Shown here one piece after another: positions 1 through 41,554 of a stretch of DNA of 41,554 nt. The stretch covers positions 1-41,554 of the forward strand of contig JAJYSM010000026.1 in the NCBI GenBank assembly GCA_021793575.1. Direction: 5' to 3'. The translations under genes were made by a program, and so were the position numbers. The stretch's first letter is position 1. The number at the start of each line of letters is the position of its first letter. Under the pieces are notes generated by a model. That model saw nothing but the letters and a program-made list of their open reading frames with translations. It was not told where the DNA came from and did no database searches. Source of the stretch: Pseudomonadota bacterium. GTDB taxonomy: Bacteria; Pseudomonadota; Gammaproteobacteria; Xanthomonadales; Rhodanobacteraceae.

Positions 1-1112
<1,112 letters not shown>

Positions 1113-1143
1113 GGCGGTACTGCCGGGGAAGGAATCAACCGCT

Positions 1144-1149
1144 ATTCTA
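1144..1149 (-). promoter_or_regulatory. possible -10 box for sdaA
   Basis: Read on the minus strand this is TAGAAT (4 of 6 to TATAAT, first and last bases conserved), about 32 nt upstream of the sdaA ATG. The -35 position 17-18 nt further upstream is poor (TGCGAA or CTGCGA). A TAGAAT box also precedes purL in this window. The call rests on one short motif and its position. Confidence 0.3.
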
Positions 1150-1177
1150 CGCGGCACCCCCACCCATTCGCAGCCGC

Positions 1178-1414
1178 ATGCCTGACCTGACTCTTTACCA
1201 GCGCGACGATTGCCACCTGTGCGACCTGGCGCTGGACGTGCTGGCCGAGGCGGGTGCGCCGGCGTTCGACAGCGCGTGGGTGGACGATGTGCCGGAGTGG
1301 GCACAGCGCTACGGCAGCCGCGTGCCGGTGCTGCGCGACGGCCGCGACGGCCGCGAGCTGGACTGGCCGTTCGACGCCGCGGCGGTGCGCGCGTTTGTGC
1401 GCGGCCCGGGGTAG
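1178..1414 (+). CDS. glutaredoxin-like small thioredoxin-fold protein (DUF836 family)
   Basis: A 78-residue protein opening MPDLTLYQRDDCHLCD, a beta strand followed by the CxxC motif Cys12-His-Leu-Cys15. A later RVPVL segment supplies the cis-proline typical of thioredoxin folds. Size and motif match the glutaredoxin-like DUF836 family, cytosolic thiol-disulfide proteins whose substrates are mostly unknown. The start lies 65 bp from the sdaA start, so the two genes share a divergent intergenic region. No operon partner is evident, because the next gene is on the other strand. Confidence 0.85.
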   Translation: MPDLTLYQRDDCHLCDLALDVLAEAGAPAFDSAWVDDVPEWAQRYGSRVPVLRDGRDGRELDWPFDAAAVRAFVRGPG

Positions 1415-1434
1415 CCAGGACCGCGTTGCAAGAC

Positions 1435-2007
1435 TCAGACGCCGAAGTACGCCAGCGCGCCGATCACGATGCCAGCCGCGCCCATGCCGACCACCAGCTT
1501 GCCCAGCCACGCGCGGCGGCTGAGCAGCGCGATCGCGGCCATCGCGATGGCGATCTGCAGCAGCATGGTGGCCTGCGCCCAGCGATGATGCCGGTGCATC
1601 TGCTGCGCGCTTTTTTCATCGAACGCGGCTGAGGACTGCTCCAGCTTCTCGGCCGCCTTGCGGATCTGCACCTTCTGCGCCTCGTAGCGCTTGCGCTCGG
1701 CCTCGAAGAACGGCTTGCGCGCATCGCTGGACAGCTCCATGCCCAGCTCGCTGAGGTTCTGCTTGTTGCCCTTGGCCTGGTAGTAGCTCCACTGGTTGGC
1801 CGCCTCGGTCTTGCTGATCGCAGCATCGTTTTTGAGCAGGCCGGCCTCGGCCTGGGTGGTGCCGGCCATGTAGGAAAACATCGCGCCCACCGTGGCCAGG
1901 ATCGCGGTGATCACTGCCAGCCGGCCGGCCATGCCCTGGGGTGCGCGCTCGGCCGCCTCGTCGAGCTGGTTTTCATGCAGCCCGCGCACTTCGAATTCTT
2001 CAGACAC
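1435..2007 (-). CDS. DUF4337 membrane protein
   Basis: A 190-residue protein starting at a GTG codon (MSEEFEVRGLHENQLDEA). It has one hydrophobic segment near residues 28-48. A long charged helical stretch (about residues 60-140, rich in Lys, Glu and Gln) follows and is probably coiled. Two C-terminal membrane helices (about 145-163 and 168-188) close the protein. This organisation and the sequence match DUF4337, a family without an assigned function. It is the last gene of the YceI-b561-YceI operon, 33 bp after the preceding stop codon, which suggests an envelope role. That role is inference. Confidence 0.8.
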   Translation of the reverse strand: MSEEFEVRGLHENQLDEAAERAPQGMAGRLAVITAILATVGAMFSYMAGTTQAEAGLLKNDAAISKTEAANQWSYYQAKGNKQNLSELGMELSSDARKPFFEAERKRYEAQKVQIRKAAEKLEQSSAAFDEKSAQQMHRHHRWAQATMLLQIAIAMAAIALLSRRAWLGKLVVGMGAAGIVIGALAYFGV

Positions 2008-2040
2008 GGGATATTCCGGGCAAGGTTCAGGGGTGGAGCA

Positions 2041-2589
2041 TCATTTCGGTGCGAGCTGCAGATGCGCGGTGATCTTCACCTCGGCGCCGATCACCGAGGT
2101 GTCGGCGTAGTCGCCGCCGCCCACGCCGAAGTCGAGCCGCTTGAGGCTGCCGCTGACGTCCAGCGTGGCGCCGCTGCCCTGCGGCTTGAACGTCACCGCC
2201 AGGCTCACCGGTTTGGTGACGCCGCGCAGGGTGAGGTTGCCGTCGGCGATCACCTGCGCGCCGACCTGACGAAAGCCGGTGGTGACGAAGTGCGCGGTGG
2301 GGAATTTCGCCACGTCGAAGAAGGCGGCGCCGGGCAGGGCGTTCTCCTGATCCTTGTCGCCGGTGTGCACGCTGGCCGGCGACACCGTGACGTCGAACTT
2401 CGAGGCCGCCAGGTGGGCCGGGTCGTAGCTGATCGCCGCCGTCCACTGGCTGAAGCTGCCGCTGCAGGCCGCGCCCTGGAAGGTGGCGCTGAAGCCGAGC
2501 TTGCTGGCGGCAGGTTGCACCGCGTAGCTGGTGGCGAAGCTGGCGCCGGGCAGGGCGAAAGCACACAGCAGCAGGGCGAGGCGTTTCAT
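2041..2589 (-). CDS. YceI-family periplasmic protein (first copy)
   Basis: A 182-residue protein with a signal peptide (MKRLALLLCAFALPGASFA) followed by a YceI lipocalin-like beta barrel. Family hallmarks are visible: SKLGFSATFQG, FDVAKFPTAHFVTT and LTLRGVTKPVSL. Characterised YceI proteins bind polyisoprenoid lipids such as quinone-like chains. The start ATG overlaps the stop of the upstream cytochrome b561 gene by 4 nt (ATGA), which implies translational coupling. A GGAG motif lies just upstream. E. coli also pairs yceI with a b561-type gene (yceJ), so a quinone-linked redox role is a reasonable inference. Confidence 0.93.
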   Translation of the reverse strand: MKRLALLLCAFALPGASFATSYAVQPAASKLGFSATFQGAACSGSFSQWTAAISYDPAHLAASKFDVTVSPASVHTGDKDQENALPGAAFFDVAKFPTAHFVTTGFRQVGAQVIADGNLTLRGVTKPVSLAVTFKPQGSGATLDVSGSLKRLDFGVGGGDYADTSVIGAEVKITAHLQLAPK

Positions 2590-3167
2590 CGGGAGGCTCC
2601 GGGAGGGGACGGGTCGTGACGCGGACGGCCGAACGGCAGCATCCGGCGCAACACGTTGTTGCGATGGACCAGGTGGTGCTTGAGTGCCGCGCCCACATGC
2701 GCCACCAGCACCAGCAGCAGCAGCCAGAAAAGATATTCGTGCAGGTCGCGTGCGACGTGCGCCAGCGCGTCATTCTTGCCCGCCAGCGCCGGCACGCTGA
2801 ACAGCTTGAACCACTGCAGCGGCTTACCCGCCAGCGAATTGAACCACCAGCCGCTGAGCGGTATCGCCGCAATCATCACGTACAGCACGCCATGCACGAG
2901 GTGCGCAGCCAGCTGCTGCCAGCGCGGCGCCGGCTCGTCCGGCGGGCGACGGTCCAGCGCGCGCCACAGCAGCCGCAGCGCGAACAGCGCCAGCACGGTC
3001 AGGCCGATCGACTTGTGCAGCGCCAGCCAGTTGATCTTCTGCATCGGCGAACGGGCCAGATCCATCAGCAGCCCGAACAGGCCGTTGCCGAGGATCGCCA
3101 GTGCCATCAGCCAGTGGAAGGTCTTGGCCACCGTGCCCCACTGCTGGTCGTTGCTGCGCAGGCTCAT
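2586..3167 (-). CDS. cytochrome b561 family membrane protein
   Basis: A 193-residue four-helix membrane cytochrome. It starts MSLRSNDQQWGTVAKTFHW. Likely haem-ligating histidines lie in KTFHWLMA, LHKSIGL, HLVHGVLY and HEYLFWLL, as in diheme b561 proteins that move electrons to or from quinones. The ATG was chosen because it overlaps the preceding YceI stop by 4 nt and gives the normal length for the family. A 110-codon upstream extension in the same frame overlaps that gene and has no family similarity. Both junctions are 4-nt overlaps, so the three genes are almost certainly one transcript. Confidence 0.92.
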   Translation of the reverse strand: MSLRSNDQQWGTVAKTFHWLMALAILGNGLFGLLMDLARSPMQKINWLALHKSIGLTVLALFALRLLWRALDRRPPDEPAPRWQQLAAHLVHGVLYVMIAAIPLSGWWFNSLAGKPLQWFKLFSVPALAGKNDALAHVARDLHEYLFWLLLLVLVAHVGAALKHHLVHRNNVLRRMLPFGRPRHDPSPPGASR

Positions 3168-3781
3168 GGTTGCTCCGTGGACGCGGCGCCGTCGTCGCGG
3201 ATCGCCTCCAGCTGCAGCCACACGTCGACGCGGTCGCCGATCGAGTGGCCGAAGGCGGTGATGCCGAAGTCGCGCCGGTCCAGCAGCGCGGTGGCGGAGA
3301 AGCCCGCCACCGTGTGCAGGCCGTAGATGGTGGCCGCCACGCGGTTGAGGGTGAACGGCACGTCCAGCGGGCGCGTCACTCCGCGCAGGGTCAGCTGCCC
3401 GTGCAGCACGCCGTGGTGAGCGCCGATGCGCTGCACGCTGGTGCTGACGAAATGCGCGTAGCGGTAGCGCGTGCAGTCCAGCAGCGCCGGCTTGCACACC
3501 GCGGCATTCCAGTCGGCGTCACCCATGTCCACGCCGGCCATGTCGATGTCCAGCTCGGTGGCCGCCGTGCTCCAGTCGTCCGGGTCGAGGCGCAGCCAGC
3601 CCTTGGCGATGTGCAGCCGTCCGAACGGCCGCGAATAGCCGTCGTGGTCGATACTGAAAAGCAGCTGGCTGTGCACCGTGTCGTAGCGGTAGTTCGCGCT
3701 GGCGGCATGGGCGGACGGCAGCGCCAGCAGCGCGGCTGCCTGCAGGACGAGACACTGGCCGAGGGTCGGGATACGAAGCAT
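3164..3781 (-). CDS. YceI-family periplasmic protein (second copy)
   Basis: A 205-residue protein. The start at ATG 3781 gives MLRIPTLGQCLVLQAAALLA followed by LPSAHA, a good signal peptide with a signal peptidase I site. The mature part has YceI features: YDTVHSQLLFSIDHDG, YRYAHFVSTS, LTLRGVTRPLDVPF and FGITAFGHSIGD. A cysteine pair (CKPALLDC) is present here and absent from the other copy, so a disulfide is possible. It is the first gene of the operon, and its stop overlaps the b561 start. The two YceI copies are clearly diverged, which argues for distinct ligands rather than a recent duplication. Confidence 0.92.
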   Translation of the reverse strand: MLRIPTLGQCLVLQAAALLALPSAHAASANYRYDTVHSQLLFSIDHDGYSRPFGRLHIAKGWLRLDPDDWSTAATELDIDMAGVDMGDADWNAAVCKPALLDCTRYRYAHFVSTSVQRIGAHHGVLHGQLTLRGVTRPLDVPFTLNRVAATIYGLHTVAGFSATALLDRRDFGITAFGHSIGDRVDVWLQLEAIRDDGAASTEQP

Positions 3782-3950
3782 CCGGCGAAGTCTGGACGAT
3801 TGCCAGCCACGATGCCAGCGCACCCGATTGAACGGATTGTTTCCCTTGGGCGCCAGCGGCGCGGCATCGTGACGGCGCTTGCGCCGGGCCGGGACGCTCG
3901 CCGCAGCGCGCGGGTTTTGGCATGATGGCGCGGGGTGGGGGACTCTGCGC

Positions 3951-6900
3951 ATGTTTGCAACGCTCGTGCTGAACGCGGTTCTGGCGGCGGCCTCGTTGAC
4001 GCGCGTGGCGACCGCTGCGCCAGGCGTGGCCGCACCCGCGCCGGCAGCCGCGGCGACGCCGACGGTGCTGGCCACGCCCCAGTTCCGCCGCTACGGCGTC
4101 GCCGATGGCCTGCCCAGCGGACCCATCTACGCGGTGACCCAGGACCGCCACGGCCTGATGTGGTTTGCCACCGCCAGCGGCCTGGTGCGCTACGACGGGG
4201 TGAGCTTCCGGGTGTTCCGGCATGCGCTGGACGACCCGCAGTCGATGCCCGCCGGGGCGATCTACACGCTGTTCGTCGACCGCGACAACTGCGTGTGGGC
4301 CGGCAGCATTTCCAACGGGCTGACGGTGTACCAGCAGTCGGAGCATCGCTTCCGGCACTGGGAGCATGACCCCGCCGACCCGGCCAGCCTGGCCAGCGAC
4401 GAAGTGTGGAGCATCGCGCAGACGCCCGATGGAGCACTGTGGCTGGCCACCAACGCCGGCCTGGACCGCATGCGTCCGCACGGCACCGGCTTCGATCACA
4501 TCCCGCTCGCTGTCGATGGCACGCACGCCGCGTCGTTCGGCCCGGTTCGTGCGCTGCTGGCCGGGCCCGACGGCCGCCTGTGGATCGGCGCGGAAAGCGG
4601 CCTGTACCTGCGCGACGCCGGCGGCCGCATCCATCGCGTGCCGGTGGATCCGGCCTTTCACGGCAAGCTGGGCAAGGTCTGGCATATCGACGGTGGCCAC
4701 GGCGAGGTGCGGGTGGCGGTCAGCGGCGGCCTGCTGGTGATCGGTGCCGACGGCGTGGCGCGACCGCTGGCCGGCGCCCAACTGGCCTCGCTGCGGATAC
4801 TCAGCAGCACGCGCGACCGCCAGGGGCGGCTGTGGATCGGTGGCGCCGACGGACTGCTGCTGGATACCGGCGACGGCACACTGCAGTCGATCACCGGCCA
4901 GCCGCTGCTGCCCGGTGGCCTGCCCGGCAACAATATCTGGCAGACCGCGCTGGATCGCGAAGGCGGGCTCTGGGTCACCTTCGACGATTCCAACGTCGCC
5001 TATCTGCCGCCGGGCTGGAATGGCTTCACCCGCTTCACCCACATTCCGGACGATCCGGCCAGCCTCCTCAACATCAGCGCCGCGACCCTGCTCACCGCGC
5101 GCGATGGTCGGCTGTGGGTGGGCGGCAATGATGGCTGGATCGACAAGCTGGATGCGACCAGCGGGCGCGTGCAACATATCGTGCGGGACGTCCACGGACA
5201 TGTCGCGTCGATGGCCGAGGACGCGCACGGTGGCCTGTGGATCAACGTGCCCGGCGGGCTGCGGCTGCTGGCTCACGGCGTCCTGCACACCATTCGCCTG
5301 GATGCCGCGCACGTCACCCGGCCGGTGCTGCTCGCCAGCGCCGGCGACGGGCGCATCTATCTCGCCTCGTGGGGCCAGGGCCTGTTTGCGATCGATCCGG
5401 TCAGCCTGGCGATCACGCCGGTGCCGATGGCTGCGGCATCGGACGATGCCCGGCTGCCCGAGCAGCTCACCTTCAACAAGGGCAATCTCTGGTATGCCAG
5501 CAATGGCGGCCTGCTGCGGCTGAACGAGCACACCGGCACGCTCGACTTCGTCGCCGGCGTACCGCAGGAAGAGATCACCTCGTTCGCCTGCAACGCCCAC
5601 GGTTTCTGGACCGCCACCGGGCGCGCCCTGAATCACTACCGCTACGCCGACGGCCGCGCCACCCTGATCGACAGCGTCGACATCAGTCGCGAGGCGTTCA
5701 CGCCGGATATCACCTCGCTGCGCGTCGACCGCCAGGGCCAGCTGTGGGTGTTCGCCAATCCCGGCCTGTTCCGGCTCGACCAACGCAGCCACCGCTTCAC
5801 GGCGTTCGGACCGGCGCAGGGCCTGTCGAATGCCCAGTTCGGCGGCGGCGTGACCGCGGTGGCGCCGGACGGCATGATCCTGGCGCCCAATGCCGGTGGC
5901 GTGGTGGGATTCCAGCCGCTGCGGCTGCAGGCCCCGAGCCACGCCAGTCCAGCCCCGCCGCCGCCACTCACGTTGACCCGGCTGAGCGTGCGCCGCGGCG
6001 GCCAGACCCACCTGCTGCCGCTGGAAGCCGGTCCGGTGCGCCTGGGCTGGCGCGATCGCGACCTGAGCGTGAGCGTGCGGGTCGCCTCGTTCGTCAGTCC
6101 GCTCGCCAATCACTACCGCTTCCGCCTGCAGGGTTTCGACAGCGGCTGGGTCGAGGTGGATCATCGCGGCGAGCGCGAATTCGCCGGGCTGGCGGCCGGC
6201 CATTACACGCTGGAAGTGCAAGGAGCCGGTGCCGACGGCGTATGGGGCAGCCTGGCGCAGCCGCTGCGGATCGACGTGCAGGCACCGCCATGGGCACGCT
6301 GGTGGGCATGGCTGGCGTATGCGCTGGTACTGCTCGCCAGCGCCGCGCTGATCCTGCGCGGCTGGCGCCGGCGACTGGCCCAGCGCCATCGGATGCAAAT
6401 GATCGAACAGCAACGGCAGCTGGCGGAGGCGGCCAGCGCCGCCAAGACGCAGTTCCTGGCGACCCTCAGCCACGAGATCCGCACCCCGATGACCGGGGTG
6501 ATGGGCATGGCCGAGCTGATGCTGGCCACGCCGCTCAGCCCGCTGCAGCACGACTACACCCGCGCCATGCAGCGCTCCGGCGGCATGCTGCTGAAACTGC
6601 TCAACGACGCGCTGGATCTGGCCCGCATCGAGGCCGGCCGGCTGGAGCTGGAGCCGGCGCCGTTCGACCCGCGCCAGCTGGTCGAGGATGTGACCCAGCT
6701 CGAACAGGGGCTGGCACACCTCAAGGGCATCCGCTTCGTGCTGGAGGTGGCCGACGACCTGCCGCGGCGGCTGATCGGCGATGCGGTGCGGATCAAGCAG
6801 GTGCTGCTGAACCTGGCCAACAACGCGCTGAAGTTCACCGAGCACGGCAGCGTGACATTGCGTGCACAGCGCACCGCGACCGGCCTGCAGTTCAGCATCA

Positions 6901-7562
6901 GCGACACCGGGCCGGGCATCCCCGAGGCCAGCCAGGTGCGGTTGTTCCAGCGCTTCGAGCAGGCCGACGGGCCGCAGCGGCGCGCCGGCAGCGGGCTGGG
7001 GCTGGCGATCTGCCGCGAGCTGGTCGACATGATGGGCGGCAGCATCGAGCTGGAATCACGGCTGGCGCACGGCAGCACGTTCCGCGTGCGGCTGCCGCTG
7101 GCCGAGCCGCCGCCACCGGCGCAGTCCGCGTCCGACACCGCCGGCGTGTTGCCGCAGCGGCTGCTGCTGGTGGAGGACGACGCCATCGTGGCGGCGGTGA
7201 TCCGCGGCCTGCTGGAGCAGCAGGGGCATGCCGTCTGCCACGTCGGCAACGGGCTGGCTGCGCTGGCCGAGCTGGCGCATGCCGGCTTCGATGCGGTGCT
7301 GCTGGATCTGGACCTGCCCGGCGTGGACGGCTTCCAGATCGCCCGGCTGATCCGCCAGCGCGAACACGCCGGCCAGCGCGTGCCGATCATTGCGGTCACC
7401 GCGCGCTCGGGCAGCGAGGACGAGGCGCGCTCACGCGCGGCGGGCATGGACGGCTTTCTGCGCAAGCCGCTGAGCGGCGAGCAGCTGGCCGATGCGCTGG
7501 TGCAGGCCTGCGCGACGCTGCCCGCCGAGAGCCACGCTGAGGCGGTGGCCGACCCTGCCTGA
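3951..7562 (+). CDS. hybrid sensor histidine kinase/response regulator with two-component propeller and Y_Y_Y domains
   Basis: A 1203-residue protein. ATG 3951 was chosen because it gives a signal peptide (MFATLVLNAVLAAASL) and is preceded by GGTGGGGGA. Residues ~40-670 hold many propeller repeats of the form DRxGxLWxGxxxGLxxxD. A Y_Y_Y domain follows (~690-775), then a membrane helix at ~783-805. Next come HisKA with phosphoacceptor His841 (SHEIRTP), HATPase_c (NNALKF, DTGPGIP, GSGLGLAI), and a C-terminal receiver with VLLD at Asp1119 and TARSGSEDE. The large periplasmic sensor resembles Bacteroidetes-type hybrid systems, but there is no C-terminal AraC helix-turn-helix, so output must pass to a partner. 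No regulator or transporter gene lies next to it, so the signal cannot be guessed. Confidence 0.93.
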   Translation: MFATLVLNAVLAAASLTRVATAAPGVAAPAPAAAATPTVLATPQFRRYGVADGLPSGPIYAVTQDRHGLMWFATASGLVRYDGVSFRVFRHALDDPQSMPAGAIYTLFVDRDNCVWAGSISNGLTVYQQSEHRFRHWEHDPADPASLASDEVWSIAQTPDGALWLATNAGLDRMRPHGTGFDHIPLAVDGTHAASFGPVRALLAGPDGRLWIGAESGLYLRDAGGRIHRVPVDPAFHGKLGKVWHIDGGHGEVRVAVSGGLLVIGADGVARPLAGAQLASLRILSSTRDRQGRLWIGGADGLLLDTGDGTLQSITGQPLLPGGLPGNNIWQTALDREGGLWVTFDDSNVAYLPPGWNGFTRFTHIPDDPASLLNISAATLLTARDGRLWVGGNDGWIDKLDATSGRVQHIVRDVHGHVASMAEDAHGGLWINVPGGLRLLAHGVLHTIRLDAAHVTRPVLLASAGDGRIYLASWGQGLFAIDPVSLAITPVPMAAASDDARLPEQLTFNKGNLWYASNGGLLRLNEHTGTLDFVAGVPQEEITSFACNAHGFWTATGRALNHYRYADGRATLIDSVDISREAFTPDITSLRVDRQGQLWVFANPGLFRLDQRSHRFTAFGPAQGLSNAQFGGGVTAVAPDGMILAPNAGGVVGFQPLRLQAPSHASPAPPPPLTLTRLSVRRGGQTHLLPLEAGPVRLGWRDRDLSVSVRVASFVSPLANHYRFRLQGFDSGWVEVDHRGEREFAGLAAGHYTLEVQGAGADGVWGSLAQPLRIDVQAPPWARWWAWLAYALVLLASAALILRGWRRRLAQRHRMQMIEQQRQLAEAASAAKTQFLATLSHEIRTPMTGVMGMAELMLATPLSPLQHDYTRAMQRSGGMLLKLLNDALDLARIEAGRLELEPAPFDPRQLVEDVTQLEQGLAHLKGIRFVLEVADDLPRRLIGDAVRIKQVLLNLANNALKFTEHGSVTLRAQRTATGLQFSISDTGPGIPEASQVRLFQRFEQADGPQRRAGSGLGLAICRELVDMMGGSIELESRLAHGSTFRVRLPLAEPPPPAQSASDTAGVLPQRLLLVEDDAIVAAVIRGLLEQQGHAVCHVGNGLAALAELAHAGFDAVLLDLDLPGVDGFQIARLIRQREHAGQRVPIIAVTARSGSEDEARSRAAGMDGFLRKPLSGEQLADALVQACATLPAESHAEAVADPA

Positions 7563-7594
7563 GCGACTGGCGCCGGGCGCGTCGCCGCGCGTGG

Positions 7595-8017
7595 CTACAT
7601 GTCGATCTTGCGCAGCTCGAAGCCGCGGCGCTGGTATTCGCGCCAGCGCACGCGCGAGCCGTCGCGCTCGGCCGGATCGGCGGCGATCACTTCCAGCACG
7701 CGCTCGCAGGCCAGCTCGGGGCATGCGTCGCGCAGGTTGATCAGCAGCGGGCGCGCGACGGTGTCGATGCCCGGCGGCACGATCAGCACCGCGGTGTCTG
7801 CGTCGTCGTCGTCGCCGGCGAGCTGGTGCGGCAGCAGCGTGTCCTCGTCGAACGCCCACAGCAGTTCGTCGAGCGCTTCGGCCTGGGCGAAATCGCGGGT
7901 CAGGATCAGCGTCGGCTGCTGCGCCGCAAACGCCTTCTTCGCCAGCTCGCACACCAGCAGCAGCGGCTGCTCGCGAAAGCGCGGCTTGTCGATCAGGTAG
8001 AAGTCGGCGCGCGGCAT
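7595..8017 (-). CDS. holC: DNA polymerase III chi subunit
   Basis: A 140-residue protein with the chi-subunit pattern: MPRADFYLIDKPRFREQPLL at the N-terminus, then CELAKKAF, LDELLWAFDEDTLLPH and a C-terminal RRGFELRKIDM. Chi pairs with psi and links the clamp loader to single-stranded DNA-binding protein at the replication fork. It lies downstream of pepA on the same strand, the usual gammaproteobacterial order (pepA-holC). The 170-bp gap between them contains an unusual G-rich inverted repeat described separately. No clear purine-rich ribosome binding site is visible upstream because that arm is C-rich on this strand. Confidence 0.93.
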   Translation of the reverse strand: MPRADFYLIDKPRFREQPLLLVCELAKKAFAAQQPTLILTRDFAQAEALDELLWAFDEDTLLPHQLAGDDDDADTAVLIVPPGIDTVARPLLINLRDACPELACERVLEVIAADPAERDGSRVRWREYQRRGFELRKIDM

Positions 8018-8028
8018 GGGTCAGAGAG

Positions 8029-8183
8029 CGGGGAACGGGGAAGGGGGAACGGGGAACGCGCGCAGCGCGGAGATCCTGCGCTGCGTGGCGGTGGCGAGGC
8101 ATCTGAAGAAAGCATTGAAAGTGCGGAGAAACGCAGGCCCACCGCAAGCTACACGTTCCCCATTCCCCGTTCCCCGTTCCCCG
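8029..8183. repeat. inverted pair of G-run arrays (potential G-quadruplexes) between pepA and holC
   Basis: The left arm (about 8029-8058, plus strand) has four G-runs of at least four bases separated by AAC, AA and AAC. The right arm (about 8153-8182) is its near inverse, with four C-runs separated by ATT or GTT spacers, so the same kind of G-run array lies on the minus strand. About 95 bp separate the arms. Each arm fits the short-loop four-tract pattern for a G-quadruplex, and the two could also pair as a long hairpin. The right arm ends just before the pepA stop. The left arm begins 11 nt upstream of the holC start. Similar GGGGAAC/T repeats are scattered between genes in xanthomonads (general knowledge, not tested here). 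Confidence 0.75.
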
Positions 8184-8187
8184 CCCT

Positions 8188-9681
8188 TCATCCCGCCCGA
8201 TCCATCAGCCACTGCGTCAGCAGCGTCACCGGGCGGCCGGTGGCCAGGCCCTTGCGCCCTTCGTCCCAGGCGGTGCCGGCGATGTCCAGATGCGCCCAGC
8301 GCTGGCCGTCGGTGAAGCGCGACAGGAAGCAGGCAGCGGTGATCGCACCGGCGCTCTTGCCGCCGATGTTGGCGACGTCGGCGAAGCCGGATTCCAGCTG
8401 CGCCTGGTAGTCGTCCCACAGCGGCAGGCGCCAGGCGCGGTCGAGCGTGTGCTCGCCGGCGGCGAGCAGCTCCGCGGCGAGGTCGTCGTGCTTGCTCATC
8501 AGGCCGCTGGCGTGCTTGCCCAGCGCGATCACGCAGGCGCCGGTGAGCGTGGCGGCGTCGATCATCGCCTGCGGCTGGAATGTCTGCGCGGTCCAGGTCA
8601 GCGCGTCGCACAGGATCAGCCGGCCTTCGGCGTCGGTGTTCAGCACCTCGATGGTCAGGCCGGACAGGCTGGTGAGCACGTCGCTGGGGCGATAGGCGTC
8701 GCCGTCGGGCATGTTCTCCACGGTCGGCACCACGCACACCAGGTTCAGCGCCAGGCCGAGCCGCACCGCGGCGATGAACGCGCCGAGCACGCCGGCGGCG
8801 CCGCCCATGTCGAACTTCATCTCCTCCATGCCCGGCCCGGGCTTGAGGCTGATGCCGCCGGAGTCGAAGGTGACGCCCTTGCCGACCAGCGCATACGGTT
8901 TCTCGTCCGCGCTGCCGCCGCGGTACTGCAGCACCACCAGCTTGGGCTTGTTGACCGAGCCGCGGGCCACCGCCAGCAGCGAGCCGAAGCCGAGCTTGTC
9001 CATCTCGACGTGGTCGAGCACCTGGCAGCTGACCTTGTCATCCTGGGCGTCGGCGAACGCCTGTGCCTGCGCGGCGATCCACGCCGGGTTGCAGATGTTC
9101 GGCGGCAGGTTGGCCAGCTCGCGCGCGAAGCGCACGCCCTCGGCGATCGCCAGCGCCTGCGCCAGGCCGGCCTGCGCCTCGTCGCCCGCTGCCAGGGCCA
9201 CGCTGGCCAGTTCCGGCGGTTTGGGCTGCTTGTCACGCGGCTTGAAGGTGGCGGTGTAGCGATAGGCGGCGTGGTCGATCGCCAGCACCGCCGTGCGCAC
9301 GCGCCAGGCGCTGTCGCGGCCGGGCACTTCCACCTCGCTCAGGTACGACACCGCATCGGCCACCGGCAGCTTGCCCAGCGCGCGCGCCGCTTCCAGGTGG
9401 ATCTTCTGGAAACGCGCCGCGTCAAACGATTTCTGCGCGCCAAGGCCCACCACCAGCACGCGGCGGGCGGTGATTCCTTGCGGCGCGAACAGCAGCGTGC
9501 TGCTGCCGGTCTTGCCGCTGATATCGCCGCTTTCCACCTGGCGCTTGATCAGGCCGCCGGCCGCATTGTCCACCCGCGCAGCAGCGCTGGTCAGCACGCC
9601 GTGTTCGTAGACGCCCACCAGCACGCAGGCGCTGTCGACGGTTTCCGGGGCGGCGGCGCCAAGGCTGAACTGAAGTGTCAT
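8188..9681 (-). CDS. pepA: leucyl aminopeptidase (cytosol aminopeptidase, M17)
   Basis: A 497-residue protein starting [17 protein letters not shown]. The C-terminal catalytic domain has the M17 signature NTDAEGRL at residues 348-355, with the metal-site segments [11 protein letters not shown] and [10 protein letters not shown]. It is a cytosolic dinuclear metalloexopeptidase that removes N-terminal residues. The E. coli homologue also binds DNA in Xer recombination. ATG 9681 was chosen for family length. Open frame continues upstream for about 400 codons but runs through lptF antisense and has no protein similarity. The gene is divergent from lptF across a 99-bp shared region, the conserved arrangement in this class. 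Confidence 0.96.
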
Positions 9682-9780
9682 CGGGAGGTTTCCTGCATGG
9701 GCCCGGCCATGGCCGGACAGGCTAGACTTGCGGTTTGCCGGCCCGATCGGGTGCGGCGAGGTAGCGGACAAGTTTATCGC

Positions 9781-10899
9781 ATGCTGAGCATTCTCGACCG
9801 CTATTTCCTGCGCGAGCTGGCGCAGACCGTCGCTGCCACGGTGGTCGTGCTGCTGGTGATCATCACCGGCAGCGCCTTTGCGCAGGTGCTGCAGCAGGTG
9901 GCCAATGGCAGCTTTCCGCCCAGCGTGATGTTCCAGGTGCTGGGCCTGCGCATGCTGGACGGCCTGCCCAACCTGCTGCCGCTGGCCGGCTTCATCGGCG
10001 TGCTGATGGCGCTGGGCCGGATGTACCGCGAGAGCGAGATGTACGTGCTGGCCGCTTCCGGCATGGGGCCCGCAGGCCTGCTGCGGCCGGTGCTGCTGCT
10101 GGCGCTGGTGCTGGTCACGCTCACCGCGGTGACCTCGATGTGGCTGGGACCGTGGGCGGTGCGCACCAGCGACGCGATGGTGGCGGCGGCCAACCGCTCG
10201 GTGATCGCCGCCGGGCTGGATGCCGGACGCTGGACCGACCTGCCGGGCAAGGGCGGCATCATCTTTGTCGACAGCCTGAGTCGCGACGGCAGCCAGCTGG
10301 GGCGCACCTTCGTGGCCACCGAACGCAGCAGCCGGGACGGTCACACGCACCTGAAAGTGGTCACCGCGGCCAGCGGCCAGCTGTACCAGGAGAGCGGGGG
10401 CGGCGGTCGCTTCATCGCCTTCCGCAACGGCTGGCAGTACGACATCCCGCTGGGCGCCGACAACTGGCGGCAGATGCAGTACCAGCGCAACGACACCTCG
10501 CTCTCCAGCGTGCAGCCGGACAGCGGCGACGACGATCCGATTCACGCGATGGGCAGCCTCACGCTGGCGCAGTCGAGCGATCCGGCGGCGCGCGCCGAGT
10601 TCGCCTGGCGCCTCAGCGCGCCGCCGATGACGCTGGTGCTGCTGCTGCTGGCGCTGCCGCTGGCGCGGCAGCATCCGCGCGAGCCCCGCTACAGCCGCCT
10701 GATGCTGGCGGGCGCCACGTTCTATCTGTACTTCCTGCTGCTGATGCTGGGGCGGGCGCAGATCGGCAAGGGTCACTGGCACAACCAGGCGCCGCTGTGG
10801 GCGCTGCATGCGCTGGTGCTGGCGCTGGCCGGCTGGATGCTGTGGAAGCAGCATGCACCGCGCCGGCCGCGCCAACTGCGGGTGAGGCAGCCGGCATGA
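9781..10899 (+). CDS. lptF: LPS export ABC transporter permease LptF
   Basis: A 372-residue inner-membrane protein of the YjgP/YjgQ family. It starts [20 protein letters not shown], has three N-terminal membrane helices, a periplasmic beta-jellyroll domain (~130-265) and three C-terminal helices. With LptG and the LptB ATPase it extracts lipopolysaccharide from the inner membrane and feeds the LptA bridge. The start is at ATG 9781. The much longer upstream open frame is antisense to pepA and not coding. The stop overlaps the lptG start in an ATGA arrangement. Confidence 0.96.
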
Positions 10900-12020
10900 G
10901 GCTGCATGTCCGGGGGTTCAGCGCCAGCGCGTTCAACATCAAGCGGGTCGACCGGCTGGTGGCGCTGAGTGTGCTCGGCTCGATCCTCACCGCCTGGCTG
11001 GTGCTGACCGGATTCCAGGCGGGCACGCAGCTGATGCGCCAGCTGATCCACGTCGGCAAGCACGGCTATACCGTGAGCAACGCGGTGATCTATGTGCTGG
11101 TGACGCTGCCGCGCCGCGCCTACGAGATGTTCGGCAACGCGGCGCTGATCGGCGGCCTGCTGGGCCTGGGCGGCCTCGCCGCCACCGGCGAACTGACCGC
11201 CCTGCGCGCCGCTGGCCTGTCGCGGCTGCGCATTGCGGTGTCGGCGGTGGGCGTGGTGGCGGTGCTGATCGTGGGCGTGGTGATCCTCGGCGAGACCGCC
11301 GCGCCGTGGGGCGACCAGCAGGCGCAGGCGATGCAGCTGCGCATGAAGTCCGGCGCCCTGGGCGCCACCAGCAGCGGTCTGTGGGCGCGCGATGGCGACA
11401 ACATCATCAACGCCCGCGGCACCCTGCTGAAAATGCATGACGGCATCGGCAGCGTGCAGCTGGCCGACGTGCGCGTGTTCACCCTGACGCCGGATGGCCA
11501 GCTCAGCCGTTTCGAATGGGCCAGGACCGCCGAGCACGACGGCCATCAGTGGGTGCTGCAGGATGTGCGCAGCACCACGCTCGACGCGCAGGGCACGCAC
11601 ACCACGCAGATCGCCAGCCAGCGCTGGCAGTCCAGCCTCAACCCGCAGGTGCTGGCGCAGTCGGCGATCCAGCCGGAGCACCTGTCGATGCGCGACCTGC
11701 GCCGCAACATGGATTATCTGGAGAGCAACGGCGAAAGCCCGGGCAGCTACGCCGTGGCGTTCTGGGCCCGCGTGCTGTACCCGCTCAACGTGCTGGTGCT
11801 GGTGCTGTGCGCGATGCCGTTCGCGTTCGGCGCGCTGCGCTCCGGTGGCCTCGGCAAGCGCATGTTCATCGGCCTGCTGCTGGCGGTCGGCTGGTACTTT
11901 CTGCAACGGGTAATGGTGAACTTCGGCATCGTTTACGGCACCCCGCCGCTGCTGGCCAACCTGCTGCCGGCGACGATCCTGGCGCTGGCGGCGTGGCTGT
12001 ATTTCCGCCGGCACGCCTGA
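10896..12020 (+). CDS. lptG: LPS export ABC transporter permease LptG
   Basis: A 374-residue YjgP/YjgQ-family permease and partner of LptF. It begins [20 protein letters not shown], which is slightly longer at the N-terminus than typical LptG. Three membrane helices follow, with the conserved [12 protein letters not shown] loop. A periplasmic domain (~125-280) and three terminal helices ending in WLYFRRHA complete it. The ATG overlaps the lptF stop by 4 nt, which fits 1:1 production. The ABC ATPase LptB is not in the window, as is usual, since lptB sits elsewhere. Confidence 0.95.
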
Positions 12021-12076
12021 ATGCGCACGACCCTTCTTCCACCAGCCCCACCGCCGCAGCCGGAAAATCCCCGCGC

Positions 12077-12358
12077 ATGACATCGAATGCCATCTGGCTG
12101 GTGCTGGGCCTTGTCGGGCAAGTGATCTTCGTCGGACGCTTCGTGCTGCAGTGGCTGTACAGCGAGTACAAGAAGCGCAGCGAGGTGCCGATGGCGTTCT
12201 GGTATGCCAGCCTGCTCGGCGGGGCGATCCTGCTGGTTTACGCGATCTACAAGCGCGACCCGGTGTTCATCGTGGGCCAGGCGGGCGGCTTCCTGGTCTA
12301 TCTGCGCAACCTGCAGTGGCGCCTGCGCGAACGACGCGCGCTTGCCCGCGGCGAGTAG
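12077..12358 (+). CDS. small LAB_N-domain membrane protein (lipid-A-disaccharide synthase N-terminal-like), first copy
   Basis: A 93-residue protein starting MTSNAIWLVLGLVGQVIFVGRF, with three predicted membrane helices and the LAB_N hallmarks GRFVLQWLYSEYKKRSEVP, FWYASLLGG and YLRNLQWRLR. The domain is named after a segment fused to some LpxB proteins. Stand-alone copies are often found with surface-glycan or ArnT-like genes, and no biochemical activity is firmly assigned to them. It lies 56 bp downstream of lptG and is likely cotranscribed. It converges with the asnB-like gene (16-bp gap). A second copy lies about 4 kb away (16110-16373). Confidence 0.87.
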   Translation: MTSNAIWLVLGLVGQVIFVGRFVLQWLYSEYKKRSEVPMAFWYASLLGGAILLVYAIYKRDPVFIVGQAGGFLVYLRNLQWRLRERRALARGE

Positions 12359-12374
12359 ACGACCCGCTCTGCGA

Positions 12375-14276
12375 TCAGGCGCTCAGGGCGACCGCAGCCG
12401 GTTGTTCGCGGTGCGCGGGCTCGGCGCGCTGCGCACGCTGCGCCCACTCCAGCCACTCGCTCAGCACGATCAGCGTCCACAGCACGCGCGAATGATCGCT
12501 GCTTTTCGCCCGGTGTTCGGCGAGCAGCGTCATCGCGGCCCGCTGGTCGATGCCCACATTCGGCAGCGCGGGGCTGGACAGCCGGGATGCCGCCCAGTCG
12601 AGCAGGGGTTCGCGCAGCCAGGTGGCGAGCGGCACGGAAAGGCCGCGCTTGCGCCGGTAGACCACCGAGCTGGGCAGATACTGCAGGGCGTAGCGCTTCA
12701 GAAATGCCTTCGTGCGCAGGCCGTGAACGCGCGCCTGCACCGGCAGGCCGGCCGCGAAATCTATCACCGTCTGATCCAGGAACGGCGCGCGGATTTCCAG
12801 CGCGTGGCGCATGCCGCCGCGATCGGCCTTGGCCATCAGGGCCTCCGGCAGCGATTGCTCGAAGTCATGCCGCTGCACTTCGTCCAGCAGTTCCATCATG
12901 CCGTGCGGGAGCCGGGCGGCAGGCGGCTCGATGCCGAGTCGGCGCAGCACGTCGGGCCGCACGCTGGCGGTCCACAGCATGTGTCGGGCCAGTCCACCCA
13001 GCTCCTGCCCCTGCACGAAGCGCTTCAGCAGGAACGAGACCGCCACCTTCTTGTCGCTCACCGGCAGTCGCTCGACCAGGCGGGCAATGGCATTGCGCAC
13101 CATGCTGGGAAGCGCGGCGTAGTAGCCCGCGTAGCGCGCGCCCAGATAGGTAGGGTAGCCACCGAACAGCTCGTCCGCACCTTCGCCGGCGAGCGCCATG
13201 CGCACGTCCTGCGCCGCGCGTTTGGCGACCAGCGCCAGCGGCACCCACGCGGGGTCGGCAATCAGCTCGCCGGTGGTCTCGATGAGGTCCTGCAGTGTCG
13301 CCGGCACGTCCTGTGCGGTGACCGTGACCGGCACAAACCGGCAGTCGAGCTGCCGCGCGACCTCGGCGGCCTGCTGTCCTTCGTCGAACGAGGCCTCGTT
13401 GAAGCGGATGCTGTACGCGGTGGGGTGCTTGTCGGGGCGCACGCTGCGCGCCACGGCGGCGAGCAGCGCGGAATCGACGCCACCGCTCAGCAGCACTCCG
13501 TAGTCGACATCGACATCGCTCTGCCTGCTCACCGCGCTGCGGAAAATGCTGTCGAAGACCTTGGTGGAGTCACTGCCCCGCGGCGCGGTGCCGATCGGGC
13601 TGCGCCAGTAGCTTTGGCGCTGGATGCCGTGACTGTCGATGCGCACGATTTCCCCGGGTTGCACCTTGTACTGCCCGGAAAACGGGCTCTGCGGCGCGGG
13701 GCAGAAACCGTTGGCGAGATAAGCGGCAACGGCTGCCGTGTCAACCGTTGCGGCACCGTCTTGTCCCGCTTTCAGCGCGCTCAACTCGGAGGCGAAACAG
13801 GTGACACTGTCCGCCGCATGGGAATAGTAAAGATGGCGTTCCCCGACGCGGTCCCGCGCGAGAATCAGCTGCTGCTTGCGCGGGTCCCAGATAGCCAGCG
13901 CGAAGACGCCCTGCAGGTGTTCGACGAACGAAAGACCTGTTTCCAGATAGAGCGGCGCGATCACCGCCACATCCGTGCTGCGATCGATGCGATGGCCACG
14001 CTGCTCCAGCCAGGCGCGCAGTTCGCGGTGATTGTCGATTTCACCGTTGCAGACCACGACGATGCCATTCTCGCCTTCCAGCAACGGCGGCTTGTCATCG
14101 CCGATGCTGCGGATGGTCAGGCGACTGGCTGCCATGACCGCACATCCGCAGTTCAGCACCGAGCCACCGTCGGGGCCGCGGTGCTCCAGCGCAGCCAGCA
14201 TGCGGGCTGCTTTCGATGCGAGCGTGAGCGTGTCGGCCGGTCGATTCAGAGCCAGGGCTCCGCAAATTCCGCACAT
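12375..14276 (-). CDS. asnB: asparagine synthase (glutamine-hydrolysing) / AsnB-type amidotransferase
   Basis: A 633-residue two-domain enzyme. It starts MCGICGAL, placing the class-II glutaminase nucleophile at Cys2, with RGPDGG and CNGEIDN following. The synthetase domain has the ATP-pyrophosphatase loop SGGVDS at 264-269 and ALAGEGADELFGGYPTY. ATG 14276 is fixed by the need for Cys at position 2 after Met removal. Open frame upstream of it is non-homologous. Members of this subgroup make asparagine or amidate sugar acids in surface polysaccharides. The neighbouring glycosyltransferase and LAB_N genes on the same strand favour a glycan role, but the substrate cannot be read from sequence. 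Confidence 0.9.
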   Translation of the reverse strand: MCGICGALALNRPADTLTLASKAARMLAALEHRGPDGGSVLNCGCAVMAASRLTIRSIGDDKPPLLEGENGIVVVCNGEIDNHRELRAWLEQRGHRIDRSTDVAVIAPLYLETGLSFVEHLQGVFALAIWDPRKQQLILARDRVGERHLYYSHAADSVTCFASELSALKAGQDGAATVDTAAVAAYLANGFCPAPQSPFSGQYKVQPGEIVRIDSHGIQRQSYWRSPIGTAPRGSDSTKVFDSIFRSAVSRQSDVDVDYGVLLSGGVDSALLAAVARSVRPDKHPTAYSIRFNEASFDEGQQAAEVARQLDCRFVPVTVTAQDVPATLQDLIETTGELIADPAWVPLALVAKRAAQDVRMALAGEGADELFGGYPTYLGARYAGYYAALPSMVRNAIARLVERLPVSDKKVAVSFLLKRFVQGQELGGLARHMLWTASVRPDVLRRLGIEPPAARLPHGMMELLDEVQRHDFEQSLPEALMAKADRGGMRHALEIRAPFLDQTVIDFAAGLPVQARVHGLRTKAFLKRYALQYLPSSVVYRRKRGLSVPLATWLREPLLDWAASRLSSPALPNVGIDQRAAMTLLAEHRAKSSDHSRVLWTLIVLSEWLEWAQRAQRAEPAHREQPAAVALSA

Positions 14277-14522
14277 GGATCGGTATACCTGTTGGAGAAA
14301 CACGATGGCAGCCAGCCTGTGATGGCTGTGAACGCCGATCGCCATCCATGACGGACCTGGAACGTGACGCGCCCCACCCGGAGTCTCAGCTTCGACGAGG
14401 CTCGCGGCAGCCCACGCGATGGCCTGCAGAACCCGCAGGGGTTCCATTCCGGGTGGTCACCACCAAGTGTCCAATGGCCTGCAAAGCATAGCCGGTGCGA
14501 AGGAACTGTGTACGTACCGGGG

Positions 14523-16049
14523 TCAACGCCGGACGAGTACGAGCTGCTGACGGCGCCATGTTCCGAGCATCGTCATCGCGTGCGGCTGGCACTGCTGCAC
14601 GGCCGCGCGGAACGCATCCGGGGTGATGCCCGGGTTGATCAGATAAAGCACACTCGTGTGATCGTGCAGCACGTTGCAGACCTTTTCGCCGCTATCGGGC
14701 TTGCTCCAGGCGATGCCATAGAACGGCTTGTCGATATACAGCCGCATGCCCCAGGGAGTGTGCTCCTCGATCCCCACGTCGTCGTCGGTCTTGTCCACGA
14801 AGGTCAACGCGGCATAGTCCGATCCCGCGGTGATGGCGCCCAGCTGCTGCGCCTGCAACCGGTTATCCGAAGCGGATTGCAGGTGCAGACTTGTCATGGC
14901 CTTGAATGCAATCAAGGCGACGATCCACGCTCCCAGGAGGACCCGCTGAGGCGTGCGCGTGAGGTCGATACGCTGGCGCAGGTCCAGCGCCAGCATCAGC
15001 GACAGCGGCAGGAACAACGGCAGCGCGTACACCGGCAGCCGCGAACGGGAGACGCAGAAAATGATCAGCGGCAGCACGAACCACAGCAGCAGCAACAGCG
15101 GCGTCGATGCGTCGCGCCACCAGCGTTGCCAGTTGGCGAGGGAGAGCGCTTTGCCTATCCCGCGAAACATGGCCAGCGACCACGGCAAGGTGGTGAAGGC
15201 GAACACCGGGCCATACGCGAAAATCCAGCCGTACCACTGCGGGTTGCGGTTCTGGGTCGGCGTCAGGATGCGCTCGTAGATTTCGAAATACAGGAAATAG
15301 TGCAGCAGCCCCGGATTACGGACGATCACGATCAGGTACCACAGGAATCCCACCAGCGCGAAAAGCGCCAGGCCACCCGGCGCGAAAATGCGCCCCAGCG
15401 CGCGCCAGCCGTCGCGCTTCACGATGAAGGGGACGATCGCGAGCAGGGGCAGCAGCCCGGGCGGCCCCTTGGTCAGAAACGCGAGGCCGAAGCCCAGCCA
15501 CATCAGGTAGATATAACCGCGCCGCGACGGTGTGTCCGGGGCCAACTCCGCCGATACGAAGCCGAGCATGGCGAATGCCTCGAACAGCGTCAGCAGCGTG
15601 TCGGTGCTGACCACGTTGGCCGCGATGAAGGGCGCCAGGGTCAGCGTGTAAATCAATCCGGGCAGCCACATTTTTTCCGGCACCAGCCGCCGGCCCATCA
15701 GGCACAGCAGCAGCGCGGTCAGCGCGAAGGCCAGCGCGTTGGGGGCCCGCACCGCCCACTCGTTGCGACCAAAAACATTCACCGCCGCAGCGATCGCCCA
15801 GTAGGTCACCGGTGGCTTGGTGAAGTTCAGGCGGTCGGTGCCGTAGGCAGGCACCAGGTAATTACCCGAATCGATCATCTGCAGGGCATTTTCGGTGTAG
15901 CGGCCCTCGTCGGTACTCCATACCGCCCGCGTGCCCTGGAAGGCGAAGCCAAGCAGAAGGCTCAGGCAGAACAGCCAGAGCACGGCGGAGCGCCCCCGGC
16001 CTGGCATGAATCGACGCGGAGCGGGTACGGAAAAGTGGCTGCCTGGCAT
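14523..16049 (-). CDS. ArnT-like GT-C glycosyltransferase (PMT/family 39 superfamily)
   Basis: A 508-residue polytopic membrane protein with about 11 helices. The first periplasmic loop carries WSTDEGRY and NFTKPPVTYW. The Asp-Glu pair and the KPP motif are the signature of ArnT/PMT-type GT-C enzymes, which move a sugar from a polyprenyl phosphate carrier to lipid A or protein on the periplasmic face. The C-terminal soluble part (~395-508) is short. It sits 60 bp downstream of a LAB_N gene and 246 bp upstream of asnB, all on one strand. The acceptor is unknown. I see no arnA, arnB or arnC nearby, so I do not call it arnT. Confidence 0.88.
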   Translation of the reverse strand: MPGSHFSVPAPRRFMPGRGRSAVLWLFCLSLLLGFAFQGTRAVWSTDEGRYTENALQMIDSGNYLVPAYGTDRLNFTKPPVTYWAIAAAVNVFGRNEWAVRAPNALAFALTALLLCLMGRRLVPEKMWLPGLIYTLTLAPFIAANVVSTDTLLTLFEAFAMLGFVSAELAPDTPSRRGYIYLMWLGFGLAFLTKGPPGLLPLLAIVPFIVKRDGWRALGRIFAPGGLALFALVGFLWYLIVIVRNPGLLHYFLYFEIYERILTPTQNRNPQWYGWIFAYGPVFAFTTLPWSLAMFRGIGKALSLANWQRWWRDASTPLLLLLWFVLPLIIFCVSRSRLPVYALPLFLPLSLMLALDLRQRIDLTRTPQRVLLGAWIVALIAFKAMTSLHLQSASDNRLQAQQLGAITAGSDYAALTFVDKTDDDVGIEEHTPWGMRLYIDKPFYGIAWSKPDSGEKVCNVLHDHTSVLYLINPGITPDAFRAAVQQCQPHAMTMLGTWRRQQLVLVRR

Positions 16050-16109
16050 GCGCTGGGTTTCTTCTGGAGTTTGTTGATCGAAGGGAGGGCAGATTCGGAC
16101 CAGCGTGCT

Positions 16110-16373
16110 TCAACCAGGCTTTCTGCGGATCAGCTGCAGATTCCGCACAAAGATCATCAGGCTCACGGCCTCGCCCACGATGAACACCGGCTCCCGCCGA
16201 TGGATGGCGTAACACAGCAGCACGATGCCGCCGGCGATGCTGAGATGCCAGAACGTCAGCGGAATGACGCTTTTGCGGCGCGATTCGCTGTGCAGCCATT
16301 GCACGAAAAAGCGCATGCCGAAAATTGCCTGACCGGCGAGACCCACGGCCAGCCAAAGGGAGTTGCTGCTCAT
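16110..16373 (-). CDS. small LAB_N-domain membrane protein, second copy
   Basis: An 87-residue protein starting MSSNSLWLAVGLAGQAIFGM. It has three predicted helices and FFVQWLHSESRRKSVIP, FWHLSIAGG and VFIVGEAVSLMIFVRNLQLI, the same pattern as the copy at 12077-12358 but clearly diverged. ATG 16373 is preferred over a site 30 codons upstream because the extension is polar and does not belong to the domain. It is the first gene of the set with the ArnT-like enzyme, so it may help present or flip the polyprenyl-linked donor. That job is inferred from context. Confidence 0.85.
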   Translation of the reverse strand: MSSNSLWLAVGLAGQAIFGMRFFVQWLHSESRRKSVIPLTFWHLSIAGGIVLLCYAIHRREPVFIVGEAVSLMIFVRNLQLIRRKPG

Positions 16374-16901
16374 GTAACAGGTGATTCCGAGGTTGGAATG
16401 ATCCGGACGACTTGAAGCGGGATTGACCGGTCGATGGCTTGAAGATATAGCACGCGTGTCCATGACCGCCTGGTCGCGCCGCGGGTTGGCTGGATGCCGC
16501 GAAAAGCGCCTCCCCGCTGCGCTTGTGCGGCTTTCGCCGCACCTGCCGCAGTACCGCCAACGGCCGGTCGCCGCGCGATTCTACTCAAGCATCGTTAGTG
16601 TTGTGTTGCCGATCGACGAGGTCCATGGATCGTGGGTGATCCTCCCGGCAGTCCCCGCGGGTCCGCGCGGCTGCCGGTTCGCCGGCGCTGATCCGCATCT
16701 GGCAACGGCGTAGCAGGGATGATGCCGGCGCATGTGCTGCATGACGCGGCTGGCTTCTGCTTCGGGTTTCTGTACCGTAGACGGCATCCCGCAGCCGGAT
16801 GAGCCGCTGCTGTCGGTGATGCCGGTGCGGATGGCGTCGCTGCCATCGGCTTGGCAAATTCGAGCCGGCCGCTTCCCATCCTTGCCCCTGGAGTACCCAC
16901 G
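16374..16901. other. 528-bp divergent intergenic region between LAB_N copy 2 and ltaE
   Basis: No convincing gene is visible on either strand. The open frames here lack a ribosome binding site, family resemblance and a credible composition. It must hold the promoters for the minus-strand LAB_N/glycosyltransferase set and for plus-strand ltaE. A minus-strand TAGAAT (about 16580-16585) could be a -10 box, but no good -35 accompanies it. I see no riboswitch-like or T-box-like structure. A GGAG sits 10 nt upstream of the ltaE ATG. Confidence 0.5.
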
Positions 16902-17936
16902 ATGTCGACAATCGGAGAAAGTCTTGTTGATCTGCGCAGCGACACGGTCACTCGCCCCACCGCGGCCATGCGCGCGGCGATGCTCGCGGCCGAAGTGGGC
17001 GACGACGTCTATGGCGAAGACCCCACCGTCAACGCGCTGCAGCAGCGGCTGGCCGACGAGCTCGGCTTCGAGGCGGGGCTGTTCGTGCCCAGTGGCACCC
17101 AGGCCAACCTGCTGGCGCTGATGGCGCACTGCGAGCGCGGCGACGAGTACCTGGTCGGCGCCGACGCGCACACGTTCCGCTGGGAGGGCGGCGGCGCGGC
17201 GGTGCTGGGCTCGATCCAGCCGCAGCCGATTGCGCAGGACGCCGACGGCACGCTGCCGCTGGACAAGATCGCCGCGGCGATCAAGCCGGTCGATCCGCAT
17301 TTCGCGCGCACCCGCGTGCTGGCGTTGGAGAACACCTGGTGGGGCCGCACGCTGCCGCTGGACTACCTGCAGGCGGCGCACCAGCTGGCGCGCGAGCGCG
17401 GGCTCGGGCTGCATCTGGACGGCGCGCGGTTGTTCAACGCGGCGGTGGCCTGCGCGGTGCCGCCGCGCACGATCGCGCGGCATTTCGACAGCGTCTCGGT
17501 GTGCCTGTCCAAGGGTCTCGGTGCGCCGGTCGGCTCGGTGCTGGTCGGCTCGCATGCGCTGATCGACAAGGCGCGGCGCTGGCGCAAGGTCACCGGCGGT
17601 GGTTGGCGCCAGGCCGGCATGCTCGCCGCGGGCGGGCTGTTTGCGCTGGATCATCACGTGGCTCGGCTGGCCGACGACCATCGCCGCGCGGCGTATCTGG
17701 CAGGCTGCCTGCGCGAGATCGCCGGCGTCGATCTGCTCGGTCAGTACACCAACATGGTCTACGTCGATGTGCCGGCCGAGCGGCTGCGCGATCTGGACGC
17801 CCATCTGCGCGCGGTTGGTATCCGCATCAGCATCGGCTACCTGCCCACGCTGCGGCTGGTGACACATCTGGATATCGACGATGCGGGGATCGAGCGTGTG
17901 GTCGAGGCGTTCCGCGGATTCTTCGCGCGCGGCTGA
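16902..17936 (+). CDS. ltaE: low-specificity L-threonine aldolase
   Basis: A 344-residue PLP enzyme of fold type I. It starts [20 protein letters not shown], which contains the conserved [10 protein letters not shown] stretch. [12 protein letters not shown] and [10 protein letters not shown] follow, with the Schiff-base lysine Lys204 in [14 protein letters not shown]. It cleaves L-threonine or L-allo-threonine to glycine and acetaldehyde. ATG 16902 is chosen over an ATG 17 codons upstream because it has the GGAG ribosome binding site and matches the family's start. The gene stands alone. The next plus-strand gene is 236 bp downstream. Confidence 0.95.
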
Positions 17937-18172
17937 CTGCGCCATTTCGCTGACGGCGAGAGGGCGCGGATGAACAGGTTCTTCACGGGTCTCCCGCGAG
18001 CGACTTCAGCTGCGACGCGCTGGCCTTCGGGTTTGACTGGCCTTGCCAAGAGCTTCCGTCTCTCCAATGCAGCACCGCCGGCAAGGTACGCGCACGGCGA
18101 TCTCGCGAACTATCATCCTCGCGAACCATCAGCGAGCGACGTATCGTCCGCGCACCCATCATCAGGCTCACC

Positions 18173-18643
18173 ATGACCGCCCCGAAGCCCTTTCCCCAAG
18201 CCGGCTTCCTGCACGATCTGGAACGCCGTGACGAATCCGCGTCCCTTGACGACGCAGCCCTGTCACCGCCACTGGCACGCATCCTGTCGGGCCGGGAGGA
18301 CGCCGAAAGGCCCGTCCAAGCCGCCACTCACCTGATCCAGCTGTTGAAAGCCATGCAGGCAAAGCAGCAAGCGGCGTTCGACACGCAGCAGGTGGCCGAT
18401 GCGCTGCGTCGCTACCAGAAGTTTGCCAAGCCCGGACAGCCATCACCGCATATCGTGCAGCTTCGGCAGCAGCAGGCGGCGGCTGGACAGGCTTCGAGCC
18501 GGGCGAGGCAGTGGTTGATTCAGGCTGCTGCGGCCTTTGTTCGCGATGCCGGTATCGCGGTTCCAGCGCGTGTCGCGCTGGAGGTGTTCATCACCCAGTG
18601 GATCGATGCCAACGTGCCGAAAGACATCAACCTGCCCACGTAG
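18173..18643 (+). CDS. hypothetical protein, not recognised
   Basis: A 156-residue acidic-to-neutral protein with no signal peptide and no membrane helix. It is rich in Ala and Gln (KAMQAKQQAAFDTQQ, QLRQQQAAAGQ) and predicted to be largely helical. It ends in VPKDINLPT. No catalytic motif or metal site is visible. ATG 18173 follows CACC, without a strong ribosome binding site. Composition and codon use look like the neighbouring genes, and the helical pattern persists to the stop, so I think it is real. Its function is unknown, and neither ltaE nor the convergent aminopeptidase gene suggests one. Confidence 0.6.
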   Translation: MTAPKPFPQAGFLHDLERRDESASLDDAALSPPLARILSGREDAERPVQAATHLIQLLKAMQAKQQAAFDTQQVADALRRYQKFAKPGQPSPHIVQLRQQQAAAGQASSRARQWLIQAAAAFVRDAGIAVPARVALEVFITQWIDANVPKDINLPT

Positions 18644-18728
18644 CGGGAGGTGCCGATGCGCATCCGGTTGCTCGATACGTCGAACAACAGGATGCGCCTG
18701 GCGCCAAACATCACTCGATGCGCAAACA

Positions 18729-21407
18729 TCAGCGCAAAATCGCGTCCGCGTCCTGCTTCGCCTTCAACGCGCTGCACAGCTGGATCGATTCGCTGGTCTG
18801 CGCCAGGCCGCGGTCGATGCCGGCGGCGTCCTGCAGACGCGGCTTGAAGAACGCCTGCAGACGGTCGACGGCGGCCACCGAGCAGCTGCCGCCGGCGGCG
18901 AGCCTCGGCAGGTAGCCGCCGGCAAAGCTGCCGGTGCGCTTGAGCACCTGCGGGTAGTGCGCGGTGAACCACTGCCACATCGCCTCGCGCCGGGCCGGCG
19001 TGTCGCGACCGCCCATCAGCAGCATCGCCATCTCGCCGACCTTGACCGGCTTGCTCAGGGCGAAGTCGCGCACCCGGGTGGTGAGCGCGGGATCCTCCAC
19101 GCCGGCGAGGCCGGCGAGCATGCCGTTGCGCAGGGCGGCGTCATTGGTCTGCGGGATCTCGGCGATCAGCGCATCCACTGCAGGCTGGCCCAGCTGCTGC
19201 ACGGCCACGCCCAGCGCGTCGCCGAGCAGGTCGGGATCGGCCGCGCCGAGGTTCAGACGGCCATCCGGCTTGCGCTTCAGCGCCGCCTCGCCCTGCGCCA
19301 GCAGCGCGGCGCGCACCGCGGGCAGCTTGAAGTCGAACGCCAGCGCGCCGGCCAAGGTGCTGCGCAGCAGCGCGTCGTCCTCGGATTCGCCGGTCTTGCG
19401 CTGGTAGCCGAGCTGCTGCAGCCGCGGCAGGTAGGCAGCGCTGGCCCACGCGGCGAGACGGGCGCGCTGGGCATCGGTACCAGCCTCGTGGGCGTTGATC
19501 CATTCGATCTGCGCCAGCGGCGCGGTGGCCACTTCGCGCACCTTGGAGGTGGTCAGCGGCTTGAGCGCGGCCAGCACGTCGCCGGCATCCAGATCGCCGT
19601 GGCGGAAGCTGGCGTTGACCGCATCGGCGTAGGCCAGCTGCTCGGCGTCGCTGAGCTTGCCGACGTTGGCGGTGAGGCTGGCCAGCGCCGGCTTGCCCAG
19701 GCTGAAGCGGTAGTAGCCGCTGGCGTTGGCGTTGGGCATGATCCAGGTCGGCTGGCTGGCGTCGGCCAGCGTCATCGAGCCGGTGGCGTGATCGAGCATG
19801 TCGCAGGCGACCTTGCTGCCGCCGGCGGTGCCGTAGCGCACGCATACCGGCACGCCCCAGATGCGCTGCGGGTCGCCGCTGCTGCCGACCGGCAGATAGC
19901 GGCTCTGGCTCAGCTGCATCACGGTCTGGCCGTTTTTCTGCACGAGGGTGGTCTGCACGTAGGGCACGCCGGACTGGTCGAGGAAGCTGTTGAACGCGTG
20001 CTTGAACGCCGCGCCTTTGCCCGCTGCCGTGGCGATCGCGTCGACCAGGTCGCTGGCCACCGCGTTGCCGAACTTGTGCTGCTGGATGTAGGCGCGCATG
20101 CCCTTCTGGAACGTCTTGGCGCCCACGTAGTTCTCGAACATGCCGATCACGCTGGCACCCTTCTGGTAGGTGATGCCGTCGAACGCGGTCATGATGTCGC
20201 CGTTGCCGGTGATCGGCTGGCGGATGCGCCGCGCGCTGACCAGGCTGTCGTTGGCCATGGCGCCCTGCGCGCCCAGCACGCGTTCGAGGTCGGCGCGGTA
20301 TTCCGGGTGCACCTGCTCGGTGATCTTCTGCTGCATCCAGGTGGCGAACGCCTCGTTGAGCCAGATGTCGTTCCACCACGCCATGGTCACCGTGTCGCCG
20401 GTCCACTGGTGCGCCAGCTCATGCGCGGTGACGTTGAACGAGCCGCGCACGTCGCGCGCCGGCGAGTCCTTGTCGAGCAGCAGCAGCCAGTCGCGGAAGG
20501 TGACCAGGCCGGGGTTTTCCATCGCGCCGGCGGCGAAGTCCGGCGCGGCCAGCAGGTCGAGCTTGCCGAACGGGTAACCGAAGCCGTAGTAGTTCTCCAG
20601 CGCGTGGATGATGCTGGGCGTCTCGCCCAGCACGTGCTGCATGCGCTGCGCCTCGCCTGCGGCGGCGATGCCGCGCAGCGGCAGCGGCTTGGCGCGGAAG
20701 GCATCGGGCGCGATATCCGGCGCGGTGGCGATGCTCCACGGGCCCACGCCGAACGCCACCAGGTAGGTGGGCAGCGGCAGCGTCGGCGCGAAGGTGACGG
20801 TTTTCCAGCCCTTGCCGGCGGGCGCCTGGCTGATCTGCCGCGTGTTGGCCACCGCGGTCTCGGCGTCCGGGATGGTCAGGCTCAGCTCGAACGGGGTCTT
20901 GAAATCCGGCTCGTCGAAGCCGGGAAACGCGTAGCGCGCGCTGATCGGTTCCATCTGCGTCATCGCGTAGGGCTGGCCCTTGGCGGTGACCTTGTACAGG
21001 CCCTGCAGCTGCGCGTTGAGCGGCGCGCGGTAGTCGATCGTGAGGGTGAGCTCCTGCGGCGCCAGCGTGCTGCCGAAATCCACCCGCGCCACGCCGGCTT
21101 TCGGATCGACCGCCACGTACTTGCCCGAGTGCCGCTTGCCGGCGGCATCGGTGACTTCCACCTTCGACACGCTCAACTCGCTGCCGTCCAGCCACAGGTG
21201 GTCGGAGGCCTTGCCCAAGGTGAGCTTGATGGTGGTGGTGCCGGAGAAGTCCTGCTGCGCCGGGTCCACCTTGAACGCCAGCCGGTAGGACTGCGGAACC
21301 GCCCAGCGCGGCAGCCGGCCCTGGGGTGCCGACCCGGTGGCGGCAAGCGCCGCGCCGCAGCAGGCGGCGAGCGCGGTGAACAGCAGCGGACGGACGAGAC
21401 GGCGCAT
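18729..21407 (-). CDS. secreted M1-family (aminopeptidase N-type) metallopeptidase
   Basis: An 892-residue protein. ATG 21407 gives the signal peptide MRRLVRPLLFTALAACCGAA, cleaved near ALA-ATG. The M1 exopeptidase motif GAMEN is present. The zinc motif is HELAHQW (His329, Glu330, His333), and the third ligand Glu352 lies exactly 18 residues later (NEAFATWM). The C-terminal half is a helical ERAP1-like domain. It removes N-terminal residues from peptides, probably in the periplasm for nutrition. The signal peptide and divergence separate it from cytosolic PepN. It stands alone, convergent with the hypothetical gene at 18173. Confidence 0.93.
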   Translation of the reverse strand: MRRLVRPLLFTALAACCGAALAATGSAPQGRLPRWAVPQSYRLAFKVDPAQQDFSGTTTIKLTLGKASDHLWLDGSELSVSKVEVTDAAGKRHSGKYVAVDPKAGVARVDFGSTLAPQELTLTIDYRAPLNAQLQGLYKVTAKGQPYAMTQMEPISARYAFPGFDEPDFKTPFELSLTIPDAETAVANTRQISQAPAGKGWKTVTFAPTLPLPTYLVAFGVGPWSIATAPDIAPDAFRAKPLPLRGIAAAGEAQRMQHVLGETPSIIHALENYYGFGYPFGKLDLLAAPDFAAGAMENPGLVTFRDWLLLLDKDSPARDVRGSFNVTAHELAHQWTGDTVTMAWWNDIWLNEAFATWMQQKITEQVHPEYRADLERVLGAQGAMANDSLVSARRIRQPITGNGDIMTAFDGITYQKGASVIGMFENYVGAKTFQKGMRAYIQQHKFGNAVASDLVDAIATAAGKGAAFKHAFNSFLDQSGVPYVQTTLVQKNGQTVMQLSQSRYLPVGSSGDPQRIWGVPVCVRYGTAGGSKVACDMLDHATGSMTLADASQPTWIMPNANASGYYRFSLGKPALASLTANVGKLSDAEQLAYADAVNASFRHGDLDAGDVLAALKPLTTSKVREVATAPLAQIEWINAHEAGTDAQRARLAAWASAAYLPRLQQLGYQRKTGESEDDALLRSTLAGALAFDFKLPAVRAALLAQGEAALKRKPDGRLNLGAADPDLLGDALGVAVQQLGQPAVDALIAEIPQTNDAALRNGMLAGLAGVEDPALTTRVRDFALSKPVKVGEMAMLLMGGRDTPARREAMWQWFTAHYPQVLKRTGSFAGGYLPRLAAGGSCSVAAVDRLQAFFKPRLQDAAGIDRGLAQTSESIQLCSALKAKQDADAILR

Positions 21408-21498
21408 GGCGGGCTTCCCTGATGAGCAAACCCCCACGCTAGGTCGGGCGTGACGTTCGACCCAGTGCCAGAAGGCATGGTCGCCCGCGGCGCTTGCA

Positions 21499-22038
21499 TC
21501 AGCCGGCCACGTCGGCCTGCTCCAGCGCCACCGCCACCGCGTGGATCACCGTGGCGATGCGCGCCGCGCTCTGGATCGGCTGCGCCGAGAGGCCGTGCTT
21601 GCGCAAAGTTTTCTCGTGCGAGGCGAGGCAGGCGCCGCAGCCGTTGATGGCCGAGACCGCCAGGCAGGCCAGCTCGAAGTCGATCTTGTCGCCGCCGGGG
21701 TTGCTCATCGCGTTCATGCGCAGGCCGGCGCGCAGGGTGCCGTACTCGGGCTCTTCCACCAGATGCACGAAGCGGTAGTAGATGTTGTTCATGCCCATGA
21801 GGGTGGCGGCCACGCGGGCGCCATTGAGCGCCTCCGGGCTGGCGTGCAGGGCGGCCTCGGCGGCGATCGCGGCGGTCAGCGGCTTGTGGCGCGCGGCGAT
21901 GGCGCAGGCCAGCGCGATCACCATGATCTGCGTCTGGCTCAGGCCCGGCGCGCCGCCCGGGGTCAGCACGGACTCCAGGTTCAGGCGCAGGTCCTTGGCG
22001 TAATCGGGCAGCTGGCTCTTGAGATCGGCAAGACTCAT
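21499..22038 (-). CDS. ahpD: alkyl hydroperoxidase AhpD (carboxymuconolactone decarboxylase family)
   Basis: A 179-residue protein. The catalytic set of AhpD is intact and correctly spaced: Glu122, Cys134, Cys137 (NGCGACLASHE) and His141. This matches the Glu-x11-Cys-x2-Cys-x3-His arrangement of the Mycobacterium tuberculosis protein. AhpD reduces AhpC, taking electrons from a lipoyl adaptor in mycobacteria. GAGG lies upstream of ATG 22038. It follows ahpC on the same strand, but a strong intrinsic terminator lies between the two stop/start points, so its expression may depend on read-through or on an internal promoter. Confidence 0.94.
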   Translation of the reverse strand: MSLADLKSQLPDYAKDLRLNLESVLTPGGAPGLSQTQIMVIALACAIAARHKPLTAAIAAEAALHASPEALNGARVAATLMGMNNIYYRFVHLVEEPEYGTLRAGLRMNAMSNPGGDKIDFELACLAVSAINGCGACLASHEKTLRKHGLSAQPIQSAARIATVIHAVAVALEQADVAG

Positions 22039-22077
22039 GGAACACCTCGGGCAATGCGGATGTGAAAAATGCGGCTC

Positions 22078-22113
22078 AAAAAAACCGGCGGCGAGGCGAA
22101 CCTCGCCACCGGT
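22078..22113 (-). terminator. Rho-independent terminator after ahpC
   Basis: On the minus strand a 13-bp GC-rich stem (accggtggcgagg with its complement, one mismatch) closes on a TTCG loop (22097-22100). A run of seven T residues (22084-22078) follows directly. A second weaker hairpin (GCGTCAG/CTGACGC, 22126-22156) precedes it. The structure lies between the ahpC stop (22183) and the ahpD start (22038). Confidence 0.88.
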
Positions 22114-22182
22114 GGGGTCACCCGCGCGTCAGCGGGGGAGAGAGCGACTCTGACGCACAGGCTGTGGCAAGCGCCGGACGGA

Positions 22183-22722
22183 TCAGGCGACCTTGAGGGT
22201 GTCTTCGCCCTGGCTCCAATTGCAGGGGCACAGCTCGTCGGTCTGCAGCGCGTCGAGCACGCGCAGCACTTCGGCCGGGTTGCGGCCGACCGAGCCGTCG
22301 GTGACATAGACGAAGCGGATCACGCCTTCCGGGTCGACCAGGAAGGTGGCGCGCTGCGCCACGCCGTCCTCGGTGAGGATGCCGAGCGCGTTGGTCAGCT
22401 CCTTCTTGATGTCGGCCAGCATCGGGAACTTCAGCTCGCGCAGGTCCTTGTGGTCCTTGCGCCAGGCCAGGTGCACGAACTCGCTGTCGGTGCTGGCGGC
22501 CAGCACCTGGCAGTCGCGGTCGGCGAACTGGCCGTTGACGTCGCTGAAGCCCTTGATCTCGGTCGGGCAGACGAAGGTGAAGTCCTTCGGGTAGAAGAAC
22601 ACGCACAGCCATTTGCCCTTGTAGGTGGCGTTGTCGATGTTGCTGAATGCCTTGTCCAGGCTCTCGATCGAGACGGTGGCGGGGACGTTGAAATGGGGAA
22701 ACTTGTCGCCGATGGTCAGCAT
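22183..22722 (-). CDS. ahpC: peroxiredoxin AhpC (mycobacterial-type three-cysteine form)
   Basis: A 179-residue typical 2-Cys peroxiredoxin. The peroxidatic cysteine is Cys52 in FTFVCPTE. The C-terminal ELCPCNW supplies two cysteines, Cys165 and Cys167, as in the M. tuberculosis AhpC that works with AhpD rather than AhpF. It reduces H2O2, organic hydroperoxides and peroxynitrite in the cytosol. ATG 22722 is chosen because AAGGAG lies at the right distance and the protein starts MLTIGDKFPHF like the family. The gene diverges from oxyR and has an OxyR operator and promoter upstream, so peroxide induction is expected. Confidence 0.96.
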   Translation of the reverse strand: MLTIGDKFPHFNVPATVSIESLDKAFSNIDNATYKGKWLCVFFYPKDFTFVCPTEIKGFSDVNGQFADRDCQVLAASTDSEFVHLAWRKDHKDLRELKFPMLADIKKELTNALGILTEDGVAQRATFLVDPEGVIRFVYVTDGSVGRNPAEVLRVLDALQTDELCPCNWSQGEDTLKVA

Positions 22723-22786
22723 GGAATGCTCCTTTGCAAGGGGTGGTAGAAGTCGTGAACGGCCGCCAAAGCGGTGCCAGCCACAC

Positions 22787-22815
22787 AAGATAAGGCGATC
22801 TCTTGCATTGCACAA
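22787..22815 (-). promoter_or_regulatory. ahpC promoter
   Basis: On the minus strand the -35 is TTGTGC (22815-22810) and the -10 is TATCTT (22792-22787), with exactly 17 bp between. The -35 directly abuts the OxyR operator at 22816-22852, the usual geometry for OxyR activation by contact with RNA polymerase. The leader to the ahpC ATG is about 60 nt. Confidence 0.7.
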
Positions 22816-22852
22816 ATTGATTGTTACCATCGGCATCATAGGCATTGACTAT
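22816..22852. promoter_or_regulatory. OxyR operator between ahpC and oxyR
   Basis: Four tetramers at the OxyR spacing: ATTG-N7-CCAT-N7-ATAG-N7-CTAT. The oxyR-proximal half (22838-22852) is a perfect ATAG-N7-CTAT. The other half has one mismatch in each tetramer. This is the 37-bp layout known for OxyR (ATAG N7 CTAT N7 ATAG N7 CTAT). It abuts the ahpC -35 and lies 20 bp from the oxyR start codon, so activation of ahpC and autoregulation of oxyR are both plausible. Confidence 0.85.
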
Positions 22853-22872
22853 CAATCATCCGGAGGCAAGCC

Positions 22873-23844
22873 ATGAACCTGCGCGATCTCCAGTATCTGG
22901 TCGCCCTGGCCGAGCACCGGCACTTCGGCCGTGCCGCCGAGGCATGCTTCGTCAGCCAGCCGACCCTCTCCACGCAGATCAGGAAGCTGGAGGACGAACT
23001 GGGCGTGCCGCTGGTCGAGCGCACGCCGCGCAAGGTGCTGCTGACCGAGGTGGGACGCGACATCGCCGAGCGCGCCCGCGAGGTGCACCACGGCATCGAG
23101 CAGATCCGCGCGGTGGCCCGGCGCACGCTCGATCCGGAATCGGGCACGGTGCGGCTGGGCATCTTTCCCACGCTGGGGCCGTACCTGCTGCCGCACGCGC
23201 TGCCGCTGGTGCGGGCGGCGTTTCCACGGCTGGAGCTGCTGCTGGTCGAGGAGAAGACCGAGGCGCTGCTGCGGCTGCTGCGCGAGGGCAAGCTGGACGC
23301 CTGCATCGTGGCGCTGCCGCTGCACGAGGACAGCCTGCGCAGTGAGCTGCTGTTCGAGGAGCCGTTCCTGCTGGCGGTGTCGCACGCGCACCCGCTGGCG
23401 CACCGGCACGGCCAGCTGAAGCTGGCGGACCTGTCCAAGCAGAACCTGCTGCTGCTGGAGGACGGCCACTGCCTGCGCGATCAGGCGCTGGAGGTGTGCC
23501 ATCTGGCCGGCGCCGGCGAGCGCAGCGGTTTTCGCGCCACCAGCCTGGAGACGCTGCGGCAGATGGTGGCGGCCAACGTCGGCATCACCCTGCTGCCGGC
23601 GCTGGCGGTGCGCCCGCCGGTGGCGCCGCTGGAAAACCTGCACCTGATCGAGTTCAAGGGCCATCCGCCGAGCCGCCGCGTGGCGCTGGTGTGGCGCAAG
23701 AGTTCGGCGATGGGTGCCTTCCTGCAGCGGCTCGCCGCGGTGATCCGGCAGCTGCCCGCCGACCTGCTCGACACCCGCTCCGCCGCCACGCCGCCGGTCG
23801 CGGTGACGGCCAAAGCGGCCCGACGCCGACCAGTGCGGCCATAG
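22873..23844 (+). CDS. oxyR: peroxide-sensing LysR-type regulator OxyR
   Basis: A 323-residue LysR-family regulator. The N-terminal winged helix-turn-helix contains FGRAAEACFVSQPTLSTQIRK. The sensor domain has the redox pair Cys200 and Cys209 in DGHCLRDQALEVC, equivalent to Cys199 and Cys208 of E. coli OxyR, which form a disulfide on H2O2 exposure. GGAGG sits 6 nt upstream of ATG 22873. The C-terminal ~25 residues are Pro/Ala/Arg-rich and extend past the usual end. The gene diverges from ahpC. Its stop codon is part of a second OxyR-like operator. Confidence 0.96.
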   Translation: MNLRDLQYLVALAEHRHFGRAAEACFVSQPTLSTQIRKLEDELGVPLVERTPRKVLLTEVGRDIAERAREVHHGIEQIRAVARRTLDPESGTVRLGIFPTLGPYLLPHALPLVRAAFPRLELLLVEEKTEALLRLLREGKLDACIVALPLHEDSLRSELLFEEPFLLAVSHAHPLAHRHGQLKLADLSKQNLLLLEDGHCLRDQALEVCHLAGAGERSGFRATSLETLRQMVAANVGITLLPALAVRPPVAPLENLHLIEFKGHPPSRRVALVWRKSSAMGAFLQRLAAVIRQLPADLLDTRSAATPPVAVTAKAARRRPVRP

Positions 23845-23877
23845 CCGCGCGCTATGACCATCATCGGCACAATCAAT
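23841..23877. promoter_or_regulatory. second OxyR-type operator, upstream of the rubrerythrin gene
   Basis: ATAG-N7-CTAT-N7-ATCG-N7-CAAT, the same 37-bp geometry as the ahpC-oxyR site. The left half is a perfect ATAG-N7-CTAT, and the right half has one mismatch per tetramer. The promoter-proximal end shares an exact 11-mer (acaatcaattt, 23869-23879) with the equivalent end of the ahpC site (22814-22824 inverted). The first four bases include the oxyR stop codon. A candidate promoter abuts the right end. Confidence 0.75.
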
Positions 23878-23906
23878 TTCATTGCCGCCGCGGCGAGCGC
23901 TACGCT
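23878..23906 (+). promoter_or_regulatory. candidate OxyR-dependent promoter for the rubrerythrin gene
   Basis: A weak -35 (TTCATT, 23878-23883) and weak -10 (TACGCT, 23901-23906) are spaced by 17 bp. The -35 touches the end of the operator at 23841-23877, as at ahpC. Poor core elements next to an activator site are what an activator-dependent promoter looks like. The leader to ATG 23973 is about 60 nt. The exact start is uncertain. Confidence 0.5.
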
Positions 23907-23972
23907 CGGGGCTTGCGGTCGCCATGATCGCCTTCGCATTCTCCTCCCAGCCGCACGTCACGAGGTGTTGTC

Positions 23973-24392
23973 ATGAGCAGCCTGAAAGGTTCCAAGACCG
24001 AGGAAAACCTGAAGTACGCCTTCGCCGGCGAATCCCAGGCCAACCGCCGCTACCTGTACTTCGCCACCAAGGCCGACGTCGAGGGCTACAACGATGTGGC
24101 CAGCGTGTTCCGCTCCACCGCCGAGGGCGAGACCGGCCACGCGCACGGCCATCTCGAATACCTGGAGGAGGTCGGCGACCCGGCCACCGGGCTGCCGTTC
24201 GGCGACACCGCCAGCAATCTGAAATCGGCGATCGCCGGTGAAACGCACGAGTACACCGACATGTATCCGGGCATGGTCAAGGCCGCCCGCGACGAGGGCT
24301 TCGACGAGATCGCCGACTGGTTCGAGACGCTGGCCAAGGCCGAGCGCTCGCACGCCAACCGCTTCCAGCGCGCGCTGGACGAGCTGAAGTAG
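23973..24392 (+). CDS. rubrerythrin-type diiron protein without rubredoxin domain
   Basis: A 139-residue four-helix-bundle diiron protein. The rubrerythrin ligand set is complete: Glu20 (AFAGESQAN), Glu53 and His56 (EGETGHAH), Glu90 and Glu93 (AGETHEY), Glu124 and His127 (AERSHANRF). Full rubrerythrins have a C-terminal rubredoxin domain to receive electrons and reduce H2O2 to water. That domain is absent here, so an external electron donor is needed. CGAGGTG lies before ATG 23973. The gene is directly downstream of oxyR and upstream of the Fe-S protein gene, which could supply electrons (inference). Confidence 0.93.
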
Positions 24393-24398
24393 CGCCCC

Positions 24399-24428
24399 CG
24401 AAGCGGCGGCCCGCGCGCCGCCGCTTCG
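24399..24428 (+). terminator. strong hairpin after the rubrerythrin gene
   Basis: A perfect 12-bp GC-rich stem (cgaagcggcggc and its complement) with a six-base loop starts 7 nt after the stop codon. No T-run follows, so it may act as a weak terminator or protect the mRNA 3' end rather than stop transcription fully. Confidence 0.5.
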
Positions 24429-24471
24429 CCGTCTCATACGAAATTGCGATCAAATATCGAGAATTATCAGA

Positions 24472-24543
24472 TCGTCATTCCCGCGAAAGCGGGAATCCAT
24501 CGTCTCTCAACGGCATTGGATCCCCGCTTTCGCGGGGATGACC
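24472..24543. repeat. REP-like pair of inverted ATTCCC-N8-GGGAAT hairpins
   Basis: Copy 1 (24472-24500) contains attcccgcgaaagcgggaat, a 10-bp-arm palindrome. Copy 2 (24515-24543) is nearly the same unit in the opposite orientation with CCCC/GGGG in place of TCCC/GGGA. They are separated by about 14 bp, so the whole element is a symmetric hairpin pair. The core matches the ATTCCC-N8-GGGAAT pattern of Neisseria dRS3 and of REP elements widespread in proteobacteria. Such pairs commonly mark operon junctions and can end transcription in either direction. Confidence 0.85.
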
Positions 24544-24686
24544 AACCAATGCTATTTGGCTGTTCGTTTGAAGAATCTCATCATTGGTATCAGCGGGCCA
24601 TTTCAGCGGACCATCGTGGGCGCGGCCAGCGCGTCCATCGGCGGCTCACCGGCTTCGTATCGCGTCTTCGTACCAGGGAACCACGC

Positions 24687-26054
24687 ATGGCCGAGCAACC
24701 GCCCGTCGATTTGTCAGACGCCACGCCCGGCGCCCGCGAGGGCGGCGTACATGCGCCCACCCGCCATCCGCTGGGCTGGACCGAGCCGGGCTTCTGGGAG
24801 CAGGCGCAGCTCGACGCCGAGCTGCAGCGCGTGTTTGACGCCTGCCACGGCTGCCGCCGCTGCGTCAGCCTGTGCCACGCCTTTCCCACGCTGTTCGACC
24901 TGATCGACAACTCCTCCACCATGGAAGTGGACGGCGTGGCCGCGTCCGACTACCCCAAGGTGACCGAGCACTGCTACCTGTGCGACCTGTGCTACCAGAC
25001 CAAGTGCCCGTACATTCCGCCGCATCCGTGGGCGATCGACTTCCCGCACCTGATGCTGCGCGCCAAGGCCGTGGCATTCCGCCGCGACGGTGCGCCACTG
25101 TCGGCGAAGATCCTCTCCAGCACCACCGCAGTGGGCAAGCTGGCCTCGATCCCGGTGCTGGTGCAGGTGGTGAACGCAGCCAACCGCAACCCCGTCGCGC
25201 GCAAGCTGCTGGAGAAAACCCTCGGCGTCGACGCCGATGCGCGCGTGCCCGACTACCACTCGCCCGGCGCGCGCAGGCGATTGCGTGATCTCGACGGCCG
25301 CGGCGCGGCCACCCCCGCCGGCCGTACCAGCGGCAGGCTGGCGCTGTTCGCCACCTGCTACTGCGACCACTCGGCGCCTGGCGTGGTGGAGGATCTGGCC
25401 GCCGTGCTGCAGCACAACGCGATCCCGGTGAAACTGGTGCCGCGCGAGGTGTGCTGCGGCATGCCCAAGCTGGAGCTCGGCGACCTCGACAGCGTGGCCC
25501 GGTACAAGGCACAGAACATCCCCGTGCTGGCCGCGCTGGTGCGCGAGGGCTTCGACCTCACCGCGGCGGTGCCTTCGTGTGTGCTGATGTTCAAGCAGGA
25601 GCTGCCGCTGATGTTCCCCGACGACGCCGAGGTGGCACTGGTCAAGGCGCACTTCTTCGACCCGTTCGAATACCTGATGGAGCGCCATCGCGACGGTCTG
25701 CTCGCCACCGATTTCCGGCAGTCACTGGGCAAGGTGGCGTGGCAGGTGCCGTGCCATCAGCGGGTGCAGAACATCGGCCCGAAGACGCGCGACATCCTCA
25801 AGCTGATTCCCGACACCGAGGTGGTGACGATCGAGCGCTGCTCCGGTCACGACGGCACCTACGGCGTCAAGAAAAAAACCTACGCGATCTCGCGCAAGAT
25901 CGCCAAACCGGTGGAAAAACGCGTCGCGCAGGCGCAGGCTGACCACTTCACCAGCGACTGCCCGATGGCCGGCGGCCACATCGCCCACGGGCTGCACGAC
26001 CAGCCGGGCGCTGAGCATCCGCTGAGCCTGCTGCGCCAGGCCTACGGCATCTGA
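24687..26054 (+). CDS. GlpC/HdrD-like Fe-S oxidoreductase subunit with two CCG domains
   Basis: A 455-residue soluble protein. The N-terminal ferredoxin-like domain has two [4Fe-4S] motifs: Cys53-x2-Cys56-x2-Cys59-x3-Cys63 and Cys96-x2-Cys99-x2-Cys102-x4-Cys107. Two cysteine-rich CCG domains follow (FATCYCDHS with EVCCGMPKLE, and VPCHQRVQNIG with ERCSGHDGTYG), as in GlpC and the HdrD/HdrB heterodisulfide reductase subunits. No flavin or dehydrogenase partner is nearby, so it is not a normal glp operon gene. ATG 24687 has AGGGAA upstream. Its neighbours are a rubrerythrin and DUF3501, a grouping I know from other proteobacteria, which suggests an electron-transfer role in peroxide defence. Confidence 0.88.
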   Translation: MAEQPPVDLSDATPGAREGGVHAPTRHPLGWTEPGFWEQAQLDAELQRVFDACHGCRRCVSLCHAFPTLFDLIDNSSTMEVDGVAASDYPKVTEHCYLCDLCYQTKCPYIPPHPWAIDFPHLMLRAKAVAFRRDGAPLSAKILSSTTAVGKLASIPVLVQVVNAANRNPVARKLLEKTLGVDADARVPDYHSPGARRRLRDLDGRGAATPAGRTSGRLALFATCYCDHSAPGVVEDLAAVLQHNAIPVKLVPREVCCGMPKLELGDLDSVARYKAQNIPVLAALVREGFDLTAAVPSCVLMFKQELPLMFPDDAEVALVKAHFFDPFEYLMERHRDGLLATDFRQSLGKVAWQVPCHQRVQNIGPKTRDILKLIPDTEVVTIERCSGHDGTYGVKKKTYAISRKIAKPVEKRVAQAQADHFTSDCPMAGGHIAHGLHDQPGAEHPLSLLRQAYGI

Positions 26055-26104
26055 GCGGCACGCGCAGCGCAGGCGCCATTCCCACCCGGTATTGATCGAC
26101 CGAC

Positions 26105-26686
26105 ATGAACAAGCTGACCCGCGATGACCTGCTGACCCTGGAAGCTTATGCGCGCGAACGCCCGGCGCTGCGTGGCGAGGTGATCGCGCACAAGCGGCGC
26201 CGCACCGTCCAGTTGGGCGAACACCTCAGCGTGGTGTTCGAGGACCGGCGCAGCGTGCAGTACCAGATCCAGGAAATGCTGCGCATCGAGCGCATCTTCG
26301 AGGCCACTGGCATCCAGGACGAACTGGACGCCTACAACCCGCTGATTCCCGATGGCAGCAACCTCAAGGCGACCCTGCTGGTGCAGTACGACGACCCCGA
26401 GCAGCGCGCGCGCGAATTGCAGAAGCTGCGCGGGCTAGAGGATCAGATCGAACTGCAGGTGGGCGATGACCGTGTCAGCGCGATTGCCGACGAGGACATG
26501 GAACGCAGCAACGAACAGAAAACCTCGGCGGTGCACTTCCTGCGCTTCGAACTGAGCCCGGCGATGCTCGCCGTGTGGAACGACTACCGCCGCCCGGTAC
26601 TCATGCGCAGCACGCATCCGGCCTGCCGCGTCGAGGCTGCGCTGATACCCGCGCAGCGCGACGCGCTGGCGGCCGACTTTCGCTGA
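26105..26686 (+). CDS. DUF3501 family protein
   Basis: A 193-residue cytosolic protein starting MNKLTRDDLLTLEAYARERP, the usual opening of DUF3501. Other conserved segments are HKRRRTVQLGEHLSVVFEDR, QYQIQEMLRIERIF and HFLRFEL. It has a single cysteine (Cys179) and no recognisable cofactor motif. The family has no known activity. It follows the Fe-S protein gene after 50 bp, and this pairing recurs across proteobacteria in my recollection, so it may be an assembly, regulatory or electron-transfer partner of that protein. Confidence 0.85.
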   Translation: MNKLTRDDLLTLEAYARERPALRGEVIAHKRRRTVQLGEHLSVVFEDRRSVQYQIQEMLRIERIFEATGIQDELDAYNPLIPDGSNLKATLLVQYDDPEQRARELQKLRGLEDQIELQVGDDRVSAIADEDMERSNEQKTSAVHFLRFELSPAMLAVWNDYRRPVLMRSTHPACRVEAALIPAQRDALAADFR

Positions 26687-26688
26687 GC

Positions 26689-27288
26689 ATGCGCAAACTC
26701 TGGTTTGGTGTCGCCCTGCTGCTGGTGTTGTGGGGCGCGACATCGTGGTGGCATGGTCGCCCGTTGCAGCCGCCGCCCGGCGTGCTGGCGCCCGACGCCC
26801 CGCTGCAGGTCAACCTCGAGCGCGGCGCGTCCCTGCAGCAGGGTGACGTCACCCTCACCACCCGCGCGCACTTCGACCTCACCGCCCGCGTGCTGTCGCG
26901 CAAGGATTATTCCTTCGGCGCCGACGCCAGACTCATCCCTGAGGATCTCGCGCTGGGCTGGGGCCGCATGTCCGACAGCGCGGTGCTGGCGCAGATCGAC
27001 ATCCGCCAGTCCGACCGCTACTACTACTGGCGCGTGAAGCAGTTTCCGATCCCGCGCCGCGAGATCGAAACCTCCAGCGCCAACATGCACATGATCCCCG
27101 CCGATGCCGGCGTGTTGCATCAGCTGCGCCAGGTGCGCCCGGGCGAGGTGGTACACATCGAAGGCTTCCTGGTCGACGCCAGCCGTCCGGACGGCTGGCA
27201 CTGGAACACCTCGATGACGCGCGAGGACACCGGCGCCGGCGCCTGCGAACTGGTCTACGTGGAGAGCATCGACCGCGTCGATCGCTGA
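26689..27288 (+). CDS. membrane-anchored protein of unknown function, coupled to DUF3501
   Basis: A 199-residue protein with one N-terminal membrane helix (LWFGVALLLVLWGATSWW, ~residues 4-21) and a periplasmic domain. ATG 26689 lies 2 bp after the DUF3501 stop, so the two are cotranscribed and probably translationally coupled. Visible elements are ARVLSRKDYSFGADARLIPEDLALGWG, RQSDRYYYWR and PGEVVHIEGFLVDASRPDGWHW. It has a single Cys near the C-terminus. I do not assign a family. The IEGF and YYYWR segments would suit an OB- or SH3-like beta fold (guess). Confidence 0.75.
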   Translation: MRKLWFGVALLLVLWGATSWWHGRPLQPPPGVLAPDAPLQVNLERGASLQQGDVTLTTRAHFDLTARVLSRKDYSFGADARLIPEDLALGWGRMSDSAVLAQIDIRQSDRYYYWRVKQFPIPRREIETSSANMHMIPADAGVLHQLRQVRPGEVVHIEGFLVDASRPDGWHWNTSMTREDTGAGACELVYVESIDRVDR

Positions 27289-27368
27289 TCGCGCGACGTC
27301 GCGCGCGCCGGTATCGACCATTCATGGCCATGCGGTGACAATCGTCGCTCGCCTCCCGATGCGCCGCC

Positions 27369-27887
27369 ATGCCCGACACCGACCGCAGCACCCGCCCGCC
27401 GCCCACCGAGACGACCGAATCGCGGCACCGGGTCGGCCTGCGCGTGATTGCGGTGTACAAGGCGGTGCAGACGCTGGCGCTGGTGCTGGTGGCGCTGGAA
27501 GCCTTCCGTCTGAATCGCACCGAGAACTTCAATCAGCTGGTGCACTGGCTGCAGCATCTCTCGCTGGCTGGCAGCAACAGCCTGCGCTGGCAGCTGGTTG
27601 GCGCGCTGATGGCGATGGGGCCGAGCAGGTTTGTGGCGATCGGCAGCGTGGCGCTGGCGTATGCGGCGCTGTTTGCCACCGAAGGCATCGGCCTGTGGCT
27701 GCGCAAGTATTGGGCGGAATGGTTCACGGTGATCGCCACCGGCTCGCTGATTCCACTGGAGCTGTACGAGACGCTGCTGCGCTTCGGCTGGATCAAGCTG
27801 GCCACGCTGCTGGCCAACGCGGCGATCGTGGCGTACCTGGTGCGCGTCGCGCTGCAGTCGCGCGCCGCCCGGCATGCGCGGGATTGA
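27369..27887 (+). CDS. DUF2127 membrane protein
   Basis: A 172-residue polytopic protein with about four membrane helices (around residues 25-43, 82-105, 112-132 and 135-160). The start RVGLRVIAVYKAVQTLALVL and the GLWLRKYWAEWFTVIATGSLIPLELYE segment are typical of DUF2127, a family of unknown function. It is separated from the preceding gene by 80 bp that include a 16-bp perfect palindrome (27290-27305). It converges with the transporter gene at 27927. Confidence 0.85.
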   Translation: MPDTDRSTRPPPTETTESRHRVGLRVIAVYKAVQTLALVLVALEAFRLNRTENFNQLVHWLQHLSLAGSNSLRWQLVGALMAMGPSRFVAIGSVALAYAALFATEGIGLWLRKYWAEWFTVIATGSLIPLELYETLLRFGWIKLATLLANAAIVAYLVRVALQSRAARHARD

Positions 27888-27926
27888 GCGGCTGCATCGG
27901 CCGGCTGGCCTTATCCGCGCAGCCGC

Positions 27927-28835
27927 TCAGACTTCGTGATGGATCGCCTCGGCCGGCAGCCCGATGGCCGCGCTGCCGCGCTGCGGCAGCAACTCCACCA
28001 GATACATCGCCGCCAGCACCAGCGCGCCGCCGGTCAGCATGCGCCAGCTCAGCACATCGGTGCCGAACAGCACCGCGAACGCGGCGGCGAACACCGGCTC
28101 GGTGGTCATCACGATCGCCGCGCGCGCGGCCGGCATGTGTGCCTGCGCCCAGGTCTGCATCAGCATCGCGCCGGCCCCGGCGACCAGCGCCATGTACAGT
28201 ACCGCCAGCCACGCGCGGCGATCGGGCGGCAGCGTGAGCCCATGCGGCAAAGTGGCGAGCAGGCAGACCGCGGCGATCGCCACCATCTGCACCGCCGACA
28301 AGCCGAACACGTCGCCCGACCGCGCCCACTGGCCCAGGCCGACGATGTGCAGCCCGTACAACGCGGCCGAAGCCAGCGTCAGCCACACGCCGAGGTTCAC
28401 CGAGAGCCCGTTGAGCGTGAGCAGCGCCAGCCCCGCGGTGGCCAGCAGCACCGCCAGCCACACGCCGGCGCCCATCCGCTGGCGCAGCAGCAGCAGCGCA
28501 AGGATTGGCGTGAACACCACATACATGCCGGTGACGAAGCCGCTGACGCTGGGCGCGATCAACGCCAGGCCCCAGGTCTGCAACAGCTGGCCGACACCGT
28601 AGACCAGCCCCAGCAGCAGGCCGCGCCCGATCTGCCGCCGGCCCAGCCGCAGCACCGGACGCGCGAACAGCGCCAGCATCACCGCTGCCGCCAGCAGAAA
28701 GCGCACGGCAAGGAAATCCGCCACCGGCATGCGCGCCAGCACGTCCTTGATCAGCACGAAGGTGGAACCCCACACCGCCGTCATCGCCAGCAGGCCGAGA
28801 GTCGCGAGAGTGGCAAGGCGGTGATGGGTGGTCAT
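27927..28835 (-). CDS. DMT-superfamily (EamA) transporter
   Basis: A 302-residue protein with ten predicted membrane helices in two EamA repeats. The first repeat has AVWGSTFVLIKDVL and VRFLLAA. The second ends with MTTEPVFAAAFAVLFG and a final helix, the usual drug/metabolite exporter pattern. The substrate cannot be inferred. ATG 28835 is chosen (MTTHHRLATLATLG). A 17-codon upstream extension is encoded by an intergenic tandem repeat and is not coding. It lies downstream of the glycosyltransferase gene on the same strand (106-bp gap). Confidence 0.92.
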   Translation of the reverse strand: MTTHHRLATLATLGLLAMTAVWGSTFVLIKDVLARMPVADFLAVRFLLAAAVMLALFARPVLRLGRRQIGRGLLLGLVYGVGQLLQTWGLALIAPSVSGFVTGMYVVFTPILALLLLRQRMGAGVWLAVLLATAGLALLTLNGLSVNLGVWLTLASAALYGLHIVGLGQWARSGDVFGLSAVQMVAIAAVCLLATLPHGLTLPPDRRAWLAVLYMALVAGAGAMLMQTWAQAHMPAARAAIVMTTEPVFAAAFAVLFGTDVLSWRMLTGGALVLAAMYLVELLPQRGSAAIGLPAEAIHHEV

Positions 28836-28837
28836 GG

Positions 28838-28865
28838 ATGGAGAATCGTGAATGGAGAATCGTGA
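28838..28865. repeat. two tandem copies of a 14-bp unit before the DMT transporter gene
   Basis: The unit atggagaatcgtga occurs twice head to tail (28838-28851, 28852-28865), directly upstream of the transporter start codon (28835), where it makes up most of the leader region on the minus strand. Such short tandem intergenic repeats are common in xanthomonads. No function is assigned. Confidence 0.8.
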
Positions 28866-28941
28866 TGCGGGACGCCAGCGTCGCATCGTAGCGGCATCAA
28901 GCGGCCGCGGCTGCGAGCGCTGGAACGCTCCGCTGCCCGCC

Positions 28942-29820
28942 TCAGCGGTGCAGCAGCTGGCCCGGAATCTTCAGCACGAAATGTGCCCAGATGCCTAGCC
29001 AGACCGCGCCCCGCAGCAGCGGATTGCGCGCGGCCGGATCGTGCTTGCGAAACCAGCGCCACATGCCGCGGTGCTTGTAGCGGCTGACGAACACCGGCCG
29101 GTGCCGGCTGGAGCTGCCCTTGCCGTGCAGCACGCGCACATCGCCGGCCAGCAGCACCTTGTAGTCCATGTCGCGCACGCGGCGGCACAGATCCAGATCC
29201 TCGCAGTGCAGGAAAAATTCCTCGTCCAGGCCGCCGACCCGGTGGAACACCGCGCGCGGCATCAGCATCAGCGCGCCGGAGACCGCTTCGGCCTCGATCA
29301 CCTCGGCGGGAATCTCGCGCGCGATGTTGATGCCCTCGCCCGGCCGTCCAAACAGGGTGTTGAGCGCACGGCGCAGCAGTGGATCGCGCCGCCACGAGGC
29401 GGGGTCGGGATGGCCGTCCGCATCGCACACCACTGCGCCGACCAGGCCGGCCCTGGGGTTGCTCGCCAGTACTTGCAGCAGCCGCTGCAGATCGTCTTCC
29501 TGCAGCAGGCAGTCGGGGTTGAGGCACAGCAACGCGTTGCCTCTGGCCTTGCTGGCGCCGAGATTCACCGCCGGCCCGAAGCCGAGATTGGCGCGGTTGT
29601 AGTACACCTTCAGCCGCGGGTCGTCCGCGTAGGCGCGCTCGATCGCCTGCGGTATGCCGTCATTGGAGCCGTTGTCGACGAGGATCAACTCCAGCGACAG
29701 CGGGCTGGCCAGCAGGCGACGCGCGCAGTCGCGCAGCACCGCGCCGCTATCGGCGGATACCACCACCACACTGAGCGCGATCGAGAAGGGCGAGCGGGGA
29801 AAAGCCGGAGTGTTCACCAT
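28942..29820 (-). CDS. family 2 glycosyltransferase (rhamnosyltransferase-like)
   Basis: A 292-residue GT-A enzyme. The nucleotide-sugar binding region has ALSVVVVSADSG and LVDNGSNDG. The metal-site region is LLCLNPDC. Conserved segments SGALMLMPRAVFHRVGGLDEEFFLHCEDLDLCRR match WbbL-type rhamnosyl- and related GT2 transferases. It is cytosolic, with a C-terminal hydrophobic stretch that may touch the membrane. ATG 29820 (MVNTPAFPRSPFS) gives the standard length. A longer 73-codon upstream frame is unlikely. Its acceptor is unknown, and no O-antigen cluster surrounds it. Confidence 0.9.
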   Translation of the reverse strand: MVNTPAFPRSPFSIALSVVVVSADSGAVLRDCARRLLASPLSLELILVDNGSNDGIPQAIERAYADDPRLKVYYNRANLGFGPAVNLGASKARGNALLCLNPDCLLQEDDLQRLLQVLASNPRAGLVGAVVCDADGHPDPASWRRDPLLRRALNTLFGRPGEGINIAREIPAEVIEAEAVSGALMLMPRAVFHRVGGLDEEFFLHCEDLDLCRRVRDMDYKVLLAGDVRVLHGKGSSSRHRPVFVSRYKHRGMWRWFRKHDPAARNPLLRGAVWLGIWAHFVLKIPGQLLHR

Positions 29821-29965
29821 GCAAGTATGCGCGAGGATGCGTGATCGGAGAACCGCGCGGCGCGCCGCATGCGACGATTGTCCCGCGACATGTTCCGCGC
29901 AAGTACAGACAGCCTTGTGGGCGCCGTGCAGCGATCCCTGAAAGCGCGCGAAAGTGTGCGCTGCG

Positions 29966-30709
29966 TCACGCTTCGGACGCCGCGCGATCACCTGGCGCAT
30001 TCTGCCCCAGTACCGCTGACAGCGGCAGCGGCATCGCATCGTCGTCCGTGCTCAGCCACGGTTGATCGCGATACCAGCCGCTCAGCTGCCACCCGCGCAG
30101 GCGATGCAGTTTGCCGTGCCGGCGATCGCACAGCACGATGCCGGTGCCGTCGCTGCGGCGTGCGACGAACCAGCGCGCATCCTCGCTGCAGGCGGCCGGC
30201 ATGGCGACGTCATCGATCTGCAGGCCATCGTCGAAGCAGTAGCCGCCGTGCCGGTAGTGCGCGCCGGCGAGGTGCGGGTCATCGGCTGCCGATTGCCATT
30301 GCGGCAGCTGCAGTTCGATGATCTGCGCGGCCGGCCCGATCGGCGCCAGCGCCAGCTCGGGCCACGCGGGCGCGCTGTCGCTGCTGGCCGCACGCGCAGA
30401 CGATCGGCCCAGCCATGCCTGCAGCCCGGCCAGCAGCGTGTAACCGACCAGCGCGCCGAGCAGCGCAAGACACCATGCCCAGGCGTCGCCGCCCAGCGCT
30501 CGCTGCAACGCCAGCGGCAGGCCGGCCAGACCCCAGCTCAGTGCGCGCTCCAACCATTGCGCGTGCACCGGTGCCAGCCGATGCAGCAGCAGCGGCAGCG
30601 CCGCGGCCAGTGCCAACAGCAACGGCAGGCCCAGCCACCACGGCAACAGCGCCAGCAGCGCGGCCCAGGCCAGCCCGGCCAGCAGCGCCCTGGCGCTGGG
30701 CTGGCGCAT
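29966..30709 (-). CDS. hypothetical membrane protein downstream of purL
   Basis: A 247-residue protein. The N-terminal ~100 residues hold two or three hydrophobic helices very rich in Leu and Ala (LLAGLAWAALLALLPWW, LALLGALVGYTLLAGL). The C-terminal ~130 residues are soluble, with HYRHGGYCFDDGLQIDD and FVARRSDGTGIVLCDRRHGKL, probably a beta-rich domain. I do not recognise a family. It starts 29 bp after purL on the same strand, so it is probably cotranscribed, but nothing in it suggests a purine role. Confidence 0.68.
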   Translation of the reverse strand: MRQPSARALLAGLAWAALLALLPWWLGLPLLLALAAALPLLLHRLAPVHAQWLERALSWGLAGLPLALQRALGGDAWAWCLALLGALVGYTLLAGLQAWLGRSSARAASSDSAPAWPELALAPIGPAAQIIELQLPQWQSAADDPHLAGAHYRHGGYCFDDGLQIDDVAMPAACSEDARWFVARRSDGTGIVLCDRRHGKLHRLRGWQLSGWYRDQPWLSTDDDAMPLPLSAVLGQNAPGDRAASEA

Positions 30710-30738
30710 CGCTCAGCCGACCAGCGCGGCGGGCACGC

Positions 30739-33700
30739 TCAGCCGCACCACACGCGGGCATTGCGGAACATGCGCATCCACGGTGAATCTTCGCCCCAGC
30801 TTTCCGGATGCCAGCTCAGTTGCACGCTGCGGAACACGCGTTCGGGATGCGGCATCAGGATGGTCACCCGACCGTCCGCCGCGGTGAAGCCGGTGAGGCC
30901 GCCAGGCGAGCCGTTCGGGTTGAGCGGGAAGTTCTCGGTCGGCTTGCCGCGGTTGTCGACGAAGCGCACTGCGACGCCTGCCTTGGATGGGCTGCACGCC
31001 GGCGGAAAGCTCACCCGGCCTTCGCCGTGCGCCACCGCTACCGGCAGCCGCGAGCCGGCCATGCCCTTGAAGAACAGGCTGGGCGAATCGAGGACTTCCA
31101 CCATGGCCAAGCGCGCCTCGTATTGCTCCGAGGTATTGCGCAGGAACTTCGGCCAGTGCTGCGCGCCAGGGATGATCTCCTTCAGTTGTGCCAGCATCTG
31201 GCAGCCGTTGCACACGCCGAGCGCGAACTTGCTCTCGTCGGCGAAGAACGCGGCGAACTGCTCGCGCAGCATCTCGTTGTAGAGGATCGAGGTGGCCCAG
31301 CCACGCCCGGCGCCGAGCACGTCGCCGTAGGAGAAGCCGCCGCACGCGGCCAGACCGCGGAAGTCGGCCAGCCTGAGGCGGCCACTGGCGAGATCGGACA
31401 TGTGCACGTCGACTGCCTCGAAGCCGGCGCGGGTGAACGCGGCGGACATCTCGACCTGGCCGTTGACGCCCTGCTCGCGCAGCACCGCCACCCGCGGCCG
31501 CCGGCCGCGTTCGATCAGCGCGGCGGCGACGTCGGCGCCGGGCTCGAAGCTCAGCCGAGGGCTGAGCCCGGGATCGGCGTCGTCGCGCCGCCAGCTCTGC
31601 TCGGCATCGGCGCTCTGCGGGTTGTCGCGCAGGCGCTGCATCGCGTGGCTGGTCTCGTTCCAGGCGGCGAACAGGCTGCTCCAGTTCCACTTGAACAGCG
31701 TCTCGTTGCCGAGAAACAGCTTGATGCCGAGCTTCTCCTTCGGGCGGCCGACCCGATGGCTGAGGCCGGCCAGGCCGTAGCGCACCAGCATCGCCTCGAA
31801 TGCCTCGCGGTTGGCCACCGCTACCTGCAGCACCGCGCCCAGCTCCTCGTTGAACAGCCCGCGCAAGGTGGCCTCGGCCCAGCCGTCCAGATGGATCTCC
31901 AGGCCGCAGTGGCCGGCAAACGCCATCTCCAGCAGGGTGACGATGGCACCACCGTCGGAGCGGTCGTGATAGGCCAGCAGCAGGCCGCCACGGCTGGCCT
32001 CCTGCACCAGTTCGAACAGCGCCTTCAGCTGGCTGGCGTCCTCCAGATTCGGCGGCAGGCCGCCGCTGCGGTTGAACACCTGGGTCAGCGCCGAGGCGCC
32101 CAGCCGGTCGCGGCTCGCGCCCAGATCGATCAGCCACAAATCGGAGTCGCCGCGATCCAGCCGCAGCTGCGGCGTCAGCGTGCGGCGCACGTCGCTGACG
32201 CGGGCAAAGCCGGTGATCACCAGCGACACCGGCGCCACCGTGCGCTGCGGCTGCTCGCCGTCGTGCCACACCGTCTGCATCGACAGCGAGTCCTTGCCGA
32301 CCGGAATCGAGATGTCCAGCTGCGGGCACAGCTCGAGCCCGACCGCCTTCACCGCGTCGAACAGCGCCGCATCTTCGCCGGGGTGATTGACCGCGGCCAT
32401 CCAGTTGGCCGACAGACGGATCTCGCCGAGGCTGTCGATCGCCGCGGCGGCGAGGTTGGTGATCGCTTCGCCCACCGCCAGCCGCGCCGCGTCGGCGCTG
32501 CTCAGCAGCGCCACCGGTGCGCGCTCGGCCATCGCCATCGCCTCGCCCGCGTAGCCGTCGAAATCGGCGATGGTCACCGCGCAGTCGGCCACCGGCACCT
32601 GCCACGGGCCGACCATCGGATCGCGATGGTTGAGCCCGCCGACGGTGCGGTCGCCGATGGTGATCAGGAAACTCTTGCTGCCCACGGTGGGCAGGCGCAG
32701 CACGCGCAGCAGCGCCTCGTCCATGCTGATGCCGGTCAGATCCGGTACCAGATCCAGGCGCGGCCTGATCCGCTTCGCCTCGCGGTGCATGCGCGGCGGC
32801 TTGCCGAACAGCACGTCCATCGGCAGGTCGATCACCTCCAGCGCACGGCGCGGGTCGCTGACGCGCAGCCGCCGCTCCGCGGTGGCCTCGCCGACCACTG
32901 CATACGGGCAGCGCTCGCGCTGGCAGATCGCCTCGAACTCGAGCAGCTGCTCCGGCCCGATCGCCAGCACGTAGCGCTCCTGCGATTCGTTGCTCCACAC
33001 CTGCATCGGCGACAACTGCGGGTCGTCGCAGGGAATCAGCGAGAGGTCGATCACGCCGCCCACGCCGGCATCGTTGAGCAGCTCGGGAATCGCGTTGGAG
33101 AGGCCGCCCGCGCCCACGTCGTGCACGCTGACAATGGGATTGGCGTCGCCGCGCGCGCAGCAGGCGTCGATCACCTCCTGGCAGCGCCGCTCCATCTCGG
33201 CGTTGTCGCGCTGCACCGAGGCAAAGTCCAGCTCCGCGCTGGAGGCGCCGGAGGACACCGACGAGGCGGCGCCGCCGCCCAGCCCGATCAGCATGGCCGG
33301 GCCGCCGAGCACGATCACCCGGTTGCCCGGCTGCACCGCGCGCTTGAGCACGTCGCCGGGGCGCAGGTTGGCGAGGCCGCCGGCCAGCATGATCGGCTTG
33401 TCGTAGCCGCGGCGCAGGCCGGGCTCGCCGGTTTCGTGCTCGTAGCTGCGGAAATAGCCGCCCAGACACGGCCGACCGAATTCGTTGTTGAACGCGGCGG
33501 CGCCGAGCGGGCCGTCGCGCATGATCTCGAACGCGGACGCCATCCGCGGCGGCAGCGGGCGATCCACTTCCCACGGCTGCGGGTGGCCCGGGATGCGCAG
33601 GTCGGAGACCGAGAAGCCGGTGAGCCCGGCCTTCGGCTTGCCGCCGCGGCCGGTGGCGCCCTCGTCGCGGATTTCGCCACCGGCGCCGGTGGCCGCACCG

Positions 33701-34602
33701 GGCCAGGGCGCGATCGCGGTGGGATGGTTGTGCGTCTCCACCTTGATCGCATAGTTGATGCGCTCGTCGTGACCGCGCCAGACGCCGTCGGCCGGATCGG
33801 CGAAGAAGCGCCGGCCGACGCTGCCCTCGATCACCGCCGCGTTGTCCGAATAGGCCGACAGCGTATGCGCCGGCGACTGCCGGTGGGTGTGCTTGATCAT
33901 GCCAAACAGGCTGCTGTCCTGCGCCATGCCGTCCACCGTCCAGCTGGCGTTGAACACCTTGTGCCGACAGTGCTCGGAGTTGGCTTGGGCGAACATGAAG
34001 AGTTCGGCATCGGTGGGGTCGCGGCCCAGCTCGCCGTAACGCTCGACCAGGTACTCGATCTCGTCCTCGGCCAGCGCCAGGCCCAGCCGCGCGTTGGCCT
34101 CGGCGAGCGCGCCGTGCGGATCGGCCGCCAGCGCCACGTGCACCAGCGGGCCGGGCGATCCGGCCAGGAACAGCCCCTGCGCCGCGTCGATATCGGTCAG
34201 CACCGACTGCGTCATCGCATCGTGCAGCAGCGCCATCACGGCAGCGTGCTCGGGCGCCGCGTCGGGCGGCAGGCCGGCGAGCTGCCAGGCCAGCCCGCGC
34301 TCCACCCGACGCAGCGGGAAACCGGCGCCGTGCAGGATGTCGGTGGCCTTGCTCGACCACGGCGAGATCGTGCCCAGCCGCGGCACCACCCACAGCGTGG
34401 CCGGCTCCGGCGGCGCGTCCTTCGCTTCCAGCACGGCCAGCAGGCGCTGCCGCGATGCGCCCGCGGGCGCCGCGTCGACATCCAGAAAATAGACGAACCA
34501 CGACGCCTGCACGCGCACGCCGCGATGCAGGGCATCCAGGCGGGCATTGAGGCGTTCGAGGCGGAACGGCGAGAGGGCGTTCTGCCCGTCGAGTGCGATC
34601 AT
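30739..34602 (-). CDS. purL: phosphoribosylformylglycinamidine synthase (FGAM synthetase)
   Basis: A 1287-residue single-chain enzyme that converts FGAR, glutamine and ATP to FGAM in purine biosynthesis. In order: an N-terminal PurS-like domain; the linker and first AIRS-type half ([38 protein letters not shown]); the second half ([18 protein letters not shown]); and a C-terminal class-I glutaminase with nucleophile Cys1131 (GVCNGCQML) and the PHPER motif. ATG 34602 (MIALDGQ) is preferred. A GTG 15 nt upstream (34617) is possible, but neither has a clear ribosome binding site. It follows dsbC by 107 bp. Confidence 0.97.
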
Positions 34603-34635
34603 GCGGGGCAACGGCACTGTGCGATGGAAACGCCT

Positions 34636-34641
34636 ATTCTA
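34636..34641 (-). promoter_or_regulatory. possible -10 box for purL
   Basis: On the minus strand TAGAAT sits about 34 nt upstream of ATG 34602. A poor -35 (TTCATG, 3 of 6) lies 18 bp further upstream. With transcription starting near 34629, ATG 34602 leaves a ~27-nt leader while the alternative GTG 34617 leaves only ~12 nt, which favours the ATG. Confidence 0.3.
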
Positions 34642-34709
34642 GCCGATGCTGCAACACCGCATGAACGCAGCGCGGCGCCCTACGGCGCCCGGCCCGGAGC
34701 GCACCGGCT

Positions 34710-35480
34710 TCAGCTGCCTTTTTGCAGCGCCTGCAGCAGCTGCTCCGGTGTCATGTAGCTGCCCAGCGAGCGACCATCGGCGGCGAAGATCGTCGGCGTG
34801 CCGGTGACCCCCAGCTTGAGGCCCAGGTCGAACTCGTGCTTGACCGGATTGACGCAGGTCGCCGGCTTCGGCGCGTGGCCCGCGGTGGCCTGCTCGAACG
34901 CCGCCCTGCGATCGGCCGCGCACCACACCGACACCATCTCGGTGTAGGTCGGAGTAGGCCGGCCGGCGGTGGTGGTCACGCCCTCGCGCGGCCACGCCAG
35001 ATATTCCACCGCGATGCCGGCGCGGTTGAACGCCGCCATGTGCTCGTGCAGCGCGCGGCAGAAGCCGCAGTTGACGTCGGTGAACACGGTGACCGTGTAC
35101 TTCGGGTGCGCCGGCGCGTACACGATGCGCTCGGCCGCCGGCACCTTGGCCAGCTCCACCTTGCGATAGCTGGCCCAGGCGGCATCGCTGAGGTTCTGTT
35201 TGCGGCCCAGGTCCAGCAGGTCGCCGTGCAGCAGGTACTTGCCGTCGGCGCTGATGTAGAGCAGCTGGCCGGAGGCGATCACCTGATAGAAGCCCGGCAG
35301 CTGCGCCGGCTCGATCGAATCGACCTCGGCCTTGCTCGACAGCGAGGCGATCGCCTGCCGCACCATCCGGGTCACCGCCGGCGTGACCGCGGCGGGCGCC
35401 GCGGCCACTTCGACTGCGGCGGCGGCGCATGCCGACCCGCCAAGGCACAGCGCCAGCAGCAGTTTTTTCAGCATCAGCAT
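34710..35480 (-). CDS. dsbC: DsbC-family periplasmic disulfide isomerase
   Basis: A 256-residue protein with a signal peptide (MLMLKKLLLALCLGGSACAA), an N-terminal dimerisation region (~45-95, with GFYQVIASGQLLYISADGKY) and a thioredoxin domain. The active site is Cys138-Gly-Phe-Cys141 in FTDVNCGFCR. The cis-Pro loop is VTGTPTIF. It reshuffles wrong disulfides in the periplasm. ATG 35480 is preferred because GAGG lies 6 nt upstream. A GTG four codons earlier overlaps that site. It sits 84 bp after xerD, the same xerD-dsbC order as in E. coli. Confidence 0.94.
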   Translation of the reverse strand: MLMLKKLLLALCLGGSACAAAAVEVAAAPAAVTPAVTRMVRQAIASLSSKAEVDSIEPAQLPGFYQVIASGQLLYISADGKYLLHGDLLDLGRKQNLSDAAWASYRKVELAKVPAAERIVYAPAHPKYTVTVFTDVNCGFCRALHEHMAAFNRAGIAVEYLAWPREGVTTTAGRPTPTYTEMVSVWCAADRRAAFEQATAGHAPKPATCVNPVKHEFDLGLKLGVTGTPTIFAADGRSLGSYMTPEQLLQALQKGS

Positions 35481-35564
35481 CGGCAGCCTCACACCATCCG
35501 GAGCGTCGGCACGCTGCCGACATCGCCAGACATTCTGGCACAGGCCGCCCGCGCGGCGGCCCGC

Positions 35565-36479
35565 TCACCCGCGCGGATGATGCTGCGCATGCAGACGCTT
35601 CAATCCTTCCTTCGCCACCAGCGTGTAGATCTGGGTGGTGCTGAGCGAGCTGTGGCCGAGCAGCATCTGCAGCGCGCGCAGATCGGCGCCGTGATTGAGC
35701 AGGTGGGTGGCGAATGAGTGCCGCAGCACGTGCGGCGAGATGCGTCTGGCGTGGATGCCGGCGGTCAGCGCATGGCGCTTCACCAGCGTCCAGAACATCT
35801 GCCGCGACATGCCCGCGCCGCGGTTGCTGAGGAACAGCGCGGCGGGCTGGCGGCCTTTCGCCAGCGCCGGCCGCGCGCTGGCCAGATACGCGGCGATGCG
35901 TTGCAGCGCCACCTCGCCCACCGGCACCAGGCGGTCCTTGCCGCCCTTGCCGGTGACGCGCAGCACGCCCTGGCGCGCGTTGAGCGCGGCCAGCGGCAGC
36001 TCGACCAGCTCGGACACGCGCAGGCCGCAGGCGTACATCAGCTCCAGCATGGCGCGGTCGCGCAGGCCCAGCGGCGTGCCGATGTCGGGCGCATCGAGCA
36101 GGCCCTCGATCTCGCGCTCGGCCAGCGCCTTGGGCAGGCTGCGCGGCAGTCGCGGCCGCTCGATCAGCAGGGTCGGATCGGCAAAGCCCGGCCGGTCGCG
36201 CAGCACGCAGGCGTAGTAGCGGCGGAACGCCGACTGCCGCCGCGCGATCGAACGCACCGCGCCGGCCTGCGCGCCGTGGTAAGCCGAGATGTCCTCGCGC
36301 CGCGCGCTGTCAAGCGTGCGTCCGCGCGCGGCCAGCCAGCCGGCCAGCGCCTGCAGGTCCAGTCGGTAGGCCTCCAGCGTGCGGTCGGCCAGACCGTCCT
36401 GCGACCACACGCGCTCCAGAAACGCGGCAATGCTGCGGCGGTCGACTTCGGCGATACTGGCGAGAGCTTTTTTCTTCAT
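35565..36479 (-). CDS. xerD: site-specific tyrosine recombinase XerD
   Basis: A 304-residue recombinase. The N-terminal SAM-like DNA-binding domain (~1-110) is followed by the catalytic domain with all active residues: Arg154 (GLRVSEL), Lys178 (GKGGKDR), His250 and Arg253 (HVLRHSFATHLL), His276 (LGHSSLSTTQIYT) and Tyr285. With XerC it resolves chromosome dimers at dif. The location next to dsbC, its length and lack of any phage gene nearby identify it as the housekeeping enzyme, not an integrase. ATG 36479 (MKKKALASIAEVD) is chosen. Twelve upstream in-frame codons overlap the divergent promoter region. Confidence 0.95.
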   Translation of the reverse strand: MKKKALASIAEVDRRSIAAFLERVWSQDGLADRTLEAYRLDLQALAGWLAARGRTLDSARREDISAYHGAQAGAVRSIARRQSAFRRYYACVLRDRPGFADPTLLIERPRLPRSLPKALAEREIEGLLDAPDIGTPLGLRDRAMLELMYACGLRVSELVELPLAALNARQGVLRVTGKGGKDRLVPVGEVALQRIAAYLASARPALAKGRQPAALFLSNRGAGMSRQMFWTLVKRHALTAGIHARRISPHVLRHSFATHLLNHGADLRALQMLLGHSSLSTTQIYTLVAKEGLKRLHAQHHPRG

Positions 36480-36529
36480 GCGCACGATGCTGGACACTGC
36501 ACGCGCACTACGCAAGCGACCCGACTGTC

Positions 36530-37036
36530 ATGCCTGAAACACACCCTCCCGCCAGCCTGCCGTGTCCGCTGTGGCGACGCCTGCTGGCGCTGGTCTACGA
36601 CCTGCTGATCGTGGTGGCGCTGGTGATGGTGGTGGGCCTGTTGTGCCAGCTGGCCACCGGCGGCCGGTTGATCAGCACCGGCGCGCACGCGCAGGTGCCG
36701 CTGTGGTACCAGGCGCTGCAGGGCGCGGTGGTGGCGGCCTACTTCATCAGCTCGTGGCGGCGCGGCGGGCAGACGCTGGGCATGCGGCCGTGGCGCATCC
36801 GCGTCTGCCGCGCGGACGGCGGCACGCTGTCGCTGCGCCAGGCGCTGGTCCGCGCGCTGGCGGCCGCGGCACCGCTGCTGCTGCTGCTGGCGCTGGCGCC
36901 GCGGCTCGGGCTGCATGCCGTGCTGTGGACCGTGCTGCTCACGTGGGCGCTGTGGTTTGCGCCGGCGCTGTTCGATCCGCGCCGACGTGCCCTGCACGAT
37001 CTGGCCGCCGGCAGCGAGCTGCGCCGGCTGGGCTGA
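36530..37036 (+). CDS. RDD-family membrane protein
   Basis: A 168-residue protein with three or four membrane helices. It has WRRLLALVYDLLIVVALVMV at the N-terminus, in which Arg and Asp are the R and first D of the RDD motif. GGQTLGMRPWRIRV and RRRALHDLAAGSELRRL follow, where the last D lies. RDD proteins are inner-membrane proteins. Some are ion antiporters, most are uncharacterised. It diverges from xerD with 50 bp between the starts. Confidence 0.9.
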   Translation: MPETHPPASLPCPLWRRLLALVYDLLIVVALVMVVGLLCQLATGGRLISTGAHAQVPLWYQALQGAVVAAYFISSWRRGGQTLGMRPWRIRVCRADGGTLSLRQALVRALAAAAPLLLLLALAPRLGLHAVLWTVLLTWALWFAPALFDPRRRALHDLAAGSELRRLG

Positions 37037-37103
37037 GAGGTTTCGGTTTCGGCGCCGCACCGCTTTCACGCGGCGCACAGCTCGCGCAGGTTCCAATCCG
37101 GTG

Positions 37104-37862
37104 ATGCCCCACCCATACCCCACCGCACCCCGCCGCGATGCCGAACTGATACGCGCCAACCGCGGTTTCTACGACGCGCTGTGGATGCAGGCGCGGCTGA
37201 TCGAGCCGCAGCGCTTCAACACCTGGCCGCTGCTCAGCCAACTGGCGGCCGCCGCACCGCAGCGGCTGGAGGTGGCGCCGGGCCTGCGCCCGCGGCTGCC
37301 GCTGCAGGGCACCTGCTTCGTCGATCTCAGCGATGCTGCGCTGCATCGCCTGCAGCAGCGCGGCGCCACCGCGATGCACGGCATGATCGGCGCGCTGCCA
37401 TACCGGGATGCCAGCTTCACCCTGATCTGCGCGCTGGACATCCTTGAGCACGTGCACGACGACGGCGCCGCGCTGGCGGAGCTGGCGCGGGTGGCGGCGC
37501 CGGGCGCCGACCTGCTGCTATCGGTGCCGCTGCATCCGCAGGCGTGGACCGCGTTCGACGATTTCGTCGGCCACTGCCGGCGCTATGAGCCGGTGCCGCT
37601 GGTCGCACGGCTGGCGCGGTACGGCTTCCAGGTCGAGCAAAGCGCGGTCTACGGCATGCAGCCGAAGTCGTCATGGCTGCTCGATCTCGGCCAGTGGCAT
37701 CTCACTCACCGGCGCGAGCGCGCGGTGTGGTGGTACAACCGGGTGTTCATGCCGCTGGGCCTGCACTTTCAGAAGCCGCTGCGCTGGCGCGCCGGGCTCG
37801 GCACCACAGCGGACGTGGACGAACTGCTGCTGCGCTGCCGTTACCGCCCGCTGGCCGCATGA
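37104..37862 (+). CDS. SAM-dependent class I methyltransferase
   Basis: A 252-residue cytosolic protein. The SAM site is seen in LEVAPGLRPRLPL (motif I variant), CFVDLSDAAL (acidic residue for the ribose) and CALDILEHVHDD (motif IV), the Methyltransf_11 pattern. ATG 37104 (MPHPYPTAPRRD) gives the full fold. A 63-codon upstream extension overlaps the RDD gene. The methyl acceptor is unknown. It is 67 bp downstream of the RDD gene and 100 bp upstream of phaZ on the same strand. Confidence 0.9.
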   Translation: MPHPYPTAPRRDAELIRANRGFYDALWMQARLIEPQRFNTWPLLSQLAAAAPQRLEVAPGLRPRLPLQGTCFVDLSDAALHRLQQRGATAMHGMIGALPYRDASFTLICALDILEHVHDDGAALAELARVAAPGADLLLSVPLHPQAWTAFDDFVGHCRRYEPVPLVARLARYGFQVEQSAVYGMQPKSSWLLDLGQWHLTHRRERAVWWYNRVFMPLGLHFQKPLRWRAGLGTTADVDELLLRCRYRPLAA

Positions 37863-37962
37863 GTGGCGATCCCGCGCGCCGCGCAAGACTTTGCGGCATC
37901 GCAACACGACAAGCGGAAACGGCGCTAAGATGCGCTTTGACCGTCTGGGCAGCAGCGTACCG

Positions 37963-39213
37963 ATGCTTTATCAAATCCACGAATGGCAGCGCTCGTTTCT
38001 CGGCCCGCTGAGCTATTTTGCGCAGGCCAACGCGCGCATGCTCAACGACAACAGCAGCCCGCTCGCGCAGCTGCCTGGCGCGCAGCGCATGGCCGCCGGC
38101 TACGAGCTGTTTCACCGGCTGGGCAAGGAATACGAGAAGCCCGCATTCGGCATCCACGGCGCCAGCGCGCATGGACACGAGATCGCGGTGGTCGAGCGGA
38201 TCGCGCTGGACAAGCCGTTCTGCCAGCTCAAGCGCTTCAAGCGCTTCAGCGACGACCCGGACACCATCGAGAAGATGAAGAACGACCCGGTGGTGCTGGT
38301 GGTCGCGCCGCTGTCCGGCCACCACGCCACGTTGCTGCGCGACACCGTGCGCACCCTGCTACGCGACCACAAGGTCTACATCACCGACTGGGTCGACGCG
38401 CGCATGGTGCCGACTGCGGCCGGCGCGTTCGGGCTGGACGACTACGTCGGCTACATCGAAGAATTCATCCGCCACATCGGCGCCGCATCGCTACACGTGA
38501 TCTCGGTGTGTCAGCCCACCGTGCCGGTGCTGGCGGCGGTCTCGCTGATGTCCGCGCGCGGCGAGGACACGCCGCGCAGCCTGACCATGATGGGCGGCCC
38601 GATCGACCCGCGGCGCAGCCCCACCGGCGTCAATGATCTGGCCATGCGCCAGCCGTTTTCGTGGTTCAAGGGCAACGTGATCCACACGGTGCCGCCGAAC
38701 TATCCGGGCCACGGCCGCGAGGTCTACCCGGGCTTCCTGCAGCATGCCGGGTTCATCGCGATGAACCCCGGCCGCCACCTCAACTCGCACTGGGATTTCT
38801 ACCAGGATCTGCTGCGCGGCGACCTCGACGACGCCGAGTCGCACCGCAAGTTCTACGACGAGTACAACGCCGTGCTGGACATGCCGGCGGAGTTCTATCT
38901 CGACACGATCGACAAGGTGTTCCAGCGCACCCTGCTGCCGCGCGGCCTGTGGGATGTGGCCGGCGAGCGGGTGAACCCCGCCGCGATCCGGCACAGTGCC
39001 CTGCTCACCATCGAGGGCGAGCTGGACGACATCTCCGGCCTCGGCCAGACCGAGGCCGCGCACGACCTGTGCAGCGGCATCCCGGCCAGGCGCCGGCAGC
39101 ACCAGGTGATCGCAGGCGCCGGCCACTACGGCATCTTCAGCGGCCGCCGCTGGCGCGAGACGGTGTACCCGCAGGTGCGCGACTTCATCCGCAAGTTCGA
39201 TCGCGTGGCATAA
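37963..39213 (+). CDS. phaZ: intracellular polyhydroxyalkanoate depolymerase
   Basis: A 416-residue alpha/beta hydrolase that breaks down stored poly(3-hydroxybutyrate). ATG 37963 gives MLYQIHEWQRSFLGPLSYFA, the family start, and puts the triad at Cys183 (VISVCQPTVPV), Asp355 (EGELDDISG) and His388 (GAGHYGIF). These are the same numbers as known for Ralstonia eutropha PhaZ1, so this start is preferred over ATG 37930. The nucleophile is cysteine, as in that class of intracellular enzyme, and no signal peptide is present. No phaC, phaA or phaB gene is within the window. Confidence 0.94.
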   Translation: MLYQIHEWQRSFLGPLSYFAQANARMLNDNSSPLAQLPGAQRMAAGYELFHRLGKEYEKPAFGIHGASAHGHEIAVVERIALDKPFCQLKRFKRFSDDPDTIEKMKNDPVVLVVAPLSGHHATLLRDTVRTLLRDHKVYITDWVDARMVPTAAGAFGLDDYVGYIEEFIRHIGAASLHVISVCQPTVPVLAAVSLMSARGEDTPRSLTMMGGPIDPRRSPTGVNDLAMRQPFSWFKGNVIHTVPPNYPGHGREVYPGFLQHAGFIAMNPGRHLNSHWDFYQDLLRGDLDDAESHRKFYDEYNAVLDMPAEFYLDTIDKVFQRTLLPRGLWDVAGERVNPAAIRHSALLTIEGELDDISGLGQTEAAHDLCSGIPARRRQHQVIAGAGHYGIFSGRRWRETVYPQVRDFIRKFDRVA

Positions 39214-39396
39214 AGCTTGCCCGCGGCAGTCGCGGTGCTTTGCCTTCGATCCACCCGCACCAGAGCAAAGCCTTCACTGTGCTGCGGAGTTCGGGTTGCT
39301 TTCACTTGCGTGGCCACCAAGAGACAAGGTAACCCATTGCATCGCAGGGGCACGAAGGCTCTGCTTGCGAGAGTACGGCGGCTTCAGATCCATCGG

Positions 39397-39639
39397 TCAG
39401 GGAAAATGAGCCTGACCCCGCCCCCCGACCCCGACACCAGCAAAGCTTTCGTCCTCCTGCGCCGTTTCCTGATCTATCTCGCCCCGGGCATAGCGACGCC
39501 GCAGGATTTCAAGCGGAGTATCGACCTCGCCACGAAGCAACCAGCCGATGACCACGACCACGCCGGCGATCAGCAGAATCCAGAACAGGACGAAAAGTGG
39601 CCACAGGGCGCCCATCCCGCTCATTCCCATGCCATTCAT
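39397..39639 (-). CDS. small SHOCT-domain membrane protein
   Basis: An 80-residue protein starting MNGMGMSGMGALWPLFVLFW, with one membrane helix (~11-37) and a C-terminal SHOCT motif (PLEILRRRYARGEIDQETAQ). The SHOCT segment is a short oligomerisation helix-turn found at protein ends. The start at 39639 is preferred over one 25 codons upstream because the extension overlaps the preceding gene. It is 4 bp after the flavoprotein stop and thus the last gene of the sulfur operon. The Met/Gly-rich N-terminus might bind metal (speculative). Confidence 0.8.
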   Translation of the reverse strand: MNGMGMSGMGALWPLFVLFWILLIAGVVVVIGWLLRGEVDTPLEILRRRYARGEIDQETAQEDESFAGVGVGGRGQAHFP

Positions 39640-39643
39640 GCCT

Positions 39644-40801
39644 TTATGCCTTGAGGTGTAGCCAGGACTTTTCCAGCAGCACCTTGACGAGGTGCCAGCG
39701 CCGGGCCGGTGCACGGAACTTCACGTTGGGCCTGGGTTCCGCATAAAAATCGCCGCCACCGTAACCGGCCTGTCCGTTGCCATTCTCGATGAAGCACGCG
39801 CCGTGACCATCGAATCGTTCGGAGGCGTCCCGACCAAGAATGAGCGAGGCGATGTTCTTCGCGACGACCTCCGCTTCTGCATGCGCGAAGACGCCGGCCT
39901 TCGGCAGCGGTTTGCCGAGCTTCAGCGGAATCGAGACGACATCGCCGATCGCGAAGACCCGGGGAAAGCGGGTTTCCAGCGTGTGCCGATCCACCGCAAC
40001 CCAGCCCGTCTCGCCGGCGAGGGCGCTCTCGCGGACCACGCGCGGTGCGCGGTGCGGTGGCACGTAGGCCAGCAGATCGAATTCCGCATTCGCGCCGTTG
40101 GCAAAGACGATCTGTTTTGCGGTCGTGTCGACCGACGTCACCTGATGTTCGGGGTGGTACGCGATGCCTTTCGCTGCGAGGAGCTGTTTCACCGCCGCGG
40201 AGGTCTCCGGACCTGCAACCGCCATCGGCCCGGGCTCCGCGGCGAAGACCTCGATGGCGACTGCATCGCGCAGGCCACGCTTGCGATAGAACGCATCGAT
40301 GAGCAGCGCCGCCTCGTAAGGCGCTGCCGGGCATTTGTACGCGGGCGCCGCCGTCAGCACGACGATACGCCCCCGCCGCAGCGAGCCGAGCGCGGCACGC
40401 AGGCCTTCAGCACCCGCAAGCGTGTAGAAATTGTGTCCCGCCTCGCGCAGACCCGGCACGGCTTCCGCCGCCAGCTCGGCGCCGAGCGCGACGACCAGGT
40501 AGTCCGCATCGAGGATCTCGCCGGATACCGTGACGCGGCGGGTTTCGGGATCGATCTTCTCCACCTCGCCGAGTCGCACCTGGATGCCCTTGCGCTGCAG
40601 CCGGGCGAGCGGACGCTGGATGGATGCGGCTTCGCGCAGCCCCACCATCAGCCACAGCAGCGATGGCGCGTAGAGGTGCTCGCGCTCCCGATCGACGAGT
40701 ACGACGCGATGGATGCGTGGAAGGTGCTTGCGCAGCGCGCTGGCGGCGACGAGACCACCCACACCCCCTCCGAGGACGACGACGGTCTTGGCGGTGTCCA
40801 T
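39644..40801 (-). CDS. sulfide:quinone reductase-like FAD oxidoreductase
   Basis: A 385-residue flavoprotein. The N-terminal dinucleotide fold is VVVLGGGVGGLVAA. The second FAD motif is FAIGDVVSIPL (~283-293). Only two cysteines are present, Cys157 (AYKCPAAPYE) and Cys336 (GHGACFIEN). Their positions match the redox-active Cys160 and Cys356 of characterised sulfide:quinone reductases. The third cysteine (Cys128) of classical type-I enzymes is missing. It probably oxidises sulfide to sulfane sulfur at the membrane quinone pool. Its ATG overlaps the dsrE-like stop by 1 nt (TGATG). The exact type is uncertain. Confidence 0.87.
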   Translation of the reverse strand: MDTAKTVVVLGGGVGGLVAASALRKHLPRIHRVVLVDREREHLYAPSLLWLMVGLREAASIQRPLARLQRKGIQVRLGEVEKIDPETRRVTVSGEILDADYLVVALGAELAAEAVPGLREAGHNFYTLAGAEGLRAALGSLRRGRIVVLTAAPAYKCPAAPYEAALLIDAFYRKRGLRDAVAIEVFAAEPGPMAVAGPETSAAVKQLLAAKGIAYHPEHQVTSVDTTAKQIVFANGANAEFDLLAYVPPHRAPRVVRESALAGETGWVAVDRHTLETRFPRVFAIGDVVSIPLKLGKPLPKAGVFAHAEAEVVAKNIASLILGRDASERFDGHGACFIENGNGQAGYGGGDFYAEPRPNVKFRAPARRWHLVKVLLEKSWLHLKA

Positions 40802-41151
40802 CAGAACACCAGCGTCTTGTCGGCCCACTGCGTCCACGCGGCGAGCTGCTCCATCGTGCTGCGCGGCACGCCTTCGATCAGCTCCGTGGCGGCGATGCCG
40901 CGGGCGTCGATGCAAGTGCCACACACGCCGACGTCGCCGCCGTGACGGACGATCATGCCCAGCATGTCGCCGATGTTGTAGTAGCCCGGCGCCACCTTCT
41001 GTCCAGCCTTGGCACAAGCCACCGCATCGCCGATCAGGAAGATCTTCACTTCTTCGCCGCCGGTCTTGAGCATCTGCCGGGCGAGTCGCAGGGCGTTGTA
41101 GCTGCGCTCGCTGCCGTAGGGCGCATCGTTGAGCACGAATAGATGTTTCAT
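40801..41151 (-). CDS. DsrE/DsrF-like sulfur-carrier protein
   Basis: A 116-residue protein starting MKHLFVLNDAPYGSERSYNA. It has the DsrE-like fold motif ALRLARQML and two cysteine sites: DAVACAKAGQ and GVCGTCIDARG. Members carry or transfer persulfide sulfur in the cytosol. GGGAG lies about 9 nt upstream of ATG 41151. It is 31 bp downstream of the ArsR-rhodanese gene and overlaps the flavoprotein start by 1 nt, so it belongs to one transcript with both. Confidence 0.92.
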   Translation of the reverse strand: MKHLFVLNDAPYGSERSYNALRLARQMLKTGGEEVKIFLIGDAVACAKAGQKVAPGYYNIGDMLGMIVRHGGDVGVCGTCIDARGIAATELIEGVPRSTMEQLAAWTQWADKTLVF

Positions 41152-41182
41152 GGGCGTCTCCCTTGCGTTGATGAAATGGAAT

Positions 41183-41554
41183 TCACGGTTGCGATTCCAG
41201 CGGCAGTCCCAGCGCCCGCCAGTCGGACACGCCGATTTCGAGGCGCGCCGCCTTGCGACCGTGGCGGCGCAGGATTTCCACCGCCTCAACCGACATCACG
41301 CAGTACGGGCCGCGGCAATAGGCGACGATCTGCCTGCCGCGCGGCAGCTTGGCCAGCCGCTGTTCCAGCTCGGCCAGCGGAATCGACAGCGCACCGGGGA
41401 TGTGCGCGCTGCGGTATTCCTGGGCGGGACGCACGTCGAGGACCAGCACTTCGCCGTTGCGGACGCGTTCGAGCAGCGTGGCCTGATCGACGCCTTCGAG
41501 CATGTTGCGCGAGCCGAGGTACTGCCGCGTGATGCGCTCGATCTCGGCGAGCCG
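41183..41554 (-). CDS. ArsR-type regulator fused to a rhodanese domain, N-terminus beyond window
   Basis: Only the C-terminal ~123 codons are inside. The visible part starts in the linker (RLAEIERITRQYLGSRN), runs through a rhodanese domain (LVLDVRPAQEYRSAHIPGALSIPLAELE) and ends in the active-site loop AYCRGPYCVMS. The AEIERITRQYLGSR linker is the usual link between an ArsR winged helix-turn-helix and rhodanese in metalloregulator-like fusion proteins, so the missing part is probably the DNA-binding domain. It likely senses sulfide or persulfide and controls the operon that follows. The part outside the window is inferred. Confidence 0.8.
   Translation of the reverse strand, partial: RLAEIERITRQYLGSRNMLEGVDQATLLERVRNGEVLVLDVRPAQEYRSAHIPGALSIPLAELEQRLAKLPRGRQIVAYCRGPYCVMSVEAVEILRRHGRKAARLEIGVSDWRALGLPLESQP

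Follow-up and report, generated by a model that had tools for sequence, protein, structure and literature searches.

Does the group of four genes that follows oxyR at this locus form an undescribed peroxide-defence system, and which of the four belong to it? The window, which is the whole analysed stretch of 41,554 nucleotides from a member of the Rhodanobacteraceae, carries genes for a rubrerythrin (RBR), a GlpC-like Fe-S oxidoreductase (RFO), a DUF3501 protein and a predicted membrane-anchored protein (P4) (Table 1). The first-pass annotation read all four as parts of one new system. Sequence and profiles confirmed the places of all four genes, including the anchored protein that begins 2 bp after DUF3501 (26686 to 26689). 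We consider it probable that the locus is a copy of the known aerobic-type rubrerythrin system, switched by OxyR, with RFO as the donor and P4 outside the set; a peroxidase role would go with this reading.

Table 1. Genes and sequence elements around the rubrerythrin locus, in window positions.
Feature	Position	Strand	Basis
ahpD	21499-22038	-	sequence and profiles
ahpC, 2-Cys peroxiredoxin	22183-22722	-	PF00578, E 1.1e-36
OxyR-type box, ahpC-oxyR gap	22816-22852		14/16 consensus bases; 0/5000 dinucleotide shuffles reach 14
oxyR	22873-23844	+	NF008361, PF00126, PF03466
OxyR-type box 5' of rbr	23841-23877		14/16 consensus bases; 0/5000 dinucleotide shuffles
rbr, aerobic-type rubrerythrin, 139 aa	23973-24392	+	PF02915, E 9.9e-32
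Strong GC hairpin, immediately 3' of rbr	24399-24428	+	294-nt rbr-RFO spacer as a whole, z -5.81
REP-like inverted repeat, rbr-RFO spacer	24475-24541		two 25-base arms, 2 mismatches
RFO, GlpC-like Fe-S oxidoreductase, 455 aa	24687-26054	+	two [4Fe-4S], one CCG, one CSGHDG motif
DUF3501	26105-26686	+	PF12007, E 2.7e-67, 226.9 bits
P4, predicted membrane-anchored protein, 199 aa	26689-27288	+	without Pfam or NCBIfam match

RBR ends with its ferritin-like domain and has no rubredoxin part, as had been noted earlier. Against the NCBIfam model of full-length rubrerythrin (NF045767) it scored 138.5 bits, below the cut-off of 200, and the C-terminal part of the model was unmatched. Its structural relatives in the PDB are 9onm, 4di0, 8fuh and sulerythrin (1j30). 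The alignment shows that E20, E53 and H56 are kept, which we take to be the diiron ligands. The DUF3501 protein exceeds the PF12007 cut-off of 25 bits and has a solved relative, 3fjv (E 2.2e-54). A rubrerythrin without rubredoxin domain, an adjoining COG0247/GlpC-like RFO and an adjoining DUF3501 (PF12007) are what defines the aerobic type, and all are found here; judged by sequence and profiles, the three genes belong to the aerobic-type rubrerythrin system that is already known. The available text of Cardenas, Quatrini and Holmes (2016; PMC5114695) describes this set under that name, calls the Fe-S protein RFO and proposes that it replaces rubredoxin. An association of the triad with oxyR is described in PMC7852563 for Sideroxydans lithotrophicus. 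These two sources rule out an undescribed system. Rubredoxin-less rubrerythrins are common in aerobic bacteria and extend to mitochondria, according to the part of PMC7050145 consulted.

RBR, RFO and DUF3501 form a conserved, co-occurring set on one strand. Among 369 genomes of the class, DUF3501 and RFO are each present in 160 and occur together in 156, leaving four genomes with only the one and four with only the other. The order RBR>RFO>DUF3501 was found in 40/40 chosen class loci outside the source order. These loci were hand-picked from hit lists, mostly with RFO and DUF3501 on one contig, and therefore inform on order and on RBR, not on the frequency of separation. The same order appears in 71 of 80 named loci, chosen as the best among 586 confirmed ones; the other nine comprise five at contig ends and four with a missing neighbour. 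The named loci overlap the other sets, at least in L231-L236 and L238, which are family genomes already counted, and in L242, L243 and L261, which are class genomes. Its recurrence in dozens of genomes shows that this order is no product of chance. A lack of linkage outside the genus, which the first-pass annotation had named among the findings that would refute it, is not what we see: linkage is class-wide.

DUF3501 is a regular partner of this set. The existence of RBR-DUF3501 pairs that lack RFO makes an adaptor or a maturation factor its likeliest role. One such pair was found in genome G375, and others are described for Thermoproteales in the available text of PMC5114695. It follows from these pairs that RFO cannot be the sole donor everywhere. 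Natural RFO-DUF3501 fusions have been published for Nitrosomonas. No fusion was found in the 17 of 30 loci with orientation tested, nor in the 75 of 80 named loci (best 80 of 586) with DUF3501 downstream.

The regulation of the set was approached through OxyR. The oxyR product scored 325.8 bits against the NCBIfam OxyR model, slightly below the cut-off of 329, carries both LysR domains, and has a C...C pair in GHCLRDQALEVC that we take to be the OxyR motif. For the binding site, ATAG-N7-CTAT-N7-ATAG-N7-CTAT was assumed as the consensus. Two boxes of 14/16 are present in the whole window, and the one before rbr overlaps the oxyR stop codon and lies 95 bp upstream of the rbr ATG. A box of at least 12/16 precedes rbr in 46/50 order-level loci and, in a second count, in 49/53, where 0.05 would be expected. 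It is also kept in order-level loci with oxyR 0.5-1.9 kb away. Control stretches inside RFO reached at most 10/16 (200 bp each in 51 loci; 250 bp each in 40 loci). A conserved OxyR-type box thus precedes rbr in the source order, and rbr is predicted to be under OxyR control, in agreement with the regulon placement suggested earlier. The triad does lie directly 3' of oxyR, as was claimed; ahpC, in correction of the first-pass annotation, is divergent from oxyR on the opposite strand. Outside the order, the box was found in only 6/39 class loci and 19/60 named loci, so OxyR control is not universal. The part consulted of PMC4175613 has three consecutive genes, bpss1837-1839 (hypothetical, ferredoxin, rubrerythrin), with values of 3.37, 3.31 and 3.36 in its oxidative-stress table, which speaks for the set; bpss1837 would correspond to DUF3501 and bpss1838 to RFO. 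The listing of these genes there as sigma-E dependent speaks against general OxyR control. An Rfam search of the whole window gave no match above gathering scores, and a promoter scan of 22600-28000 gave no sigma-70-like site.

RFO has the same domain plan as GlpC of E. coli (b2243), the subunit C of anaerobic glycerol-3-phosphate dehydrogenase, in which cysteine occupies all 15 positions of the RFO motif cysteines. Against the GlpC model PRK11168, RFO scored 199 bits (cut-off 278). Two [4Fe-4S] motifs (C53/56/59/63 and C96/99/102/107) are present, as the first-pass annotation stated. Its two CCG motifs did not hold up: the first is intact (C224, C256-C257-G, C298), whereas the second place reads C356-H, C385-S386-G-H388-D-G, C425, with one tandem cysteine changed to serine. 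RFO therefore departs from the HdrB/HdrD/GlpC type with two complete CCG motifs. It lacks two of the GlpC cysteines, with CSGHDG where GlpC has CCGIAG and SDCPMA where GlpC has TDCETC. Fifty relatives were aligned with RFO (identity 50-79%), and CSGH(D/N)G stands in place of the second CCG in 51/51 sequences. The same motif is found in 79/80 named loci (best 80 of 586 confirmed), and none of the 80 has CCG there.

With these elements, H2O2 would oxidize OxyR, which would bind its box and turn on rbr, with RFO-DUF3501 behind it. Peroxide would then be reduced to water at the diiron site of RBR. RFO, with its two N-terminal [4Fe-4S] clusters and GlpC-type C-terminal half, would pass electrons to RBR as a substitute for the rubredoxin domain that was lost, and its altered motif CH...CSGHDG...C is the favoured bet for the contact with RBR. 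Ferredoxin, thiol and quinol are all candidates for the primary source. The peroxide-defence role proposed earlier is supported. So is, at the level of inference, the proposal that the electrons probably come from the Fe-S protein. A peroxidase activity to which RFO would donate is likewise proposed in PMC5114695, whose available text mentions no assay. The literature search found no reported test of the electron donor of rubredoxin-less rubrerythrins or of DUF3501.

Further readings were weighed. RFO could form a distinct class of Fe-S donor, GlpC-type, with one CCG turned into a site of three cysteines in which Ser and His are fixed (CH...CSGH(D/N)G...C) and a site-differentiated cluster dedicated to aerobic, OxyR-controlled reduction of the RBR diiron site. 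This reading, which we hold to be unlikely, gains a hint from G522 and G622, two genomes of one genus, where an RFO relative accompanied by neither DUF3501 nor an aerobic-type RBR has lost H357, S386 and H388 and kept the cysteines and the other motifs. It is weakened by G427, where RFO keeps the CSGH motif though RBR and DUF3501 were not found in the assembly. RFO might instead be an HdrB/HdrD-like disulfide (thiol) reductase, with a thiol or disulfide reacting at a special cluster, and would then feed or drain thiols without itself reducing RBR. Hdr-type chemistry goes with complete CCG motifs, and the fixed CSGH at the second place in RFO and its relatives makes such a role quite improbable, despite the GlpC/Hdr-type CCG domain, the intact first motif and the comparison of RFO with HdrD in the available text of PMC5114695. 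The main function of RBR itself could also be the handling of metal or oxygen, be it by storing iron or manganese, as a ferroxidase or by binding O2, so that the set would guard iron pools and not remove H2O2. RBR also matches the ferritin-like family PF00210, and BpRbr is reported to bind Mn, Co and Fe, its activity being yet to be explored (PMC12585693). The OxyR-type box, the oxyR/ahpC setting and the kept residues E20, E53 and H56 (presumed ligands) argue against this role, to which we give a small chance.

In the last alternative, the four proteins would make up a single complex that P4 couples to the membrane, as the first-pass annotation supposed. The 2-bp gap and the adjacency of P4 and DUF3501 in 19/24 family genomes with both speak for it. 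Against it, DUF3501 is absent from 66 of 90 family genomes that carry P4, and P4 from 30 of 54 that carry DUF3501, a negative association (odds ratio 0.33, p 0.003, uncorrected for kinship). Furthermore, among 40 P4 loci not adjoining DUF3501, P4 follows oxyR with no triad in 24, and in 20 of these the distance is at most about 50 bp. This distribution leads to the rejection of P4 as fourth subunit or membrane coupler, and the four-protein complex is very improbable. The 75 homologues of P4 gave scattered weak Pfam matches (at most 3 members each, best E 0.0051), and its best PDB match has E 0.37. A clear hydrophobic segment, by our own cut-off, occurs in 50/75 homologues, and its N-flank is the more positive in 21/50. 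Extra cysteines at both ends are seen in 10/10 of the relatives L135-L144, a hint that the domain may be periplasmic.

P4 thus seems to be a long-standing oxyR neighbour, probably co-transcribed here, and not a part of the set. The Xanthomonas ahpC, ahpF-oxyR-orfX locus was reportedly described by Loprasert and by Mongkolsuk in 1997. The place of orfX after oxyR is that of P4 in relatives L135, L137, L138, L141 and L142, where the genes run in the sequence AhpC, AhpF (above its NCBIfam cut-off), OxyR, P4, with oxyR-P4 gaps of 568 bp (L135), 1690 bp (L138) and less than 50 bp (the other three). P4 is therefore a candidate OrfX, likened by position only. The window differs from the Xanthomonas locus, since ahpC and ahpD are present and the triad stands between oxyR and P4. 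A 2-bp gap seen in a single genome says little about function, and P4 belongs to the oxyR neighbourhood.

The locus shares with the aerobic-type system of PMC5114695 its families, clustering, missing rubredoxin domain and proposed electron role of RFO. The main text of that source, supplements excluded, has no match for OxyR or Xanthomon-, and its single passage on the CCG domain is silent on any altered motif. The Sideroxydans lithotrophicus copy, from a different bacterial order, also has the triad with oxyR; the consulted part of PMC7852563 does not mention a binding site. Compared with this literature, the OxyR-type box before rbr, the CSGH(D/N)G motif of RFO and P4 as an old oxyR neighbour are the additions made here, and the conserved box and the set-specific cysteine motif offer two handles, on regulation and on the donor site.

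The gene order in the window is ahpD, ahpC, oxyR, rubrerythrin without a rubredoxin domain (RBR), a GlpC-like Fe-S oxidoreductase (RFO), DUF3501, the predicted membrane-anchored protein P4 and a DUF2127 protein. The coordinates in the first-pass annotation and its 2-bp gap ahead of P4 are correct. ahpC adjoins ahpD here, and some other families of the order show ahpC-ahpF-oxyR-P4. No match to the DUF2127 protein was found in 93 mapped loci. The REP-like repeat between rbr and RFO has no second copy within the window at up to three mismatches. Together with a strong hairpin in the same spacer, it may lower the level of RFO relative to RBR.

Features of the oxyR-triad locus and their positions in the window
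Feature	Position	Location	Detail
ahpD and ahpC	21499-22722		both on - strand
OxyR-type box	22816-22852	ahpC-oxyR gap	14/16
OxyR-type box	23841-23877	before rbr	14/16
REP-like inverted repeat	24475-24541	rbr-RFO spacer	two 25-base arms, 2 differences
Fe-S protein RFO	start 24687		
DUF2127 membrane protein	27369-27887	downstream of P4	

The triad of RBR, RFO and DUF3501 is a general one. Across the class, DUF3501 and RFO (E <= 1e-60) each occur in 160/369 genomes; 156 genomes carry both, four only DUF3501 and four only RFO. Among these eight, G518 has RBR, with RFO 152 bases away from a contig end, a contig end cuts DUF3501 in G390, G475 holds broken pieces, and G594 is 72% complete. RBR adjoins DUF3501 without RFO in G375, and G427, G522 and G622 have RFO without DUF3501 or aerobic-type RBR. 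Outside the order, RBR>RFO>DUF3501 is present in 40/40 hand-picked class loci. DUF3501 is split into two matches in one of the 40 (L189). In the family, DUF3501 is found in 54/147 genomes, and every one except the window's own contributed to 53 loci. OxyR>RBR>RFO>DUF3501 is the order in 47 of these, followed by P4 in 17 and without it in 30; the other six comprise three RBR>RFO>DUF3501, one RBR>DUF3501 (L099, with a stop codon inside DUF3501) and two short contigs (L086, L100). In contrast, an OxyR-like gene (at least 35% identity) is nearby in 2/40 class loci outside the order. Placement at oxyR is therefore a trait of this order, with sporadic occurrences elsewhere, for example in Gallionella (L285) and in L262. 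Triad copies in L099, L189, L313 and L324 (G066, G345, G475) appear to have a broken or split DUF3501 or RFO gene.

PMC5114695 also describes RBR-DUF3501 without RFO in Thermoproteales. With G375, this indicates that the tie of DUF3501 to RBR does not require RFO. Many invariant residues of DUF3501 are charged and none is a cysteine; its solved relative, 3fjv, is titled only 'uncharacterized novel protein'. DUF3501 has a putative adaptor or maturation role.

The OxyR consensus, which we take to be ATAG-N7-CTAT-N7-ATAG-N7-CTAT, is its own reverse complement. The window holds two sites matching at least 13/16 bases, and a score of 14 was never reached in 5000 dinucleotide shuffles of either region. 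A box of at least 12/16 lies in the oxyR-rbr interval in 46/50 loci, 76-106 bp ahead of the start codon (exceptions L064, L098, L136 and L139). It is kept before rbr even when oxyR is 0.5-1.9 kb distant, which argues that it belongs to rbr and not to the oxyR end. When 200 bp upstream of rbr were scanned at the same threshold, boxes were found in 49/53 order loci (0.05 expected), 11/12 named relatives L229-L240 (0.01 expected; seven or more of these come from genomes already in the order set), 19/60 other named loci (0.43 expected) and 6/39 class loci (0.32 expected). The ahpC-oxyR gap, a positive control, reached at least 12 in 24/26 loci. Scores never exceeded 10 in stretches inside RFO (sets of 51 and 40 loci) or in 25 oxyR-P4 junctions without the triad. 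The box before rbr is a new regulatory prediction, suggesting putative OxyR control of the triad; no report of it was found in searches, limited mainly to open-access literature, on rubrerythrin and OxyR, Proteobacteria and Xanthomonas included.

Dependence on sigma-E is not the OxyR route. The top PDB rubrerythrins are presumably from Burkholderia pseudomallei, which would fit PMC12585693. In PMC4175613, bpss1837, bpss1838 and bpss1839 of this species (hypothetical, ferredoxin and rubrerythrin) appear side by side among the genes raised under oxidative stress and are also listed as sigma-E dependent. These data support a stress role in that organism, not OxyR control.

RFO was aligned for 51 sequences, the window plus 50 of 83 extracted after similarity thinning. 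Cysteines 53, 56, 59, 63, 96, 99, 102, 107, 224, 256, 257, 298, 356, 385 and 425, together with H357, S386 and H388, are invariant in 51/51, and position 389 holds D (47 sequences) or N (four). The first-pass annotation had read two CCG motifs, and the second is not CCG. Motif 2 is CSGH(D/N)G in 79/80 named loci and CAGHDG in one, with CCG in 0/80; these are the best 80 of 586, retrieved with patterns that covered just the N-terminal half. E. coli GlpC instead has CCGIAG at this place, and TDCETC where RFO has SDCPMA. G522 and G622, of one genus, carry RFO relatives (46 and 47%) and only distant rubrerythrin (46 and 45%). Their RFO relatives have lost H357, S386 and H388 (CIGAGG and CAGSGC); the two [4Fe-4S] motifs are still visible, as are the first CCG and the three motif 2 cysteines. 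This may tie motif 2 to RBR, but G427 keeps an intact CSGHNG with neither RBR nor DUF3501 found in the genome, so the tie is only a hint. In genomes that yielded neither DUF3501 nor aerobic-type rubrerythrin, motif 2 of the RFO relative is altered in L311 and L312 and intact in L310.

P4 had been counted as the membrane anchor of the set, which its distribution does not support. P4 matched no Pfam or NCBIfam family and had no relative in the PDB. It occurs in 90/147 family genomes, and together with DUF3501 in 24 versus 33 expected, a negative association uncorrected for kinship. Forty P4 loci not adjoining DUF3501 comprise 24 OxyR>P4, one OxyR>RBR>P4, 13 P4 alone, one with two copies and one without a match. 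The oxyR-P4 gap is below about 50 bp in 20/24 OxyR>P4 loci and 1.3-3 kb in L042, L059, L063 and L065. In L042, a catalase-peroxidase-like gene (4915-7170, opposite strand), which we judge from its N-terminus to be KatG, lies between the two. L045 has P4 copies at 6836 and 12393 (turned locus), about 5.5 kb apart and 68-69% identical to the window's P4. In other families of the order, same-strand OxyR is upstream of P4 in 11/20 fetched loci, and AhpC and AhpF (730-815 bits, cut-off 502.9) precede OxyR in five of these. Their layout matches that reported for the Xanthomonas ahpC, ahpF-oxyR-orfX locus. Given this layout and the recurrence of OxyR>P4 without the triad, P4 is a long-standing neighbour of oxyR, with the triad lying between the two in the window.

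The set had been proposed as an undescribed system; it is already published. The aerobic-type rubrerythrin lineage without rubredoxin was defined by Cardenas et al. 2016 (PMC5114695), who showed it co-localised with DUF3501 and a COG0247 protein, which they named RFO, and counted the triple in 185/4461 genomes. Their proposal that RFO compensates for the missing rubredoxin domain anticipates the reasonable core idea of the first-pass annotation. The triad is described with oxyR in Sideroxydans (PMC7852563), the cluster in Acidihalobacter (PMC7760498), and all three proteins in Andalucia with predicted mitochondrial targeting and homologues in other eukaryotes (PMC7050145). The window locus is a sound observation of this known system; the present analysis adds a regulatory prediction (the OxyR box), corrects the cysteine motif and reassigns the fourth gene.
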